A stretch of DNA of 64,000 nt from NCBI GenBank assembly GCA_022385805.1, contig MU277689.1, forward strand, positions 62,001 to 126,000, written 5' to 3'. The translations under genes were made by a program, and so were the position numbers. Of the stretch, positions 1 through 64,000 are shown in pieces. The notes under the pieces are model-generated. The model saw only the letters and a program-made list of their open reading frames with translations, searched no databases and was not told where the DNA came from. The first letter of the stretch is position 1. Every line of letters starts with the position of its first letter. The stretch comes from Pilatotrama ljubarskyi (lineage: Eukaryota > Basidiomycota > Agaricomycetes > Polyporales > Polyporaceae).

Positions 1-2
1 CT

Positions 3-1561
<1,559 letters not shown>

Positions 1562-2306
1562 GCGCTCTCGCTGCAGTCGAACGTGCGTCGACGGACGTGC
1601 GCGTGCCTCCATGCGACGCAGGGCGACGATGTATGATGATGGGGTGGGTGATGGTCGATGGTGGCTCGGTGGTGGAGGCTTCGAGTTGTACGAGAGGGAC
1701 AGAAGAAACAAACGCAAACACACGGACCATCGCAGCAAAATGGACTCTTACTACGCGCGCCCCGGTCGTGTGCGGGCGCGGCGCATTACGGACAAGTAAC
1801 TCTCCTTTAGACGTCGTATATTACCTTTTCGCTAGCTCGCCGAGGGACGGGATGGCGGTGTATCCGGATCTCGTTCCAGATATCGGACTCACCGTTCACT
1901 CCTTGTTAGTTACTCTTCCTTGCTCAGTAGGTCCCAGGTTTGTGTTCTGTAGGTCATAACGTGTCAAGAATCCTCTCATGACCTTATTGTGTCCCATTGT
2001 AAGTTGCGTGTCTGAGCTTTGAGAGTGTTCGCACCCTTCATCCAAGGCGGCGAGCCCTGCTGCTCAACCGGTATATATGCGGGTGTGGTATGTATGCGGC
2101 GTATACCTACAGAGAACCATTTCGTCAAGAAGCAGCATTGGGGAAGAGAGGTTCAGCAGATTCAATAGCAAGGGTCACTAACGTCGTTCCGATGGTCGTG
2201 GTATAAGCATGAGTGGCGACGTAACCCTATGATACAAGCGACATTTCCGGACTATGCTACAACGTCATATGAAGCACCATCCAGCTGGGAGCCGCAAAAT
2301 TATTAA
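1562..2306. other. Intergenic, convergent 3' ends
   Basis: This stretch lies between the GFA1 stop and the stop of the next minus-strand gene, so it should hold two 3' UTRs and terminators. I see no coding frame with family resemblance and no RNA gene. Confidence 0.6.
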
Positions 2307-3033
2307 TCAGTAGCCAGCACCTCCTCCAGTGCCCATCGTCGGCTGACCCGCCTGTCCACCCGTCACGTCCGACAGCGTGTTGGCGTTCTGCAGGCCACCG
2401 AGGTGTCGGTTGTCAGGGTGCGCGCCATGCGCGACAGCGCGCTCGCGGCGCATGAGGGCCTCCTTCTCGAGACGCTCCGCCTCAGCGATCTCCGCACTCT
2501 GCATCTTGAACGCGCCCGCCTCCTGCTCCTTCTGGAAGCCCTTCTCCTTCAGCGCCTGGCTGCCGACCATCGTGCCCGCAGCGCGCTCCGCCTTGCCCGC
2601 GAGCCGGGTGCCCGCGCCGCCGCCGGAGCGGTTGTCTGGGTTGATGTGGCTCGCGGGCGGGACGGGCGGGTGCGCGCCTGCGCCTGCACCTGCGCCCATT
2701 CCGGGCCCGGTGCCGGCGGTGGTCTGGTTGGCGTAGGGGTCGGCGCCCATGCCGGTGCCCTGTACGTTGTCAAAACGGTGAATGACGCGCGGAAGAGGGA
2801 AGGTTGGGAATAGACGTACGGAGCTGCCGTAGCCCGCCTGGTTGGGGTATGCGCCGGATTGGTTGGTGGCACCGGCACCGTAGCCGGGTTGACCAGCGGT
2901 CTGGTTAGCGTCGACGCCGACGTCGTGCTTCGCATCGTGACGGTCGGTCTTCTGTATGGTACAGGCTGTGAGCGGAGGCGCGACGTAGCAGAAGGACGGA
3001 TGTACAGACCTTGTGCTTCCCAAAGAGCGGCAT
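2307..3033 (-). CDS. Small Gly/Pro/Asn-rich hypothetical protein
   Basis: Three exons (3033-3010, 2951-2820, 2759-2307) with GT-AG introns give a hydrophilic protein of just over 200 residues. It begins MPLFGKHK. The N-terminal half is low complexity, with repeated Asn-Gln and Gly-Tyr-Gly blocks (ANQTAGQPGYG, TNQSGAYPNQAGYG). The C-terminal half is a charged helix-like segment containing GKAERAAGTMVGSQALKEKG and EIAEAERLEKEALMRRE. The GKAERAAG...KEKG run faintly recalls CsbD-like stress-protein repeats, which is only a suggestion. There is no signal peptide or membrane segment. Proteins of this style are common in basidiomycetes but I know no function. The start is fixed by the first ATG, in a short first exon. 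Confidence 0.8.
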
Positions 3034-3128
3034 GATGATTAGATGGTATCGAGTATGTGAATGGGCGGGTGTCGTTAAGAGTTCGTCAACTATCGAGCTA
3101 TGTCTTGTGAAGCTGCGGCGACCCCGCG

Positions 3129-3137
3129 CTTTATATA
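3129..3137 (-). promoter_or_regulatory. TATA box upstream of the Gly/Pro-rich gene
   Basis: On the minus strand the sequence reads TATATAAAG, about 96-104 bases before the ATG at 3033. This is a usual place for a fungal core promoter and suggests strong or regulated expression. Confidence 0.55.
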
Positions 3138-4575
3138 CGGAGGTGCGGTGGCTCCTGAGAGGCCTCCTCGACAGGGGCATGTACCCTTTGCTCCAGGATG
3201 ACGTTCCGCCGGGTACCTGGCCGAACTCTACGGGGGCCCCTTGGAGAGTCATCATGACTGCGGTTGGGTACCTCGCCCCACTACCGACGGTGCGTCTCTG
3301 AACCGTCTCATGCCGATATGCAGCGAGTGCCATGGTCATGGGTGCTGCAGCTGGACCCTTGTGGTCGAAGGTGGGGTAATGAGCTCCAGTGGATCCAAAC
3401 GGGGAAGGTGTCGTAGTTCACACTGTGGTGCGTAGTCAGGCTGGATGAGGAGTCACTCCCTGTTGCAGCTACCCATACATCCAACTTACTGTAGGACACT
3501 GTTTCCTAGTACTGTGAGGCTAGCATCCAATGCGCTGAGCAAGTAGGTGATTTCAGTGAACTCGGAGAGGAAGGTGGAAGCGCCCGTTTGTGGCTGAGGC
3601 GCCTCGTCAGACGCCGTTCTCTCTTTAGGGCCGTCCCACATATGCTCCTTGCGATATGTTGTCGAGTCTCCTCTCTGTCTCTCATACATCTCAATACTGT
3701 CTGGGTGGCCCCATGAGCATAGTTGCACACATGCGTTTCGATGACTGATACTTACTGCCGTGAACTCCAAGCCCTGTCCTCGTTGCCGCGACACACTGAT
3801 ACTCGACCCGAATACACCTTAAGGCTCAGCGATCAGGCTTGACCATCGCATGCGGTTCTAGAGGATTAGATCTCGTGCGAACGCCAAAGAACTCGAGTCA
3901 ACCATCGTACGTGGGTTCTATTGTTCTGCAAGACTATGTACAAGCCATCGGGCTCATCCCATCAATGATGATACTTCCAGATCAGCGTACTAGCCTAAAG
4001 TGCAATGCATCACGACCAGTGTGCGCTCAACGTGTCACAGTAAATCCGCAGGCTGCTCCAGGACCCTGCTGGGCAGCGGCTCAGCTGACAGTGAGTATCA
4101 TGCGGCCCTCTGTAAAGTGCGACGTCTTTGTGTCTCTTACACCCGAGAACCGCAAAGCATTGAGTCTTTCTCTGTGGACCATGTGTCCTGACGGACGATC
4201 CTCCGCTAGTGTTGCCGGTGCCAAGTCGTTTGATCTCTGCGCCGCGACGCCTGACTCGTTGTGCCTGACAGCTGCCTGTCTCTTTTGACAGACCACAGTG
4301 CAAGTACACACGCAGTATGCCCTCTATAGCCAGCGCCCAGAGTCCCGGTATAGAAGACTGTGGAAACAAGCTGTACAAGCTTTCATACGCAAAAGGTCTG
4401 CGCTTTTTACTCTCAAAAGCGACCGGCGAAGGAGAGTGGGCGTTGCGCAATACTCTGCGGCACCGCTCATGCTCCAGTACATATCATCCATCATCCAAGG
4501 CTCCCCGCTATATGCGCTGATCTTTCTCCCCATCTGGCCACCGCGGAACCTCTGTCTACTAGGACCCGGTTTTCA
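3138..4575. other. Intergenic with weak ORFs, unresolved
   Basis: No recognisable gene. Two frames look better than random: minus strand about 3794-3486, whose C-terminal part reads FLSEFTEITYLLSALDASL and runs into a GTAAGT donor, and plus strand 3839-4288 (about 149 codons, cysteine-containing). Neither starts from a convincing ATG context or matches a family I know, and a consistent splice into a second exon was not found for the first. The 3' part should hold the promoter of the 7-TM gene starting at 4576. Confidence 0.3.
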
Positions 4576-6066
4576 ATGCTTCCGTACGCCCAGCAGCTGG
4601 AATTTGCAAAGCTCTTCGGGGAGGCCCTGTTCTACGGTACGTGCTCCAACCAGTGAACCACGATCGTGTCGGATATCGGGTTATTAGAGTCTAATCCAAG
4701 CTGACACTCCTGATATGCACCCGGGCAGGCGCCGACTGCGTCTTGCTGATCGGCGTCCTTCATATTCAGCTGTGAGTCGCTCCGGGTTCCATACGGATAT
4801 GTCCTGTCAAACGTGCTCACCTCTATCCCGCGTTGCTCGCATGTGACCCCATTGCTATGGACGCGCGCAGGACATCGCGTCACTTGTCCCGCACGCACAA
4901 GTTTCTACTCTATGTAGCGGACGTCATGTTCATGTTGACGTCTGCGCATATGGCCCTCGCTCTGTACGAATGTCTCGCAGGAGACGTGCCGCCTAGAGTG
5001 CTGCAGGCGGCGGTCGCTATCGCACAGTCCGAAGTGAGGTTTCGCATGTCCCAGGCCGAGAGGACGGGAAAACTGACGCCTCAGTTGAGCTCTTCCTATG
5101 CGACGCTGTTTTCATCTGGCGGGTCTGGGTCGTCTGGAACTGCGATCTCCGCATAGTCATCCTCCCTGTGGTTCTCCTTCTGGCCGGATTCAGTACGCTC
5201 GTCTTACTCAGCTGGGCCTGTGCGTACGCAGCTCGACTCACAACACTTCTGCAGTTATGGGGTTAATATCTGCAGCAGAAGCTGTCGCGTATACGAGGCT
5301 GTCCAAAATCTTCCCACTTCCGACGGTTATCCTTGCGGTAGCCAATATGGCCGTCTGCACCGTGCTCATCGCCGGACGTCTCGCGTTAGTTGGTGCCTGG
5401 GTCGCACTGCACCTTGACCGCTGCTTCCGCTGATGTATTGATGTTGCCTTCTCTTCGCAGTTACTTGGACCACCTCATGAACGGACACCTGGCCTTCCGA
5501 GCGGGGAAGAACCACGCGTACCGCGGCCTAATGTTTCTCCTGGTCGAGTCCGGGGCCATCCTCACCATCTCCAACGTGAGCCATCTTCTAGCTGCTCCTG
5601 CAGCTCGTGCTTCTCATGTCTGAGCTGCTCCTGCGACGCCCAGATCATCGGTCTCGTTCTGGTCGAACTAAACCATCCCGGCCTCCACGTCATGCTCGAC
5701 ATCTTGGTACCGCTGGCCGTACGTACACCCCACCTTCTACCGCAGTCCCCGCGTAGTCTTCAGGATGACTCACCGACCCCCTTCTCAATCCAGAATATTG
5801 TCCCTACGTCAATCGTCGTCCTCTCACATCTGCGCCTCGTCCCAGGGGACACCGTAAACGCGCGGCTGACCGAGACCGTCACCGTGCGCTTCGCGACGCA
5901 GCTCGATGACTCGGCCTGCAGTCGCGTCCACGGAGCCTCGGACTTCCACGGAGATTGCTCCGCCAATACGACGAGAACTGGGAATACACTCGAGTTTCCG
6001 CCCGACGTCGAGAAGTACGCCCAATGTGACGGTAGCGTCGGTCATTGGCACTCGGACTCGCGGTAG
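4576..6066 (+). CDS. Basidiomycete 7-TM integral membrane protein (function unknown)
   Basis: Eight exons: 4576-4636, 4729-4771, 4871-5033, 5090-5219, 5276-5384, 5461-5575, 5644-5718, 5794-6066. All join in phase. The protein begins MLPYAQQLEFAKLFGEALFY and has about seven hydrophobic segments, among them FLLYVADVMFMLTSAHMALAL, IVILPVVLLLAGFSTLVLLS and ILAVANMAVCTVLIAGRL. The signature IWRVWVVW followed by a TM helix is typical of a large, unnamed family of fungal orphan membrane proteins. The C-terminal tail after the last helix is soluble, acidic and cysteine-containing. Exon 4 needs an unusual acceptor (TTGAG), so that join is the least sure. The function is unknown; a receptor-like role is a guess. 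Confidence 0.72.
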
Positions 6067-6815
6067 AGCGCCCGCAATGGATGGATCGCGTTCCTCGATG
6101 TAGCCACTGTATTTGTAGCGCCGTTGATTGTCCTTCTCGGGATGTTTGCTGCCTCCAAGACTACTCAGATTGCTAGAGACTGGTCGTGTATCTCGGTTCG
6201 AGTTCGAGTTCGAGTTGGGCGTCCTCACGATGCTCGCCGCAGTCACGCTAAAGCGCCCCTCTTAACGCCATAACGGGGAACCCGACAATATCCTTGACTT
6301 CGACTTCGACGTCGCTTTACGACCACCCTTCCTGCTGCAGTCAATACAATGTATCATCTTCTCTGTCTCATTTTGCTGCGTTATCGTTCGGCGGCGACAG
6401 AGCTCAGCTTCCGCACCGCTGCAGCTGCCAGTCAGACTGCTCCAGCCACCGCGCACCGCCTGCCACAGCGTGTACGTCGTCTCGCCTGCCAGTGGGACCC
6501 GGTGACGAATATCCTATGAGTCCATCTTCTATGCCAATGCAGCCGTTTCAGACGTGCGGCAACATGAACAGTGACATATGATTGGCCACCGTCGAGCTGC
6601 AGGGAACGAGGTTCTCTGTGCTGCAGACCGCATACAGGTACAGTAACGAGTCTTCGCAGCTGCGGCAACGTATGGGATGACTCCACCGTGCTTCTTCTAC
6701 TGCAGCTCTTTAAGAGGGTAGGTGCACCTACAAATTTCGAGCTCGTCGCCCTGCATCATGCTTGACCGTCCTCCGAGCCGCTCTCTGTATCACTGTAGTA
6801 GTACCAGCCCACCCC
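6067..6815. other. Intergenic, hexamer repeats
   Basis: Promoter region of the zinc-finger gene. It contains a short tandem run of GTTCGA units at about 6195-6215 and CTTCGA units near 6297-6310. No supported gene. Confidence 0.5.
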
Positions 6816-7802
6816 ATGGATCCCACTCTCCACGCAGCCAATTCCCCCGCCTCTACGCTCTGCGACGAGGCGTACTACCACTGCGAGCAATTCTGGCCGC
6901 CTTGGCCGCCAGAGGAGCTCTCAGAGGTGAATTTTCTCAATCAAGACGGTTTCGAGTTCGAAACCGCGTGGCAGGTGAGATTTTGCTCCCCAGGATGTCT
7001 GCTACTGTTCATGATCCCTGCCACAGGCAAACCACCACAGTCACACTGGCTTCCTGCCAGTCCCCACTCATTATGAGTGGTCCCCGTCAACCGAGCAGAT
7101 CACATCTGCTCATTCAAAGTCTACAAACTATACAAGGATTCAATGTAAGTCTCAATCACGCTGTGCTATGTAGCCGTGATCATAATGATTTCCACTTATT
7201 CACTGCACTTCAGATCACTCCCAAGCACCCTACCCACCTGCACAGGCAGACCCCCAACACCTCCCCATGCTCTGCCTCCCTACCGCCCAAATCCACCAAT
7301 CTACACAACTCACAGACTCCCAACATCTCTCCATGCCTTTCCCTCCTATCACCACTGAAAACCACACTGTGGTGAGTGTTTGATCTCTTGACAATGACCA
7401 CTTCTGAAGCAAGAGCAACAGGACAGATCTCCTAGACAGCACCTTACACCTGACCCCTTAAAATGTGGGCAGTGTGGACGGGGTTAGTAATGTCTTCTCT
7501 TACATCTCAATCACACACCTTCCTGGACTGACCTACATCTTGCAGTCTTCACCAGGAAATGGAACACAAAGCAGCACATGCAAAATGTGCATGAAGGTAT
7601 CAGGCCCCACAAATGTCCAGCCTGTTCCAAAGCCTATTCCAGGCGTTATGACCTCAAGAAGCATACCTGCAAATGCTCTTCAGGCTACTTTCATAGTAGC
7701 CTTAACATGGTCCGTACATGCTCCTATTTGGCTCCACTTCAACTCAGACCACATTTGCATGATAGAAGTGAGGAGGATGTCTGGGATCTTTCTGGTCTGT
7801 GA
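6816..7802 (+). CDS. C2H2-type zinc-finger protein, probable transcription factor
   Basis: Five exons (6816-6974, 7027-7144, 7214-7371, 7410-7482, 7546-7802) joined by GT-AG introns of 38-69 bp. The N-terminal region is acidic and aromatic (EQFWPPWPPEELSEVNFL), then comes a long Pro/Gln/Ser/Thr-rich part, then two zinc fingers. Finger 1 (C-x2-C-x12-H-x4-H) reads CGQC...KQHMQNVH and is split by the last intron. Finger 2 is CPAC...LKKH followed by TCKC, so the last ligand would be Cys (C2HC). The linker EGIRPHK between them is of classical type. The tail of about 40 residues after finger 2 is not recognised and could be mis-predicted. It probably binds DNA in the nucleus. Exons 2-5 are strikingly poor in CpG while exon 1 is not. 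It is convergent with the TENA gene. Confidence 0.8.
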
Positions 7803-8390
7803 TGTAATTTCTGCCCTGCAATGTCAATCAAAAGTGTCTCTGTAATACAAAGGTTTAGTCGAATGGATGAGTGTTGTCATAAGTCTTGAGGCCTCTTGTT
7901 TGACAAGTACATGTGGCCAATGATAGATTTCCTGTTATAAGAAACCCATCACCCATTGACTACATACATATACACAGAATTCAAGGTAGGCCTGGCCTTG
8001 CTTTGAGCTCCTCTTCAGCCTCTGGCCAGAAGGCCTCTTCCAGTTCCACAACCCTAGCCCAAATTCCCTCTGCATGCAAGAAAGCAGGGCTTCCTGGGAT
8101 GATAGGCAACCTGCAGATTAAGTGAGTAATCACCATCTGTTGTGTGGGGGATGGAGGACACTTGCCTGTCCACAATGTCACCTAATGTGTCTACAAACTT
8201 GTGGAATTCAGGGTTTGTCCAGTTCTCCACAAGTTGCTGGACTGCCATCACTGCATGCCCCGCTCCTGGTGTCACACTCTGGAGCAGCATCTTCACATGG
8301 CCCCATGCATCAAGGTAAACCTGCAAAAGCCAAGTCAGAACTCGGCTGGTAGTGATTTGGATGTCTCGAGATATTCTTTGTGAAGGCTTA
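6975..8390. other. CpG-depleted island
   Basis: From just after zinc-finger exon 1 to the first intron of the TENA gene the dinucleotide CG almost disappears while TG and CA are frequent. A hand count gives 5 CG in 7021-7440 and 5 in 7441-8340. The adjoining 60-base lines at 6901, 8341 and 8401 have 4 to 5 each. Exons inside the island still read as intact protein. Confidence 0.85.
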
Positions 8391-8844
8391 CGCGCTCCAT
8401 AGCCCAGAGGAAGATAAGGCCCTCCTCGAAGCTGCCTAACGCGCCCACTCGCGCCATCTCCGCACTGTAGTCGCGCGTCGCCTTGCGCTCGCGCCACTGC
8501 GCAAAGTCAAGCCCGTAAGCACGCTCGACCTCCGCGAACATCTCGACCTCGCGACGGACGTTCTGCAGCGCGTCCGAGAGCACGCCGGCGATCTCGCTGT
8601 GGAACCGCTCCTCGGGCGAATTCGGCGCGTCGAGAGATGAGAACGGGACGCGCGCGAGCAGCTGGCCGAGAAAGCGCGGGTACGCGTGCGCAGCGTAGAT
8701 GCGGTCTTGCGAGAGGTAGAGCGAGAGGAGTTGAAGCGGAAGCGTGCCCGTGCCTGCGGCAGTGAGGAATGCGTGCTCCGTCGCCGCGGAGTAGGGCCGC
8801 GGAGTAGAGAGCGATTCAAGATGTTTGGTGAGCGGCACGGCCAT
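7981..8844 (-). CDS. TENA/THI-4 family protein (haem-oxygenase-like fold)
   Basis: Three exons: 8844-8392, 8320-8166, 8110-7981. Exon 1 starts MAVPLTKHLESL and carries the all-helical TENA fold (FLTAAGTGTLPLQLLSLYLSQDRIYA, then FLGQLLARVPFSSL). Exon 2 holds VYLDAWGHVKMLLQ and WTNPEFHKFVDTLGDIVD. Exon 3 ends with GIWARVVELEEAFWPEAEEE. The family contains thiaminases and thiamine-salvage enzymes, and many fungal members are uncharacterised, so thiamin-related salvage is plausible but not shown. The second intron (8165-8111) uses a GC donor (AG/GCAAGT); only this reading restores the PGSPAFLHAEGIW segment in frame. Exons 2 and 3 lie in the CpG-poor island and exon 1 does not. Confidence 0.87.
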
Positions 8845-9242
8845 GGTGGCGAGTCTGCGACGCCTGCACAGATCAGTGGGACGTCGTGGTAAGAGCAAAG
8901 GGAATATACGCAGCGAGGACGCTCTGCCCAAGCTCCGCGTCGGGGCATCTCACGATGTCGCGATAATAGGACCGATGAAGTCATAGATCATCGAGTCGCG
9001 ATTGAACCTACCACTAGGACGCATCCGGACCCCTCCACGCAATCGTCGACGAGAGTACACGACCCTCCCCGCTGTCCTGCCCCGCTCATGTATAGATAGC
9101 AAAACAAGTTTGAGACTCGACAAGGGTGATCATACGTTACGTTACGTATACTCGACACGTAGAGGAGAAAACAATCCAGCCAGCCCGTTCTTGCGCGCTT
9201 CTACCGTCCAGCCCGCTTGTCCGATCTTAACGTCTCCTTCGC
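8845..9242. other. Intergenic
   Basis: TENA promoter and the SEC24 3' end. A short ACGTTACGTTACGTA repeat lies near 9132-9148. No gene seen. Confidence 0.5.
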
Positions 9243-12200
9243 CTAGTAACTCGAGCCGTTGACCTGCAACGCCAATCATCGTCAGCATGCGCTTACCTCC
9301 ACAAACAGGAACGAGCAGGCAGGGGACGAACGCACCTTATCGCGCAGCTGCGAGATGAACTGCTGGTAGCTCGGCAGGACGTCTGCGCGGTCCTGGATGA
9401 GGCAGCTGAGGGCCCAGAGCCGGAGCGGCGGCTCGCCGTCCTCCTTTACGACGTAAAGGTGCGGGTAATACACGCCCCGCCGCATCTCGCGCGTCTTCTG
9501 GATGACCGCGTTCACCCGCTGCGAGAAGGGGTTGTCGAGCACGGGCAGCGTTGTCTACAGGGAACGAGACAGCACGCGTCAGAACAAGAACAATCCCATC
9601 GCGCCGACATTTGTGAACGGAGAACGTACCTTGCCGCCCCGGAGGACCTCATAGTTGGGCAGGTTGAAGACGTCCATGATGAGCTGCGGCACCGCGTCCC
9701 TGCCGACCCACAAGAAGATCGTCTGCCCGTCTTCGATGAGGAACAGGCCGTGGCGCTCGAGCCGTTCTGACGTGAGCGGAAGTGGCTGAGGCATGATAAT
9801 ACCGTGCTCGCCAACGGTGCCGCACTACAACTCGAGCTGAGAAGGGCACGCAGAATACACCAGATACGACTCACCTCTGGTGGCATGTTGTGCAAGGAGT
9901 AGAACGTCGGATAGATATAAGGGATGAGCAGCTGCGAGGGCAGCGTCGTGAGCAGGCACTGCGCATACGCCCTCAAATCCGGCGGGATTTGCGCGCTCTG
10001 CCTGATACCGACCTACACATAATACAGACGTCAGCTTCCCACTCCCCCCACGCATTCTTCATGGGACACGCACGTTCTTCAACAAACCAAGGAGCAAGAC
10101 CGGAAGCATCTTCAAGTTCTCCGAGATCGCGAGCTGCGCGCTCGCACCAGCGCCGGCGGCGGTCATGCTCGCCTTGTACGCCGACAATATCTCGACCATC
10201 TTGTTGAACACCGCGTCGCGCGCGTCCTCGAGCTTGTGAGTGAGCGAGCGCTCGACGGCCTTGTTCGCGAGCAGCGTCGCGATCGCGACCTGGTCCGCAG
10301 ACGCGAAGATTTCCGAGAGGTTGTTCGTCGTAGGCAACGCGGTCGTGATCACACGGATGCGGCGCTCGCCTGTAGCAGTACATCAGGACATTTAGAACAA
10401 CAAAGGGAAGCGGGATTGCACGAACCGTAACATGTGGTGTGCAGCACGGCGGTCTGGAGGACGACGAACGGCGCGGTGATGTTGTCCTCGATCTGGATCT
10501 CGATGGCGTACGACAGATCCTGCGGGACCGCGGGCATCGCCAGCAGATCGGTCGACCGCACGAAGAAGTTTCCGTGGAACGCCGACATGCGCAGGTCTGC
10601 AAGGGGCACACAATTCACACGTCAACATATGAACACTACGCCATTGCGTCGCAGAAGTCCCGCCATGTGGACACTTACTCTTGGACGCACGGACACGCAT
10701 GACCGCCTCGAGCATGATCGGCATTGCAAGCACTTCGCCGAACTCGTGCGCGAACTTGATCGCATCTTCGGTGCGCGACGCGTTGAAGGCGGGGTAGAAG
10801 TAGGTCTGCCCGGCGGTGTAGTGGGGAAGGCACGCTGATCACGGAAGCCCGTGAGCCGAAATCTACTCACTGCTCAGCAATCCACTCACCAAGCGTGGCT
10901 ACGTCCTGGTAACCAGAGCTGAACAAGAACATGTCGACCGACACCTGCGCACGCGAGCATTCGATCGCGAAGGTCTTGTAGAATGGCGAGGCCGGCTGGA
11001 GGAGCGCAGATTCCTTCACGAAGAGATGAGACACAGGAAGCAAGGCAGTCGAGCAAATGGTCGCACCTTCGACGTTCCGAGAACCTTGGGGTCTTCCCTG
11101 TTCTTGAGCGCACCCGCACCTACCGAAGGCAGGCTAGCCGAGAGCACTTGGATCTTGCCGCCAATATGCGCCTGCAAAACCATGAATGTCCGTTCCTGTA
11201 GGAATTCGCAACTTCAGTCACATACCATGAGCTTAAACGCAGCCTGAAGAGCAGGACCGAGAGCGCTTCCAATCGTGTGGTTGTCCTGGAACATGTCATT
11301 GAGCCTGGACAGGAGGTTCTCGATGGCAGGACGGCTCTCAGTCAGGTTAACGAGCAAATCTGTCGGTTTCGGCAGGAACACGTCTTCAATGTCCGAGACG
11401 ACTAGCATACTCGAGTCCGTGGTACCCGCCTGCGGAAGTAATGAGAACATGCAACTGCTGCCTCCTATGGAAATCTGAACGTACCGGCAAAGAGAAGAAG
11501 TGCAAAGACGTGTCGAATGCGATGAACGCGACCTTCGTCCTGTTGTCCTCATTCGGTATACGGTCCAGGTTCTCGAGGATGGTACGGGTAGCGGTAGCGA
11601 CCATGCCCGACTGAATTGCGTTATGGCTGACGTCGATAAGGAAGACGTACACCGCGGGCTGGGGAGGCCGGACCATGTACTCCGTAGGCGCAACAAACTC
11701 GACTACGCCGTGGTTGAGTTCCGCACGAGCCCACCGATCGCCTGGCTGATTCCGGACCTGGTCCCAGTCGAAGAGCTGGGGCACCTCGTTCGACATGGAA
11801 CATATGCAGCATCGCCAGCTGTGCGTGCTTGAGGATGCACTCTGCGAAGGCGTTATCAAACAGACTCACCGGTTTCCACCGTCAATGAACTGCACGTATG
11901 GGTTGATGTACGCCCGACACCTCCTGCAACGAGCGATCACCGTGTCCGTGATAAGAGGAACGGGCTCATCTCCTTCCTTAAGGGAGCGGTAGGGCGTGAT
12001 GACGAGTCCCAGAGGAATCTTGGACTTCTGGAGGAGAGAATGGGAGGTCGGGATCGTGTTAAGGGTGCAGCGTTGGTAAGAAGGATCCGCGTTCGCGAAG
12101 GGAGAGTTGGAAAGGCAGGAGTTGGGAGGCAGTATGATGTCCGGGGGAGGGCGATGCAACTCGAGCGGGTCCGGCGGAGCGGCGAGGAGGTTGGTGGTGA

Positions 12201-12837
12201 ACAACCGGAGACCTTTCTGACCCATATTCATCTGCGAGAACTGGTCCGCAAGCGCATTAACGCCAGGGGGCTGGAACGCCGGGCCTTGACCAAATCCAGG
12301 TGCGTTGATGTACTCAGGCTCTGGCTGCGCACCACCATAGTAAGGAGCCTGTGCGGGCGGGACACCGGGACCCATTTGCTGCTGCGCGAACTGGCCATCT
12401 GCAGCGAGACCGGGGGTGAAGAGCTGGGGTTGCGTTGCGGCAGCTGGGGCGGGAACGGCGCCGTATGCGGGACCAGGAGGAGCGATGGTGTCCGCCCCGT
12501 AGTACGCCTGCGTCTGGCCGGGTGCATACTGCCGACGTTTTGTGTGGTGGTGAGACTGCGCGGGCGGGGGTGACGCGCTCGGCGCACGGTTCATGGCCTC
12601 GGGGTCAGGGAAAGGGGGTTCCCATTGCGTCCTACCCGTCGCGGTCTCTGCAAGGTCCGCGGCGTTGGCCTCACTGTATGCATGCAAAGTCCTGCGAGAC
12701 ACTCACCGATGAAGAGGTAGCGTTGGGCGTTTTGATCCCTGTTCCACACGGTCAATCGCGGGCATATTGGCAGACAGTGATGGGACTGACCATTCCGCGG
12801 CCCATCCTGGAGGCAGCTGCTGAGCGGGCGAGGCCAT
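9243..12837 (-). CDS. SEC24: COPII coat subunit Sec24 with N-terminal WW domain
   Basis: Sec24 is the cargo-binding inner-coat subunit of COPII vesicles leaving the ER. About 14 exons run from the ATG at 12837 to the stop at 9243. Exons 1-3 (12837-12791, 12738-12707, 12647 onward) encode a WW domain: [18 protein letters not shown] then [10 protein letters not shown] Pro/Gln/Ala-rich low-complexity part follows, then the zinc finger ([19 protein letters not shown] and [19 protein letters not shown]), the vWA-like trunk ([33 protein letters not shown]), beta-sandwich and helical parts, the gelsolin-like domain ([20 protein letters not shown]) and a six-residue last exon, VNGSSY. The WW domain is unusual for the yeast and animal proteins I know. 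It shares a 434-bp head-to-head promoter region with the MFS gene at 13272. Identity is secure, but some internal splice sites are estimated. Confidence 0.93.
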
Positions 12838-13271
12838 GTACGGGGAGCGGTGGATGTATGATGAGGAGGAGAGCTAGAAGATGAGTGACGGTCGAGGACA
12901 GCGCTTCCCCGGCGACACGCGACACGTCGTGGGCGCCAATTGGACGAGTCCCACCGCTGCGCCCCGTGCACTCACGTCGCGCAGACTCTGATAGACACCG
13001 TCACTCGACGTTGCATACGTGGAGAAATAATACTGGTATATATTCCATCGCTTAGTCTTAGCTGGCTGTCTACCAGGTAGCGCGGTCTGCGCAGACCGTT
13101 CTCGATTCTATACATCTAAAGCGCTTCGGGGAAACCTCGGCGTGAACGGACCCTCGAGGTCGAAAGTACTAAGTAATACTCATCCGTCCGCAATAAGAAC
13201 GATGCCCGAGCAGTCCAAGTGAGTTCTGCGCTCCTCAGGATCCCCGCAGTTGCTGAAGTTCGGTAACCAGC
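12838..13271. promoter_or_regulatory. Divergent promoter region between SEC24 and MFS copy A
   Basis: These 434 bases separate two head-to-head start codons and must carry both promoters. No clear TATA element facing SEC24 was identified. Confidence 0.5.
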
Positions 13272-15378
13272 ATGGAGATGGAACTCTCCACAATCCGCAG
13301 CCGTTCTCCGCATCCCCCTGACGAACCAACTACGCCGGGCGCGGGGACCAGTGTAGAGGATGGCAAGAGGTCAGAATATATCGAGACGAACGTAGTGGAG
13401 GGCTCCAAGTCGAGTCGTGCACCCTCGACGATGTTCCCTGCCTCTACTCCGTCAATGCGCCGCAAGGCTCAGATACAGTTTGTCGCATGCTGCTTCACGC
13501 TTTTCCTCGCCGGGTGGAACGACGGCTCTACCGGACCTCTCCTTCCTCGCATACAGGCCGTATACCACGTATGTGACCTGCGCTGGTTTCCTGCTCTGTC
13601 GACATCAAATACTCATCGTATGACAGGTGGGCTTCGCGGTTGTATCATTGATATTCATATCGAACTGCATCGTACGTTCATTTCCGTCGGACGGCTTTCT
13701 TGGATCCTCTGACGGCATCCAAAGGGTTTTGTGAGCGGTGCCGCTCTGAATGTCTGGCTGACAGATCGCTTCGGGTTTGGAACCGTAAGTTTATCCTGTC
13801 TGTCCATCGCACTGTTCCCCAACTACTCCCTGCGTAGGTGATGGTCATCGGTGCGTCCCGACGAGGAATACCAAAACGCTGAGGCTACAAGGCATGTACC
13901 ACCGTATAGGTTCGATGGCGCAGGTCATCGGCTATGCAATCGAGGCACCCGCCCCTCCTTTCCCGTTATTCGTCATCGGATACGCAGTGAACGGCTTTGG
14001 CATATCTCTCCAGGTCGAAGTCATTCGACAGGTACACTTTGCTGGGTGGCTGACCGTAACTGATAGGACGCTGGGGCAAACGGATTCGTCGCCTCATTGA
14101 AGGAAAATGCTGCCACAAAGATGGGCGTGCTACATGCAGTCTACGGTATCTCATAAGTAGCATTTTCACACGAGACGATCGTGCTCATCTGTATCTCGCA
14201 GGTGTCGGCGCCTTGTCTTCACCTCTCGTCGCTACCCAGTTCGCATTGTTGAGGCACTGGTCATTCCATTTTCTCGTGTCTCTCGGTATCGCATTAGCAA
14301 ACACGATAGTCCAAATTGCCGTCTTCCGATTCAAAGACCAAGAGGGTACGTACACCTCGTCTTCCATTTGATCATCCTCTCCGGAGAGGGTACGTCGGAT
14401 TCACCTCTGCCGTGCTCAGAATGCCTGGCGGAGATCGGCCAAACACCAAGCCAGGAAGGCAACAACGACGAAAACAACCATAGCAAGTACAGGCAGATAT
14501 TCGGGCTGCGCGCCCTCCACCTCATGGCGTTCTTCATCTTGATCTACGTCGGCGTGGAGGTGACCCTTGGAGGTGCGTTCACCTGCTGCGGATTGCCCTG
14601 GAAGCCGAAGCGAAACGAATGCTCTTCGATAGGTTGGATTGTCACGTACGTCATCCAACTGCGGGGCGGAGGTCCCTCGTCCGGATACATCTCCTCTGGG
14701 TTCTTCGGCGGTGAGCATACACAAGAAATGTCGCCAGATCGTTCCGCTCACGCTGAATCGCCAAGGATTGACGCTCGGCCGCGTCGGCTTGCTATGGGTC
14801 AACAAGAAGGTACACACGACTGCTACTACGCCCTTCCTCCTGCAAAATACCGTCATCAACGCACTGAACCCGCATCTGCAGGTCGGCGAACGGCGCGCCA
14901 TCTTCCTATACGGCATCCTCGCAATCGCGTACGTGGACCTGTCTCTGTCTCCGCCCGGTGCTCCTCCTCTGAGCCTCCTCCTCCTAGATTCGAACTCGTC
15001 ATCTGGCTCGTCCCCTCCCTGATAGGCGGCGGCATTGCCGTCTCCCTGGTCGGCGTCCTCCTCGGACCAATCTACCCCATCGTCATGAACCACGCCGGAC
15101 GCGTGCTCCCGCCCTGGCTCCTCACCGGGTGCATCGGCTGGATCGCCGGCTTTGGCCAGGCCGGCTCGGCGTTCTTGCCGTTCCTCACTGGCGCGCTCGC
15201 GTCGAGGGTGGGAATCAAGAGTTTGCAGCCTTTGTGAGTACATGGGTTCTGATTGAGGGTGCGAGCGAGCTCGAGCGTGGGTGCTGATGGGATGTGCGTG
15301 TGCAGGTTGGTGTCGATGATGGGGTTTATGATCTTCTTGTGGGCCCTTGTGCCCAACAACCCGCGCCGCATAGAGTGA
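13272..15378 (+). CDS. MFS transporter, Bsc6-like (copy A)
   Basis: About a dozen exons encode a 12-TM carrier. Exon 1 (13272-13568) has a soluble N-terminus, then MRRKAQIQFVACCFTLFLAG and WNDGSTGPLLPRIQ, the first-helix signature of this family. Later exons give GFVSGAALNVWLTDRFGFG, MGVLHAVYGVGALSSPLVAT, RALHLMAFFILIYVGVEVTL, GWIVTYVIQLRGGGPSSGYI and GPIYPIVMNHAGRVLPP. The last exon encodes LVSMMGFMIFLWALVPNN. A final GT-AG intron follows KSLQPL. The family belongs to the major facilitator superfamily and is similar to yeast BSC6 and sugar/FucP-like carriers; the substrate is unknown. It is the only one of the four paralogues here on the plus strand and is clearly diverged from the cluster at 32.6-40.2 kb. 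No disabling change was found. Confidence 0.85.
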
Positions 15379-17649
15379 AGAGGCGTTTCGCGACCTGTGC
15401 TTTGTCTGCCTCGACACGTACGTTGGGATACACTGTGACGACTGATGACCGCTTTGCTAGACTTGCTACGAATCTAAACGATTTAGAACTCTAGAACGAA
15501 TCGGCGCCGCACGCACGGGCGCGTACGTCTCACCAATCATAGAACAAGCACCAAGGGAGGTACGGTACGTGTAGGCCTAAGGGCGAGCTGGTGCCGTCTC
15601 TAGCGCATGCATGACCCCTCTGCGTCTATGCATAACCTACATCAGCCTGCACGCCGAGGTTCACCGCTGACCTCTGCATCTGCGTCCGCACGCCTTTACG
15701 ACCGCCGACGCAATGATGCCCCACGGCACCAGCCATACATCCCTAGGCCACACACGCATTGCTGAACGTCCGAGTTAGGCTGCTATCCCAGGTACACCGC
15801 GCAGCACCGTCCTGCAGGCAGGCAAAACCTCGCACCCTCTCCTTCCCATTCTCCAGTCTACACGTCAGAAGCCCACGACCGCATGCCCCAGTTACCTATC
15901 TAGCCACCCTCAGGACCAAGAACGTACCTGCGAGTGCCTCTGCAACGAGCATCACCTCCACCACAGCTCGATTCTCGGTCACATTCGCATCTGGCACACG
16001 TACTACTTCCTTCCCTACCATCTCGCGACGACTCCTTTCTGATTCCCCTTGCGTATACCTCCGGCGTGATAGGATATCTTGCACATGACCGCTCACCTTC
16101 CAATACTGTTGTCGTCTCCGATGCTCCCTCCTGCCACCACCTCCGCAAATAGGTTCACCACCACTGGCAACACCTGTCTACGGCTCCCCGTCCGACCTTC
16201 CGCATCTACAAAGATATCCTTCAACAAGCCTCAACGGCGTACCACGCCTTCGCGCGCGCGTCTCTCGCAAACCTCCGACTCTCAGATCTCTGCTTCTGGC
16301 GCTGCCGATCATGATCTTTTTGCGCACCTGCCTATCCGGGCACCGTACAAAGCAGCGTCCCGCTTTGGGTGCACCGCGCAATCTCGCGTTCCTCGTCGAG
16401 AAGCCGGGATGCGCACGCGCTGCGCCCCAAAGTGCCGGGGCGCGGCCCTGCTAAAGTTTCAAGCTTCCAAGGTTCGGCTGAGGTCTCGAGCCAGAAGGGA
16501 AGCCTTCAAGCTTCAGCTAGTAGCACAGTAGCCCCCGTTGCGTGGAGCGGCTCAGTACTCAGTACGCAGTAGCGACGAGAAGACCGGATGGTCCCTTCCT
16601 CGCTCGGATCTTGCGCTTCGTAAAGTAGACCAGTGTCAAACCTCGCTACTTACTAGAAGCTCAAACGAGTGCTCAGGAAGACGAACTCACGCCCGCGTTC
16701 TTTGGGGAGCGGTAGCACGCCCACTTCTCGCACCCCCTCTCCCGATCCCCCGAGAGGATCCACGGCGGTGCGTGCACTCGATCATAGCGCGATGCATATG
16801 AAGCTCTTATCCTAAGTCGGCTCCGAACGGACCATTCGCGCCCTCTTGTACCACGACGAACCCAAAATTACTACCCGAAAGTTGGCAAAAGTGCGGCTAT
16901 CGGAGTGCTCTCTTCATCGCCAGGTCTTTTGCGAGTTAAACCCGTCCAAAGCCTTGAGACATTGGAGAGTTTGGTTTGAGCGCGTCCTCCCTCAAGACAT
17001 TCTCGGCAGCTTTCCGAGCTTACCGCCACTCAACCGCACTTCCCCAGCAATGCTACTGTATATTATCAGCACTTGGGGAACTTAGAGGGTTCCATCGGAC
17101 TCCGAGGCAGAACGCGAGACGCATGTAAGGCCGTCGAGCAACCACTTGACTTCTCAGCGATCCGGACAACCCACTCCAGGCCAACGCCACGTTCTCGAGC
17201 ACTCTGCGGAATGACAGGTGGTGTGGGAGACCGGTCGGGAGTACTCGAATGAACGTGCGAGACCGCGGGGAAGTCGAAGTCGATTCAAGGGTTGGGGCCG
17301 GACACGCCGGATTGACACCTCGCTTGCTCGGAAGGGGAAGGAAGCAGGCGCGAAGCTTGGAGCGACATGATCAAGGACACTGCAAGAGAGCGAGCTTGTA
17401 TGACCCCNNNNNNNNNNNNNNNNNNNNNNNNNNNNNNNNNNNNNNNNNNNNNNNNNNCAGCTCAGCATGCCAGAGAATTCAAGATGCAGATGTATTGTGA
17501 ACCTGGAGAACGGCGAGTTGCAAGTCGACAGCGAATGAATGTGAGACAACGAGAGATTACAGGAGTTTGGACAGCTGCAGATGCGAGATGGGTTGCAGGA
17601 AAAGACAGGCAAAGGAGTGACGGGCGAGAGACAGAATGTCCCCTGCGGA
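15379..17649. other. Gene-poor stretch with assembly gap
   Basis: No recognised gene. Several frames of about 100-150 codons exist (for example plus 16079-16531) but lack family resemblance or a convincing intron chain. It could hold decayed repeats; I could not define boundaries. Confidence 0.4.
17408..17457. other. Assembly gap (50 N)
   Basis: A run of 50 unknown bases. The round number suggests a placeholder, so the true length is probably unknown. Frames that run through it are meaningless. Confidence 0.99.
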
Positions 17650-19365
17650 CTATCGCAGGTTCGGACGCTTGAATTCGACAGGCGAGCCGGCTTCGATGTC
17701 GAATGCGTCCAATTCAGGTGTCTTGATGATATTACCGGCGGCGTCGTATTGCACATATGAGAGATCGGAGGGAGACACCTCGCCAGGAGCCGCCGCGAAC
17801 GTTTCCATCTATGGAAGGTGGTTAAGAGTGGTCTGTCGAACCAAATAATTAGTGAAGGCTACCTGGACGTGCACGCCGTCTGACTTCTTCTCGCTCATCG
17901 AGAGCATGCCACCATGACTGAAGCGGCCAGTCTTCTTGAAAGCGAGCGTTGAGGCTTGCGTCGTGCTACGACAGCGTATGTCAGCATTGTCGATGCGGGC
18001 CATGAGAGTATTGTGCGCACCCGAACAGCTCAGCGCCTTCGATGGTGTAGTTGCTCAATCTCCGCACGACTCGGCAGGCGACGATCTGGGAGTTGTGTGA
18101 GAAGTCTGTGTGTACAGGAGGGGTCAAGATATCCCTGACCGTTGACGCGATCGCAGCCGGTACGTTCGCAATGATCGACATGACGGCATTGAGATTCAAC
18201 ATCATGAAAATCTACAGCCCTTGTGAGCATACCGCAATGCACCAGAGTGGGATGATCACGTACCGTAGCGATCAAGTTGGCTACGAAGCTGAGCGGTGGT
18301 TGAGCATTGTGAAGGATACGGAGGCCAGGAGTACGTACGCGACGATGAAGAAAATAAGGCCGTCGTCGAAAATCAGCCTGACGATCTTCGACCGATCCTT
18401 TCGAGGCACAGAGACGACGCCAAGCTTCCATGCCGTCAACGAGAGCACGAAAAAGTCAAAGCACATGGAGTAGATGAATGTCGCGGCGAGAATACTGTTG
18501 CTGGTATGCGTGATGGCGCAGCCCTGTCCGGGGATCCAGGCGGCCTTCAACAAGATGCCTGAAGAGGGACTATCAGAGATGAAGTGCGCAGCGTCTCCAG
18601 CAGAATGCGTACCGTGTAACAGCAGAACCCAGTGTCCGAGGATGACTCCGACAAGGATTCCGACGATATACCACGCTTGGGACCATACGGCCATCCTGAG
18701 ATGCCGCGAAGTGAGTTTGGCGCTTCAAAACGCGAATATATGGCGACGTACGTCCGGAGGGAGAGATTGATACTCGCCAGGCCGATAGACGCATTACCGA
18801 AGATCTGGTTGTACGTGTATAGGGCCTGACAATTGACGGGCCTACGGACACAAGGTCAGGACATCATAAGAGTAGCGTGAGATATGGACATACCGTGTCA
18901 CATTCAATGCGATCGCTCTATAAAACGCGCATATAGTGAGATGATGCGCATATAGGTGGCCAGGGAGATAGTCTCACATGCCGATGAGCGCGAAGAGTAG
19001 GAAGTAACGACCGGCGAAGTAGAATATCTATCAGTAGTGGTACGTGTTCAGTTCAGCACTACGAGGCTTCTACGCGCTGTCGTCAACTTACCAATGGCCA
19101 TTTGAACTTCCTCTTCCCGCTGATGAATTGCCAGTCAAACGGTAGAGAGGTGACGAACTCCCATCTGTATGCGCCGCGCGTCAGGACCAACGCAATCCCG
19201 GAGAGGCGTCCATGCCACGCACAGGTAAAGACCGAGCAAGACGTGCATGAACTTGTCAAAAGCGGCTACACGAGGCTATCAGACGCGCAGCCGGGAACCC
19301 GGAGCGGGATTAGGAGACCCACCTCCGTCGTTGGCGATCTCCTCGGGTGATTGCCAGTCGACCAT
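17650..19365 (-). CDS. Basidiomycete 7-TM orphan membrane protein (paralogue 1)
   Basis: Multi-exon gene starting MVDWQSPEEIANDG and ending VEFKRPNLR. Exons in order give WEFVTSLPFDWQFISGKRKF, IFYFAGRYFLLFALIG, NCQALYTYNQIFGNASIGLA, TMAVWSQAWYIVGILVGVIL, WIPGQGCAITHTSNSILAAT, DGLIFFIVAFVANLIATIF and MMLNLNAVMSIIANVPAA, then a cytosolic tail. There are about seven TM helices. It is colinear, exon by exon, with the gene at 27997-29686 but clearly diverged. Such proteins are frequent in Agaricomycetes and their function is unknown. Nothing suggests a break; the N gap lies downstream of the stop. Confidence 0.8.
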
Positions 19366-21886
19366 TTTAACTGCGGCGTCAGCGAAGGAGCTGATGAGGA
19401 CGGGGCGGACGGCGGCGGGGCGTCGGAGGGGGCAGCGGCAAGACGTGTGCGGTGATGGAGGGGCCGGGGGCGAGGGGGGCAGAGGCAAGCTAGGCGATAT
19501 ATGAGGACGGGGAGGTGGGGGAGCATGCTTCTTCCTGTGAACGGTAGCAGCGGACGGTGCTTCGCTGACTTTGGGGTATCACATTCTACCAACGGACAAC
19601 GCTCGCCCGAACAAACCGAACTACACCACTTGCTCGGAGCAGGCGCCCTCCGCGTGCGCGTACCTCATGGCTGCTTTCCCGCGTTCACATACCACGATAT
19701 GCGCAACGAGGCATCCACAGCTCTATCATAACGAGCAAGACGTCGAAGGAGCCCTGCTCGTTGCGCACTTGAACGCATGGCAAGCAGAGAGCGGGAGGTG
19801 GATCACTGCGAAGGTTCCAAAGACGTGTCAGCTAGAGGCCATTTCGGGACGACGTGCGTATCGCTCGTCTGGAACGCACCCGCCTTCGCATTCATTTCCT
19901 CTTCATGTCGTCGCAGAAGTCGTCCTCTCCGCCTTGCCCCCTACGCTTCTGGCTTTCTGACGTCGTGCCCTTCCGCACGCGCTGATCTCAAGGTTCAATA
20001 TAGCATCATACGGCATGCGCTGCCGCAAATCCGGCGTTGTTTCTCTCCTGGACGACTCCAAGAGAACAACGCTCCCCGGTAAGGATAGCAGTGATGTGCA
20101 CGGTGACGGGCGTATAACACAGCAAGCCCGTACGTAGAAGCAACCCTTACCACTTGGTGTGCCTTCTTTCTTGCTTCAGACTTGATCCAGACGATCGATA
20201 CGACGATTACATCGCAGGCGCCGATCTTCGATCTACTCCAGGGAGCAAGATAACTCCATATCAGGAAGGTGTGGTAATTGATTTGCTCTTTGTTATCCTG
20301 GTGATTTCTGATCTCCGACAACCGTGACTTCCTTCCTCTCCTGCTGACGGACGTCGTCCGCTCTGACCATGCTCTGCACCACCTCATAATGACTACGTGA
20401 GGCCATCTATGCAATGGCACGCTGCCCTTCTGTTTGCCATGAATAGCTATGAATATGTGCTGGTCCATCAACGAAGTGACTCGGACGTAGGCTTTTGATT
20501 GGTACCGGAGATACGCCTCCCAATTCATGCCACGGACTTCTCTCCGCCCACTTGAAACGACGGAAACGCTGCAGAAGGCTGCTGCCGTCCTCTCCGATAC
20601 TGGGTGCAGAGCTCACGCAGAAGTCTCGCAGACCCTAGCCGCGCACCGTTCGACGACCTCCTCGAAGCCCCTTGACTGCTATACAAACCCGACATCGTCG
20701 CAGGGCCAGGCAGGCCCCCCAGAGCACCCTTACAAAGTCCTGCAGAAAATTTCCAGCGATGGCGAGACCCATGCGCGTGATGTGCCCCGCAACCGAGCTG
20801 CGCTAAGTCGGGAGCTCTCGACGTGTCGTGCCCTCGTCTCTCCGGCGGAAGGGAGGAGAGCGCCCCATCATGCCCCGACGTCGCGCGTACACCCCTGCAC
20901 GCCATTCGGGAACATCTACGGTCGTCGTCCGCGTCAGGATGGGCCCTGTCGGCGAGCATCACTTACGCTGATCCCTTGGTCGTCGGAGGACCCCCGCACG
21001 GCGTCTGCAGGTGTGACATGCCGTGAGTGCGCGCGGGAACGTTGCTCGGCTCCGCCTCCACGACCTCTGATCGGGGAGTCCTCAATCACGCCTCCCATCG
21101 ACGTCGGCAGCGGCGACGTCGTGAGCGGGCGACGTTTATTGACACCGACCCCAGGGGCTTGGAGCCAGTTGTGGGCGCCGGTGTACTCCCCGTGGGTGCG
21201 CAGTCCGTCTCCCCTTCGTGCCCGTTCGTCCGCATCTCGCCTGCGGCTTCTGTGCGCCTGGCCAGGGGGGCGTGCGACGCGATGGCGCGGTCCAGAAGCA
21301 CCTCGGCGAGGGCTAAGTCGCTTGACGTGGTGATGCGCCAGCCATGTCCCGCCCCCTCTTACCTCCGCCGGCGCGGCGAGGTCAGGGTCGTCGACGTCGC
21401 GTCCCGGGTTGACGTTCAAGGCGAGGAGCGCATCGGCCCAAGCGTCGGGGAGGCCAAGGTCGGCGAAACGACTCCCATTCCTCCCAGCTCGCGAGGCACG
21501 CTTAGCGATTGAGGAGTTGGAGCTTCTCAACCCACATTCAAAATCTTCACGAAGCTCTCTAGAGCTTCACCGGCCTCCAACCCGCGGACTGCCGAGACTA
21601 CGTGCGTCGTCATCCTCTCAATCTTCACCACCCCCAGGCTCAGGTTCGAGCTTCCAGAGCGACTGATGCCCACCCCAGCCCGCTCGCCGCTCAGCACGCC
21701 TGGCGGCCCGCGAGGGGAGCCCATACGCAGTCATCAAGACATCTCGTAACGGCCGTGCTTCGGGCAATGAAGACAGGCACGCGCTGCCGGCACGGCTGAA
21801 CCTCGCGCCTCTTCGCGAACAGTCGCCTCATGCACGGCGGGCGCCATGGAACGAAAGCCGCGATGCGAAGTGTTTCTGGGCGACCG
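19366..21886. other. Intergenic, one long unassigned ORF
   Basis: No recognised gene. Minus-strand 20528-19995 is a 177-codon frame that begins at a true ATG (MNWEAYLRYQSKAYVRVTSL) in DNA of ordinary GC, which is long for chance, but it has no family resemblance. Frames at 20525-21530 on both strands are very GC-rich and overlap each other, so they are probably spurious. Confidence 0.3.
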
Positions 21887-22332
21887 TCAGACGCGGACTG
21901 CAGCGTTTGGGCACTGGATCTCGAACCAATAACGGTGCGCGGGTATGTCAGAATGGGCGAATTCGATGCTGTGTGGTTTTGAATATCGACTCTCGAACTG
22001 AATATGTTTGGCGCTTACAGGCAGACGAGTCGGCGCCCCAGGATTGTGGTGGTGCTGGTGAAATGAATGCGTCCTGCGGGGGTAGAAGTGAGAAGAGCGA
22101 GCCCGCGCCGCTCTATGCGAGCCACGATTGCAGAGCCCTGCGGTGAAAGGACGCCGCCAGACACTGCGGAGGTGAGTTCGAGTAGAACTTCTCGCAACAA
22201 GCGAACGTCCCGTTTCGGGCAGCGGTGAGTAGAGAGAAGCGCCGTCCTGTATAGGTCCCGCTGCAACTGAAAGTTGGTGGAGGCTTCGGCTTCGAGAGCA
22301 ACTATATATACGCGGTGTGCTTCGCGGAGCAT
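21887..22332 (-). CDS. Unrecognised hypothetical protein, two exons
   Basis: Exon 22332-22019 and exon 21968-21887 are joined by a clean 50-base intron (GTAAGC...CACACAG) that keeps phase. The predicted protein begins MLREAHRVYIVALEAEAS, continues LLREVLLELTSAVSGGVLS and, across the splice, ends RRLVCLIEFAHSDIPAHRYW and a short tail. The frame stays open upstream of this ATG for over 30 codons (to about 22455), so the true start may lie further 5' or in another exon. No signal peptide or TM segment. I recognise no domain. A proper intron in the right size class is the main argument that this is a gene. Confidence 0.45.
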
Positions 22333-22455
22333 GTCAGGGAGATTGACTGAGACTTCACCCGGGAGGCTGGGAGTCGACACTGGTTCTCCTTCGCTGTGTT
22401 CCCCAATACCACGTTCCCCTCGGAGTGAGCAAGGGAAGACTCTCCATGAGGTAGG

Positions 22456-24079
22456 TCATTGAGGTAGGTTTAATATGCATGCGATGACGGTCATGTAAGA
22501 GAAGAGCCCGGGTCCTCTCTCGTCCGTTTGTGTCCTTTACTTTGTACTACCCCAGTCGTAGACTTCAAGCCGGTCGGACAGCGCTAGCGAGGAACGTGCG
22601 GACTCAACTGCTCTACCATTTCACAATGCACAGCGAACTCGCTTGGGAGGTATGTCATCTCCGCCTCTTCGTCGAGAGAACCGCTCCAAGCTGCTTTGGC
22701 ATCCATGATGCTGGAGTCTGGCAACGTACGTTCAAGTTGTCCGTCAGGTCTCAGAGCTCGCGGAGAGACGCGGCCGCCCGCACGATGAGTTCCCGTTAAC
22801 GTTCATGGTAAACTGGCAGTCATTTATGTCGTACGCCGCTGACGACTGTGGCACTCACTCTCAGAGACAGGCCCGGCGACCGCTACAGCGACCAGCGCTC
22901 ACCGGGACCCTCCGTTTACCCTCTGCGCAGACCGATGGTAGTACAAATAATCTCTCTCACTTATCTTCAAATTTGCGTGACGAGGGACGGTGGCGCCGAT
23001 CTCACTCCCCCATTTGCAATCCACAGAGGTTCAGGTACCCAGGTACCGATTGGGGGCGCTGCTGGGGAGAGTACGAGTGACGCTGCGAGTCTCAGCCGCT
23101 TACATTGCTCATAGTGAGGCTGCATCAGACAGCCCGGTTCGGAGTCGCAGCCGTCCAGCTGAATCCGTCATGTCGCTCACTGCCATGCGATTAGACGTTC
23201 ATTGTACTGGCAGTGTACCAGTGCCCTTGCACTTCTCAGACTCTAGCATCCCTATCGACCGCCACGCTCCAGCTGAAGGGACCGCTTTTGGAGCGACAAC
23301 TTTGTTGAACCATTAGGTATAATTTTGCTCAACGCAGCGTCGGCATGGATGGTGCCAAAGGCGGTTTGCAACCTGAGTCCGAGTCTGAGACCAGGGTGCC
23401 CGATCCGCGTGTGCTTTCGTTCCTGATTATGCAGCGCTGCTTGGTCTGTAAGGGCTGTCGTCGTTCCATGGGCGACACGGCGTGCGGGACCGGCTGATCA
23501 TGAAAACGACATGTCGCAGATGGCGTATGTAGCAGCTTCAATCGGAGGCACGCGCCCATCGCTCAAGCTTGCAAGCTCGAGTCGAGGCAAGCGGCCGGGA
23601 AACCCGAGCCGCAGACAGTCTCGCGCGTGAACGGGCGTAAGAAAAATCCAACGATTCCATTAGACCCCAAACTATTACTTTGCAAAACCACCACCTCCCC
23701 ATCTGCACATCTCCACACCATGGCGAGTGCTAGGACTAACGCACGAGGAGCGGGTGAGCGGGTGACGTATCTTATTCTACAGCAGAAGCGTCCAGACTTC
23801 CATGTGTGTATGCACCTTTCGGTATCGAGCCGTAGCCGTGAGCGAGACTAATTCGGAGAGCGTAAAGGAGAGTGTGAGGGAGAACGAAGACAAGTACGAG
23901 GCCAGATCGTGTATGAGTGCGAGTATGATTAGTCTACCAGAGCGCGAGACAGGCGCAGCGTACCTGTACGAGCGTATGAGACTGACCACCCCGACGAGTG
24001 CGAGGAAGGGGGGAGGGCGAGTCGAGAGCGCGAAGGGGTGCGGTCCATCGTATGTATTTACACCACGCGCGGCAACCGT
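22456..24079. other. Intergenic, nothing supported
   Basis: Only short frames, mostly antisense to one another. A small AGGTACC direct repeat lies near 23033-23047. No gene or RNA seen. Confidence 0.4.
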
Positions 24080-26535
24080 TTACGGCGCGAGGCTAACATG
24101 CAACGGCAACAGCCCGCCCTTCCCATCGACGACCGGCTGCAGCGTCGGCGAGATCTTCTCTACCACCCTCGCCGTCGTCTCGTGGAACTCCAAGCTCCGC
24201 ACCAGCGTCGCCAGAATGACCTTGAACTCGAACACCGCCAGCCGATACCCGATGCAGTTCCGCGGGCCGTCGCAGAACGTCACGAGCCCGCTCCAACCGT
24301 GCGGCAGCTCGCTCGGCGGCGGGACGCCGCCCGGGGTGAGCCAGCGCGAGGGGTCGAAACGCGCGGCGGACGGCCCCCACACCGAGGGGTTGACGTGCAT
24401 GGTCGTGAAGGGGATGTGGAAGACTTGGCCGGCGCGCACGCGCACGGAGGTGAGCTTCTCGCCAGAGGGCGTCGTGATGGGTTTGCTGAGCGGGATGACG
24501 TCGTCCCGGAGGGCGACGCGCTCGGTTTGGGGCGAGGCGGGGTGCAGGCGGAGGCTATAGGAGTTCAGAATAAAAACGGTGAGCGATAGTTATCGGGTGC
24601 AGACGGGAACGGGTGCATTTACCCTTCCTTGACGACGGCGTCGAGGTACTCGAGGCGCTGGACGTCGTCGTAGCTGAGGTCACGGCCGACGCTGCGGATC
24701 TCCTCGCGCAGCTTCTGCTGGACCTCCGGGTTGCGGGCGAGCTCCAGCAGCGTGAAGCTCAACGAGCCCGCGGTCGTCTCGTGGCCGACCATGATGAACG
24801 TGTTCACGTTGTCCACGATCTGCTGGGGCGTCAAGCCCGCGCTCTTCACGACCTTGCCGCTGCCGGCCTCCGCGACGCGCGAGCGCTCCGCCTTGACGAG
24901 GATGCTCATAATATCGCGCCCTTTCTCGTTCACGTTCCCGCTCTCGAGCAGGCGCATGGAGAGCTTGGTCGTGATCTCGCGGATGCGCCCGCCGGCACGG
25001 ATCGCCTCGAGCGGGAGCTTGGTGAGGAGGAGCGTGATGAACGGCACGGCGCGCATGACGAGCATCGCGACGAAGCCACCGAAACCGAGCCCGGTATTGA
25101 CGTGCCCCTCCCAGGACGCGTGGATCTCCTTCGCCTCGGTGCTCTGGCCCGCCTTGAAGTCGTGTCCGAACGCGACGCGCCCGATGATGTCGAGCCTGGT
25201 GACGGCACATGCGCCCACGAACCCGTCAATCCATGATCTGCCTTGACCAGCGCAGATGAGAGACTTACGTGCATGTGGAGGTGTATTCAGTGATGTTGAC
25301 CGTCGCAGCGCCGCCCGCCGAGAGCACGTGGTTCGTCAGCCTGCTCTCCAGCTAGACTCGCAGCGTCGCACATCGCAAGATCCCAATGGGAGCACCGGCG
25401 CAGAGATCGGGCGCAGAGCGGGGGCAATCGGGCGATCAGTGACGGGCCCAGACTTCCTGATCAGGAAGGGGACTTGCCTTTTCGGAGCACTCTGAGATGT
25501 CGTCCGCCATGCCCTTGATGGCTTCCGACCTGCGCCGCAGCGAAGCAAAGTCAGCTTTCTGCGCTTCTCGCCCTTCTCTGCCATATGCTTCCTTGCCGTG
25601 ACCAGACGGTCTCCACGGCCATGCGAATGGCTCAACCAGCACCGGTGGTGCATGCGCCTGTGGCGGCGGCGGCCCAGCATCTCGCCGTACGTGCGGAGGC
25701 GAAGTACGAAGTGCGCCAAAGACAAGGAAAAGGATGGAAAGGAGGATACTCACGAGAAGGCGGGGGCGATGATGCGGCGCTGGGTCTTGTGGTCCTCGCC
25801 CTCGGCCCACACGAGGCCCTTGCCCAGGACGTTCGCGACGGGCGGCCTGAACGCAGGCGACTTCACTGCAACGGAAAGATCGTTGTTAGCATGCAGGCGC
25901 ATTCATGCGTCATCGGGCGCGATGGACACCGGAGTGAGAGCAGCTCGGAAGGGAAGATGTAGCGGAGCGCGGGAAGCACTGGAGCGCTCTCTTCTGAAGG
26001 AGGGCAAGAGAGGGGAAGCGCGAAGAGGAGCAGAAGCAGACGAGATGGTACCGATACTGACCGTAATCGTCCGCGTTCTGGAAGATGTGCTGGACGGCGG
26101 CGTGGTCCGCTGCGACGATCTACCGAGACAGCGTGTGTCAGCGCGACGAGTGCTTGAGGTTATCGGACAAGCGGGACATCTCAAGGCAGACAGACAAATG
26201 GGACAGACGTACGATGTCCGGGTGGAAAAGTGCGCCCTTGACGCGGAAGAAAGGCCCGCAGAGCGCGGCCCACTTTGTGTACGTCTCGGTCGCCTGCCCT
26301 TGGAAGGTGAGCAGCTCGTGGCCCCAGAGCCAATGCGCGAGCTCGCGCGGCTGCGAGGAGCAGAGGTGTGGGTCAGCTACCATTCACAGCTGGCACGCGG
26401 CGGACTGGGACTTACGGCGCTGGGAATGCGGTGGACGTCCTGGCGTCTCCGGTTGGAGAGCCAGCGGACGATGTAGAGGAGGGCGACTGCGGAGAGGAGG
26501 AGGGCGGGGGGCGAGGAGAGGAAGGGGATTGCCAT
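24080..26535 (-). CDS. Cytochrome P450 monooxygenase
   Basis: ER-anchored haem-thiolate monooxygenase. It starts with a hydrophobic anchor (FLSSPPALLLSAVALLYIVR) at 26535. It continues with HWLWGHELLTFQGQATETY, VWAEGEDHKTQRRIIAPAFS (the C-helix WxxxR-like region) and LDIIGRVAFGHDFKAG. The I-helix oxygen-binding motif reads VGHETTAGSLSFTL. The K-helix ExxR reads EGLRLHP, restored by a splice near 24600/24553. The haem loop FCDGPRNCIG lies at about 24256-24285 (FxxGxxxCxG with the cysteine ligand). About seven exons; all key residues are present, so it should be active. The substrate and CYP family are not assignable by eye. No other biosynthetic enzyme lies immediately beside it. Confidence 0.92.
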
Positions 26536-27996
26536 GTTGGGTGGACGCGAGCGAGTAAACGGGACGGGTGCGGGGAGGAGGGGGGACGGGAATTGAAGAG
26601 GTACTTAGTGCCAGTAAGGAGCGTGGAATACGACCCGGAGCGGGCGTCGAGACTTGGACAAGTTAGCGGAATCCCGGAGAGGGGGAATGGGGCGGGGAGC
26701 TGTCAACGGACAGAGATGGCAGGAGGAGCGATGCGGATGAGGAGAGTTCGTTCGGACCAGGGTGAGATGTGTGTGCGTGTGCTGATATGCCCCGATGCAT
26801 GGCGAGCGTGGTCTTAGCCGTCGCGAGCAAATTTCTGACGGGGCTTACGGCGTCGGCGGACGGAGAAGCGCGTTCTGTATTGCCCGCGGCCCACGATGCA
26901 CCTGCGCGAATCCGTCTCACGCGAATGCGCGGACGGAGGAGGGTGCCTCGCCCAGCTTCTGCGGGCGCGGGCGCGGCGGCGGAAGAGACGGGAGAACCTG
27001 CGCGCCGGAATTGATTCGAGGACGCGTGCCAGCTCTGCACAGCGCTCGCATATCCCCACTCAGCCGATAACCACTTTGATGAAATCTCTAAATTAACTTG
27101 ATACCCCGAATCTCCAAGAGAGGCAGGTCTTCGTACCACCCGGTCTGGTTCGCGGCTTCTCGCGCTTCTCGGGGTCCGGGGAGTGCCGAGGTGGCCCAAC
27201 CAACTTGGGCGAGGACAAACACCTGCCCAAAAGCGGACAGAAAGATGACGCCGGGGTGGGACGCGCCCCTTGTATTTTCACGTCCTTCTCGGGGGGAGGG
27301 GCGTTGCCAGCGTAAGTTGCGCCTTTGGGTTTAGGCCGTAAGAACGCTGATCACGCGGGCCTCCAGTGCTGGTGGTGCAATACGATACGGTTGCTGAGGA
27401 ACAGGAGCGCAGCTTGTGCAAGGATGCGATGGCGAGGTGTGAGGAAGTCGTTGACGTTGCCGACTGACGGTCGTGCTACGGACGCGTATATGGCAGCGCT
27501 TGTGTGCGCCTGGCCCATCGTGAGAGCCTGATGGGGTCAAGGCGAGGCCCCGGAAGGGAAAGAGGGCCCAGTGGTGCCTTCATCTGCTCCTCGCTTACGG
27601 CGTTTGCTTGGTAGGCAGCGCCGGCCGGGGAGCCAGCCTGAGCACGAGCTGACGGACAAGGTTCGCTGCATCTCGTGCGCCCTCGCCCGTCCGCCGCACA
27701 CAGTTTTCCAATTTGCGCGTGGGATCCAGACTGGCAACTCACGGCTTCTGATCCTTCCCGAATCCAGCTCGCGCTAAGCTGCGAAGCATTCGCCCCCTCG
27801 GCTCCTTTCAAGCGGTCACGGTGGAGGCCGCAGAGCCAGCCTGGCGCGGGCCATGTAAATATCTGCCGCGCCCGTCCGCAGGGTGTCTCAGAGCCCCCTC
27901 CTCCACCGGGTCGCGTCTCACTTGCTGTCCCTTCCTTCGTCCCTTCCGACCTCTCCCCATCTCCCATCTCCTACCACCCACGCACAGTCCTTCACC
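26536..27996. promoter_or_regulatory. Divergent intergenic region
   Basis: It lies between the P450 start (minus) and the 7-TM paralogue 2 start (plus), so it should carry both promoters. The last 150 bases before 27997 are pyrimidine-rich (CCTTC, CTCCC), as expected near a fungal transcription start. No gene supported. Confidence 0.45.
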
Positions 27997-29686
27997 ATGG
28001 TCGACTGGGATTCGCCGCAGGAGCTCATCAAGGACTCCAGTACGTCTGCATGCATGCACGCACGCACGTCGCCCGTCACGATGCTGATCGCGCGCCGCGT
28101 TCTCTAGGCGTCTTCCTGAAGTTCATGCACGCCCTCGCCGGGCTGTACTTGTGCGCATCCCCGACGCGTGCCTTCCTTTTTGGGCGCGTGCTGACGCGTG
28201 TTGTGTCTGTCTAGTTGGGAATGGGTCACCTCGCTCGACTTTGAGTGGTCGTTCATTACCGGCAAGAAGCGCTTCCACTACCCGGCGGTTCGTGCCTTCT
28301 CCTCTAGTGCACGTCGCGTCCAACCTCTGACGCCGTTATTCTTCGCAGGTGTTCTACTTCCTGAACAGGTACTGCTTGCTGTTCACGATGGTCGGCATGT
28401 GAGCACCTTCGACCTTCGCACTTCTTCGTTTCGTCGCTGACAGACACGTGACTGCAGCATGATCGCGCTGGACACCACGACGTGAGTGCGAATCCGCTTA
28501 CGCGCGCGGTGCCGGTCCTCACTTTGCTCTGCTGCAGCGAGATCAACTGCCAGTCGCTGTACACCTTCAACCAGATCATGGGCCAGGCCGCGTCTGGCCT
28601 GGCCAGCGTCAACCTCTCCATCCGGACGTAAGTCCCAGCGTTCGTCTCTATGCGCGCGCGACGACGGGGTCTGACCTGATTGTCTCGTAGGATGGCGCTG
28701 TGGTCGCACGCCAGATACATCGTGATCCTGATCATCGTCCTCATCCTCGGCCACTGGTCGCTCATCCTCCAAGGTGCGCTTTCTCGCCCCCATTCTCGCC
28801 CCCGCGCCCGCGCTGACACCCATCCGCGTTCGCTCGATAGGCGTCCTGGTGAAGGCGTCCTGGATCGACGGGCAGGGCTGTGTGGTGACCGGGTCGAACA
28901 ACACGATCCTCGCGGCGACGTTCATCTACTCGATGTGCTTCGACCTCATCATCCTGCTCCTCAGCATGTACAAGCTCGTCATCGGCGTCAAGGGCGGCCG
29001 CTCGCAGCTCATGACCCTCCTCTTCAAGGACGGTCTTGTCTACTTCATCATCGCGTAAGCCCACTTCCCATCCTTGCTTCACGAGTGCTGACCTATCTCG
29101 TGCGCGCGCGTGTAGGTTCCTGTCGAACCTGTTGGCGACGGTGTTCATCATGCTCAATTTGAACGCGATCATGAGCGTCATCTTCAACGTCCCCGCGGCC
29201 ATCTTCTCCACTGTAAGCAATGCCCTCTCTTGTCCCGTCTTCGCGACGATCTCTGACAATCCTTGTTCTGTCTTTGTGCACTTTTGCAGATCGTTGCGTG
29301 CCGCGCCGTCCGCCGCCTCACCAACTTCTCGCACCGCGGTCCCGAGGTCTTGTGCGTCCCTTTCTCTCCCTTACCGTGAGTAAGGCGAAGCTGACGCGAA
29401 CGGGGGTGCGTACAGCTCGAGCGGGACCGGCCACAGCTTCCGCGTCGCGAACCCGGCGGCGACCGCGAACACGATCGGGATCGCTCCCAGCGCCCACCGG
29501 GGGACGATCAAGCACAAGTCGGAGCTGAGCAACGGCGTGCACGTGCAGATGCAGACGTTCACGGTCGCGGACGAGGACCACCTGTCGGACTACAACTCGG
29601 AGGGCGACGGGCAGAAGACGAATGTCGCGGACCCCGAGATGGGCGACGCCGAGATCAGCGCAGAGTTCAAGCGGCCGCCGTACTGA
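27997..29686 (+). CDS. Basidiomycete 7-TM orphan membrane protein (paralogue 2)
   Basis: Begins MVDWDSPQELIKDS and ends AEFKRPPY. Exons give FLKFMHALAGLYL, WEWVTSLDFEWSFITGKKRF, VFYFLNRYCLLFTMVGM, NCQSLYTFNQIMGQAASGLA, MALWSHARYIVILIIVLILG, WIDGQGCVVTGSNNTILAAT, DGLVYFIIAFLSNLLATVFI and MLNLNAIMSVIFNVPAAIF. A cytosolic tail follows, rich in Asp/Glu and Ser/Thr. About seven TM helices. It is paralogous to the minus-strand gene at 17650-19365 over its whole length, with the same first residues and intron order. The function of the family is unknown. Roughly nine short introns. Confidence 0.84.
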
Positions 29687-32578
29687 GCGCGCCTTCGCGA
29701 CGTCGCGCGGCGCTGGGGCCGCTGCGCGACGCTAGGCGTTGCTATTCACTCGTTTTGCATTACACGCCTCGTTCTGGGCTTTGCCTGTAGAGGATGGCGA
29801 TCCTCGCGCGCCACGCACGCGCGGCGCCGTACAGCTTACCCATTCACACATTCTTGCTTATACCACGGAACCTCGCCGCCGCTAGCATCGCCCCGCGCGC
29901 GAAGTCGAACCCGGAGAACCCAAAAGGAGAACTTGGACCCCTCACCACTTGGAACCACACACCATACTTGCTCGCTGCTTGGTCAATCGTTGCTGCTCTG
30001 ATGTACATTCGCTGCTGTGTATAAAAGTGCGCTTAATTTTCCGTTCCTATTCCTCCGTGAGGAGTGCGTGTGTGTGCGGATGTGCTGACGGTGAGACCTC
30101 CCGTTCCTTTTCGGTGACTCCGCTTGTCCGTCGCGTGCCGCGCTGCCCCACATGCGAATCGCCCTGAACTGCGCCCGATCGCTCCAACCTCACGCTTCTT
30201 TCGTGCGCAATCGCCGCCATTCAAAACAACACACCGTCACCTCTCGATCGCTCGCTCGTCGACGTTCCGGATCGCGCTTCTCGAAACGCGTTGCGCTGTG
30301 CGACGCGCTCTTCCTCGCATCCAACTCTATTCGATCCGGCATCTCTCCGGCCCCGCACGCGTGCACTCCGTCGCTCGTCGGACAGAGCAGCCACCCACGG
30401 GACGCACCCACCATCATCTGCTACGTAGTCGCTGTCCATACGCTGTCGCTCTTTTTCTTTTCTGCATGATACCCCCGCGCACTACTGCACTCGCTTCCCG
30501 CTAGATATCGGACACTCATTTGGTTTAGAACGGAGGAGGGAAGGTTAGACGATACGGTATCATTACCCCCGGACGCAGTGTAATCGCATCTTGTCGTACT
30601 CGATCAACTATCCAATCGTCAAGCAAATTAGATGATCCGCACCCCGACGTTCGTAGCCGACCGTCGTATCTCGTAGCCCTCCTCGCGCCGCCGTTGGGGG
30701 AAGCCGCACTTTTCAAAGTCTCCCTGCGTGTGACGACCCACGGTGCGCACACAAAGGCTGCCCGCGTACGTACCCCCATGCCGCAGCAAGGGCCAGGACA
30801 CGAGCAGCGCTACGTAAGGCCCCGTATGCCATGTAACCCTCTATGGCCTTGCGTTGGTGCGAGTGGCAATTGACTTTGAGGCGTTACGGTGACGTCGGCT
30901 ACTTATAAACCACTTGACGTGCCCCGCTCGCCGTGTGCCTCACAACGCTCGGGCTGTGCAACGCGGAGTCCCCTGAGCGAACTTGCCAAGCCTCGTCGGG
31001 CCGAGGCGAAGGCCGCACTTCAGCCGTTCCTAGTAATCACACCGTCTGGCAAGCAGCTCGTCACAGTCGGATGGCTAGTGGATCGCGAGCAACGAGTTCG
31101 GCTGATTGCCAAGACGGAAACTCTTACACGAATATCAACCTGAATATCATTGCATTCCACCAGCCGCAGTCGGGGGACCTGAGGCCTGAGTCCTTGGTTC
31201 TTTGCAGAGAAGGCGCAGTAAGCGAGCCTGAAGCTTGATCAAGGTCCACTTTGAGGTTGAAGGTCACTGCCATATCGAGAGGACCTACATGTGAGATCTG
31301 GGGCCTGGATGGACGGGGGTAGCTACGCGGCGTGATCGTACTGCCTCCGTATCTGAAATCTCAGCAACCCCAACCTGTAAAGTGCAGAAGGGTACCCACG
31401 CAGCGGTAAACATGGAGCACGCACCGCGCGGCGGGCGCCGCGGAAGCAAGACACGGAGAGAAAGGGGGGATTATCTTGTTGCGCACTGGCACTTGAGTAA
31501 GACGCCGAGGCTTGCATCTCAGCCCAGTGTTGAGTTGCCACTCGCGAGTGCGCGCACACGCTGGTGGGCTGATTGGTGAGATCCTGCATGACTATGCATC
31601 TTCAGCTGTCTTGAGGTGATCTGCCGCCCCGGGCCGCCTTAGGCCCTCCTCCCGTGCGTGTCTGTACGCTCTCGGACCCGCGCGGTACTTGCGGGGACCC
31701 GACGCAGCCTGACGACGTGAGCGCAGCTCTCATAGATGAGAAACCAGGGCCCCTGGCTACCTACGTAGTGGTTCCTGCCCAGACGGTCAGCGTGGCTACT
31801 ACTACCGGTGTCAGTGGAAAGTCAGACGCCTCCTCGCGTACCTTCACTGCGGTTCACACAGCGGCACTGCTGCTGCACCTGGCTCGCGCGATAAGCCCGT
31901 GCATCTCTACCTTCTTCCACGGGCTCAGGGTGACTTTGGCTCCGCGCAGAGTTCCCGGCGTAACGTCCGCGTGGACGGTCAGGGGCGGTCGTCTATCGCT
32001 ATGAAATGTATGCACTGCAGATACGCACGCGTTGGCCTGCTTCAGCACTCACCATCACACTGCGCCTGTGCATCCATTACGAGAGGGCTTGTCAAAAGAT
32101 CTTGAAACAGGCTTTGCCATGTATCTTCGACGCGCAAGGTGACGGTCGACGCCGATCGTGCGAGATCTCAGATCGTCGATCATACACATGAGTGACCGGT
32201 CAGTGTAGTATGCGATGTTTGACCATGCGAGGACACGCCCAGAAGTCTAAAGAAAGAAAGGCGAGACCTGATGCTTATGAGGGATATTGATGATGGTGAG
32301 TACCATATGAAACTGCTTCATGGTGAACGAACCCTGGACCATGAGCACCGTCCCGGCAATATCGCAGCCGCTGCTCGGCGCACCGCGGTTTCATGGGGTC
32401 GTCGCAGTTCTGATACAGCTGCAAACATTGCACGCGCACAAGCGCATCTATTTAAAAGCGACGGCGAAAATGATCTGCGGAACGCGATACGAAAAAGAAA
32501 AAAAAAAAATCAAAATGAAGCCGCAACGCCAAGTTGGCAAGACTTACCATCTAACGAACCTCTCGATTGAGAGAGAGA
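29687..32578. other. Long gene-poor region
   Basis: Contains the 3' flank of the 7-TM gene and nothing I can assign. Plus 31654-32004 (about 116 codons, with a TYVVVPAQTVSVATTTG stretch) is the best open frame but lacks a family match and a good start. An A-rich run lies near 32490-32512. Confidence 0.35.
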
Positions 32579-34619
32579 CTAGCCCTCGATCTGCTTTCCG
32601 CTGCGCGGAATACATCCCCACGTCACAAACAGCAGTCCCATCAACGCAACGACCCTGCGGGCGCGAGCCGCCGCTTGTCAGCGCTCTGCACCGAAAACAA
32701 TCGACTCCGACGGGACTCACAGCGGTTGCAGAGCACCTATACCCGTTTTTGACGCGATCGCCCCAGTGATGAACGGGAACACCGCTCCACCAGCAGAGCC
32801 CCAGCTCGCAATCCAGCCGACGCAGCCAGAGATCAGGTCTGGAGGCAGGATGCGCCCAGCGTGGTTCGTCATGATGGGGAAGAGAGGCCCGAGGAAGAAG
32901 CCGACGAGGGCGACGCATATCGCGTCCCCCACGAGCGACGGTACGAGCCAGACGACGAGCTGGAGTCTGCCCAGGGGTTACTGTGAGCCATGGGACAGCT
33001 GGGACGGCCTTAGAGAACGTGTTCGTGCCTTACCCTATGCAGGTGAGGATATACAGGAAGATGGCGCGCCGCTCGCCGATCTGTAGAGTAAGTGGATAGA
33101 TGAAGCGTATGCAGTGTGACAGGACACGCGAGCGGTCAGACGTACCAGTCTGCTCAAGGGTAGCAGCGCTACTCTCCCGATCATGATACCTGCATACCGC
33201 GCGATTCAGTGGTTCACTACGTCGCGAAGCAGTAGCATCTATGCGTCGACGTACCCCCAAACAAACCAGAAGGTATATATCCAGAGTCTGGGCCACCATG
33301 GCGCAGGTTGATGGCGTACGTGACGATCCAGCCTAGCAGTATGGACAACTTAGCGTCAAGCGAGATTCCAACGATCGAAAAGGACGTGCTCCCGATTGAA
33401 ACCTCTATGCCGACGTAGACGAAGGCAAACAAAGCCATTAGATGCACGACCCGCAGACGGAATCCCCGCTTGTACCGATTCCACAGTGAGTCCGGTTGCC
33501 TCTCTGGAGGAGACTGTCCGATCTCTCGTGCGCAGTCTTCGACAATGTCAGTAGAGACACCACATCGTTGATAATGAGCGTCACCTTCTAGGCGTTGGAA
33601 TCTGAAAATAACGATTTGCATCACGACGGTGATTATGAGCAGGCCAATGTGGACGAGATAGACGAAGGACCAATGCTGGATTCGCGCGAACTTTGTCGAG
33701 ATGAGCGGAGAACCCATAGCTCCAAGCCCTACAACGCGTCAGCAAGATCTCCAAGTCGAGAACGGGACGCGTGAATGGTTTGCATACCGTACACGCCATG
33801 AAGGATCCCGAACCGCGTCGACGCCTTGCCCACACTCACGCTTGCGAGGAAGACGTTGGACCCGGAGTTCTGTGGCGTGTCGTGCGAATAGTTCAACATA
33901 CCAGGCTCTCGCCGAGACCTGCCATCGGTCGACGCACCAGGATGGCTCCCCCACAGCCAATGAAGAAGTACGCCGCGACGAACACGGGGAATGGCACCGC
34001 AGCCGCCTCAAGAGAGTAGGCCACCATCATGGAGATGGAGGCTGCGAATATACAATAAGCGACAAGATGCGTCCTACTGAAGCAGTGGTGAGACATACCC
34101 ATCACTACGAGCTGTTTCGCGAGAACGACTCAATCAGCGAACTTATAACTACGAGACGGTTCACTCACTAGGCCGTATCCTAGACGGTCGGTCAAGTACA
34201 GGAATGTACATGAGCCGACCACTGCACCAATGCAGCTCACTACGAAGACCAGCGATACGATCGCATAGCCAACCTGAAGCGGATGAAACCGGCCTGGTCA
34301 GTCGGACAGCCATGTCTATAACAAGGTAGGAAGAACTCACCTGATAGACATCTTGGAGACGAGGAAGCAAAGGCCCGAGAGTCCCATCGTTCCACCCAGA
34401 TACAAAGATGGAGCAGCACAGAGTCACAAACTGCATGAGCGCCCTGCGACGCATCGCAGACGTCTGACCGCTGCTTTCTATACCACCCGTCGACTGGCCC
34501 TCCGAGTCCTCAGCCACGCTAGATACAACGTGGGCGGTCTGAGTCTTCTCTGAGGCATCGGAACCCTTGCTCTGCCTGCCGATGCACTCCTTACCATCTA
34601 CATGCTCTACGACCTTCAT
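32579..34619 (-). CDS. MFS transporter, Bsc6-like (copy B)
   Basis: Starts MKVVEHVDGKECIGRQSKG (34619) and ends with the exon VVALMGLLFVTWGCIPRSG at 32579. The family core reads MRRRALMQFVTLCCSIFVSG and WNDGTLGPLLPRLQDVYQ. Later exons give AYSLEAAAVPFPVFVAAYFF, GLGAMGSPLISTKFARIQHW, VVHLMALFAFVYVGIEVSIG, GWIVTYAINLRHGGPDSGYI and GPLFPIMTNHAGRILPPDL. About twelve TM helices and a dozen exons in the same order as copies A, C and D. It is the most diverged of the minus-strand trio: the helix normally reading GRVALLWLNKK is GRVALLPLSRL here. An in-frame extension to an upstream ATG exists, but the chosen start matches the length of C and D. The substrate is unknown. Confidence 0.83.
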
Positions 34620-35332
34620 CGTCGTCAGAGTAGTGGAACTGCTTGAACCCTGGGAGGAGCGACACTCGCCGGGAATTGACGCTCCAACGGCACGAAGTTG
34701 TAGACGTAAGTGTGGAAGACACATGACCTGCCTTACACAACCCAGCGGGTGCAAGGACCGTGGCCTGGACGACATCACGGTACTGAGACTGGCCAGTTCC
34801 AATGAACCTTCTGCCGAGAGTACACGGTACACGACGCTTGCACATGCGCAGTGGTAGGCTCTCCACCACATTTCGCAGACGCTCAACCAATTGGCGCCTA
34901 ACGCTTACCGTAACCACTCCGAGCCAGGCCAGCCACTCAAATGAAGTACATCTCGCTGAGGGTGTCCAAGGAACGAGGTATGCGCATCGCCGTGCAGGAG
35001 CTGCTACTAGTAAGATATCCGCTCCGCTGTAGCGGTTCGTATGCACCGTTTTTCATGTGCCGCTGGGTCGTTATGCACCGTTTTCCATGTGCCGCTGGGT
35101 CGTTATGACTTGACCTTGAAACTAGTAATGCCAGTGACGCCGGCGAACATCGCGCTGTCCGAATTCATGGGCGTGACTTGAGTAGTGAGTGCACGCCACA
35201 CAGACATTCTCTCGTTGGTCTCTTCGCTCTAGGATCTTCATAATGACATGCAACCTATTCGGCCGGTCAGTTCAGCACGGCGGGGATGTTGGCCTCTTAC
35301 TGATGGAAAACCATGAATATCCGATGGATTTG
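34620..35332. other. Intergenic with tandem repeat
   Basis: Promoter of copy B and 3' flank of copy C. It includes the 32-bp duplicated unit annotated separately. Confidence 0.5.
35041..35104. repeat. 32-bp tandem duplication (2 copies)
   Basis: Units at 35041-35072 and 35073-35104 begin ATGCACCGTT and end TGGGTCGTT. They are identical except for one T/C difference. The number of copies is only two. Confidence 0.95.
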
Positions 35333-37332
35333 TCATTTCATGGCCTCGCGAGTACGTGGCACGAAGGTCCAAATGACCAACATAAGGAACATCATCGCTA
35401 TCAACCTAGAATCTGGCTTAAGTCTTGTATTCCACAACAAGCTCGCGGTCCAGCTCACAGTGGCTGCAAACTCGCAATGCTAGTCTTCGACGCGATCACT
35501 CCAGTAATGAATGGGAAGACGGCCGCCCCCGCGGATCCAAAGCTCGCGATCCAACCGACGGCTCCAGAGATGAGCTCGGACGGGAGGACATTGCCCGCGT
35601 GGTTCATGACGATCGGATAGATGGGTCCGAGGAAGAACCCGACGAAGGATACGCAGATCACGTCAGTGAGTAGGTCGGGGACTAGCCATGCGACGAGCTC
35701 CAGTCTGTGCGGGTTATAGCAATAAGCGCGAAGTGCGAGACGCAAGCGGGTGGAGACGTACGCGAGACAGATCACTACGTAGAGGAAGATGACCCGCCAT
35801 TCGCCGACCTGTCGTACATGAAGATGTGAGAAGTTATCACTGATTCGTAGCAGGGCGTGGAATGAATTTACCTTCTTGTTGAGCCGTAAGAGGGCGACAC
35901 GCCCGACTGTCAATCCTGTATAGTGCTGAGGACACTCCGCCACTGCTGTTCGTCGGATAACCACGTACCGCCGAAGAAGCCCGATGAGATGTAGCCTGAG
36001 TTCGGTCCGTCATGACGTTCATTGATGATAAACGTGACAATCCATCCTAGATACACGATCTCTCAAGTCAAAGCACGGAGCGATCGTACCTTGCTGTACT
36101 AACCTCCGATAGTGACCTCGACGCCAACGTATATGAAGAGGAAGAAGGCCATCAGGTGAACCGCGCGGAGGCGGAATACCTGCTTGTACTTGCTCACGCC
36201 GGCTACCGATTCCTTCGTCTTCTCCGGAGGTGGCTGGCCAATCTCTTGCAGGCAATCTGTCAAGTCCCGCAGGTGTTCTCGTCAGGCACATCAGCCGTGG
36301 CAGAGCAATCCACGGCATACCTTCCTGACTCTTGAAGCGGAATGCTAAAATCTCTAGGATGGCGTTGATGAACGTGAGTCCGATATGTACGATATAGACC
36401 AAAGACCATCGCGGCAGATGTGCAAACTGCGTCGACACCAACGGGGCGAACACGGCTCCGACGCCGTAGAGAGCATTCACAATACCCATCTTGTTAGAAC
36501 TGTTTTCGGACAGACTGGCAATGAATGCATTGGAGCCAGCGTCCTGAAGGTGAGGACATTCTTATGAGACTGTACATCGGGCAGATCCAGCGTCACTTAC
36601 CAGAAACGACATGCCAAAGCCGTTGAACAAGAAGCCAATGACGTATAGTGGAAACGGCGGCGCAGATGCCTCCAGCGCGAAGCCAATCATGCCCATCATG
36701 GAGGCTGCTCTTGTTTGTCACTGTGCAAGCGATAGGTGAAGCGGGGGCGTTTTACCAAAGACAACCATCTGCAAGGATCGTAGGTATCAATAGGCACAGA
36801 CTTGGTGGCTGGCCAATAGCGCGACTCACCACTCCGAACCGAAAGCGATCCGTAAGATACATATAGGAGAATGCGCCAGTAAGGAAACCCTGTCAACGGA
36901 GGTACTGAGCACATCGGTGCGTTGGAGTACTGGAGAGATACTACCAATGTACTCGTGAAGAAGATCAATGAGACGACCGCGTAGCCTACCTTATCATCGT
37001 GCACATACTCAGTATGCAGCAATCCGGTGAGTATGAAGGATACGCACACGATAGATTTCCTGAAGACGAGGCAGAAGCGGGCCCACTGTGCCGTCGTTCC
37101 AGCCCGCGACGTAGCTCGACCAACACAGCGTGCCGAACTGTATCCATCCTTTGCGACTCATAGCAGATGTCTGAGCGGGATCGGGCGACTCTTCATACTG
37201 AAGCGACGCAGTTCGGATGACACCGCTATGTTTGACCTCCTTAGACTCGGAGACATCTTCATTGTGTTTTGCCTGGAGGGGCGGAGGCGTAGCACAGTCA
37301 ACGAAAGGCGTAGGGAAGGGAGGGTCGTCCAT
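35333..37332 (-). CDS. MFS transporter, Bsc6-like (copy C)
   Basis: Begins MDDPPFPTPFVDCATPPP (37332) and ends LIAMMFLMLVIWTFVPRTRE plus a short tail at 35333. The core is MSRKGWIQFGTLCWSSYVAG, WNDGTVGPLLPRLQEIYR, ALEASAPPFPLYVIGFLFNG, KMGIVNALYGVGAVFAPLVS, AVHLMAFFLFIYVGVEVTIG and GPIYPIVMNHAGNVLPSEL. Very similar to copy D in protein, exon order and 5' flank, so C and D are a recent tandem duplication. There is an in-frame upstream ATG giving a longer N-terminus, but the chosen start parallels D. I found no stop or frameshift. Substrate unknown; it could have diverged in expression rather than specificity. Confidence 0.84.
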
Positions 37333-38159
37333 GAGGGTGCAAAGGTCGACTTGGGTCCAAAGAGGCACGCCTTTATGCTCGAACACCTTCCTCACGAACC
37401 TTGCTGTCAATCGCTCTGCTCACAGGAGTACGAAAGATGGGTCAGCTGGGTACTGCCTATGCCTCGCCTGTCAGCCCGACCACACTTGACGCCTGCGATA
37501 ACGGAAGGGCATTACCTCATTAGATCAAGTATGGAGTTGACTCTTCCTGAAGAAGAGCTTCCCGGGCCTGTCGCTTGAAAGCTTGTCGACCCGCCGGCTG
37601 AGAGTCCTCTCCACCTTGTAATGTTGTACTACTGCACAGCAAGAGCGCGTGCATCCTCGGGCATCCTCTTACGATGTGTTCTACAGCTCAGAGGTGCGAG
37701 GTACATTCCAGAAGGCAGTGTGCAGCGACAATGGTTTCTTTGGGAGACGTAGCGCAACGCGCCTGGGAAGCTCTCCCGGGGTACAGTCTTGGAGCGCAGC
37801 AAGCTCCGTAGGAGTGTGGCGCGTCTGCAGAAGCATTAGACAGGTGTCGAAGGCAGAGATGATACTCTCTCATAGTGGTGCTCTATGCATTGCGGTCAGA
37901 ATCCCGAAACTCCGAAGTCATCGGTTCGCAAGCAGGCCCTTGGGCTGCAGGTCGGACTTCAAGCTGACGTCAGAATGGACCGTCAGTACGCGAGTGAGGA
38001 ATGAAGGCAGTAACATCAATAGGCGTATTCTCTAAATCGTAGGATGATCATGACGTCGTCTAACCTACCCGCCAAAAAGTCAGTCACAGCGCCAAGAGGA
38101 GGTCCGCCTGGCAACAGCACATACCCATGAAAACGCGTAAACGAATCTGTTACTTCGTG
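37333..38159. repeat. Duplicated 5' flank of MFS copy C
   Basis: Stretches upstream of copy C resemble those upstream of copy D: AATCGCTCTGCTCACA (near 37408 and 40262) and a GGAGCG(C/A)AGCAA(G/A)CTCCG block (near 37792 and 40687) followed by GCGTCTG(C/T)AGA. This shows the duplicated unit included at least about 500 bp of promoter. No gene of its own is supported. Confidence 0.6.
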
Positions 38160-40199
38160 GCTTCGCGAGTACGCGGCACGAAAGCCCAGATGACCAACAA
38201 CAAGGCCATCATTGCTATCAGTCTACATGGGAGTACGAAGGATTAGTCGATTAGTCCAATGTCTCGTAGAATGGGTGGGATGCGATTTAAACTCACAGTG
38301 GCTGCAGACTTGCGATGCTTGTCCTGGACGCGATCGCTCCCGTGATGAACGGGAACACCGCCGCTCCCGCAGAGCCGAAGCTCGCGATCCAACCGATAGC
38401 CCCAGAGATGAGCTCGGGCGGAAGGACGTTACCCGCGTGGTTCATGACGATGGGGAAGATGGGTCCGAGGAAGAAGCCAACGAAGGACACGCAGATGGCT
38501 CCGGACAGCAGGTCGGGGACGAGCCATACAACAAGCTCAAGTCTGGGAGAACCCATGGAGATAAAAGAGATGCGTCGGAGGCCGGCGGAGTACGGACGTA
38601 CCCTAGGCATATCAGGATGTAGAGGAAGATGACGCGCCATTCGCCGATCTGTCCCATGTGTGCAGCTCAATTCTAATCAATAGCAGAGCGCGGAGGGAGC
38701 ATACCTTCTTGTTCAGCCACAACAGAGCAACTCGACCGACCGTCAATCCTGTATCGCAACGCTGCTGAGAGAAGCCGAAGCCAATCATCATGAGGCCACC
38801 TACCACCGAAGAATCCGGATGAGGTATATCCCGAATTAGGCCCACCGTGGCGTTCGTTGATGACGTACGTGACAATCCATCCTGTACTCGCGAACAGTGG
38901 TGTCAGAGCGCAGAAGAGCCGGACCATGTTGGACTCACCTCCGATGGTGACCTCTACACCAACATAAGTGAAGATGAAGAACGCCATGAGGTGAACGGCG
39001 CGCAGGCGGAAGACCTGCTTGTACTTGTTAACGCCTGCCTCGGACTCCTTCGTCTTCTCCGGCGGTGGCTGGCCGATTTCTTGAAGGCAGTCTGTCAAGT
39101 CCGCAGGTAGATCTGGGTTAGATGGATACACCCGAATTGGCAAGGCAACTTACGACGCACCTTCCTGACTCTTGAAGCGGAACGCCAGCATCTCCAGGAC
39201 GGCGTTGACGAAGGTAAGCCCGATATGCACGAGATATACAAACGACCAGCGCGGAAAACGTGCGAACTGCGTCGACACCAGCGGGGCGCACATGGCTCCG
39301 ACGCCGTAGAGTGCGTGCATAATACCCATCTTATTAGACGTGTTCTCCGAAAGACTCGCAACGAACGCGTTGGAGCCAGCGTCCTACAAATGAGGCAAAC
39401 TCCTTATGGGTACGTTTCGGGGGCGCCTTGGGATACACTCACTAGGAAGGACATGCCAAACCCGCTAAAGAGGAAGCCGATGACGTACACTGGAAACGGG
39501 GGCGCGGATGCCTCCAAGGCGAAGCCAATCATGCCCATCACGGAGGCTGCTCTTGTTTGTCACTATACAAGTGATAGATCGGGGATGTCTTACCGAAGAC
39601 GACCATCTGTCACGATCGAGAGTGTCAATATCGACAGGCTTAGCGAGCTTCAAGGTGGCGGAACGTACCACTCCGAACCCAAAGCGATCGGTCAGATACA
39701 TATATGAGGAGGCGCCGGTAAGGAAACCCTGACGCGAGGAGATGAATGATTGAGCACCTATGTGATGCAGTATACCAGGAGGATACTACCAATGTATTCA
39801 CAATAAAGATCAGCGATACGACGGCGTAGCCTACCTGGTCATCGTACATGTAGTCAGTGTGCAGCAAAAAAAAGGATACGGTCGAATACGGACATGGTAG
39901 ACTTCCTGGAGACGAGGCAGAAGCGGTCCCACTGTGCCGTCGTTCCAGCCTGCGACATAGATGGACCAGCATAGCGTGCCGAACTGTATCCATCCCTTGC
40001 GACGCATCGCAGGTGTCACGGCCATATTGGGCGACACTTCGTACCCTAGTGACGAGCGTCGTGGCGCATCGCTATACTCGACCTCCTTGGACTGCGAGGC
40101 GTCCTTGCCATGAATGACCTGCTGCGATGGCGTCGCCTTTTGACGTCCCGGAGTCGGTGCTTCGTCGACGGAGGGCATACGGGACAGGGAGGGCTCCAT
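38160..40199 (-). CDS. MFS transporter, Bsc6-like (copy D)
   Basis: Begins MEPSLSRMPSVDEAPTPG (40199) and ends LIAMMALLLVIWAFVPRTRE plus ATK at 38160. The core reads MRRKGWIQFGTLCWSIYVAG, WNDGTVGPLLPRLQEVYH, then the same exon chain as copy C, including AVHLMAFFIFTYVGVEVTIG, GWIVTYVINERHGGPNSGYT and GPIFPIVMNHAGNVLPPEL. About twelve TM segments, so plasma- or vacuolar-membrane carrier. All splice sites I checked are GT-AG and in phase. It is divergent from the ELYS-like gene, with about 0.8 kb between starts. Copies B-D span 7.6 kb, all on the minus strand, a classical tandem array. Substrate unknown. Confidence 0.85.
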
Positions 40200-41004
40200 G
40201 GGGACCGAAGAGGGCCTTGAGCTCAGAACGATCGCTTTTTGTGCGCGTACGCCTTCTTCGCCAATACGATCGCTCTGCTCACACGCAGGGCACGATGAGT
40301 CACTTCAGTATCGCCTGTGCGCTCCGTGTCAGCTCAACCACACATGACTGCCCAGCTAACGGAATAGACTCACCTCGTGAGATCAGCAAGGGTGTACGTC
40401 TTCCTATACTTAGTGGGCTTTGCTAGTAACAAGCCTATCCGTTTGGATGGCCACACTGGATTCCTCCGCCTGAATCGAGCTTGCAATGCAGCGGTGCTTG
40501 TACAGTAAACAGCGGATGTCCTTCTCAATATCTTTGGGAGACGCTTCCTACAGATTTAGTAAGGCGTCGGGTCGAGTACGAACAGCAGTCTGCCGTTGCA
40601 GAACCGGAAAGAGAGGATGGTCACATTGCGAAGTGGAAGTTAAATGCGGAGTAACTCCGGAAAAACCTGTGAGACCCGGGGGGGTCTGGAGCGAAGCAAA
40701 CTCCGCTCGAATCTGACGCGTCTGTAGACGCGTCGTGCACGTGCCCCGCTACTTGTTCTCTCGGGTGGCGGCCTGAACATTGACAACGTCCAGAACAGCG
40801 TCGGGCCTGCATTTCTCGTCGCCAACACCGACTGCCACGACCTCTGATACGGCATACGCTCTTCCTACCCTGTCCTTGACAGCGCGCACTCCGACAAGCG
40901 GCCCCCACCGCAGCCGTCCGTGACGACGATAACGGTCATATCGAACACTCTTCAGAGAGCCTATCACTTCAGGACACAACACGCGGGCAAAGGTTCTAGC
41001 AGCT
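40200..41004. promoter_or_regulatory. Divergent promoter region, MFS D / ELYS-like gene
   Basis: Carries the copy-D 5' flank (homologous to that of copy C) and the promoter of the ELYS-like gene. No gene seen. Confidence 0.5.
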
Positions 41005-41065
41005 ATGGATGTGGTATGTCCGCCCACTGTAAATACGCTTTTCACATGCTCACGCGGCCTAGGAC

Positions 41066-43615
41066 ATGAGCATGTCCGCGGAGGGCGACCTCTTGCAGTA
41101 TTTCGACCTCTCTGAGGAACAGTTCGCGTGGCGTGCGCCGAGACCAAAGGAGATCGAGGTTCGACGCGCTCATATGTCCGACATGCTGATTTTCGATATC
41201 CTCCTCACGTCCGGAGGCATTCGCCACCCCGACACGCTCTTCCCCCCTACCGACAAGGACTCGCTGGAGAGACTCTTGGACGCAATCCGACATTCCACGT
41301 ATGATACCCTCAAACAGGACTGTCTCGTATACTTCCTGCTGAAGTGGCATCAAGACGGGCGCGAAGAGGAGTTCAGGGAAAAGCGGTGCATACCTCCGCA
41401 GTTTGCAGCCCTGGCGGACGCGTATTGGCACCTGGATTCTGGGATAAACGTCGCGGTATGTGCACTACGCGCTTTGAAGACTTGTACCTGTCCTTATATG
41501 AGCAGAGGGCGGTGTCGCTATTGAGCGACAAACGCTTGAACAGAGACTATCCGTCGAAGATATTACAGGCTCTAGCCCTCGCAGACGACGCAAGCGCTCT
41601 CATTAGGACATACGTACGAAGTGCAAACCCCCTTCTCACTGAACCGGACGACATTGAGGCCTACGCAATAGCACTAGCGGAGTCCAGTCTGATGGAGGCT
41701 TGGATGTACCAGCGGTCATTCTCTGAAGCCAGCGAGACGCGGAAGCGGCTTGTCCGGAAGATCCTGGACTGGTGCCTAACGCGTAAGTGGTTTGTGAATC
41801 TCACCTATTTGCCAGGCTCATTGCGCCACAGCCAAACCCCGCCTCACCGCGCTCACCCACCTGCTTGCATTCCCCTTCTCTGCATACGAACAGACCTTGG
41901 TCCATTCATACGCCCTCGACCCGCCACAGCATGTCCCCGCGGCTTCAGTACCAATCATCCAAGACCTCGTCTGCGTTCGACTCGTACAGAGCGGACAACA
42001 CGCCGCTGCTATCAAGCTCGACCGGCAGTTTTCCTCCGTCCCTCGTGGTGGAGATAAGGGCCAGAAGATCGCACAAGAGCGGAGACAGATGCTGGATGAG
42101 CTCATGGCGGCGATGCCAGGTTCCGAGCGCTACCTGCTCGAGCTCGAACTGGAAGACTTCTCGCAAGGCCGGGGGATGAGCCTCTCGGACAGCCTCGGCG
42201 TCGCTAAGCAGAAGGGCAAGGCAGCCGACCTCGGCATGTCTTGGGAACACATATCTCCGCCAGCAGTGAATGGCACGAGCAAAGCCCCGTTGGCGCCTCC
42301 AACCCTACCCATCCCGCAGCGCTCCAATGCACCTCGGTTCGGCGGCGCTCCTCCGCCTATATCAGCAACCAACGCGCCCTTTACTTCGATATCGCGCAGT
42401 GTCCCCACGGCACCGTCGACCACTTCTGGCTTGCAGATGCCCCAGCCGCCCGGCGGCCCTCTTCTGTTCGGCGGAGTGTCTACCCAAAACGCTGGACATA
42501 CCAGCGTGTCGAGCAGCAATCTGTTCGGCAAGCCGAACCCATTCACTACTACTGGCCCATCCACAAGTCTGTTCAGTCGCGGTCCCTCACTCTTTGAAAC
42601 GGCTGGGAGTGCGAACTCTGCGCCGAACGCGTTTTACCAACCACCGGCCAGCGCCGGCCAAAAGCGCTCGATGTTCGGATCTCTCAACGCCTCTACCAAC
42701 TCTCGTCCAACAGCGCCGTTGTCCGCATTCGCATCTCTCTCCTCCCAGTCAGGAACACAGCCCAAGGCCGCACAGGGCGCCGGAGATACCTCCATCCACG
42801 GCCCTCACGACGCGGACATCAGCATGCTCTCGGAGCTCTCAGAAGCCGAATCTGGTGCAGACGCGTCGATGTCCCGTGCGGAGCCCGCAGGTGAGAATCA
42901 CGAAGAAGAGGACTCGCCCGCCGGCTTCGCCTCGTCCGTTTTCGGGAATGTCCCGAGCGCCGAAACGCGCCCTATCGCGACCTCGACGGGTTCCCGCATA
43001 GCGAGAACAGAGACCGAGGCGAAGATGCCTCCGGGGGCGTTTTTGCCTGACGACGCGCAGGATGACGAGGACGAGCAGCCGGAAGAGTCCGTCTCTGCTT
43101 CGCGCGCGCGTGGTGACCGCCAGACGCGCGGCTCAGCTTCAGCCTCTGCACGGACGCAGGCTCAGGCACGGCGCTCGCCTTCCCCTGAGCAGCAGTCGAT
43201 GTACACTTCGGCGCGTTCGACGCGGGCGAGTGGGAAGATCAAGAACAAGGACCTGGGGCGGAGCATCCCTGGCTCGCTCATGGACGACGATGACGACGAC
43301 GACGAGGAACAAGAGGAAGAGGACGTTGTGCCGCCCTTGCCTCAGCCCACGCCTGCACGCCGCGCTGCACGCAAGTCGCGCGCGTCGAACGGTTCCAGTG
43401 CGAGCCAGACGGTGGAGGCGCCGAGGGTGACTAGGCGCTCTTCGCGGCTGTCGGCGGTGTCGTCAGTCGGGTCGTCTTCTCCTGAGCCTGTATCCCCGCA
43501 GAAGGTTTCCGCGAAGTCGAGAAGAGGCGGTAGGGCGTCTGCTGCGGGTACGGCTGCGGGTGCCACGAAAAGTGCGGGAACGACAAAGAGCAGCTCGAGG
43601 AAGAAGCGGACGTAG
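41066..43615 (+). CDS. ELYS-like nuclear pore protein
   Basis: Three exons: 41066-41455, 41506-41782, 41832-43615. The first 350 or so residues are helical and match the ELYS-like domain: LLQYFDLSEEQFAWRAPRP, DCLVYFLLKWHQDG, CIPPQFAALADAYWHLDSGI, RAVSLLSDKRLNRDYPSKIL and LLAFPFSAYEQTLVHSYAL. This domain links the Y-shaped Nup107-160 complex to chromatin in animals. The C-terminal half is disordered, with phenylalanine-glycine motifs (LFGG, LFGK, MFGS, VFGN), an acidic patch (about 13 Asp/Glu near 43280-43325) and a basic Lys/Arg-rich end. An upstream micro-exon ATG GAT GTG at 41005-41013 followed by a 49-base GT-AG intron would add MDVD in frame and may be the real start. Confidence 0.83.
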
Positions 43616-43910
43616 ATGATGATTTGGTAGTATACCAGTGAATGACGCTTGTCCTGTCCCGCTATGTGTGACACCAGCGATTACTTACGATGTTGTACTC
43701 GTTCTTCAAAAGCACTCCAGTCGATGCGTTCTGCTCGGCAGCCATATGCGGGGGTGTGGGGAATCGCATGGATGAAGGATGAAGGGTAGTCGAGCATTGA
43801 CTGCATGTGGTATTCAGGCTGGTGCCAGCAAGGTATCTGCGGGGAGGTACACACGCACCTGACGTCAAGCCGCGGAGCCGCTCTTCTCGATGCGAACCTG
43901 CGCCTCGCGG

Positions 43911-44982
43911 TCACTGGCCGCGGCTCCAGAGCGGGTGTTCCGACCATGGATTCGAGACTCGACGCGGAACAAGCCCTCGTCCCGCTGCATTCCGGTTTGG
44001 CGTAGTTGGTCTTTCGAGCACCCATACCTCCGAGATGCCTGCTCGGCGTGCATAATCGGGTAATCGGTGGTAGTTTAGACCTACTGCGTGAGGACCGTGG
44101 CTGTCGTCCGATAGAGCAAAGCGGCCTCCAGTTGCGAGTATGATCTGACTGGGTATTAGCCACCGCATGACATTTGCAACAATTTGAGGGCGTACCTCGA
44201 CGACGTCCTCTCCTGGATAGGACGCATCCCAGCCTTTGCGGAAGGCAGCCGCGTTCAGCTCGAACAGCGAGCCATACTCGACTGCATATTGGACATTTCG
44301 GTGTATGCGCTCCATCGCTCCGGGGTAGTCTCGAAATCGCAGACAAGGATTGTATAACCGACAGAGGTCGAAGTGCCCGATGACCTCGGGATGGAACCGG
44401 CGCATGAGCTCATATTGAGAGTCAAAGTAGGAGCATAGGAAGGCCTCCATCGTGTCGTGCACCCGTGCCTCTGACAGCACTTCGGATCCGGTTTGGTTGA
44501 ACGACTCTAACGCCTTCACGAAGGTTTCCTTGTCAAAATCGATCGGAATGCCATTGACATGGTGGACGGAGCCCACGAGGTACTCGATGCGATCGCCGGA
44601 CGATGCAAGGAGCGCATCGAGCTCGTCGAGGTCAACTTTCGTGATCGATTCGGTTTCGAGGCCGACGAGGAGATTGATCTGGGAGGCATACTTCGCTTTG
44701 AGCCTGTGCGCCTCGGTGAGGAAGGCGTCAAACTGGGCGCGAAGAGAATCTATGGACATGCCCTCCTTCATTCTTGTTGTCAGCATGCTTCTCTATATCG
44801 TGATAACATTACTCATTTCTCACCTCTTCCGGGTACAAGTCCTCGACGCGATAGCGGGGCACATGCTCTGTCAGGCCAAATGTATCGAAGCCCTTCCGGA
44901 TGGCTTCGATCACCACTTCCTCGAGCGTGCCAGAGGCATGCTTGCAGAATTGACCGGAGTGGGAGTGGTGACTTTGCGGCAT
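43911..44982 (-). CDS. Histidinol-phosphatase (PHP family)
   Basis: Removes phosphate from L-histidinol phosphate, the penultimate step of histidine synthesis. It begins MPQSHHSHSGQFCKHASG (44982) with the metal-binding HxH of the PHP domain. It continues with FDTFGLTEHVPRYRVEDLYP, LLVGLETESI, YLVGSVHHVNGIPIDFD, EVIGHFDLCRLYNP, LFELNAAAFRKGWDASYPG and FALSDDSHGPHAVGLNY, and ends NPWSEHPLWSRGQ. These are the conserved His/Asp/Glu metal ligands of the family. The 51-base intron 44195-44145 has no stop and keeps frame, so an unspliced form would be translatable. The first intron (after LYPEE) is hard to place: the best in-frame choice is very short. Identity is secure; that junction is not. Confidence 0.88.
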
Positions 44983-45616
44983 CTTACGGAAAGCGTGTTT
45001 CACGGGAAAGGTCGAGTAGTAATGGGTCCACACTGCCTTGAATGCGTCGTCCAGGCTCAGAGTGACACTGACTCGATGGACGGTGGCGGTGCTAGAGAAA
45101 GGTGTGCAAGAACTGCGACACATCACAACCTCAGCGATGATAGCGCTCGGCACGATGTTGAGCTGACGCGTCGACAATTCCTCTTTCTTACCGTCGCGCT
45201 CAGTTCGTGATGCTGGCATGTTTACGTAGCTGGCGCCCTGCCTAGTGGTATGGCCGCCACAATCAAGACCGACTGTGATCACTGCCCTCTCGGAGCAAAC
45301 AACAGCAACACAAGGGTATATATGAGCAAACACGGAGGAAGTCCATCTAAGCTACACGCATCAGCGCACCAGATACGGAGACCGAACTCGAAGCATTCGA
45401 ACTAATGGGGATACGAGAGGGTATAGATGGGAACGACGGACCCAAGAAAGCGAGAGCACACGCCGAGATAATCTATGAGGATACGGCACAATACGGCCCG
45501 GGAACGATACGATGCCGAATTGAACAACACCGTACCACCCAGCGAATAACTGGCAAACTTACATGGCCGAGAAAGAGCCTGGTCCGAGGCCGAATGTGAT
45601 ACATATAGTATGCTTC
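44983..45616. promoter_or_regulatory. His-phosphatase promoter region
   Basis: Upstream of the phosphatase start and downstream of the HMG-box gene. A TATATA element at 45317-45322 faces the phosphatase gene, about 335 bases before its ATG, so a longer leader or leader intron is possible. Confidence 0.4.
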
Positions 45617-47315
45617 TCAGCATTCGGTGAAGTTGAACCACGACCGGGCCTCATCCGAGTCGAACGCGCACTGACCGGTCTGCCAGACACCGTCAGCCTC
45701 GACGCCCGCCGGGCCGTGCTCGTCCGACACGTCTGCAGGAGGGGAGACGTCCACGACTTGGAGCGGCCGAGTGAAGGTGCGAGGCACAGCGGCTGGGGCA
45801 TCTGTGAGAGGTCCGACTTCGACCTGGGGAGACGAAGAGACGTTGTCGCCATGGCTCGAGGCAGGTGATTGTGGGAGCGTCGCACCGGCACGCTGGTGCG
45901 AGTGTAGCACAGCCGGAGCATCGCAAGGGGCGAAGTCGGAGAGGGGCGGGCCATGCGCCTCCAAAGTGGAGGAAGGTGGCGGCTGCGGTCCCGCGATAAA
46001 ATCGCACGCCACCGTCGAAGGGGAGTAGTGCGCATGGGAGACCTCAGATGCAGTTGGGCCATAGTGGGAGAACGATGCTAGACCCGGAGTGGCAGCCTCA
46101 TGCGAGACCGGCTGCACATGTAGCCCCGTCTGCTCCGTGATGTACGATGCGCGGGAGGAAGAGGTGAACGCTTCGGCGAGGATTGGAGGTGGCGCCTGTA
46201 GCTGGATACAGCTTCCAACGGATGTGGAGGGACCGGGCGCGCGCTGCAGCACGGTGCTGAAGTCACAGAAGCCCGAGTCCAGCGGTGCAAAGGCGGCGTT
46301 CCAGCTGAAGGATTGTTCCGATGGATGCTGCGACTGGGTTACGAACCTTTCCGGCACCTATGCATGAGATCAGTCTTTAATACTATGTAGGCGATGTCCA
46401 TGTGTATGATGAGGCTTACGGCGTCTGACCAGACCTGGGGTTGACGTGAGGTTGGCGCTAGGCGTGCTCTCTTCCTCGGACGGTTGGAAACATCGTCCGC
46501 GTTATGAGCTGCCCAGGGGTGAGAGGCGGAACTCATAGCCAACCCCATCGTGTTCCGCCCAGAGGAGAAAAACGGTTGGAGCTGGGGGTCGCTAGAGGCG
46601 AATCCGGTGTTCGCTGCATAGCCGTATGTTGTGTGTGAAGCTATATAGGGATGCTACAGATTGTGGTGACGGTCAGGGATGGGTAAGACAGAACAGATGA
46701 CGTGTGTGTGCGTACCGCAGGTATCTCCAAGCTATCCTGTGAGGCGCGTTGCTCCAGCTCTACCATGTTGAAAGGCGCGTGTTCGGATTCCATGAGGCCG
46801 GAAGACGGAGTTATAGGACCGGAGCTGCCCTGCGGATATGGAGACCAGGAGAGTGGTGGCGTAGACGCCGCGGAAGAGCTCATGGAAGGAAGGAAGAATT
46901 GACCAGGAGGCAGGTACGCCGGTGAGAACCCCGTGAATGGATCCGCATGAGTTGCCCGAGGGGGAGAGTGAGCCTTCCTTGTGCGCTCCGCGGCAGCCTT
47001 GGCTTTTCCCTTCTTCGTCCTGGTTTTGAACTTCCACTCAGGGTGTTTCTCCATATGTTCCAACTTGGCCTCCTCGGCGAGGGCGTAATATCTCCCTTGA
47101 ACCTCCGCGCTTTCCTGTCGCCACATGACACCAATGATCTTTGATAACGCCGCCTCAGGCATCGCCTTCCCCCCGCTCTCGCCGGGCTGGGTCTTCAATT
47201 CCTTGGACTTCACTCGGCGATATAGCATGAAAGCGTTGGGAGGCCGCTTGATCGCGTCCCTCTCAACATATGGGAGCTCGTAGTCCACGTCTTCATGCAT
47301 CGATAACGCGTCCAT
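45617..47315 (-). CDS. HMG-box transcription factor
   Basis: Starts MDALSMHEDVDYELPYVERD (47315). The HMG box follows at once: RDAIKRPPNAFMLYRRVKSK, then LSKIIGVMWRQESAEVQGRY, YALAEEAKLEHMEKHPEWKF and a basic tail KTRTKKGKAKAAAERTRKA. This is the MATA/Sox-like class used by fungi in mating and sexual development (Ste11, Prf1-type). Introns follow the serine/proline-rich central region; later exons contain NRPRKRARLAPTSR, a probable nuclear signal, and a long Ser/Pro/Ala-rich C-terminus ending ARSWFNFTEC. It has an insertion (TQPGESGGKAMPEAA) between helix 1 and helix 2, which is common in this fungal class. No mating-type partner lies nearby, so a mating-locus role is not supported. Three exons. 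Confidence 0.87.
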
Positions 47316-48397
47316 CGTTGAATAAAGCGGTTCGGCGGTTTGCGAATCGACAGGGCGTGTAGAGAGGCGTGCAGGAAGGGCGAGAAGGCCGTGCGAGAGC
47401 AACGAGTGTGGTGTTGGGAGTAAGGACAGAAATGGCGGGCTCGTTCCCGGCGCGACTTATACCAGTGTGTGAGGGTGGCTACTTGAACAGTGTGAATCCA
47501 AGCAGTCGGGTCGGGTAGCCGATGCGCGAAGGGGAGTGACAAGCTAGCGTGACGCGCAGCCCCTAAGCTGTCAACTGTTTCCTCGGATTGCGCATTGTTG
47601 TACCCTTCTAGTCTAGTCGGCGTGTGAACACCAGGGTAGGCGAGACTGTGCACTCGGTCCTGCTGACGATCCGGAGTGGGTGGAGTGGAGACGCTTGTTG
47701 TCCTCCGGAAGCGCGAGACTGGATGCCGCACGTCAGACCCTTGGCTTGCGCTTTGGCGTAGTGTCGGCGTGCCTGGTACAACGGCGCCGACGGCTCAGTC
47801 TCGCACCCTCTCCTTTGTCTTCAGCGGGGTAAGGAGCCCCGCCAGGGCATCGCGTAACGGCCTTGCCCCAGAATGGACATTTAGTCCAGGCAGCAAGGGG
47901 TGCTAGCTCGTGCGCATCGAGGGCGGCTTCGTGAAGCGGAATTAATCTGTATATATGCTTTGATATCAGCCGAGACTGAGAAATGGACAGTGGAAAGGCG
48001 ATGCGGGGTACCTGATGTACGGAGCGGACGGCGCGATCCACAAAGCTACAGCACCTAAGCACCTCTACCGTTCAATTTGGTTACTTCGGCGGAACGTAGG
48101 AGGTAGGGGATGCACCGCTACCTTTCAACCTAGCTTGGTTGCTAGTGAAGCCCGGTCGTGGGTGACAGCTTGCAAAGAGGACTGCAGCGGAGAATCGGAT
48201 CGACGTTTAGCGCGAATCCTGTCAGGAGGATCAAGTCTTTCAGATGAGGCTTCAGGAGCCGGAGTGAACAACCTGCTGTATGTTGCGTCGAAATATCAGT
48301 CAGGCCGGACGACGCACCCGCCGGACGGGCAGCGTTACTGTCGCATCAGCTTACTACGTCTTCACTGGCTTTGACCGAACGGTAAACTGGCATGTAC
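47316..48397. other. Intergenic
   Basis: Promoter of the HMG-box gene and possible 3' exons of the unrecognised gene at 48398-49018. No independent gene. Confidence 0.4.
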
Positions 48398-49018
48398 TCA
48401 CAGAACTTCGCAATAGCCCTTATGGTAAGGCTCGACATAAGCTATATCATGGGACAAAGACACGTCGACGGGGGATGGGCGGCCTGCCAAGGGAACAGCT
48501 TTAGCACCACGCGCCGGTGCAGGGATCCAGGCGGTCCAGCACGATGGTAAATGCGGGATATACTTGGTCACCTTCTTATTTCTGATTTGCTCAATAAGCT
48601 CATAGCGGTCGCAGGGACCAATGCGGGCTGGAGAGTCCTGTAAGATCATGACCGCCTGCCGGATCGGACAAGGCGGTAGTGAGAGGAAGCGCCCGAGGTA
48701 CAGGCGCCCTGAGTCCCTGTCAGAAAGGAAGTAGGCGACGACCTGCCCTGAACTCACCGCCAGATAAAAGTTTGCGATGGTGCTTCGTCGTTTCTTCAGA
48801 ACATACTCAGCTAGGATCTATTTTATAGGTACTAACTCGAGTCTCGCATGTTTACACATGCCACATCCTTCAAATCCAGTCGATGACACCAGCGTCCGCT
48901 CGTATAACCGAGAACATGGCCGCCTCGCTGCGGTCTCGAGGACGTTTGGATCGTGTCTTCTGCTCCCTTCGGGGTGGGCAGAAGCGCGAACCAGCGAGCC
49001 GGACGTATGTCTGATGGA
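48398..49018 (-). CDS. Unrecognised coding region with one in-frame stop (gene or recent pseudogene)
   Basis: A minus-strand frame reads convincingly over about 200 codons. It gives LVRASAHPEGSRRHDPNVLE, RPCSRLYERTLVSSTGFEGC, a TAG at 48820-48818, then ILAEYVLKKRRSTIANFYLA, GQVVAYFLSDRDSGRLYLGR, RQAVMILQDSPARIGPCDRY and DIAYVEPYHKGYCEVL. The last codon abuts a GTGAGT donor, so another exon probably follows (a 37-base intron would give EDVVS and stop). The TAG could be a real nonsense mutation, or be removed by a roughly 70-base intron with a weak GTGTCA donor after ERTL. An acceptor (CATCAG) at the 5' edge suggests earlier exons. I recognise no domain, so no function is offered. Confidence 0.4.
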
Positions 49019-49514
49019 TTACTACTCGTAGATACCTTTGTACTTTGGCATGTCAATGCATTCCATCCGTTTTGCTTCTTTGTTTGGGTCCGGTGTATTC
49101 CATCCATGGCTTTGCACGCAAATCAGAGTGATACTGACCTGCGCATCTGTAAACCGCAAACTGGTGGTACGGCCCAGTGGGTTCCTCTACTGCGTATCCT
49201 AAGTACTGTCTTCATGAATCCTCAGGATGTCCGTTATCTAAAAAGCTCGCGAACAAGTCGATGTCGGGATCCAGGCCGTTGCCAGCAGCCTATGCTTCTT
49301 GACCTGCGGTCCACGCTATCAACAAGAAGTTTGTTACCTCGCAGCACCTCTACCATGATTCTTGTCGGTCGACTGAAACGTTGAACAGTCGGAGTCCGCG
49401 ACCGACAGGTAGTGTGAAGGCGCACTCTCAGAGAATGCTGCTTCAGCGAAGGGTGGGCCCTTCAATCACGTCCCGAAACAGCCTAATACTCCAATGCGAC
49501 ATCTCGCTCGTCCT

Positions 49515-50200
49515 TCAAGGCAAGCCTACCGGCGCCTCCAGCGGTTCCGCTGGATGCTCGTCAAGATACCTCCTCAGCACCGTCCAGTCCCTACACCTGT
49601 GAACCGCACCAACCCCACTCGCCGCATGCTCCCACCGACCGTCCCTCACCCCAGGCTCGTCCGGCTCGAGCGTCGCGTCCGCGTCGCACAGCACCGTCTG
49701 GCGGAGGTACCGCAGGCAGTGCTCGACGTGGTGCGCGGCCCCGGTGCGGTTCGTCACGAACGCGACGCGGAGGACGTCGAGGCAGTGCAGCTGGTGCACC
49801 ATGGAGATGAGGAAGGTCCTCCCCGGTGCCCCGGAGGCGTTCGACGGCAGCGCGGAGGCGGAGGAGGGTCGGAGGGTGGTGAAACCGTCGGAGAGCGGGA
49901 AGAGCGTGGCCCACTCGTCGTCTGCGTACAAAGAGAAGTGCGAGGCGTCGGCGGTGAGGACAAGCCCGACGGACGGGAGCTTTAGCGGCAGTTGGGCGGG
50001 AAAGTCGTCACCTGCGTAGCCTGCGGCTCGGTCCAGGTGAGAATCGGCGACGAAGAGAGTTGACAATAGAACTCACTGTACTCTCGCTCGGCAGGTACCG
50101 ACCTATCGAGGGCGCTCAGCAAGCCGAGGACGAACGCCATGTTCACGAGATTGAGCGCGACGAGGCAGACGACTAGGAGCTTCAGTCTGACGACGGTCAT
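49515..50200 (-). CDS. UstYa-family (DUF3328) membrane-anchored protein
   Basis: Exon 50200-50077 encodes a single N-terminal TM anchor (LKLLVVCLVALNLVNMAFVL). A GTGAGT...CCGCAG intron joins SYAGDDFPAQLPLKLP in frame. Exon 50030-49515 carries the two diagnostic motifs of the family: HQLHC (in SMVHQLHCLDVLR) and HVEHC (in HHVEHCLRYLRQTVLCDADA), plus WATLFPLSDGF. The family includes oxidases that cyclise or halogenate ribosomal peptides and other fungal products, for example in the ustiloxin pathway. Two intact HxxHC motifs suggest an active metal enzyme. The chosen ATG is the first in the exon; an upstream exon ending at a CCCTACCAG acceptor is possible. Its neighbours, a DLPRPD-type small protein and a secreted peptide, fit a peptide-modification locus. 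Confidence 0.85.
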
Positions 50201-51004
50201 CGTGGTCGCGCGCTGCACTACGGGTACCTGGTAGGGAGGAGGAGATCAGTGAACGTGTGGCCGTGCGTGTACGGTCGTGAGAGGTCCGGCTGCAGCGCAC
50301 AGGGTCGGTGAAGGCTGGCCATGACGTCTCCGAGCCGTGCTGTATTCAGGCTCGTTCAGTCAGAAGACTTACTCCGGGCGGAGAGGCAAACCGAGCAGGG
50401 ACGAAGTTACCCCTGACATACCGCCCGAATGCTTCTACGATGGAGAACGCCGTGCTGCTTGTCGGGCTACTGACATCGTTTCGCCTCGATTCCTAAGAAG
50501 CAGCTCACCCGCATGAGCAAGAGACGTATGTCGATGCCTCGTGGTGAACGCCCGCCTCGTGTACATCAGGAGAGAATGTCAGCGCCCAGGTACAGCTTGG
50601 CGATGTCTTTGTGTACTGCGGAGAGTTGTCACCGTGTGCGAGCAGAGGAAGTAGAAGCACAAACGAGCTGACCTTCCTCATGGACCCGTACCGGAAGCTC
50701 CCTCAGGCTGGCCACATAAAGAATCAAAGAAGATGGCGGTGCAGTGCACCGCGTCAACCTTCTATTGAACCATACCTGATGGTGCGCATTCTTGAAACCA
50801 CTATGACTAGATGCGTATACATCCCGCTGCGGGACCAGCCCACGAGGCTTAAAGCGACTGGTATGTCGTTCGGGGAGTGCCATCCCCCCAGGCCGCCTCC
50901 ACGTCCGCCCAGACTGCAGCCGCAGAGTCATCAGCGTAGGCGTCCTCCCTGAGGCCTGTGTACAGCGTTGACGTGCCTTTTCTATCCTCAGGAGTGACGA
51001 CACC
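50201..51004. promoter_or_regulatory. Divergent promoter region in the UstYa locus
   Basis: Separates the UstYa-family gene (minus) from the DLPRPD-type gene (plus). Frames here are short and antisense to each other. A shared promoter would allow co-expression, which is inference. Confidence 0.4.
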
Positions 51005-51292
51005 ATGTCCTACTTGCCGCTGCAACAACGTACCTACGACAAGGAAGGGCCAGTTCAGGCCGCGCGCTACCATGCTCTCGTATCCGCCAAAAAGACGCCT
51101 CTTGCCAAGCGGGACGGCCTGCCTTCGCGTTGGACCATTTGCGTCCTTGTTCTGGTCACGGCGAATATCCTTGCCCTCGCGTTCGCCGCCCTCGCATTCA
51201 AGACACTCTATCACGATCTCGAGACCGGCCTCGAGGCCACCGACACGCGCGACCTTCCCCGTCCCGACGCCTTGTATGGGTTAATGAGGTAG
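51005..51292 (+). CDS. Small single-pass membrane protein with DLPRPD motif
   Basis: A 95-residue single-exon protein. It has a soluble N-terminus (MSYLPLQQRTYDKEGPV), one hydrophobic helix (ICVLVLVTANILALAFAAL) and a short lumenal end reading DTRDLPRPDALYGL. The TM plus (T)RDLPRPD...GL layout resembles the N-terminal anchor module of basidiomycete UstYa-like proteins, but the HxxHC catalytic part is absent. I looked downstream to 51890 on this strand and saw no HxxHC motif. It could be a stand-alone accessory subunit, the first exon of a decayed gene, or a separate small family. The TATGGGTTAATGAGGTAG end could hide a donor (GTTAAT or GTAGAT). Confidence 0.65.
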   Translation: MSYLPLQQRTYDKEGPVQAARYHALVSAKKTPLAKRDGLPSRWTICVLVLVTANILALAFAALAFKTLYHDLETGLEATDTRDLPRPDALYGLMR

Positions 51293-51890
51293 ATCCGCCC
51301 GACGACGGCGGGGCAGGGAGAAGGAGGCTCGGTGACTCACCTGCGGTATATCGTCCGACATGCGGCGGTCGGGCGGACATGGGAGGAAGCGCGAGCACGC
51401 GGTGTCCTAGGTCGTCTTTGTGTATATGAACTCGCGGAGCAGTCCGTCCGTTTGTCTTGACGCGACATACGCCGAAGCTGTGTCTTCCACGGGGAAGCCC
51501 GTGTGGGTCCGCGTATTCCATAGCGGGCATACCGACCTTCGAGCGCGGGGCGCTTGGGGAGGGCGCTCGGGAACACGTTCCCGCGACGGGAGGCCATGAG
51601 GCACGTTATATGGTGTGGCACTCGGGACCGCCCGCTACGCGGAGCTTCAAGTCTGTCAAAGAGTGAAGGAACCAGCTCTTCCCAGGTATGATGCCCGCCC
51701 GACCCTCAGGTGCTGCGGCACACTCCTGGGTTATGGCGAGGACGCACAGGGGTCCTGTACGCTCGATGCTTTCGCTCTCGGGTGCTGTTCAGCGTCCATG
51801 GCGCGACGTACTACTTAAGCACTCGCCGGGGAGACAAGTCAGCAGGAACGTACACCCGCTTCTCCCGCCCTAGTAGCACTCACCGACACG
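51293..51890. other. Intergenic
   Basis: Upstream region of the secreted peptide gene. No HxxHC-coding exon or other gene seen. Confidence 0.4.
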
Positions 51891-52348
51891 ATGCACCGCT
51901 CCCTCAGGCTCCTCAACGTCGTCGTCGTCGTCCTCGTCATTTGTGCTGCGACGACATGCGCTGCTCCTGCCGCGGCTGACCGTCGGGGTACGTCCGCCAG
52001 TCTCAGTCTCCGTGCTAGGAGCAGCGGCCCGAGCCGGACTGTACACTCACCACCTCCGTCGCGCCGCTGAACAGACAACTATACTGGCCGCCTCTTCGCG
52101 CATCACGCGCACGAGCGCGTCGGCCCCACGCCAACTGCCGCGACGACGGCGACGGCGTTGGCGTACGCCCCTACGGCCGCTGCAGGTGGGAGCATTTAGC
52201 ACACGGGTCTGCTACCCAAACGCTCAGCCTGTAGACTGACCGCATCTCTCGTGCAGTCACCACTTTGTTGCCCACTCCCATCGCCGAGGCGGGGCCGAGA
52301 CCCCGCTCGTCGAGCACGTCAGCCGTATCCGCGACGACGTCCGGATAA
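51891..52348 (+). CDS. Small secreted peptide precursor with dibasic (Kex2-type) site
   Basis: Three exons (51891-51987, 52075-52185, 52257-52348) with GT-AG introns of 87 and 71 bases. Both junctions are phase 1 and rejoin open frames, which strongly supports a gene. The product is about 99 residues. It starts with a signal peptide (MHRSLRLLNVVVVVLVICAA), then APAAADRR with a dibasic Kex2-like site, then DNYTGRLFAHHAHERVG, and a low-complexity Ala/Thr/Pro/Ser-rich tail to the stop. It has no cysteine in the mature part, so it is unlike hydrophobins or disulfide effectors. Its position by UstYa-related genes makes a ribosomally made, modified peptide precursor possible, though there is no repeated core. 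It may equally be an ordinary short secreted protein. Confidence 0.6.
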
Positions 52349-52978
52349 GAACCTGCGCATGAGAGGTCCCCGAGACGATGAGAACTGCAGAAGTACAGGA
52401 GTCAGCGTGTTGTACGATACGAGACGGCGCCTCGCGAGATGTAGCCATTGGTCCTGTCGAATTTCCGGGGTGTGTGAGTCGGCCGTACGGCGAGTACTAG
52501 ACTATAGCATGTACCAGTATCAAAGTCAATGATCGTTCCGCATGTCTGCGACGAATCTCAGGAGTGCACTCACCTCCAGACGCATCGCAACCAACTTCCA
52601 AACCCGTTCTAATATATCGAAGTCAGCAGCAAAACCCATATACTCATCCCCCATGAATCACTACCGCTGCTACGCATCGGGCTGTCAGGCAATTACAAAG
52701 CACACCAGACAGCCAGATCAGCTGGTAACCCGAGTCTAAAGTAGGCTGTATATGCATCTAAGTACCGCACAGTAAGAAGTCCATACGTACAAGAAAAAAT
52801 CCGCGCGGCGGGCCCGTTGCACCTCCACAACAACCAAGCTAGGACTCGACCCGCCCACGGCGAATGACTGTAAACTATCCTATCCAACAGCGCCCGACGA
52901 AGCGCAACGTATTCCCTCATCGTTAACCTGGTTCCCCCGCGTACCCGGGGAACGGGGACGGGGACGGACGGCTGAGCC
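52349..52978. other. Intergenic
   Basis: Convergent 3' flanks of the secreted peptide gene and the transporter gene. AT-richer than its surroundings. No gene seen. Confidence 0.5.
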
Positions 52979-54458
52979 TCACTTGCTCCCCGCGGTCTTG
53001 TACAACACCAGCCCGACGAGCGCGACCGAGTACCCGAGCACCTGCAACGGCGTGATCTGCGCGCCAAAGATGAGCACCGAGCCCGTGATGAGCAAAATAT
53101 CCTTGAACACGCCCGCGAGCGTGAGCACGAGCCCCGAGCCCGCGCCGACGAGGAACACGGCGGCGATGTTCAGCAGGAACGCGACCATCGCGTTCGAGAT
53201 GAGGATCAGCGGCCTGCCACGCGCGAGTCAGAGTCAGTGCTGCGCAAAAACGGGGAGACATGGGAGGGTAGGAGGAGAGAAAGGGTAAAGGGAGAGGGAC
53301 GCACCCGATGCGCGCGAGCTCGTAGAACGGCGCGAGGCCCTCGGTGAAGGGGAGCACGGCGAGGTTGATGAGCGCGCAGACGGGCGCGTAGTAGTGCAGC
53401 GACACGAGCGGGTTCATCTTCAGGCCGTGCAGCAGGATCTCGATCATGACCAGCCGCGACGCCTCGAACTACCCCGAACAGAGAGCAACTTCTGCGTTAG
53501 CGCCAGACATCCCGCATGAGACCGCGCGAGAAAGGGACTCACGGCGACGGCGGCGGCCTGCGTGAGGAAGCCAATGAGGTTAAAGCGGAGCTCGCCGTGC
53601 GAGGCGAGCGCGACGCCGAACGAGATCATGAAGACGATCATCGCGAGGCGCTTGTTGGGGTCCTGGATGCGGAACGTCCACGAGATGAGGAGGATCGCGA
53701 CGGGGGTGAACGCCTTGAGCATCTGGATGTACGCGACGGAGAGGTAGAGGTACGCGGTGTTGCTGAGGATGAGCGAGCCGCTGAAGAGGAGGCCGATAGG
53801 GAGGATGCTCCGGACGAACATGTCCTTGGTCATGTTCACGTCCTTTGCGCCGTCGACGAGGTGCGTCGTTCGTTGCAGCACGCGCGTGCCGATAGCCTAG
53901 AGAGCGGGAAGAACCGATTGTCAGCGCCATCGTCTGGGGGTAGCTGCTAGACGTGCGCGCGCCCGCGCGCTGGAGGCGGTGGAGAGGGGCGGCGCAGCGA
54001 GAGGGAGACGACGGCAAGCAGGCTGCCGAGCGGCCGTGATTCGCGACGACGGTCGGCGGGATCGGTTCCTGTGGCGGGCACAAACGCCCGGCCGCACTGA
54101 TAGCGTTGACCGCAACCTCTCCTGGGCGCCTCCGAACCGAGCCATGACCGCGCAGAGCGGCGTAGAGAAAGAGGGAACTCACAGCGAACGTCAGATGCCA
54201 GGTGACGAGGAAGACGGGGAAGCGGAATTCGAGGGTGTTGTAGAGGTAGTTGTTGTAGATGATGACGGCGGAGCTGAGGACGATCCAGACGGGGATGATC
54301 ATGGCTGCGGACACCTTTGGCTTGCTGGCACCGCCGGGTCGTGGTGGTGCGGCGGAGACGGGAGAGGGGAGGAGGTCGCCCTGGTCCTTCTCTTCGCGGA
54401 CCTCGAGCATCTGGGCGGTCTCCTCGCTGGACGCGGATGACTTTTCGTCGTGGGACAT
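52979..54458 (-). CDS. Triose-phosphate/nucleotide-sugar transporter family protein (DMT superfamily)
   Basis: Ten-TM carrier in about five exons. It starts MSHDEKSSASSEETAQMLEV (54458) with a soluble acidic N-terminus, then AAMIIPVWIVLSSAVIIYNN and YLYNTLEFRFPVFLVTWHLT, the first two helices of the TPT family. Later exons give SILPIGLLFSGSLILSNTAY, LYLSVAYIQMLKAFTPVAIL, FEASRLVMIEILLHGLKMNP, LVSLHYYAPVCALINLAVLP and GSVLIFGAQITPLQVLGYSV, ending YKTAGSK. The KAFTPVAIL and lysine/arginine motifs are typical of Golgi or ER sugar-phosphate exchangers. The exact substrate cannot be told; solute exchange for phosphate or nucleotide is the family rule. No break seen. Confidence 0.9.
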
Positions 54459-54969
54459 CTTGAAGCTGAGGGTAGTTGAAGGAAGATAGGAGGTCGAGAG
54501 GAGAATCTGAGAGAGATGCAGAGGAGGCGGAGAGGGGCGGAGGTCGTCGGCGGGGGAAGCAAAGGAGGGACTTGGGTCGGAGGACCGGGCGAGAGTACAC
54601 ACGAGGGAGAGGACAAGACAGGTGAGCGGAGAGAGCGAGTGCAGAGGCCAGGCGGCTTTCTTCTCCTCTCTCCGCGCTCACTTCCCACGCTCATCCCGCC
54701 CTCGTCCCCCGGATCACCCCTCCATCGCTCTCCTCTCCTTCGCCGCCGCGTTCTGGGGTGCTCTTCTTCTGCTGTTCGTCCTCGTCGACGGCAAACCATC
54801 GTCGTGCGCGCTGTGCCGCCCCTCGTCGCCCGCACATCGCCCTGCAGTTGCCAGAAAATACACGCCTCGAGGCAAGGTTCGAACTGTACTCGGCCTCCCT
54901 GACATCATCCACGGCGATACCGCGACCGAGCTTCCACGGCCATCGACGAATACATGTGCCACGCACGAG
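54459..54969. promoter_or_regulatory. Transporter promoter region
   Basis: Pyrimidine-rich (minus strand CTCCTCTCGACCTCC type) directly upstream of the transporter ATG. It then overlaps the 3' side of the unrecognised gene at 54970-55895. No other gene. Confidence 0.4.
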
Positions 54970-55895
54970 CTATCCCGCAAGCGCGGCCCAAGCCGCTGTA
55001 GTCATAGTCCTCTCGGTGTCGATATCTAAGTACCCGTCCGACGCATACTCGAAGTCTCTCTGTAGCAATAAGAAGCCCATAGGTCCCTCCTTGACTCTCT
55101 TTGCGAGCGCTTCCACGACATCCGACAGATGCCTCCGGAGGATAATGACCGCACTGCATCCGGCGGACGTCAGATCTTCAGAACCCCTCTGACAGATTAC
55201 AGCACCACCGCACTTTTTCCGTTCTGGTATCAAGCATGCAAACTCCGCCTCCAGCCGTACGCTCCCGGTCCTGTCGCAGGTACTTATCTGTACTGTACAG
55301 AGCGCATCAAGTTGCGTCGACGGTACGATCGACCAGTCCGAGTCTCGCTGGGAGCCAAGGACCTTGCAAGTATTATCCCGCCGTCGCGGGTGGAAGAGGC
55401 TCAGGCAGTAGGTCGACCGACCCTAGAGTTCAAGGCTATGTAGGCGATCCTTGTCTTACAGTATTCAAACCAGCTTGACGCACATGTCGGGAGTGAGCCT
55501 GTGACATCAGCGCATGCGGTGAGCGTACAATCCAAACCTTCTACTACGTTTCTCGTGTCTGTGGCTTGTCTGTGGCAACTGAGTACCGACCACCTCAGGT
55601 ACAGATACAGTACGCTCGCGCTCGCACGCCAAACGGCAGTCCTATTTCCGCGGCTGGCCGTCTCCCGCGCGCGCGCCCTTTGAAATTGCAGTAGACCGAA
55701 CCTGCCGGCGCATGGCTTTCGGCGACCAAGTTCAGGCCGTCCGCACCCCGCAATCGCAGTATCACAGCGTCCTCCAGGTTCACGAGTCGATAAATATCGA
55801 ACGACCCGACCCTGAGAGTCACCGCCACGTCAAATTCAAACTCAAAGGACGACGTCTGCCATGCGCCGTACGTCGACCGGTTGCGAATTCCTAGC
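54970..55895 (-). CDS. Unrecognised multi-exon gene
   Basis: The 3' exon (55422-54970) is open for 150 codons from a CTCTAG acceptor. It reads GRSTYCLSLFHPRRRDNTCK, DWSIVPSTQLDALCTVQIST, KKCGGAVICQRGSEDLTSAG, ILRRHLSDVVEALAKRV, GPMGFLLLQRDFEYASDGYL and DIDTERTMTTAAWAALAG. A second stretch near 55895-55690 reads GIRNRSTYGAWQTSSFEFEF, DVAVTLRVGSFDIYRLVNLE and DAVILRLRGADGLNLVAESH. A small middle exon (about 55498-55460, AHSRHVRQAGLNT) can join the 3' exon through a 37-base intron. Amino-acid patterns look coding, but splicing and the start are not resolved and I know no matching family. It could be one gene or two. Confidence 0.38.
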
Positions 55896-56384
55896 TTATC
55901 GCGGGCACACGGCGGCGTACACTAGGGAAACTAGTCGCGACTAGGCGAGCGCGGGTTCCACGAAGCCAGTCAATTATGACATACGGTCGTAACGTACCAA
56001 TCGATGCCCTCTACATACGCCCGAGGCGGGGCCATTGCGGCATGCTCGCGCGCACCCCCCTCAATCAAATGCACATGCCGTACGTCCACGATCCCGGAAG
56101 CTGGAAGGTTTGTGTGAATAACGCGCAATGTGTCTGCCGTCCTAGGCTATGTATGTAGCATGCGCGCGCAAGTGCTGCTCTATCCTCCGTAAATGACCTG
56201 CGAAACGCAAAACCGACGTGCGACTGCGATGAATTACTCTACTACGTGATGCTCTGCCTGCGAAAAGTCCAGAGTACTCCTATGCTATGATACTGTAGTG
56301 TATGCGTGCCAATGACCGAGGGACTCGGAGCCACGTCCGACGCGAGATCAGTATGCGCTGCTAAGTAGCGCGACGCGGGGACTG
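55896..56384. other. Intergenic
   Basis: No gene or RNA seen. It holds the 3' flank of the glycosyltransferase gene. Confidence 0.5.
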
Positions 56385-59142
56385 CTACGGACTCGCGACT
56401 CTGCGCGGGGCTTCTTCGCGCACCGCGCGCAGCACCGCGTCGACGTCGAGCGGCACACGCGCGTCCTGTCCCGTTCCCGCTGGTGCGCTCACCGTCGGGA
56501 GGCTGTCCTTCGTGAACCGCCTGCACAGGCCGCACGTCAGCCATGCCGCTCTCACCTACCCGACAACCCAAGAGGAAAGGGGACGTACTGCTCGTTCCAC
56601 CACGCGACGTAGTCGATCCCGAGCGCCTGCGCCGCGTACTGCTGGTCGCGCACGAACGTGCCCGGCGGGAAGAACTCCATGAGCAGCGGCGCCGGCGCGC
56701 GCGGCTGCGGGGGTGCGTTCTCTTGCTTCTTATTGTGCGCCTTGTCCTTGGCGGAGGGGGCGTCGGCCGTGGGCTCGTACGGCGAGCGCATGAAAACGGC
56801 GTCGGCGAGGTGGAAGCCGTACGGGCCCATGAGGATCTGCGAGACGCATCGTCAGCCCTCGCTCTCGCTAAGAGCCGGGAGCACCATACCGTCGAACGTG
56901 CAATGGCACTCATGCGCGCCTCCCACTCGTGCGCAGGCACGCTCCCGTTGCCCCTCACCACAACAACCTCGCCGAGCACGCCCTCGCGCTCCAGCGCCCT
57001 CAACCCATTGACCAGTCGCTCGTGGTCCTCGCCCGCGAGCCGTGCCCCCGCGCCCGCAGGCTCGTCCTGCATCGACACGTACGCCACGACCGGCTTGCGC
57101 GCCGCCTGCTTCTTCGTCAGGCCCCACAGCGACACGCCCCTGCCGCTCTCGCTCACAGTGTCCGCGCCCGCCGCGCCATCGCCGACGTGCAGGTAGCGGA
57201 GGAGCGCAGCGCGCACGGGCGCCCACCAGCCCTCGGGGGCGTGCAGCCCGACGAACGGCGCCGCCCACGGGGGCTCGCCCTCCCTTCCGGGCTCCCGTTT
57301 CGTCAACTCGTCCTGTCGCGCCGCGTCCGCCGCGGACACCCACTGATCACGCCCCCGCTCGGCCGCGCCGCGGTCCGCCACGACGACGCGCTCGAGGAGG
57401 AACGGGACGTGCATGTCCGCGAGGTCCTGCCAGTCCTCTTCATACCAGACGCCGAGCGCGGGGAGGACCGCTTTCGGGAGGAGCGGGTGCGTGCCGGTGT
57501 ATGCGCGCTCGCGCGGGGGTGGGTGGGATTTCGGGTCTTCACCCGGGCCAGGAGGGATGTTGGGCGAGGAGAAGGTCGGGATGTAGGGGTAGATGACACG
57601 CAAGGGGGCAGGAACGGACGAAGGGGAGGTGGAAGAGGACGAGCCGGAGCTGGAGGAAGGGGCGATTATGTGCAGCCCGGTGGAGGAAGTGAACGAGGCG
57701 GGGGGAGCGGCAGAGGAGAGCGAGGCGTGCGTCCGGAAGAGAGAGAAGAGCGTGTACGGGTCTTGCGCCTCGGCCTTGCCGAGCGCGAGCCACGATGTGC
57801 CGTGGATCCTGCGAGGAAGGAGGTAGGTTAGTACCAAGCGCGACGATGGGGCACGTAGGCGACGTCAAGGGCATACTTCGCTGCGTAAGGGCCGAACATG
57901 CCCGCTGCGTCGTTCGTGGTGAGTATGTGCCAATCCTGCACGCGGGGCGGCTTCGTTGGGTCCAAAGAAGACGACGCGATCTCGCCCAGCTTCGGAACTT
58001 TGGTCCAGTCGTTGGCGACCACGAAGAGCGTGCCGTTTACCGCGATGACATTGTCCAGAACGGTGTACCCTAGGACAACGCGTTCAGTCCACCCACCCGG
58101 CCTAGAGTGACGGCTGAGAAAACGCAGCTTCCGCGTACTCACCTGGTGTATGCGCGACAACGCTCGTTTCGGGCACGTCCTTGCCCCACTTGATGAACTG
58201 GTCCTTCACCGTCACGCCCGTGCTCAGGCTCACCCCCCTATCCTCCTTGCGCGTATTACGCGCGACCTTCTTGCTGCCGCCGAAGTTGTATATCACAGCC
58301 GTCCGCCCGGAGCCAGAGGCAGCAGCGGATCCCCGTGCCACGCCGGACACCTCACCTTCCCGCCATTCCCAGTCTCCTGCGATGATGGTTTCGAGCTCGT
58401 CCCGCCACTCCTTTGGACGACGGCCGTCGGGGTCGAAACCTGGGTCTTTTGTACCGAGACCTACTGACTGCATTAGCTGACGTGCTCTGCGAGACAGAGA
58501 ATAATGTGTTTGGAAGGATTGCGCATGAGGGATTCGATGGTCAGGGGCAGATGATGATACGGGCATCACGCCCGCGGAAGTCCGGCAGTATGTACCAGAA
58601 CCGGTGGCCTGTTTCATGATCTGAGCACGACTCCGCGCGACTCTGCCTTTGTGTCCTCGTCGGATACGGGGTGCTGTCCGCCGCAACTCGATGCACTACT
58701 GTCGCGCCTCGCATGCTAATTCTCGGCCACAGCTTGGAGTCGAGCACCTTCACTGCACGACACGTGCGGTCTTTCGGACCACATTTACGTCCACCATTTA
58801 TTGTCGGTTCCCATTCCCTTCACTGCGCAGAACCGCCTTCCGCACTGTTTTACGCAGTGCCGAAACGGGCAGGGGTTTTTCCAGCAAGACAGATGTGGCC
58901 TGTTCCGTCATGGTGTCCGCCTTCTGACACGCGTAGCATCCCCTCGGCCAGACAAGTGCGCAGAAATGCACAAACTCACCTATACTCGACAGGTACGACG
59001 ACGTGAGCTTTTGTGGGCGGACTCCGACGATACGCAGGGAGGCCTCGAGGTTGTATGATAGCACGAAGATCGTGAGCGAGAAGAGCAGCAGAGTGATCTC
59101 CCGCCGCGTCGGCGGGGCGGTCCAACTTCGCGAATGCGGCAT
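56385..59142 (-). CDS. GT61-like glycosyltransferase (type II membrane protein)
   Basis: Starts MPHSRSWTAPPTRREITLLL (59142) with one hydrophobic anchor (LLFSLTIFVLSYNLEASL), as in Golgi type II enzymes. Middle exons give WRDELETIIAGDWEWREGEV, VLDNVIAVNGTLFVVANDWT, WHILTTNDAAGMFGPYAAKY, ALDVAYVPHRRAW and HGTSWLALGKAEAQDPYTLF. Then come a Pro/Ser-rich insert and ALGVWYEEDWQDLADMHVPF. The catalytic-like C-terminus has KPVVAYVSMQDEP, ILMGPYGFHLADAVFMRSPY, LLMEFFPPGTFVRDQQYAAQ and ALGIDYVAWWNEQYVPFPL, matching the GT61 pattern of a G(P/H)xGxxLxxxxFM loop followed by E(F/I)FP. A last exon ends RRVASP at 56385. GT61 enzymes transfer Xyl, Ara or GlcNAc; donor and acceptor are unknown here. Exon count is about eight to ten. 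Confidence 0.75.
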
Positions 59143-59664
59143 CCTGAGTGCAAGAGCTCGCGCTACAGCGGGTCAACGCGTAGCTTTAGATAAGACCAGC
59201 CTAGTTAAAGTCCGAGAGAGGCAAGGGTGACGCTTGGGTGATAGAACGCGAACCAAGCCGTAAGCGTGGGGCTTCTGCGAAGGAGCGTAGGCGGTCTAAA
59301 GCCGTGAAGACAAGCAGAATTCACGATACGGTGGCCGAGAGCGTGTGTCCGAGCGTCGACGATGTGCTCTCCTGTCGAGGACGGGTGGTGGTGGCAACTT
59401 GCCAGGAGCCAGCTGTGGGCGCCTACGCGTTCATTACGGTATAGCAGCGCGCATCTCGATCACTCGGGACATGTACAGATTCTACTTGTTCAGATCAAGG
59501 TTTCGTGTCAGATGGTGCATTGGGCAATATGCCCTCAGCATTAACGAGCAATGTGTGCTAGCTATCCTAAACTATAGTGTGTGCTAGAAATGGTGAGGAA
59601 GTAGCCGATTGAGTCACGAAGGAGATATACCACTAAGTAATAGCGGTGTCCTACACGCCGCCGC
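59143..59664. promoter_or_regulatory. Glycosyltransferase promoter region
   Basis: Between the glycosyltransferase start and the ATP10 stop. Nothing coding recognised. Confidence 0.45.
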
Positions 59665-61054
59665 TCATTCAGGTTTTTGCTCCTGCATTGTCTCCGGAGC
59701 AGGGCCGGAAGAGGCTTGCCGCTCTTTCATCGACCTCTGGAGCAGGACGCTCGTGCATGCCTTCAATGCAGCTATTTCTTCCGCCTTTGGGTCCGCGCAG
59801 GCTGCCCAACGAATCTTGAGCTGCGGGTCCACGAGATAGACGTAACCGACGTGTCGGTTTGCGATCCCGAGAGGCTCGCGCAGGTACCTGTGCAGTCGCG
59901 TGTCAGAAACTTCCTACTCCCGTGCAGAGCACGAAGGAGATCCGGACGTACTCCAAGTTCTGGCTGGAGATGAGATATGTCGGCCACAGCGCTTTGGGGA
60001 TCGTTTTCCGGATGCCGGACGCAAAAAGCGAGACAAGGAACGATTTCATGAGGTTGTCTTGCAGGTTGATCTGCACGCGCTGGTATAGACGATGCTTTTT
60101 GAAGCTGGTGTGCGTCGGTTCTACAAACTGCGCCGTTTGTATCTACCCATTCTGTGAGCACCACGGAAGCTCGTACTTCATAACGCATGCTCGTACCTCG
60201 GATATCCTGGTGGTGAGCAGAGTGACGACAGACACTTTGCCAGCCAATAGATTTGTTGTGTGCACCTTCTCTTTGCCGGCTAAGGGTGTGCCGAAGATGT
60301 CGGGAAAGTAGAGGGCTTTCTGGGCAGAGCAGCTCAGTAACAGCTATACGGAGATACAGAAGACAGCAAGGCTTCAGGCTGAAGCTTCGAGCCTCAGGTA
60401 CAAGCGCTTGCCGTCTCATTACGACCCATTGAGATTGAAGGGGGGGGGGGGGGAGGAGCATGGGCCTGAGGCTCGAAGACCAAACAGATCCAACAAAAGC
60501 CGGAGGAACTGTAGTAACGCGGTTTCTACCCGAGAACTCACATCTTCCCTAATCATGACCTTGGGCGCAATCCACGTCTTCCCGCCGTGCTTCCGCGTAG
60601 CACTCAGGTCCGCGAAGTGACCTCTGGTAGCCTCTCGTGCTCTAGACAGACAAGCATCGATTCTAGTTATGCCCATATCCTCACTTATACGATTGAAAAC
60701 GTACAAATGGTGGCGCTCCTCCAACCGCTTGTCCATGTCAAGGAACTTCTCCTTCGTGTCATCCCACGACTTGACCTTCGCCTGCGGTCTGCTCTTGACA
60801 CCCAGTGGTCTCTGCAGCAATGGTATTTCCGACTTGTCTTGGGATTCGGTTGCATCCTGCGCCTTCTCCTTCCCTTTCCCCTCAGCAGGAGGTGCAGCAT
60901 GAGGGGGGGAGGGAGGCTCCGGTGCGGAAGACGATTCAGCGCGCCTACACGGTGTGCTAGAGACCAGCCGACGCTGCGCCTGACAGATTATGGCGCTATT
61001 CCACGTAGTAGAAGGGTTGCATTGTCTCAGCAGAGAGCGCGATATTGAGTGCAT
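59665..61054 (-). CDS. ATP10: Mitochondrial ATP synthase assembly factor Atp10
   Basis: Atp10 chaperones subunit 6 into the Fo sector in the inner mitochondrial membrane. Exon 1 (from 61054) encodes a presequence-like Arg/Ser-rich N-terminus (MHSISRSLLRQCNPSTTW), a Pro/Ala-rich stretch, then LLQRPLGVKSRPQAKVKSW and GGKTWIAPKVMIRED. The next exons give KALYFPDIFGTPLAGKEKVH, TTNLLAGKVSVVTLLTTRIS, then LQDNLMKSFLVSLFASGIRK and YLREPLGIANRHVGYVYLVD, with PQLKIRWAACADPKAEEIAA at the end. The FPDIFG...KVSVV and GYVYLVD..KIRWA blocks are hallmarks of the family. The first intron is long (about 240 bases) and contains a G14 tract on the plus strand with flanking inverted repeats. Identification is good; the middle exons are approximate. 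Confidence 0.87.
60385..60478. repeat. Inverted repeat with G14 tract inside ATP10 intron 1
   Basis: Arms of 14 bases, 60385-60398 (CTTCGAGCCTCAGG) and 60465-60478 (its exact reverse complement), are separated by 66 bases that include an uninterrupted G run at 60440-60453. A near-palindrome GCTTCAGGCTGAAGC (60371-60385) abuts the first arm. It could be a small MITE-like insertion or just a fold-back in the intron. Confidence 0.8.
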
Positions 61055-63457
61055 TCCAGATGTAGCGAGCGAGAGCGGGAAAAACTAGCCAAACGGTGGC
61101 TGCCGTAGGAGATCCGGAGGACGCAAGACGGACGTGAAGCAAGTACGGGTGAGGTTAGCGCCCGTCCGGTGGTCCACGTGGCTGTGCCCATTTTACGAGT
61201 CGGCTGCCTCCGAGCAGGGTACCGCCGGGGTGTCTTGAACTTGAAGTTGAACCTCGTTCAACGTCGACCACTTTCCTCACAGCCTCTAGATATCTATCAA
61301 GCATCTACCCGACTGCATGGGGGGCTTCGCGAGGGATGCCCTGGATGATTTGCCCAGCCTCGCTCAGAATGCGGAAACACCCGTAATGCGTGGTGAACGC
61401 GAGATTCGGTGAGAGGGCGCGCAACGCGCATCATGCGTGCCAGTTTCCGGTGAGCACTCGCGCTTTCTACCTTGGTCCGGTCGAATTCTGTCATGCTAAC
61501 GCGCCACCCCACGAACAGACACAGTCTTCTGCGCAGCCTTCGGGTATCGGCGCGTCGTGCTCTGCGCGTCGGTCGAACGCGCTTGAGATTGCACCACCAG
61601 ACAGCGTCGTGCAGTCTTGTGGGTGCATCACGCGCGATGAGTCTGAGAGCTTTCTCAGAATGGTTCGCACCCTCGATCGGTATCTTCGCTCCAGGGATTG
61701 AACTTCTGCGAGTCCTGCGTCCTAGTGACTATGGTTCTGAGAGTCGTCTGCGGTCGTCCGGGAGCGAGCTCCGAACAATTCCCGGATATGACCTGCCGTA
61801 GGACTGTGTGGACTGATCTTGGTGAGTGGCAGCTCAACGCAGATACACGCATGCTGCTTCAGAATCACTTATCGTCTGTGCACAGACCCCCGGAACTTCC
61901 GCATGAACCATGGTCCGAATGCGGAGGATCCACCTGAGGTTGCTATCTGGCCTCCAGGAACGTTCCAATGTGAACTACGTGTCGCTGGCTGTGCAGAACT
62001 TGGGTCCTTAGTCTGCGAGCCCCAAACACACGCATCACGCGCTTGGCGGACATTACCTCGAGCCCTTTTTGAATTCCTTCTTTCGCCGACGCCGTTTTCG
62101 GGGCAGGGTCGTCTGGCCCGACTGCGTTGGCGCTGATCCCTCTGCGCATATAGCAATATGTACCTTGGCCCCGAGGGCTTCACCGCGCAGTCCGCTGCTA
62201 TTACGTCGCGATCGGTTGACGACGTGCAGCACAAAATTACGTGGGTGGAGGAGGCAACTTTGATACTTGCGGCCTCAACTAAATGGCGACGTCATTCGCG
62301 AGGACGAACAGACAGTAGCAGGCCGCCACCCTCGTACATATGATACGGCGGGTCTGTCACGACGTCAGTCATTACGGCGCTCTTGCGACCGAGGGGAGCC
62401 CCTCAGCTGTATCCAGGTAAAGCGCATGCTACCTAGGGGTAAGGGGCCCGCCAACTCTATCCGCCCGACCCGGACTGACCAGTGCTTGACATTCAGATCT
62501 TCAGACTTGGCCAGGAGCGCGCGCGTATCCCTAATTCCCCGACTGACGGAGGACGCTGGCCCACCAGGAATCTCCACAGATCATGCGATGGTCTGCCTTA
62601 AGACTTGCACTGACATGCGTAGCAGGGACAAAGGAGTTACCTCGGCCTCAAAACGTAGCCTGGTAGATGAAGTACAAGTGACCCGGCGCAAGACTTTGGC
62701 TCCCTTTGCTACATTCAGTTTCAAGCTGTGTCGCACCGTCGCCCTGCCCGAGGTTGATTGGGCCCCAATTCCGCGCCGAAACTATGTAGGGGCTGTCCAG
62801 ATAGACGGACATCCGCAGTGTGGGAGGAGAGCGGGCCGTTGACGGGCGGCTCAGAGCGAATCACAAACGGGCGCCAAATATCGCCCATCTAGATATGCAG
62901 AGCCGATGCGATCTCCAGGGTGAGTGTCCCCTCTCGGCCACTCCTATCCTCCTCCGTTTTGCGTGCGACCTCATATATTCGCTCATCTGCGTGGAATAGC
63001 ACACCGAACGGAGTATAGTTTCTCTCGGAATGCAGGCTGAAATCTCGGTCTCGGCGCGCAGCGGGCCCCTCGCGCCCCATCCGCTGAATCATATCGATCG
63101 CAGGCGTCCGTCAAGCGTTCATATAACGCCTGGCACCATTGCATTGTGCGGCGAGAACACGCAGACAGGCAGGATCACCAGCCGTATCTTCGAACGTTCT
63201 GACTTGCGGCCGCTTCTCTTTCCCAGCACCATCGGACAGCACTCGCCTGCCTCCGTGTAGCCTCAGCGATCAGTGCTGCCTCATGGTAAACACGCCCGTG
63301 CCGGCCCTCCGTCACGTTCCTGCAGCACTCTAAAAGGGCTCTCGCGATGCTCCTCCGCTTTTCCCTGGGCCCTCCTCACCGCTCTGCGAGCACTACACTG
63401 CGAGCTCATTGCTCACCGCTCTCCCCTCCCCTCCCCTCACCACCCTCTTCGGCCGCC
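61055..63457. other. Intergenic with unassigned ORFs
   Basis: No recognised gene. Plus 62267-62842 is a 191-codon frame (TTG or later ATG start; contains VSLIPRLTEDAGPPGISTDH) and plus 61698-61937 an 80-codon cysteine-bearing frame. Both could be chance. The last 50 bases before 63458 are CT-rich (CTCCCCTCCCCTCCCCTC), typical of a transcription start for the kinase. Confidence 0.35.
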
Positions 63458-64000
63458 ATGGTCACTTCACCACAATCCCCGGCCTCGCCTGTTCCCCCGG
63501 CACTTGGGACCATCATCGACAGTGGCTCGCTACAATTGGTCGAGATCCTGGGGTACGGTGGGTATGGAATCGTCTATCGCGCGATCGACACCTTCTCGAC
63601 AAACCCGACGTCGTACGCCGTCAAATGCCTCCCGCACTCCAACAAGCGCAGCGCCGCCCGACAGCGGCAGCTTCACATGCGCGAGATCGCACTTCACCAG
63701 CTTGCTTCGGGCCATCCGAACGTCGTCACCCTCCACCGCGTGGTCGAGGACTACCAGTACACCTACATCGTGATGGAGTACTGCTCCGACGGCGACCTGT
63801 TCACTCAAATCCTGCACCAACGGCGTTATCTGGGCAATAACGCACTCATCAAGGAGGTCTTTCTTCAGCTGCTCGACGCAGTTGAATACTGTCACTCCCT
63901 CAATATCTATCATCGCGACTTGAAGCCCGAGAATATCTTATGCTTCGACGGCGGCCTGCGGCTCGCCATTACCGATTTCGGTCTTGCGACTACGGAGCGC
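63458..64000 (+). CDS. Ser/Thr protein kinase, Ran1/Pat1/Sks1-like (3' truncated by window)
   Basis: The N-terminal 181 residues of a kinase, with no intron so far. The start is GCCGCCATGG, a perfect Kozak context. The glycine loop reads EILGYGGYGIVYRAIDTF. The VAIK-type lysine is in SYAVKCLPHSNKRSA. The hinge is VMEYCSDGDLF, the catalytic loop YHRDLKPENILCF and the DFG motif ITDFGLATTER at the window edge. GYGGYGIVY and the EYCSDGDLF hinge are characteristic of the fungal Ran1/Sks1/Vhs1 group, which controls meiosis entry, glucose response or hydroxyurea tolerance; which of these applies here is not known. All catalytic residues seen so far are present. Confidence 0.93.
   Translation, partial: MVTSPQSPASPVPPALGTIIDSGSLQLVEILGYGGYGIVYRAIDTFSTNPTSYAVKCLPHSNKRSAARQRQLHMREIALHQLASGHPNVVTLHRVVEDYQYTYIVMEYCSDGDLFTQILHQRRYLGNNALIKEVFLQLLDAVEYCHSLNIYHRDLKPENILCFDGGLRLAITDFGLATTER

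Follow-up and report, generated by a model that had tools for sequence, protein, structure and literature searches.

The dikaritin RiPPs of ascomycetes (ustiloxins, phomopsins, and asperipin-2a) are made with the HxxHC oxidases UstYa, UstYb, and AprY. In the systems described in PMC6514808, UstYa-family oxidases act on cores released by Kex2. Asperipin-2a (core FYYTGY) requires a single such enzyme, AprY, and ustiloxin requires UstYa, UstYb, and a tyrosinase homolog (PMC6514808). The asperipin-2a cluster described there includes neither a tyrosinase nor an S41 peptidase. Dikaritin precursors are described as typically holding multiple core copies (PMC9233826). Kex2-processed repeat proteins (KEPs) form a broader group, and in the survey of PMC7329392 the position adjoining the repeat-precursor gene is the one at which DUF3328 genes are most frequent. 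According to this survey, tyrosine-containing repeats are more common in precursors with a DUF3328 neighbor than in those without (65.6% vs. 38.2%), and di-histidine content hardly differs (5.7% vs. 3.9%). A DUF3328 gene is among the 15 closest genes for 103 of 1680 basidiomycete Kex2 repeat precursors, and the survey asks whether such cyclization hardly occurs in Basidiomycota (PMC7329392). UstYa genes themselves are many in mushroom genomes, with 16 reported in Pleurotus (PMC8893723) and 14 matches in the genome analyzed here.

In this study, we analyzed a stretch of 64,000 nucleotides, hereafter the window (G000:C20:62001-126000), from the 33.1-Mb genome of Pilatotrama ljubarskyi (Polyporaceae, Basidiomycota). 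On sequence grounds, the window appears to hold a good but unproven candidate locus for a modified mushroom peptide. It comprises a UstYa gene, an ORF for a small membrane protein (the anchor ORF), and a gene for a secreted peptide. The features are listed below in window coordinates; the gene structures are firm except for the last peptide exon.

49515-50200, minus strand: UstYa (PF11807/DUF3328) oxidase gene of two exons (50200-50077 and 50020-49515, with stop), 209 aa.
50201-51004, no strand: space of 804 bases between the start codons of the divergent UstYa gene and anchor ORF.
51005-51292, plus strand: ORF of a 95-aa single-pass membrane protein with the C-terminal ...TRDLPRPDALYGLMR; homologous to the N-terminal region of Trametes meyenii P0079.
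51891-51987, plus strand: peptide exon 1, with the signal-peptide-like start MHRSLRLLNVVVVVLVICAATTCAAPAAADRR and the dibasic RR at 51981-51986.
51988-52074, plus strand: phase-1 intron, GTACGT...CAG, directly after the RR codons; also the sole canonical reading of that junction of the annotated protein P0078.
52075-52185, plus strand: peptide exon 2, with the core NYTGRLFAHHAHERVG at 52077-52124, then a poorly conserved Ala/Thr-rich tail.
52257-52348, plus strand: exon 3 of the earlier model (tail), frame and borders uncertain; P0078 uses another frame, at 52243-52359.

The UstYa gene starts at 50200, is interrupted by an intron at 50076-50021, and has its stop end at 49515. Its translation is a 100% match to the annotated P. 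ljubarskyi protein P0001 (BV20DRAFT_966409). Proteins of the UstYa/DUF3328 family carry an N-terminal membrane anchor within the same polypeptide. The 209-aa protein has the features of the family: a Pfam UstYa score of 75.6 bits (cut-off, 25; E = 6.5e-21), two HxxHC motifs (HQLHC and HHVEHC), and its own N-terminal anchor. A database search with a threshold of E ≤ 0.001 gave 77 UstYa matches, of which 74 hold two HxxHC motifs, two hold one, and one (P0077, a weak match) holds none. The closest homologs, P0002-P0016, are 67-82% identical and come from sources that include Trametes, Lenzites, and Cubamyces. Both motifs are kept in the orthologs, and an N-terminal membrane helix is also found in those that are complete at this end (ortholog alignment, n = 17). 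In a larger alignment of 62 of the 77 matches, with P0052, which lacks one HxxHC motif, among the 15 omitted, the residues W78, H120, R126, H139, H142, C143, C153, and L159 are invariant. The AlphaFold model built on the 62 sequences has a pLDDT of 83.0 and shows a hydrophobic helix at residues 2-34 (block-mean pLDDT, 81-98). The 804-base gap between the UstYa gene and the anchor ORF is possibly a shared promoter region.

The anchor ORF lies head to head with the UstYa gene, encodes one hydrophobic segment, and ends close after a DLPRPD motif. Over 78 columns it is 36% identical to residues 3-78 of P0079. As a lone query it had no Pfam match and no database match, and an annotated P. ljubarskyi copy was absent from the candidates of both protein searches. 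The first-pass annotation had described a UstYa/DUF3328 protein with two intact HxxHC motifs beside a 95-residue membrane protein, had taken DLPRPD for the ending of a UstYa-like anchor, and had proposed that the two form a split anchor/catalytic pair. The descriptions of both proteins were verified: the gene model, Pfam match, and both motifs for UstYa, and the ORF at 51005-51292, the hydrophobic segment, and the motif near the end for its neighbor. The proposed relationship was not supported. LPRPD was absent from all 77 UstYa matches, many of which are fragments at that end, and hhalign profile comparison gave a probability of 4.9% for homology of the 95-aa ORF to UstYa N-termini. No LPRPD-like motif after a hydrophobic stretch was present in 181,008 bases surrounding the 13 remaining UstYa matches in this genome, and no UstYa catalytic remnant was found within 50201-52900. 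With an N-terminal membrane helix of its own, the UstYa protein is a complete enzyme rather than one part of a split pair; for the 95-aa protein, no relation to UstYa could be demonstrated. It is probably an accessory part of the cassette, and any role assigned to it is a guess.

The earlier three-exon model of the peptide gene (51891-51987, 52075-52185, and 52257-52348) uses canonical GT-AG introns and encodes 99 aa. The secretion signal was judged from the hydrophobicity of MHRSLRLLNVVVVVLVICAATTCAAPAAADRR, which is followed by RR and then by the conserved segment. In T. meyenii, a Met at the matching position backs the start codon at 51891. The locus also has an annotated P. ljubarskyi protein, P0078 (128 aa), whose first and last junctions are noncanonical in the DNA; its ends are therefore not to be trusted. 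The two models differ in the frame of the third exon. GC content by codon position is 0.43/0.80/0.77 in the frame of the earlier model and 0.80/0.43/0.80 in that of P0078, and the UstYa gene (0.68/0.47/0.84) is nearer to the latter. The P0078 frame thus looks more coding, over 30 codons only, and the third exon of the earlier model is doubtful. Neither tail clearly resembles P0079. Consequently, the core of the peptide is firm and its tail is not. P0078 (window 51766-52359) may, speculatively, stem from a wrongly assembled transcript, in which case it would be a hint of expression.

Taken alone, the three-exon model is weak. In dinucleotide shuffles of 51830-52400, a spliced ORF of at least 99 aa arose in 67 of 200, and one with a hydrophobic start in 2 of 200. 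The first count and the two noncanonical junctions that P0078 requires would suit a chance reading of the exons with no gene behind them. The rarity of a hydrophobic start argues against this explanation, and 16 identical residues in T. meyenii, in the right place and order, largely refute it; we consider it extremely improbable. Conservation, namely the match of P0079 to the same spot, lifts the peptide gene above chance, and we regard the gene as real in its middle part.

The first-pass annotation had called the peptide a three-exon secreted product with a dibasic site. Its exons were reproduced and its middle part is conserved, but the third exon is doubtful. Of the architecture that it had called different for a basidiomycete, one part was borne out: next to the intact UstYa gene lies the gene of a short secreted precursor that has a dibasic site and no repeats, the signal being judged by hydrophobicity. 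A repeat scan of the peptide gene showed no second occurrence of the core; the only repeat was a run of CGT triplets within the signal segment. The possible second core copy FVAHSHRRGG was not counted as one, as 123 of 2000 shuffles did equally well or better. No dibasic site 3' of the core is conserved between P. ljubarskyi and T. meyenii. The short CGT repeat (window 51917-51938) encodes the valine run of the signal segment, and its length may differ between strains. NYT (window 52077-52085), which follows RR and one variable residue, is an N-glycosylation sequon and is kept in T. meyenii.

A joint query of the 95-aa ORF and the peptide start returned two proteins from 286 candidates, P0078 and T. 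meyenii P0079; the search covered proteins roughly 86-271 aa long with exact matches of five-residue words. P0079 (190 aa) carries the anchor ORF homolog first and then the peptide homolog, in the same order as in P. ljubarskyi. Its peptide part reads M...APVDRRGNYTGRLFAHHAHERVGPT, and the P. ljubarskyi counterpart is ...AAADRRDNYTGRLFAHHAHERVGPT. The layout of signal, DRR, and core is the same, and all 16 residues of NYTGRLFAHHAHERVG after the dibasic site are identical. The block from DRR to HERVG, which was picked after viewing the alignment, has 19 of its 20 sites identical, vs. 18 of 63 aligned sites in the rest of the peptide. When P0079 was searched in six frames against the complete P. 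ljubarskyi genome, the only matches at E ≤ 10 were the peptide spot (E = 6.4e-7) and, on the same strand about 0.8 kb upstream of it, the anchor ORF (E = 0.002; two candidates scored). The records of P0079 and of the T. meyenii UstYa ortholog P0014 both give a contig of 988,035 bases; the two genes are therefore probably on one contig, which is not proof of adjacency. Likewise, the records of P0001 and P0078 both give a contig of 419,518 bases. The contig of the window (C20) has 404,635 bases, so that the assemblies or their trimming differ. Co-occurrence of the three genes in relatives, on which the first-pass annotation had made its proposal depend, was thus found in part: T. meyenii has the anchor and peptide homologs in the same order, with the UstYa ortholog probably on the same contig, and it is the one species besides P. 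ljubarskyi in which the peptide homolog was found.

P0079 is annotated as a single 190-aa protein covering both parts, which raises the explanation that anchor and peptide are one gene for a membrane-tethered proprotein that releases the core. In the window, however, 598 bases and a stop separate the two, and the segment that links them in P0079 has no clear counterpart. In both species the peptide part opens at the same position with a Met and a signal-like segment of its own, and the P. ljubarskyi annotation keeps the peptide separate (P0078). We regard a single gene as quite improbable.

A further explanation is that the UstYa enzyme has another substrate, the 95-aa ORF and the peptide being unrelated genes between UstYa and a transporter gene. 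The 14 UstYa matches are spread over four contigs of the genome, and UstYa orthologs occur in many Trametes species for which the search gave no peptide homolog. This absence weighs little, since the T. meyenii peptide, if read alone, would be 83 aa and correctly annotated peptides near this size in other species fall outside the size range of the joint query. We think this explanation improbable.

The reading that we favor, and that we hold to be quite possible if slightly short of probable, is a conserved minimal cassette of three genes in which UstYa modifies a single, non-repeated core released by Kex2. It would consist of UstYa as a membrane-bound oxidase, the divergent small single-pass membrane protein, and, behind that, the one-core secreted precursor. 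The signal peptide would lead the precursor into the secretory pathway, and Kex2 would cut it after DRR. The segment so exposed, [D/G]NYTGRLFAHHAHERVG, is rich in Tyr, Phe, and His and would be oxidized by the neighboring UstYa, the catalytic part of which is predicted to face the same lumen as the precursor. We propose oxidation of the segment after RR because of gene position and enzyme family. The most likely chemistry would be cross-linking or hydroxylation of side chains, with Tyr as the first candidate and His as a possible one. In favor of this reading are the complete and conserved UstYa gene, the conserved block after DRR, the shared order of anchor and peptide homologs in T. meyenii, the precedent of AprY, and the Tyr-containing repeats of precursors with DUF3328 neighbors; the single core and the lack of a conserved dibasic site behind it weigh against it.

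Like the dikaritin clusters, the locus has an HxxHC oxidase gene adjoining the gene of a secreted precursor with a dibasic site before the core, the signal being judged by hydrophobicity and the cleavage predicted. Tyr is again present in the conserved segment, and there is only one UstYa, as in the asperipin-2a cluster described in PMC6514808. Unlike the dikaritins, the peptide has a single core instead of several repeated ones, a longer His-rich conserved segment, and a basidiomycete host. An accessory tyrosinase or S41 peptidase is not found nearby: tyrosinase matches in the genome are on contigs C5 and C6 only, with none on the contig of the window, and no S41 peptidase was found in the genome at E ≤ 0.001. 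The peptide resembles the DUF3328-linked KEPs of PMC7329392 in its predicted secretion and dibasic processing and in its adjoining DUF3328 gene. Di-histidine motifs are given there for two DUF3328-linked KEP types, G-3 and G-8, both from Ascomycota (PMC7329392). In contrast to KEPs, it has no repeats, and the definition used in the KEP survey would probably miss it. Conserved repeats are likewise lacking in the lichen DUF3328 clusters, for which a single core is one suggested possibility (PMC12048977). Those clusters are described without an identified precursor (PMC12048977), whereas the P. ljubarskyi locus has a conserved candidate core.

The main rival to modification by UstYa is that the peptide, though real, secreted, and cut by Kex2, is a signal or resembles an effector and is left unmodified by UstYa, the genes being neighbors for other reasons. 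The strong conservation of the core can be explained without modification, and the conserved NYT sequon after RR fits an otherwise unmodified secreted peptide. A DUF3328 neighbor is missing for 1577 of the 1680 basidiomycete Kex2 repeat precursors in the survey of PMC7329392. Since di-histidine content barely differs by DUF3328 neighbor, the richness of the core in His does not speak for UstYa. Two points count against an unmodified peptide: the UstYa gene is intact, close by, and divergent, and its T. meyenii ortholog is probably on the same contig as the peptide homolog. We judge it unlikely, but the single core, the few DUF3328 neighbors in basidiomycetes, the parity of di-histidine, the NYT sequon, and the missing tyrosinase and S41 peptidase keep it in first place among the rivals.

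The favored cassette may be extended to a new type of basidiomycete RiPP cassette, in which UstYa, a dedicated membrane partner, and a single-core precursor yield a cross-linked Tyr/Phe/His-rich core, possibly joined via histidine. We consider this distinctly unlikely; if true, it would mean a metal-binding or signalling peptide common to Trametes-like polypores. The pairing of UstYa with a precursor is already known. In the open-licence literature, which was partly covered, we found no characterized basidiomycete UstYa product and no report of this peptide, nor a description of a single conserved core with a small membrane partner in a basidiomycete. Because the locus points to a single enzyme, a possible partner, and a conserved core of 16 residues, the question of what basidiomycete UstYa proteins act on becomes directly testable. 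The locus also suggests that repeat-based precursor searches overlook substrates with a single core.

Upstream of the UstYa gene, Pfam identified an HMG-box protein (window 46644-47456, minus strand) and PHP-domain exons (43914-45351, minus strand). The cassette is bounded on the right by exons of a triose-phosphate-transporter family (TPT) gene (52979-53896, minus strand). The 13 further UstYa matches of the genome lie at G000:C15:123416-167136, G000:C19:154109-219704, and G000:C40:91634-94589, in groups of 6, 5, and 2 that look like clustered families. Among these 13, L009 is interrupted by a stop within the frame that matched. A secreted-looking ORF on the minus strand, MYRLQVAYLFSIFLLVLAVIVPPIEAAPAMNIC (L024:9306), lies about 1.6 kb away from one of the C19 matches and may be exon 1 of a further precursor.
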